A stretch of DNA of 57,355 nt from a virus, in the IMG/VR virus record IMGVR_UViG_3300044648_000391, positions 1 through 57,355 of that record, one strand, 5' to 3'. Numbering within the stretch: position 1 is the stretch's first letter; each line of letters opens with the position of its first letter. The notes below the pieces were generated by a model. That model worked only from the letters and a program-made list of their open reading frames with translations. It made no database searches and was not told where the DNA came from. Position numbers and translations under genes: made by a program. Below, in pieces: positions 1 through 57,355 of the stretch.

Positions 1-127
1 GCCCCTACCAGGCTCGATAAGCTATTCAACGACTTCTGGACAGCCTATCCAAACAAAAAGTCCAAAGGCGAAGCGCGTGATGCCTTCCCTAAAGCCCTCT
101 CGGAAGCAGGCTCCCTAGATGCCCTTC
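1..127. repeat. Terminal direct repeat, copy 1 (assembly overlap of a circular genome)
   Basis: These 127 bases are identical to 57229-57355, and the reading frame of the replication initiator crosses the junction in phase. 127 is a common assembler k-mer length, so the repeat most likely reports a circular or terminally redundant molecule rather than a biological terminal repeat. Confidence 0.95.
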
Positions 128-432
128 TAGAGGCCATAAAGCTACAATCCGAGGAAATGGCCCAAAAACTGTCACTAGGCGTTTTTTGCCCAGAGTGGCC
201 ACATGCACATAGGTGGCTTAAGAAAAAGCGATGGCTGGACGAAATGGAGCCTTCTGAGGGCATCAAAAAGCGCGCCGAGAGAAATACACCCAAAAGTTTC
301 CGCCAGCAGGATGAAGAAAGACGCAATAAAGCCATGATGGCCAATTTCAAAACCACCGACATTGACGAGCTGCTAGCCGAAATTGAAGCCGAGGAAAAAC
401 TACGCAAGGAGAAAGAAGATGCACAAGTTTGA
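1..432 (+). CDS. Replication initiator, 3' part (gene starts at 56614 and wraps round the contig end)
   Basis: This is the last 143 codons of a 348-residue initiator whose first part lies at 56614-57228; base 1 is the first base of codon 206. The segment holds the C-terminal signature of phage O/Rep-type initiators: an FW.AYP.K..KGEA motif, then a CPEWPHAHRWL...RW.DE motif, then a charged helical tail. In this family the C-terminal part contacts the helicase loader or helicase, while the N-terminal part binds the origin. It ends 14 bases inside the next gene, so the two are probably translationally coupled. Confidence 0.85.
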   Translation, partial: APTRLDKLFNDFWTAYPNKKSKGEARDAFPKALSEAGSLDALLEAIKLQSEEMAQKLSLGVFCPEWPHAHRWLKKKRWLDEMEPSEGIKKRAERNTPKSFRQQDEERRNKAMMANFKTTDIDELLAEIEAEEKLRKEKEDAQV

Positions 433-910
433 AATACTAATACCCGAGATTAAGTCAACCAAAATCCAAGAACTGCTAAAATACAATCCGCTCATCGGCA
501 GTCTCCCACCCACCGAGCAAAAACTCTTGGTCGTTATGGCCATTAAAAAGCTGAACGCTTACTACAACTACAATGTTATCAACATGGATGACATAGATGC
601 TAAAGAAGCAAAGATGCCGGTTTGGCTGGGAGGATTAGCCGGCATTAGTGTACGCAGCTTATTTGCGGGGCTAATTGCGTGTATCACCTGCCAGACAGAA
701 TATGTGGACACACCACCCCCCAACGTGATTTCGTTTCGCAAAATATGTGTAGTCGCAAACATGCCAGAAGGACTCGTGGAATCCCCACCCCTTCCAAAGC
801 CCGTAAAATCTTCTATGACGCCAGAAGAACGCATCAAAGTCATGAAAGGCATCCTGCCTATGCAAATGTGGCCCAGGAGTTGGCGGACCGAACATGCACA
901 AATTTCCTGA
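419..910 (+). CDS. Unknown protein downstream of the initiator; possible replication partner
   Basis: This is a 163-residue protein. ATG 419 is preferred over the in-frame ATG at 383 because a ribosome site (AAGGAGA, 406-412) sits just ahead of it, and the gene then overlaps the initiator stop by 14 bases. It has no recognised domain: residues 1-60 look helical, there is a hydrophobic stretch near 65-85, and the C-terminus is proline- and basic-rich. In lambda-type modules this slot holds the helicase loader (P/DnaC type), but no Walker motif is visible, so that role is only positional inference. Confidence 0.7.
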   Translation: MHKFEILIPEIKSTKIQELLKYNPLIGSLPPTEQKLLVVMAIKKLNAYYNYNVINMDDIDAKEAKMPVWLGGLAGISVRSLFAGLIACITCQTEYVDTPPPNVISFRKICVVANMPEGLVESPPLPKPVKSSMTPEERIKVMKGILPMQMWPRSWRTEHAQIS

Positions 911-965
911 ATGTGGTATAGTCAGGGGATTATGTATTTAATTTATCTGACTTAAAGGAATGGAA

Positions 966-1676
966 ATGAAGAGTATATTTTTGGGCGTAATGCTCGCTGT
1001 AGGGATATTGTTAAGTTTTTATGCGAGCAGTATGCCGTTGAACGAGATGGTTGATGTGTATGTTGGGGGTGATGCACAGATTAGACGTATGGGTTTTAAG
1101 GGGGGGTATGGTGAGAATCTTTTAAACAAGCATTCGCCTCAAGGAAACATTTATGGCGGTGTTAACTTGAATGAGAATTTTGCGCTTGAGGCAGGCTATG
1201 AATCAACGATTTCCAGGAGCAAGACGGTTGTTCTTGTGAATGGGCAGGTTGTTAATGGGATGCATGTCCCCCCGCATCTTTCGCCGATTGTTTTAAAGAG
1301 TAAGTCTAAAATTAAAGGATTTCACTTTGATTTGTTAGGTTTTTATGATTTAAGCGAAACTTCCCCTTGGCGGATTTTTGCGTCCTTAGGTTTTTGTGAG
1401 ATGAAAGGAACCGTTGAGCGCGTAACCCTTGCTGCGGGTCCACATGGCGCACCAGGACGTACAAGAACGTTTTGTAAACGTCATACAGCCTTAAGGTTGG
1501 GTACAGGAATGCAGTATAGGTTAAACGAATGCTTGTCATTTAGAGGCTCTGTCAACATGGTTAGAACGGGCAAGATGACTATTAATGTGAGTGATGCACA
1601 TCAAAGCATCCATGTGCCTGTTTTTAAGCCAAGAGATAGCTTAGTATTTGGCGTAGGTGCGCTTTATAATTTTTAA
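966..1676 (+). CDS. Outer-membrane beta-barrel protein (opacity/OmpA-like), exported
   Basis: This is a 236-residue protein with an N-terminal signal peptide (basic start, then about 17 hydrophobic residues ending in small residues near 20). It is followed by alternating polar and hydrophobic strands, glycine/aromatic turns, and a C-terminal phenylalanine (..GALYNF) typical of barrel proteins recognised by the BAM machinery. The ATG at 966 is better spaced from AAAGGA (954-959) than the ATG at 960. Conserved barrel features include a YVGGDA start and repeated ALEAGYE-type strands. Phage-made outer-membrane barrels could alter receptors or block superinfection; this role is inferred. It is the last protein gene before tRNA-Ile. 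Confidence 0.7.
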   Translation: MKSIFLGVMLAVGILLSFYASSMPLNEMVDVYVGGDAQIRRMGFKGGYGENLLNKHSPQGNIYGGVNLNENFALEAGYESTISRSKTVVLVNGQVVNGMHVPPHLSPIVLKSKSKIKGFHFDLLGFYDLSETSPWRIFASLGFCEMKGTVERVTLAAGPHGAPGRTRTFCKRHTALRLGTGMQYRLNECLSFRGSVNMVRTGKMTINVSDAHQSIHVPVFKPRDSLVFGVGALYNF

Positions 1677-1678
1677 GT

Positions 1679-1754
1679 GCTAGTGAAGCTCAATTGGTCG
1701 AGCGTTGTCTTGATAAGGCAAAGGAAGTAGGTTCGAATCCTACCGCTAGCACCA
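1679..1754 (+). tRNA. tRNA-Ile (anticodon GAT)
   Basis: A full 76-base cloverleaf. The acceptor GCTAGTG pairs with CGCTAGC followed by ACCA, so the CCA end is encoded. The D stem is GCTC/GAGC, the anticodon loop TTGATAA lies on stem TTGTC/GGCAA, and the T stem is GTAGG/CCTAC with loop TTCGAAT. It follows the barrel gene by two bases, and its 3' end abuts the stop of the opposing gene at 1755. Confidence 0.95.
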
Positions 1755-1940
1755 CTATGGCACATCTTCTAAATGAATTTCGCATAAAGAATAATTAACT
1801 GACAGGTCGTAATTCAGAGAGGTAATAAGCCTAAATAAACGACCGTCAGATGTTTGAAAAAATTGACCATAAGTATCCCCTTTAAAAGGGGGGTAAACTC
1901 TTGGTAGTTTTTCTTCGTATCCTACAATTTTTTTCTTCAT
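1755..1940 (-). CDS. Hypothetical small protein, last gene of the leftward operon
   Basis: This is a 61-residue protein (starts MKKKIVGYEE). The ATG at 1940 lies directly after the stop of the preceding gene, which supports this start over upstream in-frame ATGs. No known domain. Its stop codon touches the end of tRNA-Ile on the other strand, leaving no room for a terminator between the convergent transcripts. Confidence 0.55.
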   Translation of the reverse strand: MKKKIVGYEEKLPRVYPPFKGDTYGQFFQTSDGRLFRLITSLNYDLSVNYSLCEIHLEDVP

Positions 1941-1941
1941 A

Positions 1942-2292
1942 TTAATGCAGCTTGCTTTTGTCGATAGGTTCATCATCACTGTCGCTTACTGGTCTCACAC
2001 TTTTGACCTCTGAGCTAAAATGATGAGCGGTAGGATCTTTGATGATTTCGTCTACTTCTTCGTCTGATAGGCTGTATTTGACATTAAAGGCAAGATTTAG
2101 CTTTGTAGAAGCAAGCGCTGACAGCACTCTTTTTAATAGAGTTTTACTTATATTCCCAGATTTATAAGTCATAACGGTCGCTATTTTGAATGCATCAGCA
2201 GCTTGCGTTAAGACGTCTGCTTGTCTTTCAGCAAAAATGCTGAGCACCTTATTGAAATTTTCTTCGTTGTCGTCTATAAAATCATCTTTCAT
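1942..2292 (-). CDS. Hypothetical acidic helical protein
   Basis: This is a 116-residue protein, mostly charged helices with an acidic C-terminus (SDSDDEPIDKSK). Its ATG overlaps the stop of the gene before it (2289-2468) by four bases, the ATGA arrangement seen throughout this operon. Function unknown. Confidence 0.65.
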   Translation of the reverse strand: MKDDFIDDNEENFNKVLSIFAERQADVLTQAADAFKIATVMTYKSGNISKTLLKRVLSALASTKLNLAFNVKYSLSDEEVDEIIKDPTAHHFSSEVKSVRPVSDSDDEPIDKSKLH

Positions 2293-2468
2293 TGTTTACT
2301 TGCCTCTTGTCTGTACTCGTCAATATAGTCCTGTAAGTTTACTTTTACCAGCTTAAACTTACATGGATCGTATCTTTCAAACTCTATCTCGCCTGTCTTC
2401 AGGTTAAGACAGAAGTGACCATGTATTTGGTGGTCTAGTGCTTGAATACTGCTGTCAGGTAGGTTCAT
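2289..2468 (-). CDS. Hypothetical 59-residue protein
   Basis: A short frame starting MNLPDSSIQAL with a strong ribosome site (GGAGGAAAA) directly before the ATG. Its stop overlaps the next gene's ATG and its own ATG overlaps the stop of the gene upstream, so it fills the gap of the operon exactly. A central stretch resembles a small beta hairpin (HFCLNLKTGEIEFERY). No function known. Confidence 0.65.
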   Translation of the reverse strand: MNLPDSSIQALDHQIHGHFCLNLKTGEIEFERYDPCKFKLVKVNLQDYIDEYRQEASKQ

Positions 2469-2797
2469 TTTTCCTCCATGATTTTTGCTAATTCTTGAAC
2501 TAATTTATTGGGTATATCCAAATGCTTCACTAACCCACAAAATTCACAAGGTATGTAAACTGTTGTCCGGGGACCCTCAAAATATTTTTTATATGTAAAA
2601 TAAGGTTTATTCAGATAATGCGTTTTACCAGATTGGCGCGCGCTGCATCCCTTAAAACCTTCCTCAAAGTAAGCATCTGATATCTCACGCATCAACGATT
2701 TTAACTTTCCTTCTGAAACCTCTTGTTTCTCTTTCTCAATTTCCTCTTTAGACATAACACCTTGATTATCAAAATATTCCTTTAAAAACTCACTCAT
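2465..2797 (-). CDS. Hypothetical protein with a CxxC pair
   Basis: This is a 110-residue protein. The N-terminal half is a charged helix (residues 15-50). The C-terminal half carries a CEFCG motif near residue 84 and an isolated cysteine near 51; a zinc site is possible but a second pair is not evident. It overlaps both neighbours by four bases, indicating co-translation. Confidence 0.6.
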   Translation of the reverse strand: MSEFLKEYFDNQGVMSKEEIEKEKQEVSEGKLKSLMREISDAYFEEGFKGCSARQSGKTHYLNKPYFTYKKYFEGPRTTVYIPCEFCGLVKHLDIPNKLVQELAKIMEEK

Positions 2798-2958
2798 TTT
2801 TTGTCCCCCTCGTTGTTAGACCATTTTTTAAGCATTTCCGCGATACCCATATGATTTATGAGATTTTGGTTATCAATAGCAGCTAAACGTTTTTGCCGTT
2901 TCTTTAGCGTTCTAATGGGATGAATACCCCTGTATTCGTACAAGTATACAATGTTCAT
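2794..2958 (-). CDS. Hypothetical 54-residue basic protein
   Basis: Starts MNIVYLYEYRG, with a lysine/arginine cluster (TLKKRQKRL) in the middle. ATGA overlaps occur at both ends and a GGGGA ribosome site lies upstream. Its place in the unbroken chain of overlapping genes is the main support. No recognised domain. Confidence 0.6.
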   Translation of the reverse strand: MNIVYLYEYRGIHPIRTLKKRQKRLAAIDNQNLINHMGIAEMLKKWSNNEGDKK

Positions 2959-3119
2959 TCTTTTTCCCCTAGTATTATCTCAAGGTTTTCCAGTCTTTTT
3001 ATCATCTTATTTTCTAGGCTTTTAACCGACTCTTGTAGTTCTACCACTGCGTCCATCACGTATGACATTGTGGCTTGATAATCCTTAACATCTAAACTCA
3101 TATTGTGAAAATCTAACAT
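2955..3119 (-). CDS. Hypothetical 54-residue coiled-coil protein
   Basis: Starts MLDFHNMSL; residues 20-54 form a continuous amphipathic helix (VVELQESVKSLENKMIKRLE). Its stop overlaps the next ATG by four bases. It could be a small oligomerising or partner-binding protein; function unknown. Confidence 0.6.
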   Translation of the reverse strand: MLDFHNMSLDVKDYQATMSYVMDAVVELQESVKSLENKMIKRLENLEIILGEKE

Positions 3120-3124
3120 TTACG

Positions 3125-3664
3125 TTACTCCTTTGTGTTTAAGTCATCTATTGCATGAGATACAATATCGATTTGATTTTTAAGGGCTTCTAACTGCGAT
3201 TTAAGAAGGTTTGTTAATACCTTCCTGTTTTTTATATTTGCTGATTCTTCTTTGAGTACCGTGTAAACGTTAGTTTCTGGTTTGTCGGGGGCGTAGTAGT
3301 TTATAAAGCATTTCAAGTCACCTCTATACACGATTTTCCAGTAACTATTAAATTCATCATCATATTTAGAGCAATAGGCGGTAAGGATAATATCATTTTC
3401 ATCTTTATGGGGATTAGGCTCAATAGTTACGTGATATCGATATTTGGTATCTAAGTGGGACTCATGGTTATTGGTCTCCTCGGCAGCTTCGTTAGCTTTT
3501 TGAAAGCTCCAAGATAACGGACCGGTAACCCTCATTTGGACCTTAAGCATCTCCTTAAAGTATTGTGCTGCGCCTGCCAAATACCCATCATGATGAATAT
3601 AAAAGCAGTCGTGGATTGTTCCTTCTGGATTAGCGGGTAGTGAATAAGTTGCCCTAGTTGACAT
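3125..3664 (-). CDS. Hypothetical protein, larger member of the leftward operon
   Basis: This is a 179-residue protein. The N-terminus (STRATYSLP...HHDGYLAGAA) resembles small conserved phage proteins that begin with an ST[RH]A motif and a D/H-rich loop, and the C-terminal 40 residues form a helix. The start ATG lies inside the end of the upstream gene (overlap 11 bases). No enzyme motif can be assigned. Confidence 0.7.
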   Translation of the reverse strand: MSTRATYSLPANPEGTIHDCFYIHHDGYLAGAAQYFKEMLKVQMRVTGPLSWSFQKANEAAEETNNHESHLDTKYRYHVTIEPNPHKDENDIILTAYCSKYDDEFNSYWKIVYRGDLKCFINYYAPDKPETNVYTVLKEESANIKNRKVLTNLLKSQLEALKNQIDIVSHAIDDLNTKE

Positions 3665-3839
3665 GTTTGACCTCCATTGTTTCCATTGTTAGGGCTATTT
3701 GGTCCCTGATATTCCAATATGCATGGGGGTTAAATCGCTCTAGCAAATATTCTTCGAATCTGCATATACAATCCCATGAAAGATTTTGACGCACCTCTTT
3801 TCTATGTTCTTGAAGTAACTTTTTAACACCTTCGTTCAT
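3654..3839 (-). CDS. Hypothetical 61-residue protein
   Basis: ATG 3839 is chosen because GGGAGGG lies upstream at normal spacing; an earlier in-frame start at 3869 lies inside the previous gene. Helical and charged (MNEGVKKLLQEHRKEV). Second gene of the leftward operon. Confidence 0.6.
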   Translation of the reverse strand: MNEGVKKLLQEHRKEVRQNLSWDCICRFEEYLLERFNPHAYWNIRDQIALTMETMEVKHVN

Positions 3840-3841
3840 TT

Positions 3842-4006
3842 TTAAACCCTCCCGAAACCTGTCGGCCACACAAAAGATTCCATATAAACATGTAATCGTT
3901 TGGCATTTATTTTTTGAGCCTCACACCCACCAAATCTATTTATTAGATAAAAGGCATATCGGTTTTTGTACTTCTTCATTAACTTGGCTAAGTTCTTGTT
4001 CGTCAT
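3842..4006 (-). CDS. Hypothetical 54-residue basic protein, first gene of the leftward operon
   Basis: Starts MTNKNLAKLMKKYKN after a strong GGGAGGG ribosome site. It lies directly downstream of a consensus promoter (4039-4067). The next gene's ribosome site is built into its 3' end. No known domain. Confidence 0.65.
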   Translation of the reverse strand: MTNKNLAKLMKKYKNRYAFYLINRFGGCEAQKINAKRLHVYMESFVWPTGFGRV

Positions 4007-4038
4007 CTTTAACCCTCCCATTTGGTTGCTATAGGGTT

Positions 4039-4067
4039 ATGATAATTGCATATACAACTATTGTCAA
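4039..4067 (-). promoter_or_regulatory. Sigma70-type promoter for the leftward small-gene operon
   Basis: On the minus strand TTGACA (4067-4062) and TATCAT (4044-4039) are separated by 17 bases, just upstream of the first gene's ATG at 4006. Confidence 0.8.
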
Positions 4068-4085
4068 GCTTTTTTTTAAAATAAT

Positions 4086-4113
4086 TTGCAATTAATTACT
4101 TAGCTGTTATACT
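4086..4113 (+). promoter_or_regulatory. Sigma70-type promoter for the rightward accessory region
   Basis: TTGCAA (4086-4091), 16 bases, TATACT (4108-4113), upstream of the gene at 4223. It is back to back with the leftward promoter, with only 18 bases between the two -35 elements. Confidence 0.65.
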
Positions 4114-4222
4114 ACGTAACTTGTAGATAGTAATATGTTAAACAGGATTGTTCTAACGTGCTATCACAATGAATGTTTGGGGCCGTTATGGTTCCCTGCT
4201 TAGTATCTGCAAAGGAGTGCGT

Positions 4223-4729
4223 ATGTCGGAAGAAAATAGGGGCCGATGGCAGAAAGGAGAGTCTGGTAATCCGTTTGGCAGGAGGCCTGCGGTTAATCCA
4301 TTTAGGGCGATTTGTCAGACATATTCGCAGGAAGCGTTTAACAAGTTATGGAAGATGGTCGACGATGTTATGATACACGAAGCGGTACGATTTCAAGCAT
4401 TAAGGCTTATCGTAGAACAAGCTTGGGGGCGCGCACCGCAATCCATGGAAGTGAAGGTGCAAGAGCGTGTATTACCGTCGATGTTAACAACGGAGCAGTT
4501 AAAGCTAGCGATAGCGGGCCAAACCAAGGAGTTGGTATGCAGCCTGATGGAGACAGGGAAGCTCGAGGAATACACTAAAAAGGATGGTGAAACAGACGAA
4601 TTGCTGCTAGAGCATTTAGGTACTGTTGATAACCATGGAATGGAAGACGAACACAAGCCAGTGGAAAAGGCGATTGTGGCGAAGGAAAAAGCCAAGAAAG
4701 TAGTAAGGACAGGGAAGCGTAAGAAATAA
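4223..4729 (+). CDS. DUF5681-like protein, possible terminase small subunit
   Basis: This is a 168-residue protein. ATG 4223 follows AAAGGAG (4211-4217). Residues 6-20 (RGRWQKGESGNPFGRRP) match the glycine/proline-rich DUF5681 signature (Q.G.SGNP.GRP) found in phage proteins usually encoded beside the large terminase. The middle is helical (residues 25-75), and the C-terminus is a lysine-rich tail able to bind DNA. A second protein with a related start lies at 16123-16338. A role in DNA recognition for packaging is inferred. It sits 13 kb from the large subunit, which is unusual. Confidence 0.6.
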   Translation: MSEENRGRWQKGESGNPFGRRPAVNPFRAICQTYSQEAFNKLWKMVDDVMIHEAVRFQALRLIVEQAWGRAPQSMEVKVQERVLPSMLTTEQLKLAIAGQTKELVCSLMETGKLEEYTKKDGETDELLLEHLGTVDNHGMEDEHKPVEKAIVAKEKAKKVVRTGKRKK

Positions 4730-4754
4730 GCCAAGGATGGCTTACCGGTTTTTG

Positions 4755-4831
4755 GTTGGGGGTAGTTCAGTTGGCAGAACCCCGGGTTGTGATTTCGGTA
4801 GTCGCGGGTTCGAGTCCCGTCCCTCACCCCA
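4755..4831 (+). tRNA. tRNA-His (anticodon GTG)
   Basis: A cloverleaf with the encoded extra G at position -1 pairing with discriminator C73, the hallmark of tRNA-His. The D stem is GTTC/GAAC, the anticodon loop TTGTGAT lies on stem CCGGG/TTCGG, the T arm is GCGGG/CCCGT and CCA is encoded. The first acceptor pair 1:72 is T-C, a mismatch that is not expected in a normal tRNA-His. Confidence 0.88.
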
Positions 4832-4907
4832 TGTTAATTGTTGTGTAAAGCAAAAGCCGATTTAGTTTACGCTAGGCGATTTGTGTAAGGTATAGGAGCT
4901 GTAACGA

Positions 4908-5294
4908 ATGTCACGTTTCTTTAAGTTTAAAAATAAAGACCAAAAGCCTGTCAAGGAAATACTTAGGACATTCGAAAGCGATTATTATACTTTATTTAGT
5001 TGGTACGCATATGTTCCGCTTTATACCATCCACCCATGTGATAAATTTTATGCTCATCGATATACTACTCCTATGTTACGTGGCGAAGATTTTTTTGTTG
5101 TAAAATGCGAATGCCCGCATATTATTGATTTTATAGAGCATCATTCATGGGATCAGTTGGATATAGATCCGCCCATTGATTTAGGACAACCTGGCAAAGT
5201 AGAAGAGTTCGAAGTAGAGCTTGGTAATGCTGTCATATCGGATGGTATAGCGATAGTAGAGGTAAAGCATAGGAGCAGCAATGAGACTAATTGA
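4908..5294 (+). CDS. Hypothetical protein
   Basis: This is a 128-residue protein rich in aromatic residues (YYTLFSWYAYVPLY near residue 30). No domain is recognised. The ATG follows TAGGAG at good spacing. Its 3' end overlaps the next small gene by 14 bases, and that gene's ribosome site (AGGAG) lies within it. Confidence 0.65.
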   Translation: MSRFFKFKNKDQKPVKEILRTFESDYYTLFSWYAYVPLYTIHPCDKFYAHRYTTPMLRGEDFFVVKCECPHIIDFIEHHSWDQLDIDPPIDLGQPGKVEEFEVELGNAVISDGIAIVEVKHRSSNETN

Positions 5295-5427
5295 TGTAAT
5301 TAGGTCACTAAATAAAATAATAATGGATAACTGGGATCGAGATATTGATTATGTAGAAGTTAAGTATAAAGATGGTGGTCGCTCTGTCCTAACGCCGGTG
5401 GAAGCTGAAGAGAGCGACAATGGTTAA
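5281..5427 (+). CDS. Hypothetical 48-residue protein
   Basis: A small frame (MRLIDVIRSLNK...) with AGGAG ahead of its ATG. It overlaps the genes on both sides, and its length and overlaps fit the compact operon style. Similar in look to the protein at 6253 (SDLVGAIEYEI..), which may be a distant relative. Function unknown. Confidence 0.55.
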   Translation: MRLIDVIRSLNKIIMDNWDRDIDYVEVKYKDGGRSVLTPVEAEESDNG

Positions 5428-5569
5428 CTTTCAGCCGTGCGATAAATGCAAAGATTTTGACCATACAAAGTATTATATGCCTACCTTAGAATCAGATATC
5501 TGCGCGCTATGCCCAAAATCGGATACGGTTTTTGCAAAAGAATATAGGGACTTGTGCAAGAATGTGTAG
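5420..5569 (+). CDS. Small zinc-finger-like protein, 49 residues
   Basis: Two cysteine pairs are visible (CDKC near residue 7 and CALC near residue 28) with a DH between them, the arrangement of a small zinc-binding module. It overlaps the preceding gene by eight bases and the following one by eight. Likely a nucleic-acid or protein adaptor; no specific function can be given. Confidence 0.55.
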   Translation: MVNFQPCDKCKDFDHTKYYMPTLESDICALCPKSDTVFAKEYRDLCKNV

Positions 5570-6236
5570 CGAAGAGCATAGGTCCCCTATGGAAAGGTGG
5601 TTTTATTGGCTAAATGCGTGGGCTAAAAAAGAACATGAAAAGCAATTAAAGGAGCAAGTAAAAATGAAAGACAATGAGACAGTAGGCGCGAGCCATGACG
5701 GTGCACCAGCGGTTAACTATCGGCCTGAGGACCAACCATGCTGTACTTCTAGGGGAGGCCCATACCAACTGTTGGGCGAGAACCTTCAAGCCAGGTGGGG
5801 AAGCCTTCAAGCAGATGAATACGCAAGGATATGCGCGGGAAAACCTCTACTAACGCCAGAAGAGAAAGCAGTTAGAGAGACAGAAAAAATAATAGCCCAG
5901 AGACGTATATTAGAAGAACACGAACAATTAGAAAGAGCAAGGGAAGAAAGCCTTAAAAAAGATATCAAGGGCGTCAAATGTGTAACTACGGCTGTTTCTT
6001 TTGGTTATAGACCACATGAAGAAGGTGGTGATGTTAATAGTAGTAGCTTAATGATAACTCTTAGAAGAGATAGGCATCTTAATTGGGGGTGTGAAGGCCC
6101 AGAACCCGTGTATACGCTGACTGTTAACAATTCCCTCGAGTCTGATGACCACCAACATCATCACCAGCAGCTTGTGTGTACGAAACTTACGCATAGCGAG
6201 AAAGAAGACCTTGTACGCATGTTGTCATCTATTTAA
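5562..6236 (+). CDS. Hypothetical charged protein
   Basis: This is a 224-residue protein from ATG 5562; an in-frame TTG at 5532 has no ribosome site. Residues 105-150 form a long charged helix (EEKAVRETEKIIAQRR...). The C-terminus has a histidine-rich loop (DDHQHHHQQ) followed by a short helix. No recognised family. Confidence 0.6.
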   Translation: MCSEEHRSPMERWFYWLNAWAKKEHEKQLKEQVKMKDNETVGASHDGAPAVNYRPEDQPCCTSRGGPYQLLGENLQARWGSLQADEYARICAGKPLLTPEEKAVRETEKIIAQRRILEEHEQLERAREESLKKDIKGVKCVTTAVSFGYRPHEEGGDVNSSSLMITLRRDRHLNWGCEGPEPVYTLTVNNSLESDDHQHHHQQLVCTKLTHSEKEDLVRMLSSI

Positions 6237-6252
6237 TTTATAGGGGCAAGTA

Positions 6253-6462
6253 GTGAAGCTTTCAGATTTAGTGGGCGCAATTGAATACGAAATAAAACGA
6301 TATGGTGATATAGATGTCGATCGATTAACTATTGAATATGTAGACAAAGAAATATCGCCTGCTACATTTCATCCGGTTTTCTGGGATTTTAAAGGATGCG
6401 GTTCAAAGTTATTAGAGAAGTTGCAACAAGAGATTAGTGAATACGATGGCCATACCTCTTAA
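6253..6462 (+). CDS. Hypothetical 69-residue protein
   Basis: GTG start at 6253 after AGGGGC. The body is mixed alpha/beta (KLSDLVGAIEYEIKRYG). It overlaps the start of the Xre regulator, so the two may be co-expressed. No domain recognised. Confidence 0.55.
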   Translation: MKLSDLVGAIEYEIKRYGDIDVDRLTIEYVDKEISPATFHPVFWDFKGCGSKLLEKLQQEISEYDGHTS

Positions 6463-6895
6463 AGACTGGATAAAATTAGTTAGACCGGGGGCTGTAGATT
6501 TATTTATGAATATTTTGAATAAAGAAAAAACAGAAACTGTCAAGCTAACTGAATTTGGCAAAACACTTCGCAAAGCGCGTATTGATATCGGGACAACGTT
6601 AACGTCAATGGCAGCTGAAATAGGTGTTTCGCAAGGCTTTCTTTCTAGCGTTGAGATTGGAAAAAAGAAAATATCATTTAATTTAATTAATAAGATAGAA
6701 GCTTATTTCCTAAGGTTTAATGTATCGCCGGCAGAGCTTAATATTAGGAGGTTGGCTGCCGTTAGTAATAAATTAATAGATATAGATGGTCTATCATTTG
6801 AGCAGCAGCTATTAATTGCCGAATTTGCAAGCAAGCAAAGAAGTATGGCCTTGTTGAAAAAGATTGCGGAATTGTTAGACATAACGTATATGTAG
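6446..6895 (+). CDS. Xre-family helix-turn-helix regulator
   Basis: This is a 149-residue DNA-binding protein. The helix-turn-helix spans about residues 37-90: FGKTLRKARIDIG, then SMAAEIGVSQGFLSSVEIGKK, the classic lambda-repressor fold with a glycine turn and recognition helix. An N-terminal extension of about 35 residues and a helical C-terminal tail may dimerise. A GTG three codons upstream is an alternative start. It is the last gene before the structured RNA at 6902 and may control this accessory region. Confidence 0.8.
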   Translation: MAIPLKDWIKLVRPGAVDLFMNILNKEKTETVKLTEFGKTLRKARIDIGTTLTSMAAEIGVSQGFLSSVEIGKKKISFNLINKIEAYFLRFNVSPAELNIRRLAAVSNKLIDIDGLSFEQQLLIAEFASKQRSMALLKKIAELLDITYM

Positions 6896-6901
6896 AATCA
6901 C

Positions 6902-7096
6902 GGAGCCAAGTGCGCGGACGATGACGCGCTATACCTTGGGGAGTGGTAAAGTAGATGAGGTGGGAAGCTGTGTGCCTACCAAGAGACCGCCGAGAGTTGG
7001 CAGAGATGCACAGTCTTTGCTAACTTGTAAACTCTTTGGCTAGCAGCCAATAAAATCGGAAAATTCTACGGCCCGGTTCAATTCCGGGATGGCTCC
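6902..7096 (+). ncRNA. tRNA-like RNA with a large folded insert (RNA A)
   Basis: The ends form a perfect 7-bp acceptor, GGAGCCA (6902-6908) with TGGCTCC (7090-7096). Inside lie a 5-bp D-like arm (GCGCG 6912-6916 / CGCGC 6925-6929) and a T arm (CCCGG, TTCAATT, CCGGG; 7072-7088). Where the anticodon arm should be, GTAGA (6951-6955) pairs with TCTAC (7065-7069) and encloses about 110 bases. That insert has its own hairpins: GGTGGG/CCTACC, GAGAGTT/AACTCTT with an inner GCAGAGA/TCTTTGC, and TTGGCT/AGCCAA. The layout recalls tmRNA, but it is too short, has no plausible tag frame and lacks the tmRNA 5' signature. It could also be an interrupted tRNA. The class is unknown; see RNA B at 47361. Confidence 0.65.
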
Positions 7097-7158
7097 ACCT
7101 TATACACTGTAACGACATATCGTAACAACATGTCGACAGAAGCAGGAAGTACCGACAC

Positions 7159-7542
7159 ATGAGAAAGATTGCTATTAGAAAGATACTGGAAGAGGCATAT
7201 GAATTGCGTGCGATATTTAGTCATTACAAACGAATAAAGACTGCGTATCATCAATATGCACTAGACATGCAAAACAAGAGTGTGGCGTTGTCATCCCATA
7301 ACTATCAATACTACGTAGCAGATGCGCGAGAATTCGTATTGGTAAAACCAAGGTTTAAGAATAACGAATATGTTCACGAATTCCTATCAAAGGACCTTGA
7401 TGTAAGCTGTGACGAGCTGTTAACAAAAACCAAGCTAATTGAGGCGAAGATATCCAGGGATATGCGGTATGCTAAGTTTGACGGAGCTGCGGGCAATATT
7501 ATTCAGGCATTGGAGGAGATTAGGTTGTTATGGAAAGAGTAG
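7159..7542 (+). CDS. Hypothetical helical protein
   Basis: This is a 127-residue protein, nearly all helical, basic at the start (MRKIAIRKILEEAYEL) and with many tyrosines. It follows RNA A by about 60 bases that carry further repeats of the type CGACATATCGT. Ribosome site AGGAAG upstream. No known family. Confidence 0.65.
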   Translation: MRKIAIRKILEEAYELRAIFSHYKRIKTAYHQYALDMQNKSVALSSHNYQYYVADAREFVLVKPRFKNNEYVHEFLSKDLDVSCDELLTKTKLIEAKISRDMRYAKFDGAAGNIIQALEEIRLLWKE

Positions 7543-7570
7543 TGAACTATTTATTTACGTGCGGTAATCC

Positions 7571-7723
7571 ATGAATTTCATAATTACTAACATAATCGGC
7601 ATCATATTCTGGTCCATATTCTTAGGGGTTTGCGATAAATTTGGTGTTGACAAACAAAGCGTTTATATAGGAGCTATAGCCGGTACTTTATCCACATTGC
7701 TTTTGTGGTGGGTAAACGAGTAG
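7571..7723 (+). CDS. Small membrane protein, 50 residues (holin-like topology)
   Basis: Two hydrophobic segments (NIIGIIFWSIFLGV near residues 7-20 and YIGAIAGTLSTLLLWWV near 31-48) are separated by a short charged loop (DKFGVDKQ). This is the size and shape of a class II holin, but also of many small phage membrane proteins. The ribosome site is weak. A role in lysis is a guess. Confidence 0.5.
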   Translation: MNFIITNIIGIIFWSIFLGVCDKFGVDKQSVYIGAIAGTLSTLLLWWVNE

Positions 7724-8102
7724 AATGCATCTGCACCCTGAACACTAGATGTCCAGACCGTCAAGACCTGTCGGGCAACGCTATTCTGGAAGCGTAAGGT
7801 GATGCTCGTTCATGTAGTTTTGTTCAGACGTTAGCTACAAGGCGCTTATCTTAATCTGGTATTGAAATAAGATAAGTGAGTACGCGGTTTCAAAGTTTAG
7901 TGTTCGGGGTTTATTCTCACCAATACTTGCATAATCAACTACAATGCAATACAATCTATTTGTCTTGGGTATTATGTTTGCTTGCAATCGAGAAGTTAAA
8001 CACCTCAGCGCCACAGGTAGGTTTAATATTCAGGGCTAACAAGTGGCGGGGTAGGTTACGCATATTTCCTTACCCAGCTGCTTTTTAAAATCAGGAGGCG
8101 TT
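7724..8102 (+). ncRNA. Gene-free stretch with strong secondary structure (candidate structured RNA)
   Basis: GCATC (7727-7731) pairs with GATGC (7801-7805), enclosing a TCCAGA/TCTGGA stem and an AGCGT/ATGCT hairpin, so 7724-7811 looks like one folded domain. TGTAG/CTACA follows, then an 11-bp hairpin CGCTTATCTTA/TAAGATAAGTG near 7842-7878 with no T tract. A last hairpin, GGGTAGG/CCTTACC, lies just before the next gene's ribosome site. A 70-codon GTG frame at 7876 crosses these structures and is not convincing. Confidence 0.45.
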
Positions 8103-8651
8103 ATGTTATCTTTTTTAAAGAAAATCTTACGTGAAGCGTGTAGGCGTTGTAAGTGCGAGGATAGTGATGGTCAAGAGTATAGTTATCTTGATGATTATTT
8201 ACGGTTTGGTGTTAAGAGAGAGTTAAGCGAAACGTCTTTGACATTTGGTAGGTATATAGGGAAAGCAGAAAATTTTAATTTTGAGACTGGGGAGTGTGAG
8301 TTTTCAGACGTTTATTGCTATTTAGGTGCTTTAGATTATCACAATTGCAGTGTTAAACCTGCGGTTGTTTTTTATGTGGGAGATAATAAAAAATTTGCGG
8401 GTGAATCCAAAGAGACTATTACATCTATTGGACCTATAGAAGAATCAGATAGAGATAAGCTGCATAGAGCCATGCAGGTTGCTAAGGAGCGCTACGAAAG
8501 TCAGGATAGGAAAGTTCTTATTAATGAGTCAAAGGCGATGTTGGCAGATGCTGAAATTACTCTAAGCCAAATAAATAAAGCATGCGTAGGGAAGGTAGCA
8601 AGTCTAGATTCAGAAAATAACCATAAGCCTAAGAAAAAGGGAAGTAAATAA
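8103..8651 (+). CDS. Hypothetical protein
   Basis: This is a 182-residue protein with ribosome site AGGAGG. The basic cysteine-containing N-terminus (FLKKILREACRRCKCED) is followed by a beta-rich middle and a helical, lysine-rich C-terminus. The CRRCKC cluster could bind metal but lacks a second pair. No family recognised. Confidence 0.65.
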   Translation: MLSFLKKILREACRRCKCEDSDGQEYSYLDDYLRFGVKRELSETSLTFGRYIGKAENFNFETGECEFSDVYCYLGALDYHNCSVKPAVVFYVGDNKKFAGESKETITSIGPIEESDRDKLHRAMQVAKERYESQDRKVLINESKAMLADAEITLSQINKACVGKVASLDSENNHKPKKKGSK

Positions 8652-8717
8652 ATTGATTTCTTGTACAACAATCATGTTAAGATAGGTTGTCTTTAATTAA
8701 CATTTAGGAGCAACAAC

Positions 8718-9170
8718 ATGAAATTGAAACCTACGTTAACTGGAATATTGTTATTCTCAAACGCTGCTGCATATACGGGTATAAATAAGGATAATTATAA
8801 AGAAAAATTATGCGGACCTGATTTGTTTGTAGTTACAAATCCTGAGCATCCGCCTAGGGGCCGTCATTCTCTTAGCGGGGCTGATGCTGATAACTTTAGA
8901 ACAATTGAGTTTAATTACGCTCAGTATTGTACTAAATTGGCTACTTACAACCGTATGCTTGATAAAAAGGAAAAGTGTGATTCAGAGCCTGAAGATTGCA
9001 CCCAGAAGGCATACATTCAAACACAAGTTGATAATGCTGGGATAGACTTAGCAAATACTTGCTTCCAGCTAGAGTCAAATAAAAAACGTAGCAAGCACAT
9101 GTGGGACGATATCATGATTAAGCGCAAGGAGTGCATTCATGTTACGCCCATAAGCACAGGTCCTAGGTAG
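8718..9170 (+). CDS. Secreted or periplasmic cysteine-containing protein
   Basis: This is a 150-residue protein with an N-terminal signal peptide (MKLKPTLTGILLFSNAAA, cleavage likely after residue 18) and at least six cysteines in the mature part. That pattern fits disulfide bonds in the periplasm. The ribosome site is TTAGGAGC. Function unknown. Exported phage proteins of this type may act in superinfection exclusion or lysis control, which is inference. Confidence 0.65.
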   Translation: MKLKPTLTGILLFSNAAAYTGINKDNYKEKLCGPDLFVVTNPEHPPRGRHSLSGADADNFRTIEFNYAQYCTKLATYNRMLDKKEKCDSEPEDCTQKAYIQTQVDNAGIDLANTCFQLESNKKRSKHMWDDIMIKRKECIHVTPISTGPR

Positions 9171-9305
9171 TCCGTGAGTGACTTTTGGGCTGGATTTATT
9201 GTCTGCCTAATCTTGTCTCTATCTTGTCTCTGTTAGCTTTTTGCCTTTTCAATCAGGCAAGGTTAGCAGAGACAGGCAAACCTCAATGGTGTGAGAAGTC
9301 TGGTT
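9171..9305 (+). promoter_or_regulatory. Leader with alternative hairpins upstream of the RNA ligase gene
   Basis: Two folds compete here. One is a nested hairpin: GTCTCTG (9226-9232) with CAGAGAC (9267-9273), around TTGCCT (9241-9246) with AGGCAA (9255-9260). The other pairs CTAATCTTG (9207-9215) with CAAGGTTAG (9258-9266), extended by GTCT (9201-9204) with AGAC (9270-9273). Mutually exclusive stems suggest regulated expression of the ligase. Confidence 0.45.
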
Positions 9306-10379
9306 ATGGCAATTGAATATATTTCATTAATGCATGACAAAATACAAAAGTTTGACATTAGCTATGCTGAAGATTTAATTGCTGATGGATGGATAAGACG
9401 TAGCGCTCATCCTTCGGGTGAACTTTTTATTTATAACTATACCGAAAAGACAGTCTACGAAAAGTTTTGGAATCAATATACTTTACAATGTCGAGGATTA
9501 ATCACTGACATAGAAGGTAATATCATTGCGCGACCATTTCCTAAGATTTTTAATGTAGAAGAGCTAGATAGTTTACCTAATGAGCCTTACGATGTTTACG
9601 AAAAACTAGATGGGTCCCTAGGTATTCTTTATTTTTATAAAGATAAGCCCTATATAGCGACCAGAGGGTCCTTTACAGGCGAGCAAGCGGTTGTTGCTAA
9701 TGAAATGCTTCAGAAATTAGATACTAGTGCATTTAGAAAAGGTCTTACCTATTTGTTTGAAATTATTTACCCAGAAAATAGAATAGTCGTAAATTATGGG
9801 GATGAGCGTTCGTTGCGATTAATTGGTCTTGTGGTTACAGCAACCGGTGAAGATATTTCCGACCTAGATGTTCAAGGATATGGCAGATTTCCTCACATTA
9901 CTGCGCTTAATCCTTCTGTTCCAGCGCTACAAGCTTTAAATATCCAAAACAAAGAAGGCTTTGTCCTTAGATTTAAGAGCGGTATCCGCGTTAAAGTAAA
10001 ATTTAAAGACTATGTTATGTTGCATAGCATTATTACTGAAATGACGGCGCGTAAGGTATGGGAAGCGGTTAAGAGTAATAAGTCATTTGATGAGTTTATT
10101 AAAAACATTCCAGACGAAATATTTGGGTGGATCAAAGCTAAGGAAAATTACTTCAAGGAACAATACGCCTTAATAGAGAGCAAAGCAAAAGCAGACCTTA
10201 ATAAGATAATGGGTGAATACCATGAAAACCGAAAAAGTGTTGCTATGATGATTAAGAATTGTGATAACCCGCATGTACTGTTTAGAATGTTCGATGATAA
10301 AGATTATAGCGAATGTATTTGGAAGACACTTGAACCTGAGCACGAACTACCTATACTTGACACACAAAAAAACACATGA
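9306..10379 (+). CDS. rnlA: T4 Rnl1-type ATP-dependent RNA ligase
   Basis: This is a 357-residue RNA ligase that joins 3'-OH and 5'-phosphate RNA ends through an enzyme-AMP intermediate. The nucleotidyltransferase motifs are present: motif I YEKLDGSLG (catalytic lysine near residue 100), the upstream LQCRGL and ARPFPKIFN segments typical of the Rnl1 family, motif IV EGFVLRF, and motif V KVKFK. The C-terminal 110 residues are helical, as in T4 Rnl1. ATG 9306 is used; a GTG five codons upstream is possible. In T4 the enzyme repairs tRNA cut by the host anticodon nuclease PrrC. Here it lies between structured non-coding stretches and upstream of a second RNA ligase. Confidence 0.92.
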   Translation: MAIEYISLMHDKIQKFDISYAEDLIADGWIRRSAHPSGELFIYNYTEKTVYEKFWNQYTLQCRGLITDIEGNIIARPFPKIFNVEELDSLPNEPYDVYEKLDGSLGILYFYKDKPYIATRGSFTGEQAVVANEMLQKLDTSAFRKGLTYLFEIIYPENRIVVNYGDERSLRLIGLVVTATGEDISDLDVQGYGRFPHITALNPSVPALQALNIQNKEGFVLRFKSGIRVKVKFKDYVMLHSIITEMTARKVWEAVKSNKSFDEFIKNIPDEIFGWIKAKENYFKEQYALIESKAKADLNKIMGEYHENRKSVAMMIKNCDNPHVLFRMFDDKDYSECIWKTLEPEHELPILDTQKNT

Positions 10380-10758
10380 TACATTACCCGCCAGAATGCA
10401 TAGGAGTTGGGTCGGCTCCTGAGAGCTAGTCGTTAGGTAAATTCTCGAGCATTCTTACTAGTCTCTGTAACCGGTGAGCCGTACATCCGACGGGGTGTAC
10501 TCATTGTTTTGCAGCCAAGGCGAGCCATGTACGGTGAACCGTGCTTTAACCTTCTGGTAGGGAGGGTGGTTCACAAAACCTTGGAAGTCGCAAGCCGTAA
10601 GGGTGAGGGGGATAGCGGGTGGGTTTAAAGCGTATACGCTGTCCGTAAGCTCTAGGCAACTAGGCACTAGCTACGCTAAAAATAGTTTTACCACGGTACA
10701 TACTAGTCGGCATAAACGTCATCTCGAATTCCGGCCCGTCTATTCTTTACGGTGAGCT
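10380..10758 (+). ncRNA. Gene-free stretch with extensive secondary structure (candidate large structured RNA)
   Basis: About 380 bases without a credible gene. GTACATCC (10481-10488) and GGGTGTAC (10493-10500) form an 8-bp hairpin with a GACG loop. Alternatively CCGTACAT (10479-10486) can pair with ATGTACGG (10527-10534). CCAAGG (10515-10520) with CCTTGG (10579-10584) encloses GTGAACC/GGTTCAC (10534-10540/10568-10574) and an inner ACCTTC/GAGGGT hairpin. AGCGTATACGCT follows near 10629-10640. The size and phage setting recall large phage RNAs such as ROOL and GOLLD, but I cannot match it to either. Confidence 0.5.
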
Positions 10759-11550
10759 ATGTTTTCAAAAATTAAAAGATATCTGCAAGATAAATTCTTC
10801 GATAAATACATTCCGTTGAACAAAGCAATTAAAGAGCTGTACAAGCTTGAAAAAAGCCTGATGCCTGGTAATGTGCCTGTAGGGGGGTTATGGGCGTGGA
10901 ATGCTTCAGAGGAATACAAGATTGTCCGAGAGTACTACCTTTTTAATCGGGGGTTGCAGCACCGCCTTTATGGTAAATTGAATCCTGACATATCGATAAA
11001 AAATAATTTCTTTCATATTGGTTGTGGCAGCCTACCTGCCTGGTCAGTAACCAATGAAACGGGTAAAAGAAATAGTACTAATATCCATATAAGCCATGTT
11101 TGGCGTGGTAATAATATTGTTGTTTACAAATATCAGAAACACGATCCATCTTTTTTTATCCCAAGCTCAATGTATATGACTGACATTACTGAATCTAAAA
11201 GAACATATATAGTTGCAATACATGACGTATCCGTAAAGCGTTCTCATCTTAGACATCTAGTGGATATCATTAAACAAGAGGCAGCAGAGTCACCAAGCAC
11301 TACCGAACACAAAGAGGATTTAAAACAAATCAGAAAAAGACGTAAGCGTGAGAAGCGACGATATAAAAACTCTGCAAAGTATAAAAAACGTAGGTTAGAA
11401 CTCATAGTTGATAAGAGAATACAGAAGACGGAGGCAGGTTTCCGAAAGCAGTGCTGGTTGTTTAAAGATATGTTTAATATACTCAAAGGGCACAACGATG
11501 AGTCGCATAAACCTATGTCGTATTCGCCTTCATGGGGTCCTGGTAAGTGA
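10759..11550 (+). CDS. Hypothetical protein with a strongly basic C-terminal region
   Basis: This is a 263-residue protein. The first 175 residues are a mixed fold with an SHVWRGNN-like segment and no recognised motif. Residues about 188-225 are dominated by lysine and arginine (RKRRKREKRRYKNS...), suggesting RNA or DNA binding. It is the first gene after the structured stretch 10380-10758 and overlaps the next gene by four bases, placing it in the RNA-repair operon. A role with that RNA is only suggested by position. Confidence 0.65.
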   Translation: MFSKIKRYLQDKFFDKYIPLNKAIKELYKLEKSLMPGNVPVGGLWAWNASEEYKIVREYYLFNRGLQHRLYGKLNPDISIKNNFFHIGCGSLPAWSVTNETGKRNSTNIHISHVWRGNNIVVYKYQKHDPSFFIPSSMYMTDITESKRTYIVAIHDVSVKRSHLRHLVDIIKQEAAESPSTTEHKEDLKQIRKRRKREKRRYKNSAKYKKRRLELIVDKRIQKTEAGFRKQCWLFKDMFNILKGHNDESHKPMSYSPSWGPGK

Positions 11551-11984
11551 AATGGGCATGGGCAGAAGACTACATTGCAAAGCCAAACGGCTGGGTAATT
11601 CTTGATTATAGTAGGAGTAAGAAACAAGTGTGGAAAGGGCCTGTTAAAATTAAATTGATTGCTGATTATGTGTTTCCGTTTAAACCCTCAATATTTACTA
11701 CTGAAGCCCCAAAAGTTGACAGCAAGGGGTATTTTACTTTTCGCAGGGATATAGAGGATGATAATTACGAAATGACTTACCATTTTTTTAAGATTTTAAA
11801 TTTAAAAGAAGAAATGCCCTTTAGCGATATTGAAAAATTTTTACATATGAAAAAGTTCGGAATATTAGCAGACATTAAGGTACGCCCAGAATACACTTAC
11901 GAACTTTCGAAAGCTCTAAAGGAATATGGCATTGAAACTAACTTAGTTCACCCTGAACAATACTGCAAGATTGAAATAGAATGA
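11547..11984 (+). CDS. Hypothetical protein of the RNA-repair operon
   Basis: This is a 145-residue protein starting MKWAWAEDYIAKPNGW. It has beta-rich and helical segments and no recognised catalytic motif. ATGA overlaps on both sides couple it to the gene before and to the release-factor-like gene after it. Confidence 0.65.
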   Translation: MKWAWAEDYIAKPNGWVILDYSRSKKQVWKGPVKIKLIADYVFPFKPSIFTTEAPKVDSKGYFTFRRDIEDDNYEMTYHFFKILNLKEEMPFSDIEKFLHMKKFGILADIKVRPEYTYELSKALKEYGIETNLVHPEQYCKIEIE

Positions 11985-12259
11985 CAACTTTTGCATTACA
12001 AATAGACCCACGCGACCTGCGCATTGATATTTTTAGCGATTCTGGCGCGATGGTTAAAAACAAGTTAGGTATAAAAACTATTCGTATAACGCATTTACCA
12101 TCTGGCGAAGTCACAGAATGTGGTGACACATGCTCTAGGCATCCTAATATCTCCGCATGGAATATAGACCGAAAAAAATGTGCTATATCTCAGTTAAAGC
12201 AGAAGTTAAACGACAGTATCAAAGCTAAGCAATCAGGGGCAGGAAATGGAAGAAGTTAA
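11981..12259 (+). CDS. Release-factor-like (RF-1 domain) small protein lacking GGQ
   Basis: This is a 92-residue protein. Residues 12-48 follow the catalytic domain of class I release factors: DLRIDIFSDSGA, then TIRITHLPSGEVTEC, then RHPN...A and a C-terminal QLKQKL helix. These match the family pattern D.RID.FR.SGAGGQ..N...AVRITH.PTG.V..C....S..KN. The GGQ that triggers peptide release is replaced (SGAMVKNK), so peptidyl-tRNA hydrolysis is unlikely. It may occupy the ribosomal A site or bind cut ribosomes. The RF homologue PrfH is known to pair with RtcB in bacterial RNA repair. Here the gene lies between two RNA ligases and 3 kb from an rtcB. Confidence 0.6.
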   Translation: MTTFALQIDPRDLRIDIFSDSGAMVKNKLGIKTIRITHLPSGEVTECGDTCSRHPNISAWNIDRKKCAISQLKQKLNDSIKAKQSGAGNGRS

Positions 12260-13394
12260 AAGAAAGCTAGCATCAATTCGGGTTATATCTGAAATCAAGC
12301 CGATAGAAGGTGCGGATAACATAGAGCTTGCTATTGTTGATGGCTGGCAGTGCGTGGTTAAGAAAGGTGATTTTGAGGCTGGCAATTTATGTGTTTATTT
12401 TGAAATAGATTCATTCTTGCCTATACGCCCAGAGTTTGAATTCCTCCGCAAGTCTTCGTATAAGAAGATGGGTAATAAAGAGGGATTTAGGCTTAAAACG
12501 ATTAGGCTTAGAGGTCAGATATCGCAGGGATTGGTGTTAAGGATAGGATTCTTAACATATAATGCGAAAAGGAGTACCTTATATTTCTCGTTAGAAGGAG
12601 ACATTTTGCGTACTATACCGGCATATCCAAATTTATGCTCACAAGCCATTACTCTGAGCGACAAGGAGTATGAAGAATTTAAGCGTAATAGTCTCGGGGG
12701 AACCGACCTTACAGAAGTTTTAGGTATCGAAAAATACGAACCACCCATCCCCGCATGTTTAGCCGGAAAGGTTAAGGGCAACTTTCCGTCATTTATCCGT
12801 AAAACAGACTTAGAGCGTGTACAGAATATCTGGGGTGACATAAAAGACCGTATGGAATCATTTGAGGTGACGGTTAAGCTAGATGGTACAAGCTGTACGT
12901 TTTATTTGAAAGATGGGGTATTCGGTGTCTGTTCACGTAACCTAGAGCTAAAGGAAGAAGAGAACAACACTTACTGGAAGATGGCCAGAAAATACAATAT
13001 TGAGCAGCTGCTTAGAGATTGTGGCCAAAACCTAGCACTACAGGGCGAAATCATTGGGGAAGGTATACAAGGCAATCCTGAGGGTATTCAGGGGCAAGAA
13101 TTCTACTTGTTTGATATTTGGGATATTGATAACCATCGATATTTAATGCCGCTTGAAAGGGTTTTGTTATGGACTGATAAGTTTAACTCGATACCCTGGT
13201 GTCCGTATACAGAAGAGCGTGGACTTAGCTTCGACAAGGATTTATCACACCTAGATTTAAACGAATTCCTAGGATATGCAAATGGCAAGTCATTACATGC
13301 TGATATGCGGGAAGGGATTGTATTTAAGTCAAACGATTCCGACCTAAGATTTAAGGTTATATCAAATGAATATTTATTAAAGAAGGGTGATTAA
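12246..13394 (+). CDS. RNA ligase of the Deinococcus Rnl (Rnl5) type
   Basis: This is a 382-residue ligase. Residues 5-100 form the OB-like N-terminal domain of this family (KLASIRVISEIKPIEGADNI..., then GQISQGLVL). The nucleotidyltransferase domain follows: catalytic lysine about 211 in VTVKLDGTS, then SRNLELKE, QGEIIGEG, FDIWDI, EGIVFKS (motif IV) and RFKVIS (motif V). A stretch of about 40 residues at 101-145, between the two domains, looks like an insertion. Deinococcus Rnl seals nicks in RNA strands and tolerates a DNA template. The gene overlaps the RF-like gene by 14 bases and the next gene by one, so it is part of one operon. Confidence 0.9.
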   Translation: MEEVKRKLASIRVISEIKPIEGADNIELAIVDGWQCVVKKGDFEAGNLCVYFEIDSFLPIRPEFEFLRKSSYKKMGNKEGFRLKTIRLRGQISQGLVLRIGFLTYNAKRSTLYFSLEGDILRTIPAYPNLCSQAITLSDKEYEEFKRNSLGGTDLTEVLGIEKYEPPIPACLAGKVKGNFPSFIRKTDLERVQNIWGDIKDRMESFEVTVKLDGTSCTFYLKDGVFGVCSRNLELKEEENNTYWKMARKYNIEQLLRDCGQNLALQGEIIGEGIQGNPEGIQGQEFYLFDIWDIDNHRYLMPLERVLLWTDKFNSIPWCPYTEERGLSFDKDLSHLDLNEFLGYANGKSLHADMREGIVFKSNDSDLRFKVISNEYLLKKGD

Positions 13395-13663
13395 TGGAAT
13401 CCATACTTAACGATGTGTTTGATATAAAGATAACAGCCCATGCACCCTATAAGGACACTAACATTACGCTCTATCGGATAAGTTTTAAGGCGGGGAGATT
13501 GTATAGTTATGAATTCTCTATCTGTAAGAAATACAATCGTATGGAGTGTGACTTATTTTGCAAGGGTCTAGAAGAATCAATCCGAACGCTTATAAGATGC
13601 ATGTTAGAAGATATGGCCAGGGCTATTGGCGGAACGCCTTTATCCAAGCTTGATAAATCGTGA
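13394..13663 (+). CDS. Hypothetical 89-residue protein
   Basis: The ATG overlaps the ligase stop codon (TAATG). The N-terminal half is beta-rich (DIKITAHAPYKDTNITLYRI) and the C-terminal half helical. No recognised family. It ends the operon 16 bases before tRNA-Met. Confidence 0.6.
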   Translation: MESILNDVFDIKITAHAPYKDTNITLYRISFKAGRLYSYEFSICKKYNRMECDLFCKGLEESIRTLIRCMLEDMARAIGGTPLSKLDKS

Positions 13664-13678
13664 TATAATACACATAAT

Positions 13679-13755
13679 AGCGGGGTGGAGCAGTCTGGCA
13701 GCTCGCCTGCCTCATAAGCAGGAGGTCGCAGGTTCAAATCCTGCCTCCGCTACCA
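13679..13755 (+). tRNA. tRNA-Met (anticodon CAT), initiator-like
   Basis: A complete 77-base cloverleaf with encoded CCA: acceptor AGCGGGG/CTCCGCT, D arm GAGC...GCTC, anticodon stem CCTGC/GCAGG with loop CTCATAA, T arm GCAGG/CCTGC with TTCAAAT. The D arm (GAGCAGTCTGGCAGCTC) and AGGTC variable loop are those of bacterial initiator tRNA. However, pair 1:72 is A-T rather than the initiator mismatch, and the three G-C pairs of the anticodon stem are not kept. Confidence 0.9.
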
Positions 13756-13776
13756 AATATAATTGGAGGGTTAAAA

Positions 13777-13878
13777 ATGAATCAAGATGACGTTAAACAA
13801 GTAGAGCAGGATTCTTTCAATATGGATATTTTATCTGAGAAAGAGTCAGATATTGCACAAGAAAAGTATTTTGGGTAA
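13777..13878 (+). CDS. Hypothetical 33-residue acidic peptide
   Basis: A short frame (MNQDDVKQVEQDSFN...) with a near-perfect ribosome site (TTGGAGGG) seven bases before the ATG. It ends 11 bases before the next gene. The good start context supports translation; no function known. Confidence 0.5.
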   Translation: MNQDDVKQVEQDSFNMDILSEKESDIAQEKYFG

Positions 13879-13889
13879 GGGGATAAGTT

Positions 13890-14285
13890 ATGATACGTTT
13901 TACAGCAATTGACACGATTAATTTTGAAAATGATTTAGAAAAGGATAAGTTCTTTCAGGCTCTCGTTGGTAAGTATCTTATCTTTCGAGACCAGTGCTGC
14001 GACTTTGTCGGTAAGTTAATAGAGCAAGATGTTAACAGAAGATGGCGAGATAATTTTTATTTACTTGGAGATGTAATCTATGTTCCAAATTTGTTTAATG
14101 AATACGTAAATTATTTTTGGCTGTGTGACACCGAAAGGAAAGCGGGAAATGGCATTCTACTATTTAACACAAAAGAGCCGATTTATTTTGAACGTTTAGA
14201 TATAGATATTTTACCGATTAAGCAACCTTATGGTATTTTGGATGACAACGAAGCGTTAGCTAAAAAGCTTTTGGGTAACGTTTAG
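13890..14285 (+). CDS. Hypothetical protein
   Basis: This is a 131-residue protein, beta-rich with many aromatic residues (RRWRDNFYLLGDVIYVPNLFNEYVNYFW region in the middle). It has an AAGGGG ribosome site and lies between tRNA genes. No recognised family. Confidence 0.65.
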   Translation: MIRFTAIDTINFENDLEKDKFFQALVGKYLIFRDQCCDFVGKLIEQDVNRRWRDNFYLLGDVIYVPNLFNEYVNYFWLCDTERKAGNGILLFNTKEPIYFERLDIDILPIKQPYGILDDNEALAKKLLGNV

Positions 14286-14298
14286 CATCAACAATATA

Positions 14299-14376
14299 CT
14301 GAGAGTAGCGCAGCTTGGGTAGCGTACCTCCCTTGGAAGGAGGTGGTCGTTGGTTCAAATCCAACCTCTCAGACCA
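14299..14376 (+). tRNA. tRNA-Pro (anticodon TGG)
   Basis: A 78-base cloverleaf with encoded CCA: acceptor CTGAGAG/CTCTCAG, D stem GCGC/GCGT, anticodon stem CCTCC/GGAGG with loop CTTGGAA, T arm GTTGG/CCAAC. C1-G72 is the usual tRNA-Pro feature. One base separates it from tRNA-Leu. Confidence 0.95.
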
Positions 14377-14377
14377 A

Positions 14378-14462
14378 GCCCTGTTGGTGGAATTGGCAGA
14401 CACAGCGGGCTTAGAACCCGCCGTAGCAATACATCTCGGTTCAAGTCCGAGGCAGGGTACCA
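14378..14462 (+). tRNA. tRNA-Leu (anticodon TAG)
   Basis: An 85-base class II tRNA with a long variable arm and encoded CCA: acceptor GCCCTGT/GCAGGGT, anticodon stem GCGGG/CCCGC with loop CTTAGAA, T arm CTCGG/CCGAG. The 3' end overlaps the 3' end of the opposing gene at 14441. Confidence 0.95.
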
Positions 14463-14719
14463 GGTTTCTTAAGCCCATAGTAATAATTGGCATAAGTATT
14501 TAACACGCTCTTTCCAAAGATAAGGCCCGCGTCAAAACTTTCCCTCGGAAAATTAGTCACAATAATACTCGCCATTACATTACCCAGCAGGTTAATAGCC
14601 GTACCAACTGACTCCTTCTTTACGATTTCATGCAAAGACTTGCAAAGCACATCTCTGCGCTTTGCTTCTTCTGGTGTAACCTCAACCTCTTGGATATCGG
14701 ATTGAGACTTGTCAGTCAT
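14441..14719 (-). CDS. Hypothetical protein downstream of the HTH gene
   Basis: This is a 92-residue helical protein (MTDKSQSDIQEVEVTP...). ATG 14719 overlaps the upstream stop by eight bases; an in-frame GTG at 14734 is an alternative. A hydrophobic helix lies near residues 40-60. Its last codons run into tRNA-Leu on the other strand. No known family. Confidence 0.55.
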   Translation of the reverse strand: MTDKSQSDIQEVEVTPEEAKRRDVLCKSLHEIVKKESVGTAINLLGNVMASIIVTNFPRESFDAGLIFGKSVLNTYANYYYGLKKPGTLPRT

Positions 14720-15008
14720 CCTCCGATGGTTCACTTACTTCATTCTCAGATTCAGAGCTGCTATTACTCGATGCGTAATCCTTCCTTACGCTAGTCCAGT
14801 AGTTGTAGTCTTTACCTTCAACATTCAGGCTAGCAAGCTTCTTTGCCATTTTATCAGTCAAAGTAGTCCTGCCTTTTATGGCGGACCTAATGGTGCTTTC
14901 ATTAACGCCTAACTTCTCGGCTAATTGGTAATTTGTTAGCTTAAGCTCTTCTTTAAAGCTTCTAAGCGCATCACCTGGTGATATTGGTTTAATGTTATCG
15001 TTTGACAT
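14712..15008 (-). CDS. Small Xre-type helix-turn-helix protein
   Basis: This is a 98-residue protein. Residues 13-60 carry a helix-turn-helix (LRSFKEELKLTNYQLAEKLG, then VNESTIRSAIKGR). The C-terminal 30 residues are serine- and glutamate-rich and disordered (SSNSSSESENEVSEPSEDD). It lies directly downstream of rtcB and may regulate the leftward operon or the opposing accessory genes. Confidence 0.75.
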   Translation of the reverse strand: MSNDNIKPISPGDALRSFKEELKLTNYQLAEKLGVNESTIRSAIKGRTTLTDKMAKKLASLNVEGKDYNYWTSVRKDYASSNSSSESENEVSEPSEDD

Positions 15009-15026
15009 ATTGCCCCCTATTGTTAA

Positions 15027-16187
15027 TTAATACCCTTTCCAATTAATAATTGGTTTTAAATGCCTTAAAACCTTAACACTTGCCTGCTGAAGCTCCATAA
15101 CCTCAAAGATATTCTTGTAAGCCATTGGGCTTTCATCTATCGTCTCTTGGTTAACGGGTGCTACAATTCCGCGCATCTTATCACGAAACTCATCCATACT
15201 TATAATCTTTCTAGCCTGCCCTCGGCTTAATGCTCTGCCAGCCCCATGCGAAGAGCTATTGAGAAAATCTGCATTCCCCAAACCTTCTACTAAAAAGCAG
15301 CCATCTTTCATGTTGGCGGGTATAACACCCCGCTCACCCTTTTCTGAAGAAGTAGCGCCCTTTCGATGCAGATAAACATTAGGTTGAACCTCAATGCAGT
15401 GATTATGATTCTTGTTAGTCCAGAGATTCTTTGTAGTATCGTATTCAACCCCACAAATAATAAAAATGGCAGCCTCTACCTTCTTCGCCATCGACAATCT
15501 ATTGAGCAATGCAAACTTTAAGCAATAATCTTGATAAATCATGTACTCTTTCTTAATCTCTTCATTCTGGATAGCATACGTTGCCTCAAATCCCTTATCG
15601 AGACCCGATACAAGCTTCATAAAGCATGTACCTATGGTGTGACCAACCCCTCGTGAACCGCTGTGTATTACGAGCCAGGTTTCGTTCTTGTATTCAAGTA
15701 TTTCAATAAAATGGTTGCCAGAACCAAGAGTGCCCAGGTTTTTAAGAGACCTATCGTTCACTTGGCGTAAAAGCCCAGATAATAAATTGCAGGAAGACAA
15801 CTTATTAAGTTTATCTAAATCGTTTTGCATACCTGCTTTGAAGTAAATATTGTCTCCTGCCTTATTAAAACCACCCATACCCATTGGAATTGAGCGGTTA
15901 ACTTCTTTAAATAACGCCACCGCATTACGCTTAATGCTTTCTTGGGCTTTCTTGTCTTCCGATATCTTAACTGCAATCATGCCGCAACCAATGTCATAAC
16001 CAACCCAGGCAGGCACAATCGCACCCGTGGTTTTAATAACACTACCAATGGGTGCTACATACCCGCTATGCGCATCTGGCATTAGGGCTGCTTCTGTTAC
16101 AAAATCATGCGCGCAGCATTCGTCAAACTGCTTCTTGGCGCTTTCTTCGAGTGACGCTATGTTTGCGTGTATGCTTATTTTTTTCAT
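15027..16187 (-). CDS. rtcB: RtcB RNA-splicing ligase (GTP-dependent)
   Basis: This is a 386-residue protein joining RNA 2',3'-cyclic phosphate or 3'-phosphate ends to 5'-OH ends, using GTP and manganese. RtcB signatures appear in order: MPDAHSGYVAPIGSV, GYDIGCGM (metal-binding D and C), LGTLGSGNHFIE (metal His), HSGSRGVGH (metal His), and SSHGAGRALSR holding the histidine that becomes guanylylated. It is shorter than many bacterial RtcBs but all catalytic motifs are intact. A GGAGAC ribosome site precedes ATG 16187, which lies within the end of the upstream gene. RtcB seals exactly the ends left by ribotoxins and tRNA-splicing endonucleases, chemistry that Rnl1-type ligases cannot do alone. 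Confidence 0.95.
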   Translation of the reverse strand: MKKISIHANIASLEESAKKQFDECCAHDFVTEAALMPDAHSGYVAPIGSVIKTTGAIVPAWVGYDIGCGMIAVKISEDKKAQESIKRNAVALFKEVNRSIPMGMGGFNKAGDNIYFKAGMQNDLDKLNKLSSCNLLSGLLRQVNDRSLKNLGTLGSGNHFIEILEYKNETWLVIHSGSRGVGHTIGTCFMKLVSGLDKGFEATYAIQNEEIKKEYMIYQDYCLKFALLNRLSMAKKVEAAIFIICGVEYDTTKNLWTNKNHNHCIEVQPNVYLHRKGATSSEKGERGVIPANMKDGCFLVEGLGNADFLNSSSHGAGRALSRGQARKIISMDEFRDKMRGIVAPVNQETIDESPMAYKNIFEVMELQQASVKVLRHLKPIINWKGY

Positions 16188-16338
16188 CTTCTAGTCTCCG
16201 GTTAACCTTCTGCATTAAAACTTCTTTGACAAATGGCATTAAACTAACAGGTATTCGTATAGGTACTGTTCTTTCGCCATACCTTCCTGTGCCATACGGT
16301 CTACCAGAATTCTCCCTGTAACCCCCTAAACCTGCCAT
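16123..16338 (-). CDS. Hypothetical basic protein with a G.RENSGRP start
   Basis: This is a 71-residue protein. The opening GLGGYRENSGRPYGTGRYGE followed by TVPIRIPVSLMPFVKEVL resembles small phage proteins with a glycine-rich DNA-binding lead and a ribbon-helix-helix-like strand-helix. The C-terminus is strongly basic (RRLEDEKNKHTRKHSVTRRKR). It overlaps rtcB by 65 bases. DNA binding is likely; the target is unknown. Confidence 0.6.
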   Translation of the reverse strand: MAGLGGYRENSGRPYGTGRYGERTVPIRIPVSLMPFVKEVLMQKVNRRLEDEKNKHTRKHSVTRRKRQEAV

Positions 16339-16360
16339 ATTACCCCCCCCTTTTTTTAAA

Positions 16361-16489
16361 CTATATTTTACATTCCCTTTTAAGATGTAAAATAATTAAC
16401 CTGCGAATACACCCATACAAAAGATAAAGTTTATACGCTACAAGTATTGCGCACACTATCAGGCTAACCTCTGATTTAAATCCAAGCAT
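16361..16489 (-). CDS. Hypothetical 42-residue membrane peptide
   Basis: Starts MLGFKSEVSLIVCAILVAYK with one hydrophobic span at residues 8-26 and a basic C-terminal half (RRLIILHLKREC). AAGGA lies nine bases ahead of the ATG, and the stop of the upstream gene is adjacent. Plausible but unsupported by family similarity. Confidence 0.45.
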   Translation of the reverse strand: MLGFKSEVSLIVCAILVAYKLYLLYGCIRRLIILHLKRECKI

Positions 16490-16490
16490 T

Positions 16491-16715
16491 TTAATTATCC
16501 TTTCTTGGGATACGTGGGTCTAAATCTAAAAGCGCTGAAAACTTTTGGATATCACCACCAGTTTCAACATATTGTGGTAAAAAATAAATCAACCCCAGCA
16601 AGTCATTGATGGTATCAATCGTTGAATCATCCAAAGATGACAACTTATGTTCATTAAACAGGATTTCGTTGTATACCTTTTTTCGAAGCGTTACCAGTTC
16701 TTCTCGATTAGTCAT
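16491..16715 (-). CDS. Hypothetical 74-residue protein
   Basis: Helical protein (MTNREELVTLRKKVYNEILF...). It overlaps the start of the membrane peptide region and the end of the spanin-like gene, so it belongs to the same transcript. No known family. Confidence 0.6.
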   Translation of the reverse strand: MTNREELVTLRKKVYNEILFNEHKLSSLDDSTIDTINDLLGLIYFLPQYVETGGDIQKFSALLDLDPRIPRKDN

Positions 16716-16935
16716 TACTGCACCCCTTCAGTTTCAAGTTTTCTTGTTGACAAGCCTCAAGCTTATTCTCAAGTTCTTTAATCTTTTTCTTTAAAGATTC
16801 CACTTGCTCTAAGCAATCATTTTTAGCTGACTGCTGAGAAAAATACCCTACCGCAAATCCTGTCCCAAAACCACTTGAAGCTGAGCAGGGTATCAATAAA
16901 ATAACAATAGCTGCCCACACCTTAATAGACTTCAT
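16708..16935 (-). CDS. Exported coiled-coil protein, spanin-like candidate
   Basis: This is a 75-residue protein. An N-terminal signal sequence (MKSIKVWAAIVILLIPCSAS) is followed by a short linker and a continuous coiled coil (residues 38-68, QVESLKKKIKELENKLEAC). A cysteine after LLIP gives an imperfect lipobox. Small exported coiled coils of this kind include phage spanins, which fuse the inner and outer membranes at lysis. No partner gene is recognisable, so this is tentative. Confidence 0.5.
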   Translation of the reverse strand: MKSIKVWAAIVILLIPCSASSGFGTGFAVGYFSQQSAKNDCLEQVESLKKKIKELENKLEACQQENLKLKGCSND

Positions 16936-16951
16936 CCATATACTCCTATGC

Positions 16952-17027
16952 TGGCGTCCCCGAGGAGATTCGAACTCCCGTTGCCACCTTGAAAGGGTGA
17001 TGTCCTAGCCAATTAGACGACGGAGAC
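16952..17027 (-). tRNA. tRNA-Glu (anticodon TTC)
   Basis: A full 76-base cloverleaf on the minus strand, 5' GTCTCCG at 17027, with encoded CCA. The anticodon loop CTTTCAA lies on stem TCACC/GGTGG and the T arm is GGGAG/CTCCT-like with TTCGAAT. Very like the bacterial tRNA-Glu consensus. Two bases separate it from tRNA-Asp. Confidence 0.95.
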
Positions 17028-17029
17028 AT

Positions 17030-17105
17030 TGGCGGACCGTGTGGGGATTGAACCCACGACCTTCGACATGACAAGCCGGCGCTCTACCAACTGAGCTAAC
17101 GATCC
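17030..17105 (-). tRNA. tRNA-Asp (anticodon GTC)
   Basis: A 76-base cloverleaf on the minus strand with encoded GCCA end: acceptor GGATCGT/ACGGTCC, D stem GCTC/GAGC, anticodon loop TTGTCAT, T arm GTGGG/CCCAC. Discriminator G73 fits Asp. The anticodon stem CCGGC/GTCGA has a C-A mismatch at its outer pair and a G-T pair. Confidence 0.93.
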
Positions 17106-17114
17106 AGTTTCTAT

Positions 17115-17143
17115 AAAATAACACACATTAATTGAATATGCAA
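17115..17143 (-). promoter_or_regulatory. Sigma70-type promoter for tRNA-Asp/Glu and the rtcB operon
   Basis: On the minus strand TTGCAT (17143-17138), 17 bases, TATTTT (17120-17115), ten bases before the 5' end of tRNA-Asp. No terminator is evident before the spanin-like gene, so the downstream genes may share the transcript. Confidence 0.7.
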
Positions 17144-17249
17144 CTATTATTTTAAATATCCCTGAGCTGATTACCCGCTCTATTCGGCTCACGTCCGTAT
17201 CCCCCTAGCCTTTTTCGTGATATCTTAACCATTCCAATGGAAATAGGTC

Positions 17250-18842
17250 ATGGATTACCAGTATACGGATTTACACAAGGAGTTGTTGTTAAGGGAAGAG
17301 GCGGAAGGCTCGCTTTATTCTTTTATGCGTCAAGCCTGGCAAGAAATTGAAAAAGGCACCTCATTTGTTGGGGGGTGGTACTTAGAAGCGCTCTGTGAGC
17401 ATCTAGAAGCCTTATACAGGGGCCAAATTCGAAAGCTCTTGATTAACGTGCCACCCAGAACCACGAAGTCCATTACCTGCTGTGCCATGTTTCCGGCGTG
17501 GATATGGATTAATCAGCCTTCTACACAATTCTTGTGTGTTTCGCACTCTCGAGATTTGGCCGAAGTCTCGTGTATGAAGCATCGGTACATCGTGTCATCG
17601 GAATGGTTCCAGCTAAGGTGGGGGGATAGATTCCAGCTGATGCCGGACCAGAACCAGAAGTCCAAGTTTGCCAATAATAAGAGCGGTATTCGTAATTCTT
17701 TAAGTATTTTGTCGCGATTAACGGGCCATAATGCAAACATACTGATACTAGATGATGCAAATAATGCTATTGAGTCCGATGAGGAACGCGAAAAGAAGAA
17801 TATGCGCTATAGCGCGGTTCTAAGTACCCGGCTCAATAACCCTGACACCGATAAGATACTGGCCGTTGCGCAGCGTACCAATATGAACGATATCTCGGGG
17901 TACATGCTGAACAATGACCCGGATGTCACACACTTAATGCTGCCTTTGGAGTTTGAAAAGGCCCGAAAGTGTAAAACGATTATTCTGCCTTCGACAGCAC
18001 CTAAAAAATGGGAAGACCCTCGCACAGTTGAAAAAGAGCCACTATGCCCTACCAGATTTAACCCTAAAGCTATTGATAACTTAAAGCGCGGATTGGTGTC
18101 GGCTTACTTGATAGCGGGTCAATTGCAGCAACGGCCGGCACCTGCTGAAGGGGGTATGTTTAAGAAATCGTGGTTCCAGTGGTGGAAAAAAGATGTGCCC
18201 CCCAAAGTGTTCCACGTTATCCAATCCTGGGATACGGCGTTTAAGAAAGAAGAGAAGCGTAAATCTAATCAGAAGATATCTTATTCAGTCTGCACCACTT
18301 GGGGACTCTTTGATGATGAGCATGGATTCACAAACCTTATTTTACTGAACATGTGGCGGGAGCGCGTGGAGTACCCAGAGCTTCGAGCTGCTGCTATCAA
18401 GATTGCTGAAGATTATCGCTATAACGGTACCACCGATATTACGGCTGACGGCAAACATACACCGGATATGATTTTAATTGAATCTAAAGCAACCGGTGAC
18501 CCCTTAAACCAAGACCTTCGACGGGCCGGTATCCATACTACCCTGTTTGACCCAAGCCTCTTAGGCGACAAGATACGCAGAGCAAGCCTTATAACCCATG
18601 TGCCGCAATCCGGTAGAATCTGGGTACCCGCAAGGGCACCTTACTATATTCACCTAAAGCCATTTGCGGAAACCTTTGTCGAATGCTGCGCTAACTTCCC
18701 CAATGATGACGAATCCAAAGACGTTGTCGACACCCTGTCCCAAGTCCTTCATAAGCTCCTGAAAGGCAATGTTATTAAGCACCCAAGCGACCCTAAGATA
18801 GTCGAACGTAAGCAAGAGATAGTGCACTATGGTGTTAGGTAA
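17250..18842 (+). CDS. terL: Terminase large subunit
   Basis: This is a 530-residue DNA-packaging motor. The N-terminal ATPase has a Walker-A-like VPPRTTKS (residues 67-74), a C-motif region, and Walker B ILILDD (164-169) followed by acidic residues. The C-terminal RNase-H-like nuclease begins with VIQSWDTAFK near residue 325, and further acidic motifs (ITADGKHTPDMILIESK) are in place. Size and motif order fit phage TerL proteins of podoviruses and related siphoviruses. It is the first gene of the long rightward virion operon. No small terminase gene sits beside it; the DUF5681-like gene at 4223 is the best candidate. Confidence 0.95.
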   Translation: MDYQYTDLHKELLLREEAEGSLYSFMRQAWQEIEKGTSFVGGWYLEALCEHLEALYRGQIRKLLINVPPRTTKSITCCAMFPAWIWINQPSTQFLCVSHSRDLAEVSCMKHRYIVSSEWFQLRWGDRFQLMPDQNQKSKFANNKSGIRNSLSILSRLTGHNANILILDDANNAIESDEEREKKNMRYSAVLSTRLNNPDTDKILAVAQRTNMNDISGYMLNNDPDVTHLMLPLEFEKARKCKTIILPSTAPKKWEDPRTVEKEPLCPTRFNPKAIDNLKRGLVSAYLIAGQLQQRPAPAEGGMFKKSWFQWWKKDVPPKVFHVIQSWDTAFKKEEKRKSNQKISYSVCTTWGLFDDEHGFTNLILLNMWRERVEYPELRAAAIKIAEDYRYNGTTDITADGKHTPDMILIESKATGDPLNQDLRRAGIHTTLFDPSLLGDKIRRASLITHVPQSGRIWVPARAPYYIHLKPFAETFVECCANFPNDDESKDVVDTLSQVLHKLLKGNVIKHPSDPKIVERKQEIVHYGVR

Positions 18843-19066
18843 TATGCGTCGCTAGGCTTTGGAGAGCCTAGCGACAGTGGATTGGTTGATTGAAAGCTTC
18901 CATCCACCAGCCCGCCGGCTGCCATAATATAACTGAATTCGCTTCAAAGAACTATGTTGACATACCACTTTTTATATGTTAGCGTTATGGTGCTGCTAAT
19001 TCTTCTCCTAGCTGCAAGGGTAACTATTTTTGATAGTATTCAAACTTGCTAGGATAAATTTCGATA
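18843..19066 (+). promoter_or_regulatory. Spacer between terminase and portal with two strong hairpins and a possible promoter
   Basis: GTCGCTAGGCT (18848-18858) and AGCCTAGCGAC (18865-18875) form a perfect 11-bp hairpin, followed at once by GTGGAT (18877-18882) with ATCCAC (18902-18907). Neither has a T tract, so intrinsic termination is doubtful; RNA processing or attenuation is possible. TTGACA at 18957-18962 with TAGCGT 17 bases on is a weak promoter candidate for the virion genes. Confidence 0.5.
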
Positions 19067-21454
19067 ATGCCATTATATTCAAGCGACCCGTACCTGACGG
19101 AACAGGAGCCTCAGTATTTAGAAAATCCAGCCTATTTTGATTTCAATGTAGACCCATTACCGCCTGAATTACAAGATTTCGTCATCGGAGAGGAAGAAGC
19201 GGGTGAGCCTGAAAACTTACCCGCTGATGACGAGGTTTTTGACTTTTACGAGAACTTAGCTGAAAAGCTTGATGATACGACTTTAGACACACTGGCTAAC
19301 CGCTTACTAGAAGAGATTAAGGATGATAGGGCCTCTCGCCGTGATTTAGAAAGGGCTTGGGAGTTAGGGGTTAAGTATCTTGGTTGGAAGGTAGAAGAGT
19401 TCAGCAATATTCCTTTTGCGCGATCATCGGCAGCTTTTGATGACACGATGTCAATCGCGGTTTTAAATGCGCTTGCCTTGATTATGAATGAGTTGTTCCC
19501 CCCAGGGGGTCCGGTCAAGGGTGAGGTTGAAGGTATCCCCACGCAAGAAATGGATGACCGCGCCGACCGGGTTAAAATGTTTATGAACCTCTTTTTAACC
19601 AAGATTGACCAGCCTTATTACGCTAATTCTTATAAGATGATTCTGTACACGGTTATCTTTGGTTCAGCTTTCAGAAAAGTGGTGATGGACCCCATACTCA
19701 AAAGACCATCTCCCCGATTTGTCGCACCACAAAACTTAATCATCAATAATGAATCTTCTTCCCTTTTAGAATCTAGCCGTATCACCCATGAGTTGCCCTT
19801 GACCAAAAAAGAGATATTAATCAGGCAACGCGACGGCATTTATCGTCGTGACACCATACCGGATACGGACGAGAGTGATGATGATGACTCCTCAGTTGAT
19901 AAAACGATTAAGAATTCGGAAGGTATTAAAGATTCTCAGTTAGACAAGAGCAGCTCCTTTAAATTTTATGAATCCCATGTTGACCTTGACCCTTTAGATG
20001 TCAAAGACAACCTTTATGAAGAGGGTGATGACTCAATTAACATTCCAAGGCCCTATATTGTAGAGATTTGCGGCACTACCTCAAAGATAGCCTCTATCCG
20101 TCGCAACTGGGACCAAAATGATAACAACTTCAGACGTAAAGAATGCTTTGTACCTTACACATACACGCCAGGCTTAGGATTATACGGTGTTGGTTTAGCG
20201 CAATTAATGGGTTCTAATGCCATTGCATTGACTGATATTTTACGTCAACAAATTGATGCGGGTACCTTAAAGAATTTCCCAGGGGGATTAATTCAAAAAG
20301 GTTTTAGGATTGAGCAAAACAATAAAGCCATTGGTCCTTCTGAATTCTTGCAAATCGACACGGGGGGCGCGCCATTAAGGGATGCCTTGATGCTGATGCC
20401 ATACAATGAACCTTCTTCTGTCTTGGCACAACTTCGAAATGACCTAAAGAATGATACATTGTCCAGTGCGGGAGCGGCTCAACAAATCTCGCAGATGGCA
20501 ACCGGTAACACTTCAGAAGGTACTATATTGGCACAGATTGAAGTACAAAACCGTGTCCCCTCTGTTGTGCTTCGCTCCTTACATGATTCTTTAGGTTATG
20601 AATTAAGATTATTAAAAGCGCTTTTTGCTGAAAACTTTACAGGCCCTTATCCGTTTAATGTACCGGGTAATAGCTACACCATTACCAAAGAAGATTTTAG
20701 CGATAACATCAATACCATTCCGGTTTCAGACCCTAACATTGTATCGACAAGACAGCGCGTCATTATCAGTGAATTGGTTGTCAGAATGGCAAAAGAAGAG
20801 CCAGGGCTGATTGATAAGCGCGAAGCTTATAGAATGTTATTTGAGTCCTTAAAAATAGACAACATTAAGAAATTAATGCCTGAGCCGCAAGAGATTATGC
20901 CGCTTGACCCTGTCAGTGAAAACATGAACATGATAAACGGTAAGGGTGCAAAAGCGAGCATTGAACAAAACCATGAAGCCCATATTATGGCACACAGTCA
21001 GATTGCACAGATGATAGGCCAAGACCAGGCTAAGATGGCTTTATTGCAAGCACATTTAAGCGAACATCAAGCATTAATGTATTTAGTACAAATTCAGCAA
21101 ATGATGGGTATGCAAATGCCGGATGCACAAATGCTGCAAAACCCAGAAGTACAAAACCAAATTGCGATGATGGCAGCAAAAGCGGCTCAAGAAGCCCAAC
21201 AGCAACAGCAAGCACAGAATCCGCCACCATTAGATCCCAACATGGTGATGTTAAAAGATATTGAGCAAAGACGCGAGGAATCGCTATTGAAACATGAGGA
21301 CGCTCAGCTGAAAGCCGAGACTGAAGCTTATAAAGCTCAGACGAAGTTTGAAAGCGATAAACTTAAAATGGAAGTTGAGAGAGAGCTGGCAAAAGATAAA
21401 AACGAAGTAAGTTTGGAAATTGCTAGTATGAAACAACCCAATAAATCGGAGTAG
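19067..21454 (+). CDS. Portal protein (podovirus type)
   Basis: This is a 795-residue ring-forming protein at the capsid vertex through which DNA is packaged and ejected. An acidic N-terminus (residues 1-60) is followed by the helical portal core: LERAWELGVKYLGW, the FARSSAAFDDTMSIAVLNA segment, then a beta-rich clip and wing region around 200-400. A long helical barrel region follows, with a Q/M-rich stretch (about 640-720) and a charged coiled coil to the end. Position directly after terminase and the length support the assignment. Confidence 0.85.
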   Translation: MPLYSSDPYLTEQEPQYLENPAYFDFNVDPLPPELQDFVIGEEEAGEPENLPADDEVFDFYENLAEKLDDTTLDTLANRLLEEIKDDRASRRDLERAWELGVKYLGWKVEEFSNIPFARSSAAFDDTMSIAVLNALALIMNELFPPGGPVKGEVEGIPTQEMDDRADRVKMFMNLFLTKIDQPYYANSYKMILYTVIFGSAFRKVVMDPILKRPSPRFVAPQNLIINNESSSLLESSRITHELPLTKKEILIRQRDGIYRRDTIPDTDESDDDDSSVDKTIKNSEGIKDSQLDKSSSFKFYESHVDLDPLDVKDNLYEEGDDSINIPRPYIVEICGTTSKIASIRRNWDQNDNNFRRKECFVPYTYTPGLGLYGVGLAQLMGSNAIALTDILRQQIDAGTLKNFPGGLIQKGFRIEQNNKAIGPSEFLQIDTGGAPLRDALMLMPYNEPSSVLAQLRNDLKNDTLSSAGAAQQISQMATGNTSEGTILAQIEVQNRVPSVVLRSLHDSLGYELRLLKALFAENFTGPYPFNVPGNSYTITKEDFSDNINTIPVSDPNIVSTRQRVIISELVVRMAKEEPGLIDKREAYRMLFESLKIDNIKKLMPEPQEIMPLDPVSENMNMINGKGAKASIEQNHEAHIMAHSQIAQMIGQDQAKMALLQAHLSEHQALMYLVQIQQMMGMQMPDAQMLQNPEVQNQIAMMAAKAAQEAQQQQQAQNPPPLDPNMVMLKDIEQRREESLLKHEDAQLKAETEAYKAQTKFESDKLKMEVERELAKDKNEVSLEIASMKQPNKSE

Positions 21455-21457
21455 GTC

Positions 21458-22033
21458 ATGTATTGTAAACATCATGAAAATAGACGACAAAATGCCAGTA
21501 AATTATTCGGTATCAAACACGTTCATAAAAACGGTGGCGGTGATTTAGATGGTCCTCGTGTTCGAAAAAACTATGGGGGTATATTAGATGCTTCCCAGGG
21601 TCAACCAGCGGTTAGAGATGCTAATAGAATGCTCATGGGTTCTGCACAAAGTATGGGCCTTAAAAGAGGCGGTCACGCTCACTTAAGCAGCCATAAAAGA
21701 GAAATGCGTAAATTACATGATACGCATAGCATGAAAGGTTTTAACCACAATTTCGAGTCACGTTCACACGGCAGTGATGCCAAGGTGAAACGATTAGCAT
21801 CCCGTGCGCCGCATTCTAATGTAAAGGAAATGGGGATGAAAGCGATGTCTAAAGACCACTTTGATTTTGGCCGCGAAAAAAGCAAGGTTGAAAGACGTGC
21901 GCGCTTTAAAGAAGAGCCGAGAGCTAAATTTGCAGTTGGCGGGGCGGGTAAAATTCGGTTAGGACAAATGACATTGAGCGGTAAACCTATTCCGCCACCA
22001 GGGAAAAGACATGGTTCTAGAAAGTTTCATTAA
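21458..22033 (+). CDS. Basic histidine-rich virion-operon protein, unknown
   Basis: This is a 191-residue protein with high content of His, Lys, Arg and Gly (GGHAHLSSHKREMRK, KRHGSRKFH at the end), predicted largely unstructured. Its place between portal and scaffold suggests a packaged, DNA-binding or assembly role. The next gene starts inside its 3' end. Confidence 0.65.
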   Translation: MYCKHHENRRQNASKLFGIKHVHKNGGGDLDGPRVRKNYGGILDASQGQPAVRDANRMLMGSAQSMGLKRGGHAHLSSHKREMRKLHDTHSMKGFNHNFESRSHGSDAKVKRLASRAPHSNVKEMGMKAMSKDHFDFGREKSKVERRARFKEEPRAKFAVGGAGKIRLGQMTLSGKPIPPPGKRHGSRKFH

Positions 22034-22244
22034 GCATTATCTCGATAGATTAAGAGATAAACAGAATCTTTATAAAGACCGGTTTTTTAATGGAAATATA
22101 AAAAACTGGGAAGATTATAAAGAAACCAATGCAAAGCTTTTTGGTTTAAAAGAGGCAGAGGAAATGGCGCTGTCTCTTTATGATTCTATGGTTAACAAAG
22201 TAGATTTCAAGGAGAGAAAGATTGAAGAACCGGAGCGTTACTAG
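22011..22244 (+). CDS. Hypothetical 77-residue helical protein
   Basis: The ATG lies 23 bases before the upstream stop, with GGGAAAAG as ribosome site. Charged helices (IKHYLDRLRDKQNLYKDRFF). It overlaps the following gene by 23 bases. Function unknown. Confidence 0.65.
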   Translation: MVLESFIKHYLDRLRDKQNLYKDRFFNGNIKNWEDYKETNAKLFGLKEAEEMALSLYDSMVNKVDFKERKIEEPERY

Positions 22245-22668
22245 TTATATCGAAGATTTTGAAGAAATTGATGCAAAAAAAATTGTCGAGGAAAGTTTAG
22301 GCTTTCCCGCCATGAAGGCTTTTAGTAAAAAGTTGGTTGTTAAAATTTACGTCAGACCGGATGAAATCTCAACAGTTACAACCAATGACGGCAAAAAAAT
22401 TAGTCTTTACATGCCAGAAACAATCTCCGCACATGATAAATACCGAAGCTGCATAGCGCTCGTGATGGATGTTGCCAAGGATTGTTACATGGGCGAAAAA
22501 TATCAAGATTCCGGCCCTTATTGCAAAGTGGGGGACTGGGTTGTGATACCAAGGAACGTTGGGGTTCAAGAAAACTATAGAGGGGTTCCCGTACAAATCA
22601 TACCGGAAAACGCGGTCTATGCGGTTATTGAATGTCCAACACATATAGAACGTTTATTCAAGGAGTAA
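22222..22668 (+). CDS. GroES-like (Cpn10-fold) protein 1
   Basis: This is a 148-residue protein with a TTG start at 22222, chosen because AAGGAGAG sits at correct spacing and no ATG fits. The C-terminal 90 residues follow the co-chaperonin pattern: VMDVAKDCYMGEKY, then CKVGDWVVIPRNVG, then YRGVPVQIIPENAVYAVIE. The central KVGD..V.P and terminal strand order resemble GroES and T4 gp31. A paralogue follows directly. Phage Cpn10-like proteins fold capsid proteins with host GroEL; the assignment here is by pattern only. Confidence 0.55.
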   Translation: MKNRSVTSYIEDFEEIDAKKIVEESLGFPAMKAFSKKLVVKIYVRPDEISTVTTNDGKKISLYMPETISAHDKYRSCIALVMDVAKDCYMGEKYQDSGPYCKVGDWVVIPRNVGVQENYRGVPVQIIPENAVYAVIECPTHIERLFKE

Positions 22669-22671
22669 TGA

Positions 22672-23142
22672 ATGGAGTCATTAGCGAAAAAAATGGGCAT
22701 AGAGATGTCAGTCTTGAAAGAAGCAGAAGCAATGGTGTTACCCATTAGTAACTTGCACGCACCAGCACCAATACCCGAACCTTCAAAAGAATTTTGGGAC
22801 TTTGAAAAAGAGGGTGGTATAGAGCCGCCGCGCGTGGTCGGTGAACATATGGCTTTAGAAGTTTATTGGCCAAAATCCACTTCTGGCGGAATAGAACTAG
22901 CCGGTATGACACAGCAAATCTCAAAGTTTTCAAGTGTTGTCGGTAAAGTGATTAAGCTTGGCAGTGGTGCTTATAAAGGAGAGCGGTTCCAACACTGGAC
23001 GGACCTTCCGAAAGTCGGTGACTGGGTCACATTTAAACCAAACTCAGGCGATATTTTTGCTTTTAGAGGCGTGCCAATCACCATCATTTATGATGACAAG
23101 GTAACCTCTATTATTGAAAAACCTGAATACGTAGAGCGATAA
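22672..23142 (+). CDS. GroES-like (Cpn10-fold) protein 2
   Basis: This is a 156-residue protein with the same C-terminal plan as its neighbour: VGKVIKLGSGAYKGERF, KVGDWVTFKPNSGD, FRGVPITIIYDDKVTSIIE. It has a different N-terminal 60 residues rich in proline and alanine (LHAPAPIPEPSKEF). The tandem pair may form a mixed ring, or may be a virion component with an OB-like fold. It lies between portal and scaffold. Confidence 0.55.
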   Translation: MESLAKKMGIEMSVLKEAEAMVLPISNLHAPAPIPEPSKEFWDFEKEGGIEPPRVVGEHMALEVYWPKSTSGGIELAGMTQQISKFSSVVGKVIKLGSGAYKGERFQHWTDLPKVGDWVTFKPNSGDIFAFRGVPITIIYDDKVTSIIEKPEYVER

Positions 23143-23155
23143 AGGAGTATATTAA

Positions 23156-24193
23156 ATGCAAGATGAAGATAAATTACAAGACGTTGATTCAGGTGTCCCA
23201 GAAGACGAGTATGAGGATTCAGACGAGCATCAAGAGGACGAAGGTGAGCCGGAAGGTGATGCACCTGAACCAGAAGATGACGGTGAACCCGAAGGTGATG
23301 AGTCTCAATTTGACGAGGAAGAGAAACGTCAGAAACCAGACAAACGGGAAGCTGACCCAACAGAGCCTAAGAAGCGCGATAAAGCGCAGACACGTATTAA
23401 TCAAATTAATCGTGAAAAGTATCGAGCACTGCATGAGCTTGAGCAGGCTCGCGCTAAAATAGCGCAACTCGAGGAACAAACAAAGGTTGCCGTTGAGGCA
23501 GGTGCACGCCAATACGAAAGCAATGTCAGCTCTCGCCTTGAAAGAGCGCGCGCAGCACAAATTGCAGCCATTGAGTCAGGAGATGCAGAAGCACAAGCCA
23601 ATGCTAATCTTGAATTAGCAGCAGCTGCAAATGAGTATCACGAGCTTAATAGTTGGAAGCGGCAATATGAGCAGGTTAAAGCCAGTCAGCCGCAACAAGA
23701 ACCCGATTATTACGCGCCGCCACCCCCAGAGCATAATGCAGACATTCTGCAAGATTGGATGGATGACAATGATTGGTTTAATCCACAAAGCCAAAGCTTT
23801 GATCAAGAGTTGTCAACGTATATCAATTATTGTGCCAATGAAATAGACAAAGGACTTATTCAACAAGGTCATCGGGATAAAATCCGAAACTCTGATTATT
23901 TTGCTTGGATTGATAAATTGAAAGACGATTACATTCACCAAAAGAGACAAATGCAACAACAAAATAATCCAACCCAAAGGAGGGAGTTAAACATGAGAGT
24001 TGATAGAGGCCGAGGACCGGCACCCGTACGAGGCGGCAATGCTAGCTATGGCAGTCAGCGAAGAAATGATAGTTCAGACCTGTCAGCCGCAGAAAGAGAA
24101 ATTGCAGCACTCTGCCGCGTATCGCCAGAGGCTTATCGTAAACAAAAGTTGTATGACCAAAGAGAAAATGCCCATAAACGAGGAGGATATTAA
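23156..24193 (+). CDS. Capsid scaffold protein
   Basis: This is a 345-residue protein. A very acidic N-terminus (residues 1-60, DEDEDE-type repeats) is followed by a long charged coiled coil (about 75-180, REKYRALHELEQARAKIAQL) and a basic C-terminal region with glycine/arginine (GRGPAPVRGGN). Low complexity, high charge, helix content and position just before the coat proteins are those of podovirus scaffolds, which guide procapsid assembly and leave afterwards. Confidence 0.8.
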   Translation: MQDEDKLQDVDSGVPEDEYEDSDEHQEDEGEPEGDAPEPEDDGEPEGDESQFDEEEKRQKPDKREADPTEPKKRDKAQTRINQINREKYRALHELEQARAKIAQLEEQTKVAVEAGARQYESNVSSRLERARAAQIAAIESGDAEAQANANLELAAAANEYHELNSWKRQYEQVKASQPQQEPDYYAPPPPEHNADILQDWMDDNDWFNPQSQSFDQELSTYINYCANEIDKGLIQQGHRDKIRNSDYFAWIDKLKDDYIHQKRQMQQQNNPTQRRELNMRVDRGRGPAPVRGGNASYGSQRRNDSSDLSAAEREIAALCRVSPEAYRKQKLYDQRENAHKRGGY

Positions 24194-24195
24194 TC

Positions 24196-24699
24196 ATGGC
24201 AAATAAAAGAGCCAACCGGATGGCAGAAACCCGCGAATCAGAAGACAGAGATGCTATTGAGCGCGCTATTCTAGATATGGATTATCGGGACAGTATGTAT
24301 ATCCCGCCAAACTTAGCCCCAGAAGGCTGGGTCTACAAATGGGGTAATTACAGCATCTTTGGTGAACCACTGCCCCAAAACATGATGAAACTAAGACGTA
24401 AAGGCTGGACACCCGTTCCCGCTGACCGTCACCCTGAGTTTGCGTTTGAGATATTCGGTAACAGCGACCCTAACATGCGCGGCTTCATCTATCGTAGCGG
24501 CTCCGTCTTAATCGAAAGACGTAAAGAATACGAAGACATGGAGAACCGTGAGATAGAGCGCGTCAATACTGAGGCTCTATTAAACATGCCAGGAGCAGAG
24601 TCCTTTACCGGCGTGCCCGGTTTACCGGTTAGAGATAACTCGGAAGCCTATGCCGCACATCATGTCCTCAATCCCAAAAGCGCTGCCTTTGGAAGATGA
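24196..24699 (+). CDS. Virion-operon protein, unknown
   Basis: This is a 167-residue protein. The central motif (APEGWVYKWGNYSIFGEP, then LRRKGWTPVPADRHPE) is recognisable from proteins encoded between scaffold and capsid in many podoviruses, where the function is not established. Acidic N-terminal helix. The gene ends at the promoter/operator preceding the coat genes. Confidence 0.65.
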   Translation: MANKRANRMAETRESEDRDAIERAILDMDYRDSMYIPPNLAPEGWVYKWGNYSIFGEPLPQNMMKLRRKGWTPVPADRHPEFAFEIFGNSDPNMRGFIYRSGSVLIERRKEYEDMENREIERVNTEALLNMPGAESFTGVPGLPVRDNSEAYAAHHVLNPKSAAFGR

Positions 24700-24966
24700 C
24701 TTGCAGTTTGAAAAAAAGTTGTGTACTATATACAAATTAGTGTATAGTGCATGGTATGCGTGGGTTAGATACCCCCCTTTGATGCTCCTAGACATTATCT
24801 GACTCACGCAACCGAGAGAGCCAAACTCGATAAAAGGGCTGACGCGAGAGCGTCCACCGGAAGATAAGCAGGCGGACCTGAGCCATAGTTTCTTCTCGTT
24901 AATCATTGAAAACGGTCGGTAGTCAATACCTATTTTTTTTAACAAAGATTAACTTGGAGATGATTT
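24700..24966 (+). promoter_or_regulatory. Promoter, palindromic operator and structured leader of the coat-protein genes
   Basis: Promoter options are TTGTGT-N18-TATAGT (24719-24748) or TTGCAG-N17-TACTAT (24701-24729). A near-perfect palindrome, TGTACTATATAC (24722-24733) and GTGTATAGTGCA (24740-24751), overlaps both. Downstream, 24757-24771 pairs with 24796-24810 over 15 bp. Then come GACGC-GAGA-GCGTC (24841-24854) and GTCC/GGAC stems. The leader of about 200 bases ahead of the most abundant virion proteins suggests RNA-level control. Confidence 0.6.
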
Positions 24967-25641
24967 ATGTCTTACGGTACCGATGCGGCCCAAGGGTTTG
25001 TGGAAAGAATTCCTTTGACGGGCGCAACCTGGAATACGGCTACGACCGTTTATCCTATCAAATCTGGCTATGCTACAGCCATTTATACTGGCGACCCTGT
25101 ACAACCCTTAAATGACGGCACGATTGGTCGTGCTGTGCCCAGTGTTTCCGCTGCTGGCAATTTAGGTGTTATAGGTGTTTTTAAAGGCGTTATTTATACA
25201 GACGCAACTAATGTAAAACAATTCTTAGCTTACTGGCCTGCTGCAACTGCGACTTTAGGTCTTGTAGATGCTGAGGCTTATGTGATTGACGATCCGAATG
25301 TTGAGTTTGACATTCAGGCTGGCACAAGTAATGCAGGTGCGCATACAGCAACGATTAACCAAACCGACATTAATTTAAATGCAGATTTTGCTTATGACGC
25401 TGTAACGGCTGGTTCTACCCGAAGCGGTATTTCGAGAACCTATTTAAATATGGCAACGGCTGCGACAACTGCGACTTTGAACTGCCGAATCCTGCGATTA
25501 ACCCCTGTTGCTGATGGCGCACCTGGCGGTACTAACCCTGCCGGGCTTCCACATAACACATTTGGAACGCTTTACAACAACGCAATCGTCACATTTAACA
25601 ACCATGTCCTTAAAGGTGGACAAGGTACAGCCGGCGTTTAA
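24967..25641 (+). CDS. Capsid decoration or cement protein
   Basis: This is a 224-residue beta-rich protein (alanine, threonine and glycine-rich, few charges) directly ahead of the major capsid gene and behind the strong leader. The segment SGYATAIYTGDPVQPLNDGTIGRAV and the later LGVIGVFKGVIYTD resemble phage structural cement proteins. It would bind the outer capsid surface. TTGGAG ribosome site. Confidence 0.65.
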   Translation: MSYGTDAAQGFVERIPLTGATWNTATTVYPIKSGYATAIYTGDPVQPLNDGTIGRAVPSVSAAGNLGVIGVFKGVIYTDATNVKQFLAYWPAATATLGLVDAEAYVIDDPNVEFDIQAGTSNAGAHTATINQTDINLNADFAYDAVTAGSTRSGISRTYLNMATAATTATLNCRILRLTPVADGAPGGTNPAGLPHNTFGTLYNNAIVTFNNHVLKGGQGTAGV

Positions 25642-25653
25642 GGAGAGAATTAA

Positions 25654-26553
25654 ATGGCTACCAATATTACCCAAATTAGAAACTTACTGGTTCCTGGCGT
25701 TCGCGCTGTTTTCGGGGACTACATGACTTACCCAGACCAATGGCGTGAAATCTATGAAGTTCATAGCTCGGATAAAGCGCAAGAAATCGAAGTCGAAATG
25801 AGAATGTTTGGCTTGGCTCAAATTCGTGCAGAAGGCGCACCCAGTGCTGTCGACACCGGATTTGGTCAACGTAACGTTATCACCTACTACCACCGCTATG
25901 TTTCATTAGCATTTGCCATCACAAGACAGGCTATTAAAGATAATCTTTATAAGACCAAGTTCCCCATGATGATTAATGCATTGAAAAAATCCATGGCTGA
26001 TACCAAAAACATCTTAGGTGCTGCGGTATTAAATGGTGGATTTACGACTTATCTGACAGGTGATGGTGTTACTTTATTTAACACAGCTCACCCGATTGAT
26101 GGTGGTACGGTCTCAAATAGATCTTCTGTTGATTCCGAACTAAACGAAGCCTCATTAGAGACAGCGATTATCGGTGTGCAACGATTCAAAACCCAATCTG
26201 GTATTTTGTGTCAAACAAAAGCTGAAAAATTAATCGTTTCTCCTGAAGCCCAATTTGTTGCAGCGCGTTTGTGTTATTCACCCTACCGTCCAGGTACGGC
26301 TAATAACGACATCAATGCAACGAACTATCTATCGTCTGTACCGCAAGGTTATCGCATCAATCAATACTTGAACACGGCTGCTTGGTTCATGTTAACCAAT
26401 GCACCTGAAGGCTTTAAGCATTATGTGCGTGAACCTATCGAAACAGATATCGATACGGACTTCTTAACCGATAACTTGATGTGTAAAGCAATTGAACGTT
26501 ATTCGTTTGGTGTGTCCAATTTTCGTGCTGCATGGGGCAACAAAGGCGTTTAA
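25654..26553 (+). CDS. Major capsid protein
   Basis: This is a 299-residue protein of the HK97-fold type related to Mu gpT-like heads. Features include an N-terminal arm, a long helix with FAITRQAIKDNLY, the DGVTLFNTAHP motif (residues 137-147) common in gpT-like and related coat proteins, a central P-domain, and a C-terminal SVPQGYRINQYL beta region. Position after scaffold and decoration genes agrees. AGGAGAG precedes the ATG. Confidence 0.88.
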   Translation: MATNITQIRNLLVPGVRAVFGDYMTYPDQWREIYEVHSSDKAQEIEVEMRMFGLAQIRAEGAPSAVDTGFGQRNVITYYHRYVSLAFAITRQAIKDNLYKTKFPMMINALKKSMADTKNILGAAVLNGGFTTYLTGDGVTLFNTAHPIDGGTVSNRSSVDSELNEASLETAIIGVQRFKTQSGILCQTKAEKLIVSPEAQFVAARLCYSPYRPGTANNDINATNYLSSVPQGYRINQYLNTAAWFMLTNAPEGFKHYVREPIETDIDTDFLTDNLMCKAIERYSFGVSNFRAAWGNKGV

Positions 26554-26569
26554 TTCTTAGGAGAAATAT

Positions 26570-27256
26570 ATGGCGACTTATATCCCAACCGGTTTCCTAA
26601 GCATATTAATCGGTGACACGGGCACAAATGATGCAACACCATCACCTACGAAAGTTGGAACGGAATTAAGCAGCTCTATTTTGGAGCTGCAATCCACCAC
26701 GCGCGCACTAACGTTAACACGTATGACGACAGCACAAAGAAATGCTATCGCTTATCCGTTAGACGGCATGGTGACGTACGACAGTGATTTTAACGATACG
26801 TTTACCCGAAAAAATGGTGCTTGGGTGCAATCAAGCCCTGTAAGTGGTGTTTTTTATACAAGCGTTACCTTATCGGCTGCGCAAGTTAGAGCCATGCGTG
26901 GTGCCGGAGTTTTAATTCTTGCAGCACCCGGTGTGGGCCTTGCATACGTTATTCACGGGTATCGTCTCAACTACGTTCGAGGAGATGCTTCATTTGCTGA
27001 TGGCGGTAACATTTATCTGGAATATGGGGCGGCAGGTGGCGGAACAGCTATTACAGGCACTATCACCGCTGCGACATTACAAGCAGGTGCAAGCTCAAGC
27101 GGTTTTGCATCAGGTGGTTTTAGTGATATTGCATTAACTAATGCTTCAAATCAAGTTGTTTCCATCACCAATGCAACAGGCGCCTTCACGTCGGGCGGCA
27201 CTTCAACGGTTAATGTGCAAGTTTGGTACTCAACAGTTTCAACGTTGCCAGCCTAG
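26570..27256 (+). CDS. Virion surface or fibre-like protein with an LPRM-type N-terminal module
   Basis: This is a 228-residue protein. Residues 35-85 contain the module LELQSTTRALTLTRMTTAQRN...GMVTYDSD...KNGAWVQ, which recurs in the large fibre at 30233, where it joins shaft segments. The C-terminal 130 residues are glycine/alanine/serine-rich beta strands. It could be a head fibre or decoration protein, given its place right after the major capsid gene. Confidence 0.6.
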   Translation: MATYIPTGFLSILIGDTGTNDATPSPTKVGTELSSSILELQSTTRALTLTRMTTAQRNAIAYPLDGMVTYDSDFNDTFTRKNGAWVQSSPVSGVFYTSVTLSAAQVRAMRGAGVLILAAPGVGLAYVIHGYRLNYVRGDASFADGGNIYLEYGAAGGGTAITGTITAATLQAGASSSGFASGGFSDIALTNASNQVVSITNATGAFTSGGTSTVNVQVWYSTVSTLPA

Positions 27257-27283
27257 TTAATTTTTAAATTTAAGGAGGATGAA

Positions 27284-27547
27284 ATGAACATGGAGTTGAT
27301 TAAAAAAATTGAAAGCAATATTGCAGAGCTAGAAGCAAAAGCCAAGAAAAATGGTGAATTTGTTTCAAATGCGAGTGCCACGATTGAACGTTTAAATTCA
27401 GAGAAGGCCACCATCTTGGATGAAACCAATCGCATTATGGGTGCTATACAAGCTTTTCGTTTCGTTTTAAACGAACAGCAAACGGATGCACCCGTAATGG
27501 AAATTAAATCGAAGCCTAAAAAATCGGAAGAAAAGAAAGATGTCTAA
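27284..27547 (+). CDS. Small coiled-coil virion-operon protein
   Basis: This is an 87-residue protein. One amphipathic helix covers residues 1-65 (LIKKIESNIAELEAKAKKNGE), then a lysine-rich tail. AAGGAGG ribosome site. It overlaps the next gene by eight bases. Function unknown. Confidence 0.6.
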   Translation: MNMELIKKIESNIAELEAKAKKNGEFVSNASATIERLNSEKATILDETNRIMGAIQAFRFVLNEQQTDAPVMEIKSKPKKSEEKKDV

Positions 27548-28256
27548 ACCGCGTAAGGTTGTTTGGCCGCTTGCCAGTGAGACTGCTATTTGCTTACCGC
27601 AAACATTAGCGGCTGCTGGCAACCTAAAAATTAATGGTGATTTTTTTAGAAATTTCACTATGTCTACCTCTTCGCCATTAGGTTACAACGAGTGGGCAGA
27701 ATTACCCGGCATTAGACGAACTGTTACTGTCTCTTGTGGTGCCGATATATCAGCTGTCGTTTTTACAATCCGAGGATTAACCGATAGCGGGAGAGAAATT
27801 AGTGCTAACGTTACAGGGGTTAACAACAATACAGTTGAAACAGATTTTAATGCGGGTGAAATTTTTCACACCATTACATCAGTTAGCGCAAACGCTGCTG
27901 TTGGGTCTGCTGTTAGCGTTGGTACCGGATACAAAGGATACACACTCTGGTTTCGCAATGATTACAATCGAATAATTAGTCACCTCACCGTTGCAGTTTA
28001 TGTGACAGGTACTGCCACTTATTCTTTTGAAACGACTTTAGATGACCCTGATGTTTTAGGTGATTTTGTCACTATCTGGCAACCCATTGACGGTGTCACA
28101 ACGCCAACTATACCCGCTGCCAGCACGATGACGGGTGCGACAACCAGCATTATGGCCGACTTAACAATTCCTACAAATTGCTCACGAATTGAAATCAGCG
28201 ATTCAGATGATACGGGCTATCTTGAGATATGGTTCTTGAATCAAGGGATTACTTAA
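27540..28256 (+). CDS. Virion-operon beta-rich protein, unknown
   Basis: This is a 238-residue protein dominated by beta strands with many Thr, Val and Gly and few charged residues, typical of exposed virion proteins. No cysteine pattern or enzyme motif. It lies between capsid and head-tail connector genes. Confidence 0.65.
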   Translation: MSKPRKVVWPLASETAICLPQTLAAAGNLKINGDFFRNFTMSTSSPLGYNEWAELPGIRRTVTVSCGADISAVVFTIRGLTDSGREISANVTGVNNNTVETDFNAGEIFHTITSVSANAAVGSAVSVGTGYKGYTLWFRNDYNRIISHLTVAVYVTGTATYSFETTLDDPDVLGDFVTIWQPIDGVTTPTIPAASTMTGATTSIMADLTIPTNCSRIEISDSDDTGYLEIWFLNQGIT

Positions 28257-28279
28257 CCAAGGCTGCAAAGGATGAATAA

Positions 28280-29335
28280 ATGTCTACATCGGGAACTTAT
28301 AATTTTGGCTCAATACAAAATGAGCAAGTTATAACGGAAGCCTACGAAAGGTGCAGGATTCCGATGTCCCTTATTTCTCTTGAAAAAATCAACACTGCTG
28401 CGCGCTCCATTAATTACATTTTACAATCCTGGCTTAACAAAGGCCTTAATCTTTTTACCGTTAAAATCGGTATGCTTGGGTTAGTGCCCGGCAAAACCTC
28501 TTATATATTGCCCAATCAAGGTGTCGATATCCTAGAGGCTTGTCTTAGAACTTCAGCCAGAAATCTAGGGGGTACTGCCGCCAGTTCCGCAGGCGGTACA
28601 GCCGCTAACGCTTTTGACGGCAATATCAATACGGCTTGTACGCAAACAGTTCCTAATGGCAACATCTCCTATGACTGGGGCGTTGGGCTTTATGCCATTA
28701 CCATGGTCGGTATTACTTCCTTTGTTGCTGCAACCTATACGCTAGTTTGTGAGTACTACAATGGTTCTACATGGAACATTGCTCTTTCTATTCCAGAACA
28801 ATCTTACGGCGAAAAAGAGCTTCTTTGGTTTGATGTTCCCATTCCGGTGCCTGCAACGCGATTTCGTATTCGTGAGACCAATGGTGCGACTTTAGATATT
28901 GCAGAGCTTTATTTTAATACAAATGTTCAGGATAGAATTTTAACGCGCTCCTCTCGCTATGAGTACATGTCTTATCCTGATAAAGCCAGACAAGACACAC
29001 CCACAACTTTTTGGGTTAATCGGCAAATCACACCGGTTGTAAACCTATATCCAACACCAAATGGTTATTACAACAATCTTTTCTACAGCTACATTCAAGC
29101 AATTGAAGATACCGGCGAGCTTATAGACACAACAGCCATTCCAGGGCGATTCATTGACCCTTTAACCGCAGAGCTTGCTTATCGCTTAGGGGTTAAAGAG
29201 CAAACACCGATGGATTTGTTATCCATTTTAGCCAGAGAGGCCGAAGCATCATTTGCATTAGCGGCGGCTGAAGATACAGAGCGTGTACCGCTTCGCATTA
29301 CAGCGGATTATCGTTCCGGTTGGGGGTCAGAATGA
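28280..29335 (+). CDS. P22 gp4-like head-tail adaptor with an inserted F5/8-type C carbohydrate-binding-like domain
   Basis: This is a 351-residue protein. Residues 1-92 and 214-351 match the gp4-like tail accessory family: ITEAYERCRI, SWLNKGLNLFTV, ILEACLR, then DRILTRSSRYEYMSYPDK, TTFWVNRQ, PGRFIDPLTAELAYRLGVK and AAAEDTER near the end. Between them (about 93-213) lies a foreign beta domain with AFDGNINTACTQ and RFRIRETNG, the signature of discoidin/F5-8C galactose-binding folds. The adaptor closes the portal channel; the insert would project outward and might bind glycans. It overlaps the next gene by four bases. Confidence 0.75.
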   Translation: MSTSGTYNFGSIQNEQVITEAYERCRIPMSLISLEKINTAARSINYILQSWLNKGLNLFTVKIGMLGLVPGKTSYILPNQGVDILEACLRTSARNLGGTAASSAGGTAANAFDGNINTACTQTVPNGNISYDWGVGLYAITMVGITSFVAATYTLVCEYYNGSTWNIALSIPEQSYGEKELLWFDVPIPVPATRFRIRETNGATLDIAELYFNTNVQDRILTRSSRYEYMSYPDKARQDTPTTFWVNRQITPVVNLYPTPNGYYNNLFYSYIQAIEDTGELIDTTAIPGRFIDPLTAELAYRLGVKEQTPMDLLSILAREAEASFALAAAEDTERVPLRITADYRSGWGSE

Positions 29336-29847
29336 GCTTAAGGCCAAAAGGTAAGCATTTTACCGTTGACATGTATTCACCGGTTGCAAAAGCAAGATGC
29401 GATAAGACGGGTTTTATTTTTCGTTATACAGATTTGGTTAAACAAATGGAGTGGCGAGGTAATTCGCTGGAATGGACAGGATTCATGGTGGGTAAACCCT
29501 ATGTGGATGAACCAAACGAGCAATTAAGGGCAATTGTTTTTCCGCCAGACCCCGTACCGATTCCATTACCAAGACCGGATAGACCAACCCCTGTGTATTG
29601 GGAAAATCAAAACACCCCTTGGGAAGATTTGCAGATTTTAAGCTGGGAATCTTGGGATGGAACTTTTGACGGTGTATTAGCAGCGCCAGAAGCAGAAAGA
29701 CTTGAGGCATTAGAGTTAGGTATATCACCTCCCGAGACACCGGTTAATGCAAATGTTTCACAAATACCGCAATTAACGCAGGCACAAATCTTGCAATCAC
29801 TTGAAAATTTTAATTGGAGTAACGCTAGTGGCACTTTACCCGAATAA
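29332..29847 (+). CDS. Head-tail joining protein family, structural
   Basis: This is a 171-residue protein. ATG 29332 overlaps the upstream stop. The N-terminal half has the pattern ARCDKTGFIFRYTDLVKQMEWRG, then FMVGKPYVDEPNEQLR and a proline-rich PPDPVPIPLPRP, which I recognise from podovirus proteins next to the gp4-like adaptor. The pair of cysteine-containing turns at the start is reduced here. Likely a virion component. Confidence 0.6.
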   Translation: MSLRPKGKHFTVDMYSPVAKARCDKTGFIFRYTDLVKQMEWRGNSLEWTGFMVGKPYVDEPNEQLRAIVFPPDPVPIPLPRPDRPTPVYWENQNTPWEDLQILSWESWDGTFDGVLAAPEAERLEALELGISPPETPVNANVSQIPQLTQAQILQSLENFNWSNASGTLPE

Positions 29848-30223
29848 ACCGCCCGCTATGAGTTTTGCTGGCATTTTAAATACCATTGATAACGGACAGT
29901 TAACCGATGAATTAAAAGTTATACAAGATGGTATGGGAAATAACTCGCCTTTATCGCTGTCTAAAACTGATTTCAAAATCAACACCACAATGGGTTCTTT
30001 CTTTATCAATAATACTGAATTAGAAGCATCCGCAGACGAATTAAATGCAGCTTCCGTTGGAGATTTTTCAGGTTTTTCAGATTCTATATTGCCGGCCATT
30101 GGTGACACTTCACAGCGTCCTGTCATAGCTGAGAACGGGGAGTTTAGATACAACAGTCAAACCAATCGGTTTGAAGGATATCAGGATGGCGCATGGGTAA
30201 TTTTTACAACCACACCAGCTTAA
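29828..30223 (+). CDS. Small fibre-associated or virion protein
   Basis: This is a 131-residue protein. GTG 29828 is chosen because GGAG lies eight bases ahead; an ATG at 29858 is possible. The C-terminus carries the EFRYNSQTNRFEGYQDGAWV motif, the same kind of module found in the two neighbouring fibre-like proteins. This suggests it is attached to or part of the fibre set. Confidence 0.6.
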   Translation: MALYPNKPPAMSFAGILNTIDNGQLTDELKVIQDGMGNNSPLSLSKTDFKINTTMGSFFINNTELEASADELNAASVGDFSGFSDSILPAIGDTSQRPVIAENGEFRYNSQTNRFEGYQDGAWVIFTTTPA

Positions 30224-30232
30224 AGGAACGAC

Positions 30233-33200
30233 ATGATTAATCGAGATTCTCCAACATTATTTACATCCGCCTTACTGGTGACTGATACCTATACACCAAC
30301 AAACGGCTCTTCTGATTCATTTTTAGCGAAGTTAACAGAAGCCAATGGCAGTAGCGTCAGTGCTGCTTTAGAAATTCGTTCAACCGAGGGCGGTATTTTA
30401 TTGCCACGCATGACAACAACGCAAGTTAATAATTTAAATGCGACAGGTGGAATGATTGCTTATGACGAAACCTTAGATGTTTTTAAATTTAGACAAGGTA
30501 ATGCATGGGTGCAATTTGGTTCTGAAGGTTCAGGATATGGTCCCGGCGACCCAACGTATTTACAAGATACACATTCTACGCTTGAAGACAACCTTTCTGT
30601 TGGTACGCCACCGCCTGATTTTTTAGAGCTTGGCGAAGATAACGTTACGATTGGCTGCTCGGTTGGAACGCTAGGGATTGGCGGCGATAAAAATACCTTA
30701 ATAGGTTCCAATGCTGGAAATGTTTTAAACATTGCTGTTTCGAATGCAACAGGTGTTGGATATGGTGCGCTGAGAGAAAACGAAACCAATGCCTGCTCTG
30801 CTTTTGGTTCACTTGCGGGTTATTCAAATACCACAGGCAGTATAGATGCATTTGGCTCTGAAGCTTTAACAGAAAATGTTGATGGTGAAAATAACACCGG
30901 GATTTCTTATCGCGCTTTAGCGTCTAACGTAGATGGAGACAATAACACCGGTGTTGGTAGAGAAAGTATTTATTCGAATGTTTCTGGTAGCAATATTACG
31001 GCCGTTGGTTATAAAGCGGCAAATGCTACTACAGTTGATAATATAAGCGCCTTTGGCTCTCAATCCTTGCTAGTAAGCACAGGTGCCAGCATGAATGCCT
31101 TTGGCGCTAATGCTTTTTTATCTGCAACCACCGCGGCTAATAGCTGTGCATTTGGTACGGATGCCGGTAGAAGCTTAACAACCGGCAGCTTTCATACATT
31201 AATTGGGAATGAATCAGGTTATACGGTTACAACCAATTCTAATTTAACGGCCGTTGGTTATCAGGCAGCGAGAAGTACAAATGCCAATAATATTACAGCA
31301 ATAGGTTACAGAGCCTTACGTAGCAGCGTTGGCAATAATTGTACTGCGGTTGGCGCTAATGTTTTACCGTCTTTAACGGTTGGGCAAAGTTTTACGGCGA
31401 TCGGCGCTAATTTATTACCAATAGCAACGAGTTCGGGTTTCAGTACTTTTGTGGGAGCGGATTCTGGTGCATTAGTAACAACGGGACATTCAAATACATG
31501 TGTTGGACAAAATAATCTTAATAAGTTAACAACCAGCTCTGAAGTAATCGCTATTGGCAGGGACGTTCTTAATAATATTACAGCAGCTTGTGGCGGTAAC
31601 GTTGCGATAGGGAATACTTCCTTAGTAACTGCTGGAACGGGTGGTGCTGTTGCAGCTTATAATGTGAGTATCGGAGGGGAATCTGGGTCTGAACTTCTTG
31701 CTGGCGAACGAAATATATTTATAGGTCATGAATCATTTTATTCTGGTCTTAGTGCACAAATAACCGCTAATAACTGCATTGTTATAGGTTCTCAATGTTA
31801 TTCTTCTCCTACGACAATCACTAATGCAATTGCAATCGGTAACGGTATTGTTTTACAGCAAGATAATTCACTAGTTCTTGGTAAAAATGTAAATGTCGGT
31901 ATCGGCACAGAAACCCCCGCAGCGAGCGCCATTTTAGAAATTGCTTCAACCACAGGCGCTTTGCTGTTGCCTCGAATGTCAACGACAGAGGTTAATGCAT
32001 TGACCGCTGTAAATGGTATGTCTTTGTATGATTCAACATTAAACACATTTAAGTTTAGACAAAATGGTGCCTGGGTTCAATATGGAGCATTTAGCAGTAG
32101 CTCTACCATGAATGCCTTTGGTTCCAATGCATTCTTATCAGTAACAAGTGCTGCGAATGGTTGTGCGTTTGGTACAGATGCCGGCAGAAGCTTAACGACA
32201 GGTAGTTTTGCTGCGTTATTTGGTAATGAAGCGGGTTATACAGCCACCACAACTTCTACATTAACAGCGGTGGGTTATCAAGCAGCCAGAGCAACCAATG
32301 CCGCTAACGTAACAGCGGTAGGTTATAAAGCCTTACTTCTAAGCACTGGTGCTAACAATACAGCAGTTGGCGCTAATGTTATGGTTGCCGCAACGACACC
32401 GCAGAGCTGTACAGCGGTGGGTGCAAATTTATTACCTGTCTTAACAACCGGCAGCTTAAATACTTTTGTGGGGGCAGATTCCGGAATCCTTTTAACAACC
32501 GGCAGCAATACCACTTCTGTAGGCCAAGCTAACCTTATTAGATTAACGACAAGCAGCGGAAATATAGCTATTGGTAAAGGTGTGCTGAATAATATTGCAG
32601 CGAGCTGCTCATTTAATGTTGGCATTGGTAATTCTTCACTGACGAATGCCGGAACAGCCAGTACCGTTCCTACCGTCGCTACCAATAATGTGGGCCTGGG
32701 GGTTAATAGCGGATTAGAGCTTGTTACCGGCTCTTATAATACATTTATTGGAGCTGACGCATTTAATAGTACGTTTGGTGCCACTGTTACCGCTAATAGC
32801 TGCATTGTTTTAGGCGCTCAATGTTATTCCTCTCCTGCAACATTAAGTAATTCGGCAGCCATTGGTAACAATATTGTCTTGCAGCAAGATAATACATTAG
32901 TGCTCGGTAACAATATGGATATTGGTATCGGCACAGAAACCCCTTCTAAAAAATTACATGTTGTTGGTGACGGGGTGTTCACAGGAAATGTGGGTGCCGG
33001 CACAATCTCGCCTTCTAATGTTTTACATGTATTTGGTACCGCGCAATTTCAAGGGATTACTTCCGGGTATGCTAATACAGGGCTTGTCAGAACACAGTAC
33101 GGCAGAACAACAACCGGTGCTGGCACTGCAACCATTGACTTTGCTGTACCCACTGCAAACAGAAATATTCGAACAGTGCAAGTAACCATTGCTGTTATGA

Positions 33201-33442
33201 ATACCACGGGTGACAAGAGTGCTTACTCAACTTCTACCGCTGCTGCTTTTTGGAATGGTGCAACAACTGCTCAAGTCGGTACATTACCCACAATCACCAT
33301 GACAACAGCCGGTTATTCGCCAACCGCTGCTTGGTCGATTTCTGGTAATAACTTAAGGTTGACTGTAACCGGTGTTGCTTCAAACGATAGTATTTGGGTG
33401 GTTTCTGCCGAAGAATACTCAACTTACAACTCGGCGTCATAA
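30233..33442 (+). CDS. Large trimeric fibre with autotransporter-head-like repeats
   Basis: This is a 1069-residue fibre. Residue 46 starts an LEIRSTEGGILLPRM...AWVQ module. It is followed by many repeats of the type TAVGYQAA, NTAVGAN and FVGADSG, each of 12-16 residues, like the beta-roll heads of trimeric autotransporter adhesins. A block of about 280 residues is duplicated with a 339-residue offset (31091-31920 and 32108-32943), including a second LPRM-type module. The last 130 residues form a different beta domain (YGRTTTGAGTATIDF...), probably the receptor-binding tip. Such fibres bind host surface structures. Confidence 0.8.
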   Translation: MINRDSPTLFTSALLVTDTYTPTNGSSDSFLAKLTEANGSSVSAALEIRSTEGGILLPRMTTTQVNNLNATGGMIAYDETLDVFKFRQGNAWVQFGSEGSGYGPGDPTYLQDTHSTLEDNLSVGTPPPDFLELGEDNVTIGCSVGTLGIGGDKNTLIGSNAGNVLNIAVSNATGVGYGALRENETNACSAFGSLAGYSNTTGSIDAFGSEALTENVDGENNTGISYRALASNVDGDNNTGVGRESIYSNVSGSNITAVGYKAANATTVDNISAFGSQSLLVSTGASMNAFGANAFLSATTAANSCAFGTDAGRSLTTGSFHTLIGNESGYTVTTNSNLTAVGYQAARSTNANNITAIGYRALRSSVGNNCTAVGANVLPSLTVGQSFTAIGANLLPIATSSGFSTFVGADSGALVTTGHSNTCVGQNNLNKLTTSSEVIAIGRDVLNNITAACGGNVAIGNTSLVTAGTGGAVAAYNVSIGGESGSELLAGERNIFIGHESFYSGLSAQITANNCIVIGSQCYSSPTTITNAIAIGNGIVLQQDNSLVLGKNVNVGIGTETPAASAILEIASTTGALLLPRMSTTEVNALTAVNGMSLYDSTLNTFKFRQNGAWVQYGAFSSSSTMNAFGSNAFLSVTSAANGCAFGTDAGRSLTTGSFAALFGNEAGYTATTTSTLTAVGYQAARATNAANVTAVGYKALLLSTGANNTAVGANVMVAATTPQSCTAVGANLLPVLTTGSLNTFVGADSGILLTTGSNTTSVGQANLIRLTTSSGNIAIGKGVLNNIAASCSFNVGIGNSSLTNAGTASTVPTVATNNVGLGVNSGLELVTGSYNTFIGADAFNSTFGATVTANSCIVLGAQCYSSPATLSNSAAIGNNIVLQQDNTLVLGNNMDIGIGTETPSKKLHVVGDGVFTGNVGAGTISPSNVLHVFGTAQFQGITSGYANTGLVRTQYGRTTTGAGTATIDFAVPTANRNIRTVQVTIAVMNTTGDKSAYSTSTAAAFWNGATTAQVGTLPTITMTTAGYSPTAAWSISGNNLRLTVTGVASNDSIWVVSAEEYSTYNSAS

Positions 33443-33451
33443 GGAAATGCA

Positions 33452-34096
33452 ATGCCAGCAATGACGTATACAAGCTTAAAGAATCAAGTCATCAGCTACT
33501 TAGACCGAGTTGATGCCAGAATAATTGAGCAAATACCCAATCTTATTTTTCAGGCAGAGCAAAACTTAAGCCTTGCTTGCAAAAGTATTTTGGTTGAATC
33601 GTATGTGGTTGGCACATTTACGGCAGGCGAACCCACTATTCAAAAGCCCGCTAATTGGCGAAGAAGTATTTCGATGAATGTAGGCTCAGGGGAAAACTTT
33701 GATACGAGAAACCCTGTTTTACTAAGACCCTATGAAATGCTTCGTTCTTATACCAAAGATGCAGCCGACCCAACAAAATGGAGTTTGCCTAAGTTTTATT
33801 CGGATTATGGGTTTACAAATTTATTGGTTGCACCAACGCCTGACGCAGATTATCCGTTTGAGTTTTGTTTTTTACAAATTCCAGACCCCTTATCTGAACA
33901 AAACGAAACTAATTACTGGACGAATTTCGCACCGCAATTAATCTTGTACGCAACCCTTTTAGAGGCCATGTATTTCCTTAAAAACGACGACAGAATTGCA
34001 GTATTTGATGCTAAAACCAAAGAAGGGATAGCGCTGATTAACCAGCAGGATGAATTAAGAATGATAGACCGGCAAGCGGCAAGGCAGGCGGACTAA
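33452..34096 (+). CDS. Head-tail adaptor or connector protein
   Basis: This is a 214-residue protein. SLKNQVISYLDRVDARIIEQIPNLI, then FWRR-like PANWRRSISMNV and a C-terminal YATLLEAMYFLKNDD helix are familiar from podovirus adaptor proteins that join portal or tail components. Its stop overlaps the ATG of the gp10-like gene. Confidence 0.65.
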   Translation: MPAMTYTSLKNQVISYLDRVDARIIEQIPNLIFQAEQNLSLACKSILVESYVVGTFTAGEPTIQKPANWRRSISMNVGSGENFDTRNPVLLRPYEMLRSYTKDAADPTKWSLPKFYSDYGFTNLLVAPTPDADYPFEFCFLQIPDPLSEQNETNYWTNFAPQLILYATLLEAMYFLKNDDRIAVFDAKTKEGIALINQQDELRMIDRQAARQAD

Positions 34097-35625
34097 TGGA
34101 TAAAACCTTTCCTTGCATTTTTGAGCCTGGCATTCAGCGGGATGGTACAAAATTTAACTCAAACAGTTATATTGATGGCCAATGGTGCCGCTTTTATGGC
34201 GACCCGCCAACCCCGCAAAAAATGGGCGGTTATAACAAAATGATTTCCTGGGATACACATATTCCAAGAGGCATGTTTATCGTCCCAAAATCCCCCTTAT
34301 TTCAAGTGTATGTTGGGGATTCTCATTCATTAAAGTATTTTTCAGCAGATGCAACCACGGGATTAGCAGTCGGTAATACCTATGTTGATAGAACACCCTT
34401 GTTATTTAACACCAGTGAAAATAATGAGTGGAGTTTTGATGTCATGTATGACCAAGTCACTTTTCACTCAAGCGTTTTGATTGCGTGCCCTACTCAAAAT
34501 CTTTATTCCATCGACCAAACGTATGACACGCCTATTTATTTTGGCAGTCTGGATAATGATGACAAGCTCGTTGAAACCGGCCTTTATACCAGCGGTGGTG
34601 TTGTTGTACTGCATCCTTATTTGATTATTTTTGACAAAGACGGCTATGTTCGATGGACAGAAGCCAGTAACCCTAAAGTTGTACATGACAGAGAAAGAGT
34701 ATCAGGTACGAAGATTGTTACAGGTATGCCGGTAAGGGGTGGTAACTCATCACCAGCGGGTCTGCTTTGGAGTTTAGACAGTTTAATTCGGATGACGAAT
34801 GTTGGGACAACCACGGTTGAATTTGCTTTTGATACCGTTACAACTGAAAGTTCTATTTTATCGAATAGATGTGTCGTTGAATTAGATGGTAATTATTATT
34901 GGGCAGGAACAGATAAGTTCTATGTTTACAATGGTGTTGTTCAAGAATTACCCAATTCCATGTGTTTAGAATACTTTTTTAATCACCTAAATTATGCACA
35001 ACGCCAAAAAGTGTGGGCAACCAAAGTGCCAAAATATGGCGAAATCTGGTTTTTTTATCCGTCTGATAAAAATACCGAGTGTGATAAAGCCGTTATTTAC
35101 AATAAAAGACTCAATAAATGGTACGACAGCACTGTTAATCGTTCTTGCGGAGATTATAACCCAGTATTTGGTAAACCCATTTGGTGTGCCAATAATCAAG
35201 ATGAAGCAGGTTTATATCGTATTTGGCGGCATGAAACGGGTGTTGACCGAGTGGTTGACGGCATCCATACCGCAATTGATTCTCACTTTGAAACGGGCGT
35301 TATGTCATGGGTATCGATGGCACCTGGTATGCAGCCCTCTAATACCGACAAGATGATTGATTTATACGAGTTTGAGCCTGACTTTGTTCAAAGCGGTGAC
35401 ATTACTTTAATCGTGAGAGGCAGAGCTTATGCAAATTCCTCTATTGAGGAGTCGCCCCCTTACGTTTTTAATAACGATCCTTTCTCACCACATTATAAAG
35501 AAAAAATCGATATTTCAGAGCAAAGGCGATTAATGACTTTGCAGTTTAATAGCTCAGAGGTTGGCGGTAACTACAAGATGGGCAAATGTTTAATGAAACC
35601 AAGATACGGAGATACAAGACCATGA
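34096..35625 (+). CDS. Packaged-DNA stabilisation protein (P22 gp10-like)
   Basis: This is a 509-residue beta-propeller-like tail protein. The N-terminal GIQRDGTKFNSNSYIDGQWCRFY...PQKMGGY is the family hallmark. It is followed by regularly spaced strand repeats (FYVYNGVVQELP, VWATKVPKYGEIWFFYP) of the propeller. In P22, gp10 extends the portal-gp4 stack and seals DNA inside the head. Gene order adaptor then gp10 agrees. Confidence 0.82.
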   Translation: MDKTFPCIFEPGIQRDGTKFNSNSYIDGQWCRFYGDPPTPQKMGGYNKMISWDTHIPRGMFIVPKSPLFQVYVGDSHSLKYFSADATTGLAVGNTYVDRTPLLFNTSENNEWSFDVMYDQVTFHSSVLIACPTQNLYSIDQTYDTPIYFGSLDNDDKLVETGLYTSGGVVVLHPYLIIFDKDGYVRWTEASNPKVVHDRERVSGTKIVTGMPVRGGNSSPAGLLWSLDSLIRMTNVGTTTVEFAFDTVTTESSILSNRCVVELDGNYYWAGTDKFYVYNGVVQELPNSMCLEYFFNHLNYAQRQKVWATKVPKYGEIWFFYPSDKNTECDKAVIYNKRLNKWYDSTVNRSCGDYNPVFGKPIWCANNQDEAGLYRIWRHETGVDRVVDGIHTAIDSHFETGVMSWVSMAPGMQPSNTDKMIDLYEFEPDFVQSGDITLIVRGRAYANSSIEESPPYVFNNDPFSPHYKEKIDISEQRRLMTLQFNSSEVGGNYKMGKCLMKPRYGDTRP

Positions 35626-35855
35626 TTATTCCAAACAAATATACGCCCTATAACGTATTTGTCGGCTCCATGGTAATTGATTTTCCAAACGACAACATGC
35701 CGCTTTCAACGAATGTTGACGATTGGAAAAAATCGGCGAGTCTTTTAAGCCAAGAAGACTCATTTTGCAAAAACGGTGCACCAAGTCCACAGGGTTTTAA
35801 AAATAAAACGGAATGGGCAGAAGCAGTTTTTTATTCAATGGCATCATTCAGTTAA
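35622..35855 (+). CDS. Hypothetical 77-residue virion-operon protein
   Basis: ATG 35622 overlaps the upstream stop by four bases (an in-frame ATG at 35586 lies inside the gp10-like gene). No recognised fold; contains SMVIDFPNDNMPLSTNVDDW. A conserved-looking small gene between tail and ejection genes. Confidence 0.6.
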   Translation: MIIPNKYTPYNVFVGSMVIDFPNDNMPLSTNVDDWKKSASLLSQEDSFCKNGAPSPQGFKNKTEWAEAVFYSMASFS

Positions 35856-35867
35856 GGAGAAGTTAAT

Positions 35868-36980
35868 ATGTTTTCAAGTTTACTCGGCGGTCTTGGTAAA
35901 TCACTATTAGGTGGTCTTGGCAGCTCATTATTAGGTGGAGGCGGCGGTGGGGGCGGACTCGGTGACGGATTAGGCAGCATCATCAGCTCCATTGGTAAAG
36001 GTATAGCACCCATGATACCGCAGTTAGCCAGTATGGGCGGTACTGCATTAGGTACCATGTTTGGTGGTCCCATGGGCGGTATGGTAGGCGGAAGCTTGGG
36101 CAGCTCATTAGGCGATGCCTTAGGTGGCATTATGGGTGGCAGCAGTCCTTCTCAAAGTAAGCCGCAACAAGGTGGTCAATCATTTGGCGGCAATCTCAGT
36201 AATATGTTTAGCAACGCTATGGGCCAGATGCCGCAACAATTTCAGAATAGCACCTTTGGTAATATCGGCCAGACAGCGGCTAATTATATTGGTCAACAAA
36301 TGGGTCATCCTAACTTCGGCAGAATTGTCGGTGATTTGATAAACCCTTATGTAAACTCTATGGTCCCGCAAGATTTACGCAACCAACGTATGGGTGATTT
36401 CAATAGCTATGGCGGCAACTTTGCTAACCAAATCAATAGCGGTATGCAGCGCTATGGCATGAATCCTTACTACGGCGGCCAAGAAACACAGCAAGGCTTT
36501 GGTAACATTCCTGAAGCTCCGCCCTTTAACGGCGGTTATGGCAACATTCCAGCAGCGCCACCGCTAGAACAACGTATGCAGCCGCCCGGCGCCCCCGGCG
36601 GACCAAGAGGCGGATTTAATAATCCTTGGGAAGAAATGCAAGGCCGTTTCCAGCAACCCGGTTTTGGGCTAAGAGGCCAAGGACAACCATACGGTAATAT
36701 TCCTGAAGCGCCCCCAATGTCGCCTGCTTTTGCACAAGCAAGACCAGCACCTTCGATGAACGTTAGGTCAAACATGGGCGCCAGACCTTTTGCTAATGAA
36801 TTAATGCAAAGGAACGGCATGAATAATATGGGCTTAAGACCAACGCCTTCTAGAAGCCCTTATTCAGCACCCGCTGACGGTAACGGCATGATGGATGCAT
36901 TGAGAAGCGGTTTAGCGCAGCGTAGAAGCTTTATAGAGCCAGAAGATAATTGGAATCCACAAAGAACAGGCAGCATGTAA
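35868..36980 (+). CDS. Glycine-rich internal virion protein, probable ejection protein
   Basis: This is a 370-residue protein. Residues 1-95 are extremely glycine-rich with hydrophobic glycine-zipper patterns (LLGGLGKSLLGGLGSSLLGG), able to insert into membranes. The C-terminal part is Gln/Asn/Pro/Gly-rich with repeats GNIPEAPP (three times). It begins a run of four or five proteins typical of those injected ahead of phage DNA. AAGGAGAAG ribosome site. Confidence 0.6.
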   Translation: MFSSLLGGLGKSLLGGLGSSLLGGGGGGGGLGDGLGSIISSIGKGIAPMIPQLASMGGTALGTMFGGPMGGMVGGSLGSSLGDALGGIMGGSSPSQSKPQQGGQSFGGNLSNMFSNAMGQMPQQFQNSTFGNIGQTAANYIGQQMGHPNFGRIVGDLINPYVNSMVPQDLRNQRMGDFNSYGGNFANQINSGMQRYGMNPYYGGQETQQGFGNIPEAPPFNGGYGNIPAAPPLEQRMQPPGAPGGPRGGFNNPWEEMQGRFQQPGFGLRGQGQPYGNIPEAPPMSPAFAQARPAPSMNVRSNMGARPFANELMQRNGMNNMGLRPTPSRSPYSAPADGNGMMDALRSGLAQRRSFIEPEDNWNPQRTGSM

Positions 36981-38318
36981 ATGAAAAACCCATCAGCAAA
37001 ATACAGCGGCTTAAGACGAGCCGCCAATATGCTGCGTAAACATGGTCAGGGCGGTGACACTGTGTTAGCTCACATCAGTCCCGAAGAAGCAGCCTACCTA
37101 CACCAACGTTATGGGGGTGATATCAACCCACATACGGGTTTACCCCAATACGGGCTTTTTGGCAGGGTGTTTGGGGGTGTTGGCAAATCTATTGGCCGCG
37201 CCTTTAAAAAGCCTCTAAAAACAGTACTGCCCTTAGCCGGCTCTATTATCGGAGGTGCCATTGGTGGTCCTGCGGGTTCCATTGCAGGCGGTGCATTAGG
37301 GGGCGGGTTAAGCTCTAGAAGGCATCCTTTAGATAGAGCATTAGGTGGTGCATTAATGGGGTTAGGTAATTCTTTTATCTCCCCTCAGATTGCCCAAGGT
37401 CTTAACCTTAACCCAGACTCCTTTGCTTCAAGAATGTTGATGCATAATGCGCCCTCATTAGGCGAACAAATGGGTATCGGTTCCGGCATGGGCTCTGGTA
37501 TGGGCTTTTTTGGCAGTGGGGGTGCAGGTTTGGATGCAGCCGCCAGCAGCGCAGGTGCCGGCGCGGCTTCAGGATTAAGCGGAGGTGCAGCAAGTCTTGG
37601 GTTAGGTAGCGGCAGCTTGATGGATACGGCTTTATTAGCAACCGCGATTGCCGGTATGGCTAAAAAGCAAAAAATGCCTGTTTATGGCAGCCCTGACAAT
37701 GAATCCTTACAACAAGCCATGGATAAAAATAAACCACACTGGGGACCTGAATATCAATACAAAGAGCCAGCGCCGCTTAAAAGGGAAGCAAAGTTTCCAC
37801 CTAAAGGCTATCGACGCACAGAGTGGAAATTCTTTCCAACCCCTGAAGAGCAAGAGGAGCAATTAAGGCGCGCTAACGAGGAGATTGCACAACCCGGTTA
37901 TCAGTACCGTTACGCTAAAGGTGGTCACGTACGTTATTACGAAGGGGCTGAAGGCGGTCAATCAGACAAACGACCAGTAACACTGCCAGAGCACTCCTAC
38001 ATCATGGATGCGACCACGGTAAGCTTAGCCGGTGATGGTAATTCTAAGAACGGCAAGAAAAGAATTGCCAAAGAGATTGTTAAAAACTTTCTAGAGTCGG
38101 GTATTACCAAAGAATACAAACCTTCGCGCAATATTAAAGCGTATGTTTCTGATGGTGAGATGGAAATAAGCCCACAGGTTGTGTATGCAGCAGGCGGTGG
38201 TGATATTCATAAAGGCATTAAGAAGCTCGATAAATTCAGGAAAAATATCCGTAAACATAAGGGGGTAAAGAAGTTTTTACCGCCTAAATCTAAACATTTA
38301 ATGCAGTATGTGAGGTAA
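36981..38318 (+). CDS. Internal virion protein with a glycine-rich centre and a conserved podovirus C-terminal domain
   Basis: This is a 445-residue protein. Residues 60-230 are rich in glycine and alanine. The later segment KGGHVRYYEGAEGG, LPEHSYIMDATTVSLAGDGN, KAYVSDGEMEISPQVV resembles the D.VIPADVVS-type domain seen in internal proteins of many podoviruses. It follows the previous gene with no gap (TAAATG). An ejection role is inferred. Confidence 0.6.
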   Translation: MKNPSAKYSGLRRAANMLRKHGQGGDTVLAHISPEEAAYLHQRYGGDINPHTGLPQYGLFGRVFGGVGKSIGRAFKKPLKTVLPLAGSIIGGAIGGPAGSIAGGALGGGLSSRRHPLDRALGGALMGLGNSFISPQIAQGLNLNPDSFASRMLMHNAPSLGEQMGIGSGMGSGMGFFGSGGAGLDAAASSAGAGAASGLSGGAASLGLGSGSLMDTALLATAIAGMAKKQKMPVYGSPDNESLQQAMDKNKPHWGPEYQYKEPAPLKREAKFPPKGYRRTEWKFFPTPEEQEEQLRRANEEIAQPGYQYRYAKGGHVRYYEGAEGGQSDKRPVTLPEHSYIMDATTVSLAGDGNSKNGKKRIAKEIVKNFLESGITKEYKPSRNIKAYVSDGEMEISPQVVYAAGGGDIHKGIKKLDKFRKNIRKHKGVKKFLPPKSKHLMQYVR

Positions 38319-38322
38319 TACC

Positions 38323-39195
38323 ATGCCATTTATGACCGATGCCCAATATCAAACGCTGCCGCCTCACATTAAAACTTATTATGACAACATGATGGCGGAC
38401 GCAAGACGTATACAGCAAGAACCCTTTCAGGCATATAACTCGGATAGGGTTGCTGAGATGGATGGTGATATTCGTGCTGCGCATGCGATGGGCAGAAATT
38501 TCATTGGTGCTGAGCGAAAACAATTAGAAGAAGCAGAGGAAGCCGCGAATAGGGGTAGCCGCGCCTTTCATCAGCGAGACCCTAGAACAGGCAGGCAGTT
38601 TATTGATGATTACATGAACCCTTATCAACGGCATGTTGTTCAACAGATTGCTGAAGAAGGGAATCGTAATTTTAAAGAAAATATTTTACCTGCACTAGAG
38701 GGCAGATTTGTTAAACTTGGCCGCTACGGAGGCGCAAGACATGGTGAACTGACAAGGCGTGCAGCCAGAGATTTGCAGCATGAAATATTAATGCGCCAAC
38801 AACAAGCGCTTGCCAGCGGGTATCAACAAGCCGGTCAATTTTACAATGCCCAACAAGCAAGAGAGCTTGAAGCCTCGCAACAATTAGGTAATTTGGCCGC
38901 AGCCCGTCAAGGTTCTCGTATTGCAGATATGGCAATACTCGAAAACCAAGGCAAATATAGACAACAGCAACAGCAAGCAGCCTTAGATGCAAAATACCAG
39001 AACTTCTTAAGAGAGATTGAGCACCCAAGCCAAAGATTGGCTTTCCAATCTGCCATGATGCAGGGCGTACCACATCAAGGCATCAATCAGGCATATTATC
39101 AAACACCTGCAACGCCACAGACCAGTATATTGTCGGCTTTAGGGCCTATGGTGGGTCAGATGTGGATGATGCGTAACATGCCGAGCGGGAGATAA
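38323..39195 (+). CDS. Internal virion protein, helical
   Basis: This is a 290-residue protein. A long helical body with RAFHQRDPRTGRQFIDDYMNPYQ, GGARHGELTRRAARDL and Gln-rich stretches matches a recognisable podovirus internal-protein type; the tail is glycine/methionine-rich. Probably part of the ejection complex. Confidence 0.6.
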   Translation: MPFMTDAQYQTLPPHIKTYYDNMMADARRIQQEPFQAYNSDRVAEMDGDIRAAHAMGRNFIGAERKQLEEAEEAANRGSRAFHQRDPRTGRQFIDDYMNPYQRHVVQQIAEEGNRNFKENILPALEGRFVKLGRYGGARHGELTRRAARDLQHEILMRQQQALASGYQQAGQFYNAQQARELEASQQLGNLAAARQGSRIADMAILENQGKYRQQQQQAALDAKYQNFLREIEHPSQRLAFQSAMMQGVPHQGINQAYYQTPATPQTSILSALGPMVGQMWMMRNMPSGR

Positions 39196-39198
39196 TCA

Positions 39199-41277
39199 GT
39201 GCCTTTTGATATTAACCAGCTGCCAAGACCTGCGCCCAAACCAAGGCTGTCTTCGGGAACCCAAAAGAAAGAGGGGCCTGGTTCTCGCGCGCATTTTAAG
39301 CGTCATACGCTGGCTGATATTGCAAGTGCTCGTAATAAATTAGAATCTGAAATAGCGCGCGCCAATGATCCGGCCTTAAGAGGAAATTCTTATATTAGAA
39401 GGTATACGCCTCAACAGGCCGAAAAGCTTCGAAAAGAAAATGAATATCAAAATTTTTTAAAGCGGATGATTTTTAAATTTAATAGCACAGGGAAAAAAGA
39501 CAATCTTGGTGACTCTATTAATACAACGGATATTGAAAATGCAAATAAATATAAAACTATCTGGAATAGGTTAACCCCCGCTGAGAAAGAACAAGTCATT
39601 GCAGCGAGTGGTCATGCAGATTATACGCTGCCTAAAAAGCTTGCTCCTTATTTACCAAAACCGCTACCAAAAAGTGCTGTTCAAAAACCTGAATTAAACT
39701 ATGGGCATGATAATCCTGCTGCAACGAAAGAAAATTACATGCATTACGATGACGTTTTAAATGTTGGCGGTCCTCGTAAAGTAATCAAGAGCGCGTTTAT
39801 TGATAAATTAAAAAAACAAAAAGAATCACTTGAGAAAAAAATTACGACACCAGATAGATACAGAAGACCTCCGCTTCCAACAGAAAAAGAAGCCGATGAG
39901 ATGCGCCGAAATCTTGATAGGGATGTATTTAAACAGCATAAATTATTTAAGTTTACACGGGGTATCCCGGCTGGTGAAAGCTTAGAAAACCCTAAAACCC
40001 AAAGTTATTTAAGGAAAGAATTCGAAACCGTTTGGAATGCAATGAGTCCTCAAGAAAAAGACGAATACATTGCACGTGAAACAGCAGGCATGTCGCCTCA
40101 ATATATTCGTAAAAAATATGGTATTCCCTCACTAATGGATGAATTACCACAACCTAAAAAACCAGTTGCAACCGGCCCTAAAAGGGTTGATGAAGGTTCA
40201 AGAGCTTTCGAAAAAGAAAAATTACTGTCTGACATAAAAACGAGAGACGAGGCGGTTAAAAGACAAATTCAGGAACAAAAATTATCGCAAGAAGCAGCGG
40301 CTCCTCTTATTCAAGAAAATGAGTATAAAAAGTTTTTAGACAGACAATTGTTTAAATTTGATGACAGAAGCTTTTCGAAAATACAACAAGCGCACCCTTT
40401 TAATTACGATGTTGAAATAGATGCTGAAACCAATAGGCGATTTCCGGGGGGCATGGGCGGCCTATTGTCAGGACCCAACTGGCAAGCGGTACACCAGCAG
40501 CTCTTTAATGATATACCGGCATTTGTTAGAAATAATCAACCGGGTCACGAGGTTTATGTTAATAGCTTAAAAGACCCAAGGGCACGCGATGATTCTGCCG
40601 GTGCATCCCAGTATGCCAGTATTTGGGAACAGTTAACGCCTGCTGAAAAAAACCAAGTGATGGCGTCTCTCAATTATCAGCCAAAAGGCTTTGAGTATTA
40701 TATGCCGCCAGCACAACCGGAACCTTTAGCGCCTGTAGCGGCGCCTCCCGCAATACCACAAGCGGAGGGAGCACCTCTGTCAGCGGGTCCGCAACCTGAA
40801 GCACCGCCTGTTGTAATGCACGCGGCACCGCCTGCTGTTGAACAAAAAGTTCCGCAAGAACAAGCAGCGATACCACCGCTTTTTCAACCGCCAGTCAGTC
40901 GTGAAGCGCAAGCAGAAGAGTCACGAAGATTAAGAGCCGAGCGAAAGCATTTAAAAGAATGGCGGCAAATGTGGGAAAACTTGTCACCGGTTGAAAGACA
41001 GCAGGTAAGCCTAAATAATCAAGCGCAAGGTGTTATTAATGACCAAAGGATGAATCAGTACATCACCATGGCGCGTCAATACGGTGTACCCATGCAATTT
41101 GAACCCAATGCTTATGGTGCGATGATGCCACCCGCTATGCTGGCAGGATTAATGGGTGGTCAAGAGCCTGCACCCAGGGTGATTAATGCTAGGCCAAGGC
41201 CGCGTATTCACGATAGAATTATGGCTAATTTTGACCCTAATCTATTTAATCCAGAATTTATCGCAGAGGATATGTAA
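39199..41277 (+). CDS. Large virion protein with four WxxLTPAEK repeats
   Basis: This is a 692-residue protein with a GTG start at 39199, four bases after the previous stop. Four copies of a short motif occur: IWNRLTPAEKEQV, VWNAMSPQEKDEY, IWEQLTPAEKNQV, MWENLSPVERQQV (near 39559, 40033, 40618 and 40970). SRA(H/F) plus helix units precede two of them. Proline/alanine-rich linkers lie at 500-570. The function is unknown, probably internal virion or ejection related. Confidence 0.6.
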   Translation: MPFDINQLPRPAPKPRLSSGTQKKEGPGSRAHFKRHTLADIASARNKLESEIARANDPALRGNSYIRRYTPQQAEKLRKENEYQNFLKRMIFKFNSTGKKDNLGDSINTTDIENANKYKTIWNRLTPAEKEQVIAASGHADYTLPKKLAPYLPKPLPKSAVQKPELNYGHDNPAATKENYMHYDDVLNVGGPRKVIKSAFIDKLKKQKESLEKKITTPDRYRRPPLPTEKEADEMRRNLDRDVFKQHKLFKFTRGIPAGESLENPKTQSYLRKEFETVWNAMSPQEKDEYIARETAGMSPQYIRKKYGIPSLMDELPQPKKPVATGPKRVDEGSRAFEKEKLLSDIKTRDEAVKRQIQEQKLSQEAAAPLIQENEYKKFLDRQLFKFDDRSFSKIQQAHPFNYDVEIDAETNRRFPGGMGGLLSGPNWQAVHQQLFNDIPAFVRNNQPGHEVYVNSLKDPRARDDSAGASQYASIWEQLTPAEKNQVMASLNYQPKGFEYYMPPAQPEPLAPVAAPPAIPQAEGAPLSAGPQPEAPPVVMHAAPPAVEQKVPQEQAAIPPLFQPPVSREAQAEESRRLRAERKHLKEWRQMWENLSPVERQQVSLNNQAQGVINDQRMNQYITMARQYGVPMQFEPNAYGAMMPPAMLAGLMGGQEPAPRVINARPRPRIHDRIMANFDPNLFNPEFIAEDM

Positions 41278-42447
41278 ATGAGCGTTGAACAAGATATGCA
41301 AATGTTGCAATTATTACAACAAGCACAGGCAAATCAAGGTCAAATGCAGCCTAATATGCAACAAATGCCGCCGCAAATGATGCAAGAAGCGCAAATGCCT
41401 ATGATCCAACAACGTCCCAATCCATTAGAGGCTGGCTCTCGGGCTGCGGTTGAGGCGGCTAAACGTTCTTTGGAGATGAGTGACAATGAAAATAGACGCG
41501 CACTGGGTAAATCCATTATTTCAATGCTGGGCAATATGTATAATCACCCGGCTTATGGTAAAGGGTTAGCAGGCGCTTTTACAGCGATGGGCAGTAATAT
41601 ACCGGGTGCCATAGAAATGTATGATACTGAACGCGACAGAATTCGTAATTTGAATTACATGCTCAGTAAACAGCAAAAAGAAGAAGTGGCCGCTGCCAGA
41701 AAAGAAGAGCGCGAAATGAAAAAAATGGCGCATGAAATGGAGATGCAAAAGCGTCACCTGAACGTGTCGGAAGGATACTATAATCTTGAAAAAATGAAGC
41801 GAGAGGATGAAAAGCTAGCTCACGCAGAAATGGCGCAACATGGCGCACATATTCCATTATCAACATTACCGACCTCTGCTTACAATCGAGCAATGGCTCA
41901 AATTAATACGCATATTAATGAAGGGGAATCTGTGCTACCGGGGCTTGATGCAGTTGACAATATTGAAAGAATTTTAACGGACACGCCAGAAGTGACTAAG
42001 CATTGGGGGACTATTTTAACTGCTTCACAAATGCAAAACCCGGGATATGTTAACCAACAGCTTGGAAGGCTTGTTCCAGATAAAATTAAGAATAATGCCG
42101 CATTGTTATCTAAAAACTTGGTAACACTTTATGCTTCTAAGCTGAAAGGTTTCCCGGGCAGAAGTTTGACGGCCTATCTTGAAAACCAGTTAAAACAAGG
42201 TATGCCAAATATTACACTGGATGCTTCTGCCACCAAAGAGCTTATCAAGGGTGATAAAAAATTCATGAAGCATAAGCATGAAAATGGTCAGGAGGTATAT
42301 CGGAACCTGCAAAAAGGTATTTATTATGTACCAAAACCCATGGAATATGAAGAGCCATCAGAATCTACAAAAAACACTAAAACGATGACACCTGAAGAGG
42401 CAGAAGCCCGTAAAGCGCAATTAAGGCAAATGTTGGGGCAGGGGTAA
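41278..42447 (+). CDS. Internal virion protein, Gln/Met-rich and helical
   Basis: This is a 389-residue protein. The N-terminus is Gln/Met/Pro-rich (residues 1-45), followed by a charged coiled coil (130-190, KQQKEEVAAARKEEREMKK) and a helical C-terminal half. It starts directly at the previous stop (TAAATG). Likely part of the ejected protein set. Confidence 0.6.
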   Translation: MSVEQDMQMLQLLQQAQANQGQMQPNMQQMPPQMMQEAQMPMIQQRPNPLEAGSRAAVEAAKRSLEMSDNENRRALGKSIISMLGNMYNHPAYGKGLAGAFTAMGSNIPGAIEMYDTERDRIRNLNYMLSKQQKEEVAAARKEEREMKKMAHEMEMQKRHLNVSEGYYNLEKMKREDEKLAHAEMAQHGAHIPLSTLPTSAYNRAMAQINTHINEGESVLPGLDAVDNIERILTDTPEVTKHWGTILTASQMQNPGYVNQQLGRLVPDKIKNNAALLSKNLVTLYASKLKGFPGRSLTAYLENQLKQGMPNITLDASATKELIKGDKKFMKHKHENGQEVYRNLQKGIYYVPKPMEYEEPSESTKNTKTMTPEEAEARKAQLRQMLGQG

Positions 42448-42450
42448 AGA

Positions 42451-44661
42451 ATGGGCATGACACGCGAAGAGATGGAACGAGAGCTGGCTGAGCTTGAGGC
42501 AGCGTTTCCAAGCCAAAATCCAAACCCAGCGATGGGTCAAAATGCTGCGCCTAATAGAGCTGCTTTAGAGGCAGAATTAGCCGAGCTTGAAAAAGCCTAT
42601 CCAACACCGGCGGGCGGGTTTTTGCATCGTGCAGGGCAATTAGCAAGAGGTATAATGCAGGGTACGGGGGGTGGTGCTGACCTAATCCAGCCTAGAAACC
42701 CAGCGTTACGACCTCATGCCGCTGACCCCGAACAAATAGGCGGTATTGAATACTTTTTCCCTGAAGAAGCGGGTCAAATGGCCAATGAAGCACCTCATAA
42801 ACCCTTATATGAAGAGCTGCCGCGCTTAACTGGCTTAGATGAAAGATTTGAACCCGAAAAAGGGGACACATTCGGCAAAGGCTTAAATGTGACAGGCAAT
42901 CTCTTAGCATTTTCCCCGATTCCAGGGGGCGGATACGCTAACGCTGGCAAAAAATTGCTAGACGAAGGCGCTAAGAGTGCATTAAAAGCCCTTGGAAAAG
43001 AAGCAGCGCTATCAACCGGGGCAGCAGCGGCCATCACTGCAACCCCAAGGTTTACAGAAGAAGGTACACCTAAAGGCGCTTTAGAGGATTTTGCGAAAGG
43101 TCTATTTGGTATGAGAGCGGCTGACACGATAGTGAGCAAAAATCTCACAAAAGTATTAGGCAGAATCCCAAAAAGAATAGGACTATCTGCTACAACCATG
43201 GGCGCAAAACCGAACGAAAGGGCTTTTGGTTTAGCAGAAAAACATGGCATTGATCTACCATTTAATGTTGGGCTGCGCAGTAAACCTGCAAACTGGATGG
43301 CTAATAACTATCTGAAATCTATTTTTACATCAGGGGTTTATGAGGATGCCTTAAAGAATTCTAACGAGTCGATGATAGCGGCTGTTAAGCGCAATATTGA
43401 TTCTCTGGGTGACTCTAACCTGATGCCGCATGAAGCCTCCGGTGAATACAGAAGGTTTATACAAGCAGAAGAAAAAGCCGCAGAAAAGGCAGCCTCAAAG
43501 CTTTATAACGAGGCAGCAGAAATTCTTAAAAAAACAGATACTGTCAAACCTACGCATACCGCTAAATTCATAGAAGGCATGGAAGAATTATTACAGCGTG
43601 ATGTGCAATCACCTTCCACCAAGAAAGTTGCCAATGTTGTCGGTAATTTAGCTGAAAGCTGGGGAATAGCACCCTCAGGTAAGACGCTAGAAGAATTAGA
43701 AAAGAATCCAAAGCTAATACAGGCTTATTTAGAGGCTTTTAAAAAACATACGCCTAATATTCCGATTAAAAAGCTGATAGGTGTTAGAAAAGAGCTGGGT
43801 ACTATTACAAATTTCGACCCAACGATTAAGGGTTCAGAATCTTATTTAAATGGGCTTAAGGGGGCGATTGATTCTGATATTCAGCTTACCAAGAATAAGG
43901 CATTCCTTGAAAAATGGCGATATGCGAATACTGAGTTTAAAAAAAATGTGGCTGACAGGTTTCGGGGAGATATTGCGAGAAGCCTATTGGCAAATGAGAT
44001 GCCAACGGAGGCTTTTAGTTTATTAAATACGCCAGCGAATATAAAAGAGCTTCAGAAGATTGTGGGTAACAACCCTAAGGCAGTTGAGGTCTTTAATGCA
44101 CTTAAAAAGGCCAAGGTGAGGGAAATATTTTCAAATGCGTTACAGGATGAATCCTTAAGGGTAACGCCTTTTGTGAATGTTTTTAATAAAAAAGAAAAGA
44201 CGGCTGAGCATTTAGCAGCGCTTCTACCGGATAAGAAAACGTTTAACAATTTATCTGAGATAGCAGAGATTGCAAACGAGTTTAAAGCAGCAAATCTGGA
44301 GTTCTTAAACACGTCTCGCACTGCTTTAACTGCTTCAGAAATTGCCAAGGCTGAGAAGCTGACAAAAGGGGTTCTATCGGCCTTCTTTAATGGCGCGGTT
44401 GGTTCTGGTGTAGGTGCAATGGCGGGTATTGGAAGTGCGGGGGGTGCTGCTATTGGTATTGCAATGCCTAATCTTTTATCACGCCTTGTTGCGAACCCTC
44501 AGTTTGTAAGAGAAGCAAGAGCGTATGCGATTGCGCGTAAAAATGGGCGGCAATTATATGCGGATACACTTTTAAAAAGACTTATTAAATTAACGGATGC
44601 GGAATCTCGGCTAGTCATGCATGAGATACGGGAAAATCAGGAGAAGTTCAAAAATGAGTAG
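42451..44661 (+). CDS. Large ejection-type virion protein
   Basis: This is a 736-residue protein. The N-terminus has two ELAELE(A/K)A.P repeats. The middle is helical (residues 250-640). A glycine-rich hydrophobic segment near 650-690 (GAVGSGVGAMAGIGSAGGAA) could cross the membrane during DNA delivery. No lytic transglycosylase or lysozyme motif seen. It is in the slot of gp16/gp20-like ejection proteins. Confidence 0.65.
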   Translation: MGMTREEMERELAELEAAFPSQNPNPAMGQNAAPNRAALEAELAELEKAYPTPAGGFLHRAGQLARGIMQGTGGGADLIQPRNPALRPHAADPEQIGGIEYFFPEEAGQMANEAPHKPLYEELPRLTGLDERFEPEKGDTFGKGLNVTGNLLAFSPIPGGGYANAGKKLLDEGAKSALKALGKEAALSTGAAAAITATPRFTEEGTPKGALEDFAKGLFGMRAADTIVSKNLTKVLGRIPKRIGLSATTMGAKPNERAFGLAEKHGIDLPFNVGLRSKPANWMANNYLKSIFTSGVYEDALKNSNESMIAAVKRNIDSLGDSNLMPHEASGEYRRFIQAEEKAAEKAASKLYNEAAEILKKTDTVKPTHTAKFIEGMEELLQRDVQSPSTKKVANVVGNLAESWGIAPSGKTLEELEKNPKLIQAYLEAFKKHTPNIPIKKLIGVRKELGTITNFDPTIKGSESYLNGLKGAIDSDIQLTKNKAFLEKWRYANTEFKKNVADRFRGDIARSLLANEMPTEAFSLLNTPANIKELQKIVGNNPKAVEVFNALKKAKVREIFSNALQDESLRVTPFVNVFNKKEKTAEHLAALLPDKKTFNNLSEIAEIANEFKAANLEFLNTSRTALTASEIAKAEKLTKGVLSAFFNGAVGSGVGAMAGIGSAGGAAIGIAMPNLLSRLVANPQFVREARAYAIARKNGRQLYADTLLKRLIKLTDAESRLVMHEIRENQEKFKNE

Positions 44662-46711
44662 TTATTATGACGTATTGTCTGGAAAATTTATCAATCCTGC
44701 GTTTCCACAATATCAGTTTATTGAACTGACAGCTGACATTGAATTATCCTGGCCTGCGCAATTTCAAAACGTTAATAAAGTCGTTGCAGTCACGATGGTG
44801 GTCGAACCAGATGCAAATGGTCATACGATTACATTGCCAGACGCTACCCAGTGCTCACTAGGATATCGTTTCACGATTAAAAATGCATCAGCATTTGATT
44901 TTGATGTTGAGGATAATGCAGGAGACACGCTGACAACGATTGAAGCTGGTAAAATATGGGAATTCTGGTTAGATGAAAAAGAGGATGCAGCCGGTGTATG
45001 GACGCAAGTTCCCTACATTAGCGGAACAGCTGCGGTGAGTTCTGTTGCCGCTACTTCTGTTTCAAATAACTTATCGATTACAGGAAGCCCTATCACAACC
45101 TCAGGTACTTTTATTTTCGATTTGCGAAAGGATTTATTGCAGCTAGCCTCTTTTGGGGCAAGCAGCGGTATCGCAGTCAGGGAAAATGATAGTCACTGGT
45201 ATCTTCGAACGATTCAAGGTAAGGCTGGTCAGATAGATGTGGAGAACGGGGATGGTGTAGATGACGACCCGGTTATCTCTCTCGTAAACGATATCACTGG
45301 TGTTAACACGATGCGAGTCGGCAATTTAAAGCTAGAGCTTAATACGATTTCATCCACCAATGTAAACGGCAACATTATTTTATCCCCTGAACACACAGGT
45401 CCAACGGATGGTGCTATACATCTAGATGCAGATGAGACGCATATACTGGCAGGGGGTACTTTAAAATTCTTTGCGCCAACGGGCACTAACTATATTTCTT
45501 TTAGATTAGGCACCACAAGCGACATTCAAGATTACCAATGGCCAACGGTTGCACCTACTGACGGACAAGTGTTACAACACCAAACAGCCGGCACTTTAGT
45601 ATGGGCTAATGTTGCAACCGGGGGTGGTGGCACAACGGCTGATGCTATCGCAAGATATTCTAATACGAGCGGTTCGCTTAAGAATTCCAATGTATTAATT
45701 ACTGACGCTTGGGATATGAGCGGCTTAACCTCTATCTCGCAAGTGGGCGGCATTGGTATTGCTAATATTACCCCGCAAACCATTACAACCTTGGGACCTA
45801 ATGATGACTTAATTCTTGCCCCTAATGGCATTGGCGTGATTAGTGCTAACGGTGATGTGGCTATTAGTACGGCGGCAGGCACAAGACGTAAGCTTCGATT
45901 ACATGTAGGCAATGCTGCGAGCTTTTATGCGGGCTTGGTCGCCAATGCTGCAATGGCAGCCAATGTGACCTGGATATTGCCTGCCGCAGACTCAGCCGGA
46001 TACTTTAAAAGCGATGGTGCGAATAACGTATCAATAACAGATACGCTAACAGGTTTAACGTCTGCCACGATTGGCAATATTATTATCAGCAATCCTGCTA
46101 ATACCATTACAACCGCAGCAAATCAGCCTTTAACCATACAGCCTAATGGTACAGGAGCGCTTACTCTTTCAACCACCAGCTCTGGGGATTTAACGCTCTC
46201 AGGCGGTGCTACTGGCAATATCATTTCTGCGGGCGACTTTCAGATTAAACCCGTAGGCGGTGTGTTTAAAAAGCTAAGGCTTTACAATTCGGCTGGTACA
46301 TTCTTTTACGGCCTACAAGCCCCGGCAGCTTTGGCAAGCAATATTACCTTAACGCTTCCAACAGATGATGGTATAACAGGTCTTATGAGTAATGATGGGA
46401 CTGGCAATCTAACCTTTGATACGGGGATTTATGCGGAAGGTGCCCCCGGCTACAATATCGGTATTGGAGATAATAATTTTACCGACTCGACTAATTCTTT
46501 GACGATTACAAACGGCGATTTACCAACTGCTGCGGTTACTGATGCATTAGTGATACAGTCTCAAGACATCACAGCCGGCAACACAAGCCTTTCCTGGTAT
46601 GGTGAAGGCAATGGCGGGGTTGGTACAACCGCGGATAATACAGCAACTCGAACGGTTGCTATCACGGTTAATGGAACAGTTTACTACTTATTAGCACGCT
46701 TGGTTGCCTAA
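44654..46711 (+). CDS. Second tail fibre or spike protein
   Basis: This is a 685-residue protein. ATG 44654 overlaps the upstream stop by eight bases and has CAGGAGAAG ahead; the longer frame from 44621 is inside the previous gene. Residues 25-120 (NVNKVVAVTMVVEPDANGHTITLP) resemble a virion-attachment beta domain. The rest is repetitive threonine/asparagine/glycine-rich strands (SGDLTLSGGATGNIIS). It ends the virion operon and touches the opposing gene. Confidence 0.7.
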   Translation: MSSYYDVLSGKFINPAFPQYQFIELTADIELSWPAQFQNVNKVVAVTMVVEPDANGHTITLPDATQCSLGYRFTIKNASAFDFDVEDNAGDTLTTIEAGKIWEFWLDEKEDAAGVWTQVPYISGTAAVSSVAATSVSNNLSITGSPITTSGTFIFDLRKDLLQLASFGASSGIAVRENDSHWYLRTIQGKAGQIDVENGDGVDDDPVISLVNDITGVNTMRVGNLKLELNTISSTNVNGNIILSPEHTGPTDGAIHLDADETHILAGGTLKFFAPTGTNYISFRLGTTSDIQDYQWPTVAPTDGQVLQHQTAGTLVWANVATGGGGTTADAIARYSNTSGSLKNSNVLITDAWDMSGLTSISQVGGIGIANITPQTITTLGPNDDLILAPNGIGVISANGDVAISTAAGTRRKLRLHVGNAASFYAGLVANAAMAANVTWILPAADSAGYFKSDGANNVSITDTLTGLTSATIGNIIISNPANTITTAANQPLTIQPNGTGALTLSTTSSGDLTLSGGATGNIISAGDFQIKPVGGVFKKLRLYNSAGTFFYGLQAPAALASNITLTLPTDDGITGLMSNDGTGNLTFDTGIYAEGAPGYNIGIGDNNFTDSTNSLTITNGDLPTAAVTDALVIQSQDITAGNTSLSWYGEGNGGVGTTADNTATRTVAITVNGTVYYLLARLVA

Positions 46712-47092
46712 TTACTGAGACTGAATAGCCTCAATCGCACCATAGGCTGATTGCACTTTAATGATAGGAAACGCCATATCTATCAGCCTATTGCTAATAG
46801 GGCCTGGGGTTTTTATCCATGTTATCATGAAGGTATGAAAAAACGTCCGCTCATGAAAGTCTTCCATCGGCTGCATACAGGTAATATGCGTATTTCGAAG
46901 ACGCCTAACCGATGCCACATGCTTCTTAATAAGAATCGCACGCGCACGGGTATAGTCTAACAACGCAATGTTTTCATTCCTATTACATTCTTCGAATATG
47001 GCCTCTAAAATCTCTGTTGATAGGGATTTTTTGACGGGCTTTTTCTTTGCTATGGGTTTTTTCTTTTTTGGGACTGGTTTCTTGGTAGCCAT
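46712..47092 (-). CDS. Lysine-rich N-terminal protein, unknown
   Basis: This is a 126-residue protein. Residues 1-25 are a lysine/proline tract (MATKKPVPKKKKPIAKKK), followed by a helical domain with two cysteines. Basic tails of this type bind nucleic acid. Its stop codon abuts the stop of the fibre gene on the other strand. The ATG overlaps the preceding gene's stop. Confidence 0.65.
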   Translation of the reverse strand: MATKKPVPKKKKPIAKKKPVKKSLSTEILEAIFEECNRNENIALLDYTRARAILIKKHVASVRRLRNTHITCMQPMEDFHERTFFHTFMITWIKTPGPISNRLIDMAFPIIKVQSAYGAIEAIQSQ

Positions 47093-47337
47093 TATTTAAC
47101 CTTTATACCTTCTTTGGTTTTTTTAAACTCAATATTAGATTTGTTCATTTCTTGCGTTAAGGGGTATACCTCACCCACGATTTCAACGTCAAACCCCATT
47201 TTACCCACAAGGGATAATTCCATGGGCTTTAGAGCGGGGCGATTACCAATTAATTCCATTAAAGCTTGACTAACAGGGCAAGCCGGGAAAAGCAGGTTAT
47301 CGTAATAAACCCTCTTAGATTTAAATTTAATTTTCAT
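47092..47337 (-). CDS. Hypothetical 81-residue protein
   Basis: ATG 47337 (MKIKFKSKRVYYDNL) is preferred to an in-frame TTG three codons earlier. A short alpha/beta protein with the segment PACPVSQALMELIGNRPALKP. It overlaps the lysine-rich gene by one base and lies directly downstream of RNA B on the same strand. Confidence 0.6.
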   Translation of the reverse strand: MKIKFKSKRVYYDNLLFPACPVSQALMELIGNRPALKPMELSLVGKMGFDVEIVGEVYPLTQEMNKSNIEFKKTKEGIKVK

Positions 47338-47360
47338 AATATCCAAAAAATGAAAATAAG

Positions 47361-47541
47361 GGGGCGGGCAGGAATTGCACCTGCTATGGTTACCCTTTTC
47401 TCACTTAAGTTCATTTCCCTAAGTTATATGGTCATGATCATCGCAGACTGTGATTAGAATTTATTAAAAATCCCAGAGCAACCTACCATACATGAGCTGT
47501 TACCGTATCGATTAGCACTTCGCTGTCAGTGCTGCCGCCCC
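47361..47541 (-). ncRNA. tRNA-like RNA with a large folded insert (RNA B)
   Basis: On the minus strand a perfect 7-bp acceptor forms between GGGGCGG (47541-47535) and CCGCCCC (47367-47361). A D-like arm AGCAC/GTGCT (47533-47529/47518-47514) follows, and a T arm GCAGG-TGCAATT-CCTGC (47384-47368) precedes the 3' strand. In place of the anticodon arm, TATGGT (47490-47485) can pair with ACCATA just before the T arm, enclosing about 95 bases. No CCA is encoded. The order of elements and a linker of about 23 bases after the D arm repeat those of RNA A, while the primary sequence differs. Class unknown. Confidence 0.6.
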
Positions 47542-47641
47542 ATTAACCGTGACATAAGGTCAGATTTTCACTGACTGGCAGGAAGGAAACATTATGAAAC
47601 CCCTCGTATCACGTATACGAACGCTTATGCCATAAACCGTA

Positions 47642-47914
47642 TTACTTCGTTTTAACAACAAACGTAACCGTATATTCTTTCTCGCTGCCTTTCTTGCCTT
47701 TTTTAATGTCATGAATGGCTTTGGTCTTTTTGATAACAGCACCATTCTCATCTAAAGAAAAAGACCCAGCTACTTTATAAACTTTAGGTTTAACTTTAAC
47801 CGCTTTTTTTGGTTTGTCAGTTGTTTTCTTGGGCGCAGATTTGGTTTTCTTAACTGCTTTTTTTACTTTTTTCACAAGTTCGTCTGTATCTGTATCAAAA
47901 TCAAAAAATGACAT
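47642..47914 (-). CDS. Small lysine-rich protein
   Basis: This is a 90-residue protein with an acidic start (MSFFDFDTDTDEL). A Lys/Pro/Ala-rich basic middle (VKKVKKAVKKTKSAPKK...) resembles histone-like tails, and a short beta C-terminus ends with VTFVVKTK. Possibly DNA-binding. It lies between RNA B and the coiled-coil gene. Confidence 0.6.
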   Translation of the reverse strand: MSFFDFDTDTDELVKKVKKAVKKTKSAPKKTTDKPKKAVKVKPKVYKVAGSFSLDENGAVIKKTKAIHDIKKGKKGSEKEYTVTFVVKTK

Positions 47915-47974
47915 CTTTTATACTCCTACAAATTAGTGACTTACTTTTATCACGAGTATTGATGGGTGTCAAGT

Positions 47975-48949
47975 TTAGAAACCGAGCTTTTGAGAATCTA
48001 ATCTTACCTTGTTTGCTTCTTCCTGCTTCTTAGATTCAGCTGCGGATACTCGTAGTGCTTCTTGGCGATTCCTTAATTCAGCGGCTAACCGTGCTTCATG
48101 TTCTCGTATTCGTTGTGCTTCTGCCATTTGTTCAGCTTCACGCCTTGCTTGCTCTTCTGAGCGTTGTTGTCTGGCTCTCGCATTGATATCTTCTCTTAGC
48201 CGCGTTGCCTCTAAGGCTGCAACTGCTGCAGCATTCTCGGCTTCTTCTCGGCGCTGCATGGAATCAGTAAGCGCTTGTCTTGCGGTATTTAATAATGCTT
48301 GTGTTCTGGTTTGCGCTTCTGTTACCTCTTGTGTTCGTTTTCTTTCCTCTTGCAGCTCATGGTTAAGCCTATCAATTTCCGCTAATTCTTTTCGGGTATT
48401 TTCTTCGGCTTCTTGCTTTATTCTCTCCACTTCGAGCGTTAGCTCTTCTATGCGTTGTTGCAGCATTCTTTGTTCGGAAGATTCGGTTGACAGCTTAGAT
48501 TCTAATAGCTCGTCGGCTGATGCATCAAAGGCTAACGTGTCGTCTGAAACACTGACTTCAGCCAGCTCTTTTCTTTCTTCAGGTAAAACAAAGCGTACAG
48601 ACATATCTTCATCGGCATGAACATAAGCTGGTGGAGGAGCTGCGGCAGAGGCTGATTTTAGGGCTTTCTTTCGGGCTTTGGCTTGCCGTCTTTCTTCAAG
48701 TTCACGCGCGAACTCTTCCCTTCTCAGTTTTAATTCATTTTCTTTAGCAAGGAGTTCTTCCTTTATTTTTCTGATTTCTTCTTGTTGCTGCCTTATCTCT
48801 TCGGCTTGCCTTGCCTGCATTTCAGTGGTGCGGGGGGAAGGTGAAGGTGAGCCTCTTCTAGGTGATAATAAGTTTAACAGGCCTGACAATAGTCCTGGTT
48901 GTTCGGCTGCTTCTTCTGTGGTTTTGATTTCTTGGGTATCGTTTTGCAT
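47975..48949 (-). CDS. Long coiled-coil protein
   Basis: This is a 324-residue protein. Residues 40-100 and 155-315 are heptad-type coiled coil rich in Glu, Arg, Gln and Ala (MLQQRIEELTLEVERIKQEA). A proline-containing linker (AAAPPPAYVHADED) and an acidic stretch lie between. No signal peptide. A structural or host-interacting role is possible. Codon-biased coiled coils create long false frames on the opposite strand here. Confidence 0.65.
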   Translation of the reverse strand: MQNDTQEIKTTEEAAEQPGLLSGLLNLLSPRRGSPSPSPRTTEMQARQAEEIRQQQEEIRKIKEELLAKENELKLRREEFARELEERRQAKARKKALKSASAAAPPPAYVHADEDMSVRFVLPEERKELAEVSVSDDTLAFDASADELLESKLSTESSEQRMLQQRIEELTLEVERIKQEAEENTRKELAEIDRLNHELQEERKRTQEVTEAQTRTQALLNTARQALTDSMQRREEAENAAAVAALEATRLREDINARARQQRSEEQARREAEQMAEAQRIREHEARLAAELRNRQEALRVSAAESKKQEEANKVRLDSQKLGF

Positions 48950-49006
48950 GGGTAATCCTTTATTAAATAGCCTATTCTCACATAATCAACTATTGCATTC
49001 TAGGCT

Positions 49007-49456
49007 CTAAATCGCCTTTTTGGCTAAAGCAGAGCTAAAAGTATGGATGAATTCAACAAACTCCGCCTTATCCTCAACAAATGCCCCAACACCCCGCTCT
49101 AATTCTAAGATTTTAGGCATCCATCGCTTTAAAAATGCTTCACCTTCCTCTGTCACCTCAGGGTATAAATAACGCCTGTCACCTGATTTATTGAGCTTCA
49201 CATAAGCCTTGATGCCTGCAATCTGCCGGCTCATCGTCGAACGGTCTATGTATAACTTATCCGCAATAAAGCTCAAGCTCTTCCCGGTATACTCTTTGAC
49301 AGCATACAAACAATATATTTGCTTTATTGTCAGGCCGGACAATTTAAGTTCTTTGTTGAAGAAGGCGGTCAGGGAGCGTGCAGCCATGGCGATACCGAGT
49401 CCGATGAGTTCGGTGTTTTTGCTTTTTAGTTTTAGCGGTTCGTCTATATCCGACAC
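49007..49456 (-). CDS. MarR-family winged-helix regulator
   Basis: This is a 149-residue protein. The central winged helix spans residues 40-105: LTIKQIYCLYAVKEYTGKSLSFIADKL, YIDRSTMSRQIAGIKA, then the wing with SGDRRYLYPEVTEEGEAFL, the standard MarR DGRR-like turn. Terminal helices would dimerise. Its likely target is the AT-rich promoter region 49457-49548 upstream of it. Confidence 0.82.
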   Translation of the reverse strand: MSDIDEPLKLKSKNTELIGLGIAMAARSLTAFFNKELKLSGLTIKQIYCLYAVKEYTGKSLSFIADKLYIDRSTMSRQIAGIKAYVKLNKSGDRRYLYPEVTEEGEAFLKRWMPKILELERGVGAFVEDKAEFVEFIHTFSSALAKKAI

Positions 49457-49548
49457 GTCATCAACCTCTTATTGAAAATTAGATAATACTTTCATATTCA
49501 ATTAATTTCAACAAGAATGAGTTTTGACTATAACTGATTAGTGTACAA

Positions 49549-49689
49549 TTAGAAGTCGCGCATATCGTCGCCTAGGATGTACTTACGGTAAGCGTAATAT
49601 ACGCCGGTAATGACGGCGAAGAATGTAAAAAAGGCTGCGACCAAGATAAGTGCGTCAAAGGCTTCATTTGCGACAAGATTGTTTATCAT
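49549..49689 (-). CDS. Tiny membrane protein, 46 residues
   Basis: A frame starting MINNLVANEAFDALILVAAF with one strong hydrophobic span (residues 12-32) and a charged C-terminus (YRKYILGDDMRDF). GGAAGAAAG precedes the ATG. It overlaps the 3' end of the next upstream gene by 26 bases, as in a compact operon. Holin or antiholin type is possible. Confidence 0.6.
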   Translation of the reverse strand: MINNLVANEAFDALILVAAFFTFFAVITGVYYAYRKYILGDDMRDF

Positions 49690-49849
49690 ACTTTCTTCCC
49701 TGTATTAAAAACGCCAAAATAAAAATTGGCAATAAAATGAGGCTTAATAAGATGCTGATGATGTCGATAAGATAATGATCATCTCCTGCCAAAAAGCTTA
49801 GGGCATTAAAAAATAAAATAACCATGAAAGGTGCGATGAATGCTTCCAT
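49664..49849 (-). CDS. Small membrane protein, 61 residues
   Basis: ATG 49849 (MEAFIAPFMVILFFNALSFL) directly follows the upstream stop. Two hydrophobic spans (residues 4-20 and 29-50) with a short DDH loop, then a basic tail (GRKYDKQSCRK): class II holin topology. Function not proven. Confidence 0.6.
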   Translation of the reverse strand: MEAFIAPFMVILFFNALSFLAGDDHYLIDIISILLSLILLPIFILAFLIQGRKYDKQSCRK

Positions 49850-49850
49850 T

Positions 49851-50072
49851 TTAAAACTTAATATTTGAAAACATAACAATCGTCTTCAATAGGATAGTTG
49901 CAAACACGAGTATGTTAAAGAATTTTAAGAAATTATTCTTAATCAGGTTACCGGTGTAATGCATCCAATCAAACAACGTGTATTTTAGAAAAACGTGATT
50001 AACTGCTAACAGTGTTGCGACAATAAGCTCTATTATCAGTAAATCATTAATAAAAACCGAAAACCTTTCCAT
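49851..50072 (-). CDS. Small membrane protein, 73 residues
   Basis: Two hydrophobic spans (LLIIELIVATLLAVNHVFL and FFNILVFATILLKTIVMF) with a basic loop between. The second of a row of small membrane proteins; no family recognised. Confidence 0.6.
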   Translation of the reverse strand: MERFSVFINDLLIIELIVATLLAVNHVFLKYTLFDWMHYTGNLIKNNFLKFFNILVFATILLKTIVMFSNIKF

Positions 50073-50074
50073 TA

Positions 50075-50485
50075 TTACTCCTTGGGTTCGTCTTTTTTAG
50101 GGGTAAAATGTAATAGTTTAAATTTATCCCTTTCTAGCTTTTTAAGAAAATTGTGCCGTTCCTTTTCGGATTCTACAATCATCTCAAGCGTTTTAACAAG
50201 GTTGGAATGGTTCTTTAGGTTTAAATGCCGCCCCCGCACGTCACCCATGGTGGCAGAATACGTGCCATTAGGGTTAATGCGGAGTTCAATGAGAATTGGC
50301 ATATCATCAAGGCTCGCAACCGTGGTACTCATCTTAGCCGGTACCGCTTCAATTTTATTTACTTTTTTATGGCGTATTTTTAAATAAATATATCTCAAAA
50401 AATACGAAACAAAAAGAAATACAAAAGCGGTCATTATGGATGAGGTAATGATTACAAAACATTCTCTTAATAACTTATAGAGCAT
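50075..50485 (-). CDS. Membrane-anchored protein
   Basis: This is a 136-residue protein. One N-terminal membrane span (residues 10-32, VIITSSIMTAFVFLFVSYFL) is followed by a basic segment and a soluble C-terminal domain with charged helices (VESEKERHNFLKKLERDKF). Probably inner-membrane with a cytoplasmic domain. Unknown function. Confidence 0.6.
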   Translation of the reverse strand: MLYKLLRECFVIITSSIMTAFVFLFVSYFLRYIYLKIRHKKVNKIEAVPAKMSTTVASLDDMPILIELRINPNGTYSATMGDVRGRHLNLKNHSNLVKTLEMIVESEKERHNFLKKLERDKFKLLHFTPKKDEPKE

Positions 50486-50821
50486 TTAATCTTTTACTTG
50501 ACCGCTTTTAAGTTTTTCCGCAATAGCTTTGAGCGCAGCTTTTATATTTTCTATTGCCTTATCTTCATTGATGTGATGTTGGCACCGCTTGTTTTCCTTT
50601 TTTTCTTGCTTATAATTTCTGTTTATCATATCAAACACTTCGTACATGAAGCACTTTTGATCATCTTCGTCTTGATTATGTTCGTAAATCAAATGTGCAA
50701 TTAATTTACAAAGCACGGTAAGGCCGTCGCCAAATTTTTCACCATTTAAAACGTCTATAACTTTACCTGATATTCTAACGATCCTGTCATTATCTTCTGG
50801 ACTTGATTTTGCAATTGCCAT
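50486..50821 (-). CDS. Hypothetical helical protein
   Basis: This is a 111-residue soluble helical protein (DRIVRISGKVIDVLNGEKFGDGL...) with a lysine-rich C-terminal half. Its stop abuts the start of the membrane-anchored gene. No recognised family. Confidence 0.6.
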   Translation of the reverse strand: MAIAKSSPEDNDRIVRISGKVIDVLNGEKFGDGLTVLCKLIAHLIYEHNQDEDDQKCFMYEVFDMINRNYKQEKKENKRCQHHINEDKAIENIKAALKAIAEKLKSGQVKD

Positions 50822-50831
50822 ATCTACTCTC

Positions 50832-50912
50832 CTACTTTAAGATTAAAATCAGGGCTGTGAACCCCACTAAAATAAAACTTGCTGAAATCCAAAATGCGTG
50901 TACTAAATCCAT
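50832..50912 (-). CDS. Tiny membrane peptide, 26 residues
   Basis: MDLVHAFWISASFILVGFTA then a hydrophobic end, with a perfect ribosome site (AAGGAGG) six bases before the ATG. One membrane span fills almost the whole peptide. It overlaps the gene upstream by ten bases. The strong start signal is the main support. Confidence 0.5.
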   Translation of the reverse strand: MDLVHAFWISASFILVGFTALILILK

Positions 50913-51133
50913 TTAATCCTCCTTAAATTTTTAATCAAAACCATCATGTTTGCACAAAAGAAACCTTTCATAAAACTTGACGGGTCGTGTTCACCAAAAA
51001 CAACTCCTATTACAATACTGGCTAACATAGAAAATACCATAGAAACTGCCGAAAACTTTAAAATTGTAATTGATTTACCAATTACATCATCAATATCTTT
51101 CAGCACTTTAACTGTTTTATTTTCGGTTAACAT
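50903..51133 (-). CDS. Small membrane protein, 76 residues
   Basis: A hydrophilic N-terminus (MLTENKTVKVLKDIDDV), then two hydrophobic spans (KFSAVSMVFSMLASIVIGVVF and FFCANMMVLI) and a basic tail. Holin-like topology but no family match. Downstream of CsrA. Confidence 0.6.
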   Translation of the reverse strand: MLTENKTVKVLKDIDDVIGKSITILKFSAVSMVFSMLASIVIGVVFGEHDPSSFMKGFFCANMMVLIKNLRRIKWI

Positions 51134-51142
51134 ATTTGCTCC

Positions 51143-51439
51143 TTAAACTTTGACACCGGGTGGTATAATAATTTGTGGGTTCCATTCCGGTATTTCGGAT
51201 ATATCCCCGTCAAGCACACCTATCTTACAGGTTCTACCATTCTTAAGAACGCTGATTAATTCGTATTCAACGCCCCTGCAAAGGTTGAATCGTTTAAAAT
51301 TAGCGTCTGTGGTATAGATTCGAATATGAGGATGCCGTAAAAACTCTTCTAAACTGCAAAAATCAAATTCGACGGGCTTTATTCCCATATCTCTAAGACC
51401 CCACATGACCCACGGATGTACGTATTGAATAAATCTCAT
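51143..51439 (-). CDS. Hypothetical protein coupled to csrA
   Basis: This is a 98-residue alpha/beta protein ([19 protein letters not shown]...). Its ATG overlaps the csrA stop by four bases, so it is co-translated with it. No family recognised; a partner or target of CsrA is possible only by position. Confidence 0.6.
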
Positions 51440-51672
51440 TCTTGGTAATCCGGTTCACAATCCCAGCAATCGTTCTGTAAAGACCGCTTATCTTGACGGC
51501 TCATGCCTGAATCAATCCTAAGCTGTACTTCTTCTCTGTGAACAGGGACATTTTTGGGAGCACTAATACCCACGCGAACCTGATTGCCTTTGACGCCAAG
51601 AACCGTTATTTGAACTTCTTTATTTTCACCAACAAATATGGTTTCTCCGGGTCTTCTAGTTAAAATTAGCAT
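51436..51672 (-). CDS. csrA: CsrA/RsmA-family RNA-binding translational regulator
   Basis: This is a 78-residue protein. Residues 1-56 follow CsrA closely: [15 protein letters not shown], then [19 protein letters not shown], then [12 protein letters not shown]. The RNA-binding residues of the first strand (L4, R6) and the VHREE motif are present. CsrA dimers bind GGA motifs in mRNA leaders and change translation or stability. A 20-residue C-terminal extension containing two cysteines is not usual. Legionella and relatives have several CsrA copies, some on mobile elements. Here the phage could retune host metabolism or control its own leaders. Confidence 0.93.
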
Positions 51673-51673
51673 T

Positions 51674-52108
51674 TTACTCTCCTTTTATTGAATCCTGTTG
51701 ATTGAGTAGTTCTGGATTATCATGGATATTTCCAATGATTTCTAAATCTTCAAAATCATTGTAAAAAAAATCTGACAGAGGTATCATTTTATCACACACG
51801 GACTCTTTATTTGAAATACCTATTTCACGAACCTTCCAGCGAAAATCTTCTTTATCATCATAGTAAACAACCATGATAGAATCTTCCCAGCTGTCAGCGC
51901 TGTATTTTAAAATATCCCCCTCATAAATATAAACACCGTTTGTATCTTTAACGCCGGTATATTGGCCTACTGTTTCAGGTTTTACGTACCAACTATGCAG
52001 CACACCATCTTTCCGAAAAACAATACCAACGCCCTTATCTTGAGACAAGTCACCGTAATACCACTTACCACTTTCGATACCAATTCCTCTGAATGTAATA
52101 TCTCTCAT
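51674..52108 (-). CDS. YopX-family protein 1
   Basis: This is a 144-residue protein. The N-terminal MRDITFRGI and the central [19 protein letters not shown] motif are the YopX (PF09643) signature, and the C-terminal [17 protein letters not shown] is the conserved end. YopX proteins are common in phages and plasmids; their function is unknown. First of three adjacent paralogues. Confidence 0.88.
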
Positions 52109-52516
52109 TTATTTAAACCTCTCAAGAATTTCTGGGTTTTCGTAGATATTTCCGATAATTTCTACGTCAAACGATCTTGAATAACCATCAACAATATAAG
52201 ATTCACCATTATAGTTAAGACAGTACGCGAGACTTATACCGAGCTTTATCAAACTACTTCTATCCCAGCAGACAATACGCCTTTCTTTCTGAAAATAATC
52301 TTCATATGAAACAATGTATCCCTCGTAAACCTCAATACCGTTTTTATCTTTGAGTCCGGTATACTGCATTAACTCCACATGATCAAGCTTAAAAGCTATT
52401 GTAATACCACTTGCCAACAACCGAGCACGAACTGTTTTATAGGTAAAGTCTATTAAGTCGACGTCAAAAATACCTTTATGGTCTTTTGAGAATGCTTTAA
52501 ACTTAATTTCTCTCAT
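52109..52516 (-). CDS. YopX-family protein 2
   Basis: This is a 135-residue paralogue: MREIKFKAFS, MQYTGLKDKNGIEVYEGYIV, VEIIGNIYENPEIL. Its stop abuts the start of paralogue 1, and its ATG overlaps the third copy's stop by four bases. Confidence 0.88.
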   Translation of the reverse strand: MREIKFKAFSKDHKGIFDVDLIDFTYKTVRARLLASGITIAFKLDHVELMQYTGLKDKNGIEVYEGYIVSYEDYFQKERRIVCWDRSSLIKLGISLAYCLNYNGESYIVDGYSRSFDVEIIGNIYENPEILERFK

Positions 52517-52935
52517 TTATTTTCATCCTGTTGATTGAGCAGCTCCGGGTTTTCGTATAGGTTTCCAATGATTTCTAGATTTCCATGACTTAAAAGACCA
52601 AAAAGCATTTCCTTACCTAACAATTTTATCTTCCATGACGCATCAGATTTACTATAAAAAACAATACCAGGCTTTCTTGTTACATCTTTTATACCATTCC
52701 AATAATGATATGCAACAATATCCCCCTCATAAATCTCCTTGCTGTTTTTATCCTTGAGACCGGTAGATTGTATTAAAGTAATGTAATGCATCGGAATCGT
52801 TGTTTGCGAAGAATCAGACCAAGGATATCTAAAAAGTATAATGAAGCCATCTGGAGAAACCATGAAGTTATTCAGCCAAAATTTTTCGCCAGCATCACCA
52901 CCGTCGTACCATGCTCGAAACTTAGTATTTCTCAT
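52513..52935 (-). CDS. YopX-family protein 3
   Basis: This is a 140-residue paralogue: MRNTKFRAWYDGG, STGLKDKNSKEIYEGDIV, LEIIGNLYENPELL. The three copies differ strongly in their middle regions, so the triplication is old or they were acquired separately. Confidence 0.88.
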   Translation of the reverse strand: MRNTKFRAWYDGGDAGEKFWLNNFMVSPDGFIILFRYPWSDSSQTTIPMHYITLIQSTGLKDKNSKEIYEGDIVAYHYWNGIKDVTRKPGIVFYSKSDASWKIKLLGKEMLFGLLSHGNLEIIGNLYENPELLNQQDENK

Positions 52936-53168
52936 TAGTGTGCCCCGCCTTTTTTTATATGCTCAACACAGTTATTATAATTAACAGTTAGTATATTTAT
53001 AACATCTTGTAAGCTATAGGGCGTATCATGAATAGTAACAAGCGCTACAATATGCGTTAACGCTGTTATAGCTAGGTCTGGATACTCACCCTCTGTTGCT
53101 TCCTTAATCTTTTCTACAATCTTATCGATTTGCAATTTTTGTTCTAGAGTACATTTTTCTACCGTCAT
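52935..53168 (-). CDS. Hypothetical 77-residue helical protein
   Basis: A helical protein (MTVEKCTLEQKLQIDKIVEKI...). Start and stop overlap the genes on both sides (erf and YopX 3), indicating one transcript. No family recognised. Confidence 0.6.
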   Translation of the reverse strand: MTVEKCTLEQKLQIDKIVEKIKEATEGEYPDLAITALTHIVALVTIHDTPYSLQDVINILTVNYNNCVEHIKKGGAH

Positions 53169-53839
53169 GACACCTGCCCCTGTGGCATTGTTTCTGCTGC
53201 CATCTTCTCGTTAATCTTTTGAATAATTGCGGATGCTTGGTCTTTAGATAAGCTTTCTAAGCTTGAAACCTTGAAGTGATTCTTCCATTCATTAACCCGC
53301 TCCTCCGAAATCTTATAAGCAGATATTAATGACTTTAATTGGTTAATCATTTCAGTCGATACCTCTTTCTTTTGGAAGGGAATAGGAGGTACCTGAGAAA
53401 ATGGTCTATTAGACTTTTGCGTAGAATTTTCAGGCAGTGCTCCGTCATTATCTTCTTGAGCCAGTCCCGCTAATGCAAGCAACCCATAACGTCTTGCATA
53501 ACTAATTGCCGAGCCAATGTGCTGGACAACACTCATTGTTGGCTTACCTTCTTTATTAAGGGGTATGTCCCCAATTGACATTTTCATGACTTTACTAAAG
53601 AACTGCCCTGACTTATGCATAACAAGATTTTCTATTTCAATACACTCATTAGAACAATCGCCTACCATTTGTGTAAACGATAAACCAAATTTACTGAACA
53701 GCTCTCTCATTTGCACAACCTGGTCAAGCTTAGCGTATTTTCCTTTTAGGGAAACTGTATCCCTCACAACATCTTTTACTTCCCCCTGAAATTGACTAAA
53801 TGCTTCAAATAATTCTTTAACCTCTGGTGACATTTTCAT
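53165..53839 (-). CDS. erf: ERF-family single-strand annealing recombinase
   Basis: This is a 224-residue protein. The ERF domain covers residues 1-135: LFEAFSQFQGEV, SLKGKYAKLDQVVQM, FGLSFTQMV, and the family hallmark VVQHIGSAISYARRYGLLALAGL followed by EDNDG. Erf anneals homologous single strands in phage recombination and genome circularisation, working with SSB (encoded divergently at 54490). The C-terminal 80 residues are a linker plus a small helical tail. First gene of the leftward early operon. Confidence 0.93.
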   Translation of the reverse strand: MKMSPEVKELFEAFSQFQGEVKDVVRDTVSLKGKYAKLDQVVQMRELFSKFGLSFTQMVGDCSNECIEIENLVMHKSGQFFSKVMKMSIGDIPLNKEGKPTMSVVQHIGSAISYARRYGLLALAGLAQEDNDGALPENSTQKSNRPFSQVPPIPFQKKEVSTEMINQLKSLISAYKISEERVNEWKNHFKVSSLESLSKDQASAIIQKINEKMAAETMPQGQVS

Positions 53840-53864
53840 CTTTCATCCTCCCTAAACAAAGTTG

Positions 53865-53893
53865 TTGACATCTGAAAACAATAATAATACAAT
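53865..53893 (+). promoter_or_regulatory. Sigma70 promoter for the rightward SSB operon
   Basis: TTGACA (53865-53870), 17 bases, TACAAT (53888-53893), ahead of the RHH gene at 53943. Both elements are near consensus. Confidence 0.88.
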
Positions 53894-53910
53894 GATATTA
53901 CATTTGTCAA
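53881..53910 (-). promoter_or_regulatory. Sigma70 promoter for the leftward Erf/YopX/CsrA operon
   Basis: On the minus strand TTGACA (53910-53905), 18 bases, TATTAT (53886-53881). It overlaps the rightward promoter, so the two -35 boxes face each other and the -10 boxes lie within seven bases. Polymerase binding at one should exclude the other. Confidence 0.8.
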
Positions 53911-53942
53911 GACTTTTTTATGAAGTTAATTTGGAGGTTGTA

Positions 53943-54131
53943 ATGTCGAAGAAAAAGGTCAGTATAATAACGGTAAGATTTACGGCAGAGGATGCGCGCC
54001 AAATAGGAATCATGGCTGATAGGTGTGGAGATAATAAGGGGGCATGGATAAGGGGAGTTGTTTTAAAGGAATTAAAGGCGCAGGGGGCTAAGCGTGGTAA
54101 GCAGAAGATTAGGGAGTATTGTGTATCATGA
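53943..54131 (+). CDS. Ribbon-helix-helix-type regulator
   Basis: This is a 62-residue protein. MSKKKVSIITVRFTAEDARQIGIMADRCG...WIRGVVLKEL fits the ribbon-helix-helix order of one strand then two helices. TTGGAGG lies six bases before the ATG. As first gene behind the divergent promoters it is a good candidate to control them. It overlaps the next gene by four bases. Confidence 0.75.
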   Translation: MSKKKVSIITVRFTAEDARQIGIMADRCGDNKGAWIRGVVLKELKAQGAKRGKQKIREYCVS

Positions 54132-54478
54132 GTGACGAAAAGTTAACGGATAAGCTGGAAAGACAATTGATTCCTAACCCGGAACCGTTGCATGAAGTTT
54201 TTAATATAGGATTAGGTGATTTTGTAAAGGTTAAGGTTAAGGCTCGAGATTTAGGAGATAATAAGCCTTTTGTTGCTGAATCTTTTTGGGTTAAGATTAA
54301 AATGATTCAAGAATATGCGTTAACATCGAACCCACCAAAGTATATTACTGAATATAGTGGAGAGGTAAATAATGACTTAATTTTAGATACGGGATATCAG
54401 CGAGGGGATAATATTAAATTTACGAGGGCTTATATTTGGAATATTGAAAAGCGTTTACATGATTCATGTTTGAATTAG
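54128..54478 (+). CDS. Hypothetical protein of the SSB operon
   Basis: This is a 116-residue protein, ATG 54128 overlapping the upstream stop (ATGA). The middle is beta-rich (FVKVKVKARDLGDNKPFVAESFWVKI), resembling small OB- or Sm-like folds, but no family can be named. Its end overlaps the ribosome-site region of ssb. Confidence 0.6.
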   Translation: MSDEKLTDKLERQLIPNPEPLHEVFNIGLGDFVKVKVKARDLGDNKPFVAESFWVKIKMIQEYALTSNPPKYITEYSGEVNNDLILDTGYQRGDNIKFTRAYIWNIEKRLHDSCLN

Positions 54479-54489
54479 CGGAGGAAGGT

Positions 54490-54921
54490 ATGTCACAGGG
54501 TATCAATAGAGTTATCATTATGGGGAACTTGGGTTCAGATCCATTTCAAGGAACACTGCCAAGCGGTCAATCTATTACCAAAATCAGTGTTGCTACAACG
54601 CGGGCATCTAAGGATAAAACTGATGTGGTAGAGTGGCATAACATATGCTTTTTTGATAGATTAGCTGAAATAGCCAATCGTTATTTAAAGAAAGGCTCAA
54701 AAGCGTTTGTTGAAGGCTACTTAAAAACCAGTAAGTGGAAAGACAATAGTGGTGTTGAGCGTTACAAAACAGAGATTATCGGCACTAACTTACAGTTAAT
54801 GGATTCCAAGTACGACAATAACGAGCACGAAGAGCACTTAAGTACGAAGGCAGTTAACGGTACGCATGGCATTAACCAGAGTGGTGCAGGTAGGATTGAG
54901 GTTGATGACATCCCGTTCTAA
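54490..54921 (+). CDS. ssb: Single-stranded DNA-binding protein
   Basis: This is a 143-residue protein. ATG 54490 follows GGAGGAAGG. The OB fold is typical of bacterial and phage SSB: GINRVIIMGNLGSDP, LPSGQSITKISVATTR, VEWHNICFFDRLAEIANRYLKKG, VEGYLKTSKWKD, KTEIIG. A flexible linker and the conserved acidic tip ending DDIPF follow. The tip recruits replication and repair partners, so it should dock on host proteins. It protects ssDNA during replication and Erf annealing. Confidence 0.95.
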   Translation: MSQGINRVIIMGNLGSDPFQGTLPSGQSITKISVATTRASKDKTDVVEWHNICFFDRLAEIANRYLKKGSKAFVEGYLKTSKWKDNSGVERYKTEIIGTNLQLMDSKYDNNEHEEHLSTKAVNGTHGINQSGAGRIEVDDIPF

Positions 54922-55069
54922 CAAAGGTGGAAAGACAACAGTGGCTTGGCCAGATATTATTATATGCAAAGATTGTGGCAAGAAGATTTGGCCTACTATA
55001 TCTGGTGTATTTCGCCATAAATGTGGAGAGGATGATTCATATTTTAAAATTTACGAAAAGGGTGTATAG
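54905..55069 (+). CDS. Small zinc-finger protein, 54 residues
   Basis: ATG 54905 overlaps the end of ssb in another frame. The protein shows CKDCGKK then FRHKCG, a C2HC-type zinc-binding set, after a basic start. Its last codons run ten bases into tRNA-Met. Supported by the cysteine pattern and position. Confidence 0.5.
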   Translation: MTSRSNKGGKTTVAWPDIIICKDCGKKIWPTISGVFRHKCGEDDSYFKIYEKGV

Positions 55070-55134
55070 CTTAACGGTAGAGCCAGCTGCTCATAACTGC
55101 CAAGGTGCAGGTTCAAATCCTGCTGCACCCACCA
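55060..55134 (+). tRNA. tRNA with anticodon CAT (Met or lysidine-type Ile2), imperfect anticodon stem
   Basis: The acceptor GGGTGTA/TGCACCC, D stem GCTT/GAGC, T arm GCAGG/CCTGC with TTCAAAT and the encoded ACCA end are all good. The loop CTCATAA gives anticodon CAT. The anticodon stem AGCTG/CTGCC has only three pairs out of five (A-C at the outer end and T-T inside), which is unusual for a working elongator. Confidence 0.8.
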
Positions 55135-55139
55135 ATCAT

Positions 55140-55214
55140 TCCCCGGTAGCTTAATGGTAGAGCAAGCGGCTGTTAACCGCTCGGTTGTTGGTTCAAGTCC
55201 AACCTGGGGAGCCA
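55140..55214 (+). tRNA. tRNA-Asn (anticodon GTT)
   Basis: A 75-base cloverleaf with encoded GCCA end: acceptor TCCCCGG/CTGGGGA, anticodon stem AGCGG/CCGCT with loop CTGTTAA, T arm GTTGG/CCAAC. Discriminator G fits Asn. Five bases after the previous tRNA. Confidence 0.95.
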
Positions 55215-55242
55215 ATTTTAAATATTTTAAATAGGGGGTATT

Positions 55243-55638
55243 ATGTTAAGAGAAGATGCAACGGTTGTTTTTTTAAAATCTGTACGGCAGCAAAAAATAA
55301 TAGAGTTGGATGTAATAGATAAATTAATTTCTGGTCGTTTAAACGAGGTGTCTAAAAATAATGATAAGCCTATTCACGATCAGATTTCAATTGAGCCTTC
55401 CAATAAGGAATTTGCCAACCTTACTTGTAAACAGGCCGTTATGAGGGTACTTTCAGAAAGTAATCAACCGCTTCTTTTAAAAGATATTGCCAGTATGATT
55501 TTAAAAAGAGGCTATATAACTTCTAACCCTGTCTACATTCAAGGGAATGTCAGCAATCAACTTAACATGTTAAGAAGACAGAAAAAGGTTCAAAAGGCTG
55601 GAAAGCTTTGGTCCATTGTAAAGGAAGGAGCAGAATAG
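55243..55638 (+). CDS. HARE-HTH-like winged-helix protein
   Basis: This is a 131-residue protein. Residues 62-128 look like a HARE-HTH or related winged helix: LTCKQAVMRVLSESNQPLLLKDIASMILKRGY, then VSNQLNMLRRQKKVQKAGKLW. Such domains occur in proteins acting on modified or damaged DNA and in transcription factors. The N-terminal 55 residues are helical. GGGGG ribosome site. The next gene starts one base after its stop. Confidence 0.65.
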   Translation: MLREDATVVFLKSVRQQKIIELDVIDKLISGRLNEVSKNNDKPIHDQISIEPSNKEFANLTCKQAVMRVLSESNQPLLLKDIASMILKRGYITSNPVYIQGNVSNQLNMLRRQKKVQKAGKLWSIVKEGAE

Positions 55639-55869
55639 ATGTGCACAGGTAATCATCATGTAATAGAAGAAATCCGGCGTGAGCAAGATAAGAAATATGC
55701 AGTTAAAGACTTCAATAAAACGATTAAGGACCTTGCTTGGATTATTCTTGTTTTAAGCAAGACCCATGGTTTCAGTGATGCTGACAAAGATAATTTATTA
55801 TTGTCTATCAAGCAAATTGAATCAAAAGTCAAAAAATTAAGAAAAACCAAAGCCGTGCACGATAATTAA
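55639..55869 (+). CDS. Hypothetical 76-residue helical protein
   Basis: Starts MCTGNHHVIEEIRREQDKKY, mostly helix with a lysine-rich end (KVKKLRKTKAVHDN). GGAAGGAG lies before the ATG. Last gene before the rightward terminator. No family recognised. Confidence 0.6.
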   Translation: MCTGNHHVIEEIRREQDKKYAVKDFNKTIKDLAWIILVLSKTHGFSDADKDNLLLSIKQIESKVKKLRKTKAVHDN

Positions 55870-55964
55870 GGTTACAGCTTTTTGTTTTATTAATAGCTTT
55901 CTTTAATTAAGCTTGCAGTTATTACGAAACCCCAGTAACCTAAGGATTGCATAGAAAACTATTA

Positions 55965-55994
55965 GCCTACTCGTTCCCCGGGTAGGCATTTTTT
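55965..55994 (+). terminator. Rho-independent terminator of the rightward SSB/tRNA operon
   Basis: GCCTAC (55965-55970) and GTAGGC (55982-55987) form a stem with a GC-rich loop, followed by ATTTTTT. It is embedded in the 3' end of the opposing VRR-NUC gene. An AGGTTAC/GTAACCT inverted pair lies just upstream (near 55870 and 55935). Confidence 0.8.
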
Positions 55995-56362
55995 AAATAC
56001 CCGCGTGTTGCCAGCATAGCATCTTCTAAGGACCGGCAAACTACACAGAAGTACCCAACGTCTGACAAGCGCTTCATCATTGCAATCTGCTCATCCTTAA
56101 CCACGCCGTCTTCTTTTTTAAACTCAATAAACATGCCAGGATAATCCATTGTCGGGTAAAAAATACCCACATCAGGGATGCCCTTTTTTAGCCCCTCACG
56201 GCGTAGTTTAGCCCCATACCTAGGGGTACGCTTACCCCCGTTCGGAAAAGACGCTGTAACGTCCGCTATATGCGGATATTGAAGATTTAACCAAACAATA
56301 TAAGATGACTGTATCGAAGACTCATCCGGCTTAAGCCGGCGACTTACACGACGCATGGACAA
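55967..56362 (-). CDS. VRR-NUC domain endonuclease
   Basis: This is a 131-residue nuclease of the PD-(D/E)xK fold. NGGKRTPRYGAKLRREGLKKG, GIPDVGIFYP (catalytic PD), FIEFKKE (E.K) and the C-terminal QIAMMKRLSDVGYFCVVCRS are the VRR-NUC order. Stand-alone phage VRR-NUC proteins of this size are often found near replication genes and may cut branched DNA. Its own promoter lies at 56549-56577. Confidence 0.9.
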   Translation of the reverse strand: MSMRRVSRRLKPDESSIQSSYIVWLNLQYPHIADVTASFPNGGKRTPRYGAKLRREGLKKGIPDVGIFYPTMDYPGMFIEFKKEDGVVKDEQIAMMKRLSDVGYFCVVCRSLEDAMLATRGYLKNAYPGNE

Positions 56363-56494
56363 TATCTCACAAATAAAAACGCCAAGGACAGCGCTAACAT
56401 GATGACAAAATCTTACAAGAGCAACCGTAAAAACTACCTAGATCACTTAGGTACTTTTCTGTACAGTTTTATCTCTCTTGCGATAAGAGGAAGG

Positions 56495-56515
56495 ACGCCC
56501 GCTGCAAACGGGCGT
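56495..56515 (+). other. Perfect 7-bp hairpin upstream of the initiator gene
   Basis: ACGCCCG (56495-56501), loop CTGCAAA, CGGGCGT (56509-56515), preceded by a CTCTT/AAGAG hairpin. It is in the leader of both divergent genes; regulatory or structural meaning is unknown. Confidence 0.6.
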
Positions 56516-56548
56516 TATCTGAGGCATCTAACGTTAATTGTCAACCTC

Positions 56549-56577
56549 AATATATCTTCCCTTTCACGCATTGTCAA
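56549..56577 (-). promoter_or_regulatory. Sigma70 promoter for the VRR-NUC gene
   Basis: On the minus strand TTGACA (56577-56572), 17 bases, TATATT (56554-56549). A second TTGACA lies on the same strand at 56543-56538, about 34 bases further downstream, without a clear -10. Confidence 0.78.
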
Positions 56578-56613
56578 ACGTTTTATTCACTTATTTTGTC
56601 AGGAGTATAAATC

Positions 56614-57355
56614 ATGAGTAAATTACTCATCAATGAACCGCCGTTAATGGTACTACCCAAATTAGCCAAAGCTATCGGCTTAAACGAAGCTATCGTCCTA
56701 CAACAACTCTACTACTGGCTCAACCACGGCTACGCTGCCGGCCTATGCGGTGGAGAATTACAGACTGATAACAAATCATGTGTTTGGTATAAGAACAGCT
56801 GTGACGGCCTCTTAAAAAGGTTTCCGTTTCTGTCCAAAATGACGCTTCGACGAACACTGACTAGCCTAGAATCGCAAAACCTCATCATCTCCGCCAAGAG
56901 CAGCGCCTCAAAAATGGACCATAGACTGTCCTATTCAATTAACTACCAAACCATCGAAAATATCGAAAAAGCCCTAGGGTGTGAACAAATCGATAACGCC
57001 AAAATGAACACATCGGAAGAAAATCAGGAAGTAGTTGATAATAAAGAAGATTTAGATAAATCTCGATCTGTTCAAAATGAACACATCGATCTGTTCAAAA
57101 TGAACACATCTTCATTAGAGAAGAATGTATTTAATGAAGATAATAAAGAAATATATATATGTGATTCAGGGAATGATTTTGAAAAATCGGGAGAGGCAAA
57201 TAACGAGAGAAGCAACCCCACACCCAAAGCCCCTACCAGGCTCGATAAGCTATTCAACGACTTCTGGACAGCCTATCCAAACAAAAAGTCCAAAGGCGAA
57301 GCGCGTGATGCCTTCCCTAAAGCCCTCTCGGAAGCAGGCTCCCTAGATGCCCTTC
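56614..57355 (+). CDS. Replication initiator, 5' part (lambda O/DnaD-like; continues at base 1)
   Basis: This is the first part of the 348-residue initiator. Unique bases run to 57228; the rest repeats 1-127. CAGGAG precedes ATG 56614. Residues 1-125 form a winged-helix domain: LAKAIGLNEAIVLQQLYYWL, WYKNSCDGLLKRF, LSKMTLRRTLTSLESQNLI, the type used to bind iterons. Residues 130-200 are a low-complexity linker whose DNA carries repeated iteron-like units. The C-terminal FW.AYP...RW.DE domain is at 1-432. It should open the origin and bring in the host helicase, as no phage helicase or polymerase is present. Confidence 0.88.
   Translation, partial: MSKLLINEPPLMVLPKLAKAIGLNEAIVLQQLYYWLNHGYAAGLCGGELQTDNKSCVWYKNSCDGLLKRFPFLSKMTLRRTLTSLESQNLIISAKSSASKMDHRLSYSINYQTIENIEKALGCEQIDNAKMNTSEENQEVVDNKEDLDKSRSVQNEHIDLFKMNTSSLEKNVFNEDNKEIYICDSGNDFEKSGEANNERSNPTPKAPTRLDKLFNDFWTAYPNKKSKGEARDAFPKALSEAGSLDAL
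56991..57109 (+). repeat. Iteron-like repeats inside the initiator gene (candidate replication origin)
   Basis: A 23-base unit occurs twice in perfect tandem (57064-57086 and 57087-57109) and once with changes (56991-57013, 18 of 23 identical). Each perfect copy contains the inverted repeat GTTCA-AAA-TGAAC. Because 23 is not a multiple of three, the two tandem copies are read in different frames, so the DNA repeat rather than the peptide is conserved. A very AT-rich stretch follows (57121-57165). This is the layout of the lambda origin within gene O. Confidence 0.72.
57229..57355. repeat. Terminal direct repeat, copy 2
   Basis: Identical to bases 1-127. Remove one copy to obtain the 57,228-bp circular genome. 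Confidence 0.95.

Follow-up and report, generated by a model that had tools for sequence, protein, structure and literature searches.

The noncoding gap between two co-directional ORFs of a phage genome (6437-6895 and 7159-7542) raises the question of what function may be served by an RNA that has the ends of a tRNA and, in place of an anticodon loop, a large folded domain. The window, i.e., the whole stretch of DNA analysed, is the 57,355-base record of an unclassified bacterial virus whose distant kin are Pelagibacter phage HTVC023P, Roseobacter phages CRP-901/902 and phage DSL-LC04 (portal identity to this group is about 31-33%, capsid identity 43-44%). The element, hereafter RNA A, is 196 bases long (6902-7097, plus strand). 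It starts 6 nt past the stop codon of the upstream gene and ends some 60 nt short of the downstream start codon, and no terminator-like site was found 3' of it. The GC content of this stretch is 53%, vs 42% for the window. ARAGORN calls nine ordinary tRNA genes in the window, each with an encoded CCA. The features of the locus are as follows.

6437-6895: XRE-type HTH gene upstream of RNA A; stop codon at 6893-6895
6902-6908, plus strand: acceptor stem, 5' strand GGAGCCA; 7/7 Watson-Crick pairs with 7090-7096, pair probabilities 0.8-1.0
6912-6929, plus strand: extra hairpin GCGCG-GACGATGA-CGCGC, inserted between the acceptor and the D-like arm; pair probability 0.86-0.87
6932-6948, plus strand: predicted D-like arm TACC-TTGGGGAGT-GGTA (stem 6932-6935/6945-6948); pair probability about 0.64-0.76
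6951-6955, plus strand: predicted helix at the anticodon-stem position, 5' strand GTAGA; pairs with 7065-7069, probability 0.51-0.58
6956-7064, plus strand: inserted domain of 109 nt that replaces the anticodon loop; fold z -2.8; no Rfam or blastn match
6959-6980, plus strand: hairpin GGTGGG-AAGCTGTGTG-CCTACC; probability 0.67-0.69
6994-7026, plus strand: 14-bp hairpin with loop GCACA; probability 0.77-1.0, local z -3.3 for 6985-7036
7036-7050, plus strand: hairpin TTGGCTAGCAGCCAA; probability 0.44-0.86
7065-7069, plus strand: predicted helix at the anticodon-stem position, 3' strand TCTAC; pairs with 6951-6955
7072-7088, plus strand: canonical T arm CCCGG-TTCAATT-CCGGG; pair probability 0.99-1.0, loop matches TTCRANN
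7089, plus strand: unpaired A at the junction of T stem and acceptor
7090-7099, plus strand: acceptor stem, 3' strand TGGCTCC, then discriminator A and CC, followed by T
7159-7542: ORF of no known family downstream of RNA A

The ends of RNA A carry the main evidence. The acceptor stem has the 7 bp expected of a tRNA, and its discriminator, A7097, is followed by C7098 and C7099, which means that ACC, not CCA, is encoded. The 5-bp T arm with its TTCRANN loop is present, but A7089 parts it from the acceptor; ordinary tRNA tolerates no unpaired base between these two stems. Outside of the ordinary tRNA genes, this is the only strict T-arm in the window. When the whole window was dinucleotide-shuffled 1000 times and a seven-pair Watson-Crick acceptor was sought 60-420 nt upstream of a strict T-arm, the combination appeared in one shuffled window and, with CC required after the discriminator, in none. 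The strict T-arm with its perfect acceptor is thus far beyond chance.

Between these ends, the helices follow the tRNA order (acceptor, D-like, anticodon-position and T, with lengths of 7-4-5-5). The first-pass annotation described the acceptor, D-like and T arms as intact and a 5-bp helix enclosing strong hairpins. The acceptor (7/7) and the T arm (5/5) bear this out, as do the strong interior hairpins (probability about 1.0 for 6994-7026 and 0.69 for 6959-6980). The D-like arm is weak (its loop, TTGGGGAGT, contains GG and lacks the A14 and A21 of a real D loop), and the enclosing helix is weaker than had been stated. The description is therefore confirmed in part, since the probabilities of the D-like arm and of the 5-bp helix are only moderate (0.5-0.76). 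The GCGCG/CGCGC hairpin had not been described. The GTAGA/TCTAC helix encloses two or three more hairpins, one of which is the 14-bp one. If read with a 7-nt loop (CTAGCAG), the 7036-7050 hairpin resembles an anticodon loop to an extent expected by chance. The loop of the 6959-6980 hairpin is complementary to the 7007-7013 loop of the 6994-7026 hairpin by five Watson-Crick and two GU pairs; the five Watson-Crick pairs give p 0.02 for that pair of loops and p 0.29 when any loop pair is counted, and a kissing interaction, though attractive, is not significant once all loop pairs are considered.

The folding energy of 6902-7097 is lower than that of shuffled sequences (z -3.89, p 0.002), while 196-nt flanks on either side give z about +0.9 and the minus strand of RNA A gives z -2.2; the folding signal is restricted to 6902-7097. 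In a sliding-window scan the locus ranks 15th of 1144, and coding stretches elsewhere in the window attain similar z-scores. Since coding stretches score similarly, fold energy alone is no proof of RNA A; the proof lies in the tRNA-like ends.

The first-pass annotation held that the RNA belongs to no known class, and this stands. Rfam families gave no match at the gathering threshold and only two evident chance matches at E<=10; ARAGORN called neither a tRNA nor a tmRNA; a tRNA covariance model did not match RNA A; and group I covariance models found nothing in 6400-8200 at E<=10. There is no anticodon arm with a 7-nt loop and U33 in RNA A, 109 nt being found in its place. A search of the literature returned no report of anticodon-less tRNA-like phage RNAs.

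No homologue of RNA A was found by blastn among 50,697 phage records and 72,556 plasmids, or among viral contigs with the exact T-arm/acceptor 22-mer. A gapped acceptor and T-arm pattern matched the viral contigs once, by chance, in a sequence extending into a terminase-like gene, and a similar, stricter pattern retrieved four sequences from 84,980 prokaryote species genomes, all of them ordinary tRNA genes or tandem tRNAs. Relatives of the phage were located through their portal, capsid, terminase, terS-like and Rnl2 proteins. RNA A was found neither in their loci nor in about 20 related phage records by blastn, by the acceptor/T-arm detector or by a covariance model that, being built from one sequence, is weak evidence, and many of the relative contigs are fragments beginning at terL. 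The nearest relative, G002 (locus L092; terL 66% and capsid 67% identical), has the terS-like and Rnl2 homologues and no counterpart of RNA A. RNA A is therefore dispensable in the clade, the region is variable and the RNA is accessory. In the absence of a homologue, no covariation stands behind any helix.

Other structured stretches lie nearby. The ORF-poor stretch 7724-8102, downstream of RNA A, is closed over its first 200 nt by a 16-bp helix (CCCTGAACACTA.../...TAGTGTTCGGGG; fold z -3.7) and is probably the RNA that the first-pass annotation named RNA B; it matches no Rfam family, lacks a T-arm and is not similar to RNA A in sequence. If it is indeed RNA B, the two RNAs share no detectable sequence. 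Directly after the Rnl1 gene come 380 nt poor in ORFs (10380-10759; 50% GC), with several GAGCC/ACGGT-type hairpins, a fold z of -1.4 and no Rfam or phage match. Kinship of RNA A with either stretch was rejected at the sequence level. A long strong hairpin, GTCTCTGTTAGC.../...GGTTAGCAGAGAC (9171-9290, fold z about -4), is located just upstream of the Rnl1 gene.

RNA A thus unites an acceptor stem, a T arm, an encoded ACC and a structured interior at a noncoding location, in an element of no known class. We tentatively favour the view that it is a stand-alone phage noncoding RNA, a natural 'tRNA scaffold' that would owe its maturation and protection to the tRNA-like end and in which the insert would be the working part. 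RNase P, the 3'-end processing enzymes and the CCA-adding enzyme contact the acceptor stem, the T arm and A73-C74-C75. RNA A keeps these contacts and drops the decoding parts, which is the layout of engineered scaffolds, and we therefore infer an excised, end-stabilised RNA. The transcript carrying the upstream HTH gene would continue through RNA A; the acceptor/T-arm minihelix with A73-C74-C75 would be recognised by tRNA-processing enzymes; RNase P would cleave near 6902; and trimming, with addition of CCA by nucleotidyltransferase, would complete the 3' end. The tRNA-like cap would then guard both ends against exonucleases, and the 109-nt domain at the place of the anticodon loop would act as the effector. 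RNA A cannot decode. Charging is also unlikely, because there is no G3-U70 and because anticodon-dependent synthetases would have nothing to read.

In favour of the scaffold reading are the above-chance ends, the confined folding signal, the noncoding gap, the tRNA helix order and the ligase families nearby, as well as the retention of ACC, of the canonical T stem and of its canonical loop, features that should erode when a tRNA decays. Against it are the A7089 bulge, which may weaken recognition by tRNA enzymes, the lack of a homologue, the moderate prediction of the D-like arm and of the enclosing helix, and the absence from the nearest relative.

Three distinct RNA ligase families are encoded within this one phage, in the same region as RNA A.

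9291-10379: Rnl1-family RNA ligase gene
12246-13394: Rnl2-family RNA ligase gene
15027-16187: RtcB-family RNA ligase gene

These genes bear on the most likely specific role of RNA A, that of a decoy or sponge binding a host or phage tRNA-handling protein; it leads because a phage that encodes Rnl1, Rnl2 and RtcB may be one for which tRNA damage matters. It is possible, if doubtful, that RNA A is a decoy whose target, a tRNA-directed nuclease, toxin or modifying enzyme, reads the acceptor stem, the T arm or the CCA end; this would be a specific form of the scaffold reading. The aminoacylation decoy or toxin sponge proposed in the first-pass annotation would fit the ligase-rich context. Host anticodon nucleases have been proposed as a force shaping phage tRNAs (PMC10264068), which we count for the decoy, but such nucleases are unlikely targets of RNA A and could not be titrated by it, because the anticodon loop is missing. 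Moreover, RNA A has no defence-linked neighbour beyond generic HTH similarity. We hold it equally doubtful, though conceivable, that the structured domain of a natural tRNA-scaffold RNA titrates a tRNA-directed host factor in infection, beside the three ligases.

A cis-acting leader is rather unlikely. In that case the tRNA-like structure would sit within a message and regulate ORF 7159-7542, either through a tRNA-binding protein or through an RNase P cut between the genes. The position of RNA A between the HTH stop codon and the start of a co-directional ORF, with no terminator-like site after it, is what one would expect of such a leader, but a cut in cis requires neither an encoded ACC nor so large an interior domain. 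The ORF itself, with no known family and no relative among viral contigs, offers no check on whether the arrangement is conserved.

It is likewise improbable that RNA A is a remnant, i.e., a pseudogene left by an ordinary tRNA gene that inserted hairpins have interrupted. The missing CCA, the bulged A7089, the weak D arm, the extra hairpin and the presence of nine ordinary tRNA genes in the phage are consistent with decay, but the perfect acceptor and T stem and the canonical T loop speak against it, and the interior out-folds its shuffles. In addition, none of the phage tRNA-like elements in the 257 loci scanned shares the acceptor and T arm of RNA A.

The first-pass annotation also considered an interrupted tRNA spliced by the phage ligases, in which the insert would be excised and the halves joined, as proposed for introns in tRNAs of phages and archaeal viruses. 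The idea was reasonable given the published interrupted tRNAs of Lak phages (PMC6784885), and for the Rnl2-type ligases of haloarchaeal virus HGTV-1 a role at tRNA introns has been suggested (PMC8651126). Intron-bearing tRNAs were also found here: among the 257 loci, the acceptor and T-arm detector retrieved phage tRNAs of 114-127 nt that ARAGORN overlooks in its default mode (L231 5128-5244, 5525-5641 and 5716-5829; L200 12246-12360; L190 11146-11267 and 11277-11401). In several of them the anticodon stem is interrupted on its 5' side by about 40-54 nt, as in CG[insert]GTC-CTTTTAA-GACCG, and the inserts of L200 and L231 have in common a covarying 8-bp hairpin with AAAC(T/C)GC after it. They are likely relatives of the Lak megaphage tRNA introns, reported as 'enigmatic', and extend that observation (PMC6784885). 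The detector also retrieved candidates of 127-182 nt with a canonical T arm and a distant 7-bp acceptor (L234 7247-7373, L251 12208-12363 and L217 11312-11493), some of which may be chance or paired tRNA parts.

For RNA A, an interrupted pre-tRNA is nevertheless very improbable. No excision at the GTAGA/TCTAC stem gives U33, removal of one insert does not restore a tRNA, and the intron mode of ARAGORN rejects RNA A while accepting the interrupted tRNAs of L200, L190 and L231 in the same run. Furthermore, the inserts found elsewhere are about 40-54 nt, whereas RNA A has 109 nt plus a second insert. Single excisions yielded 320 ARAGORN tRNA variants from RNA A as is and 180 with the A7089 bulge removed, vs 0 to 202 from each of twelve shuffled interiors; with the bulge removed, one of the twelve reached the observed value. 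This comparison is suggestive at best and does not place the matches clearly above shuffles. All of the matches listed are Ala-AGC, with the anticodon taken from the 7036-7050 hairpin, a reading that is not credible because an alanine tRNA would then be without G3-U70.

A miniature or degenerate tmRNA, also raised in the first-pass annotation, is scarcely credible: the acceptor and T arm around an interior domain, the tmRNA-like 3' end TGGCTCCACC and a TLWLAA frame near 7030-7049 recall this class, but there is no tmRNA-family match at E<=10, ARAGORN calls tmRNAs in other phage loci and not in RNA A, the acceptor pair 3-70 is A6904-T7094 (A-U) where tmRNA requires G-U, and no tag frame with a stop is present, the TLWLAANK... 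frame running unstopped into the T arm with no stop after LAA and an LVNSLASSQ* frame ending in a stop without being tag-like. The tmRNA genes of the other loci lie at L181 4980-5286, L217 2749-3093 and L251 2256-2626, and that of L181 has the short predicted tag GNELALAA.

Set beside known systems, RNA A resembles tmRNA (ssrA; here, the phage tmRNAs of L181, L217 and L251) in having tRNA-like ends around a non-tRNA domain, and differs in its size (196 nt vs 307-371 nt) and in lacking a stopped tag frame, G3-U70 and a family match. With the interrupted phage tRNAs (Lak, PMC6784885; L200/L231/L190) it shares inserted sequence in the anticodon region, but in these the anticodon arm is complete and the insert, where it could be resolved, is shorter (about 37-54 nt), whereas no anticodon loop can be recovered from RNA A. 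The 7-bp acceptor, canonical T arm, A73, encoded CC and helix order are those of tRNA (RF00005); in contrast to tRNA, RNA A has no anticodon loop, CCA or Rfam/ARAGORN call, and has a 109-nt insert, an extra 5' hairpin and a bulged A. Standard tRNA finders overlook RNAs of this type, while a simple acceptor and T-arm search recovers them. If the reading is true, RNA A would be a tRNA mimic of phage origin that is not for decoding, which would bear on the reasons phages have for carrying tRNA genes along with several RNA ligases. The layout is that of the engineered tRNA scaffold used for expression in E. coli, in which the anticodon stem-loop is swapped for a foreign RNA and the acceptor, T and D arms are retained (PMC3753655). 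In RNA A, too, a structured RNA replaces the anticodon stem-loop; the engineered scaffold is man-made, and RNA A would be its natural counterpart, with putative processing and stability. If transcribed and processed as proposed, it would show in nature what has been a laboratory trick, namely to carry an RNA of interest inside a tRNA shell.
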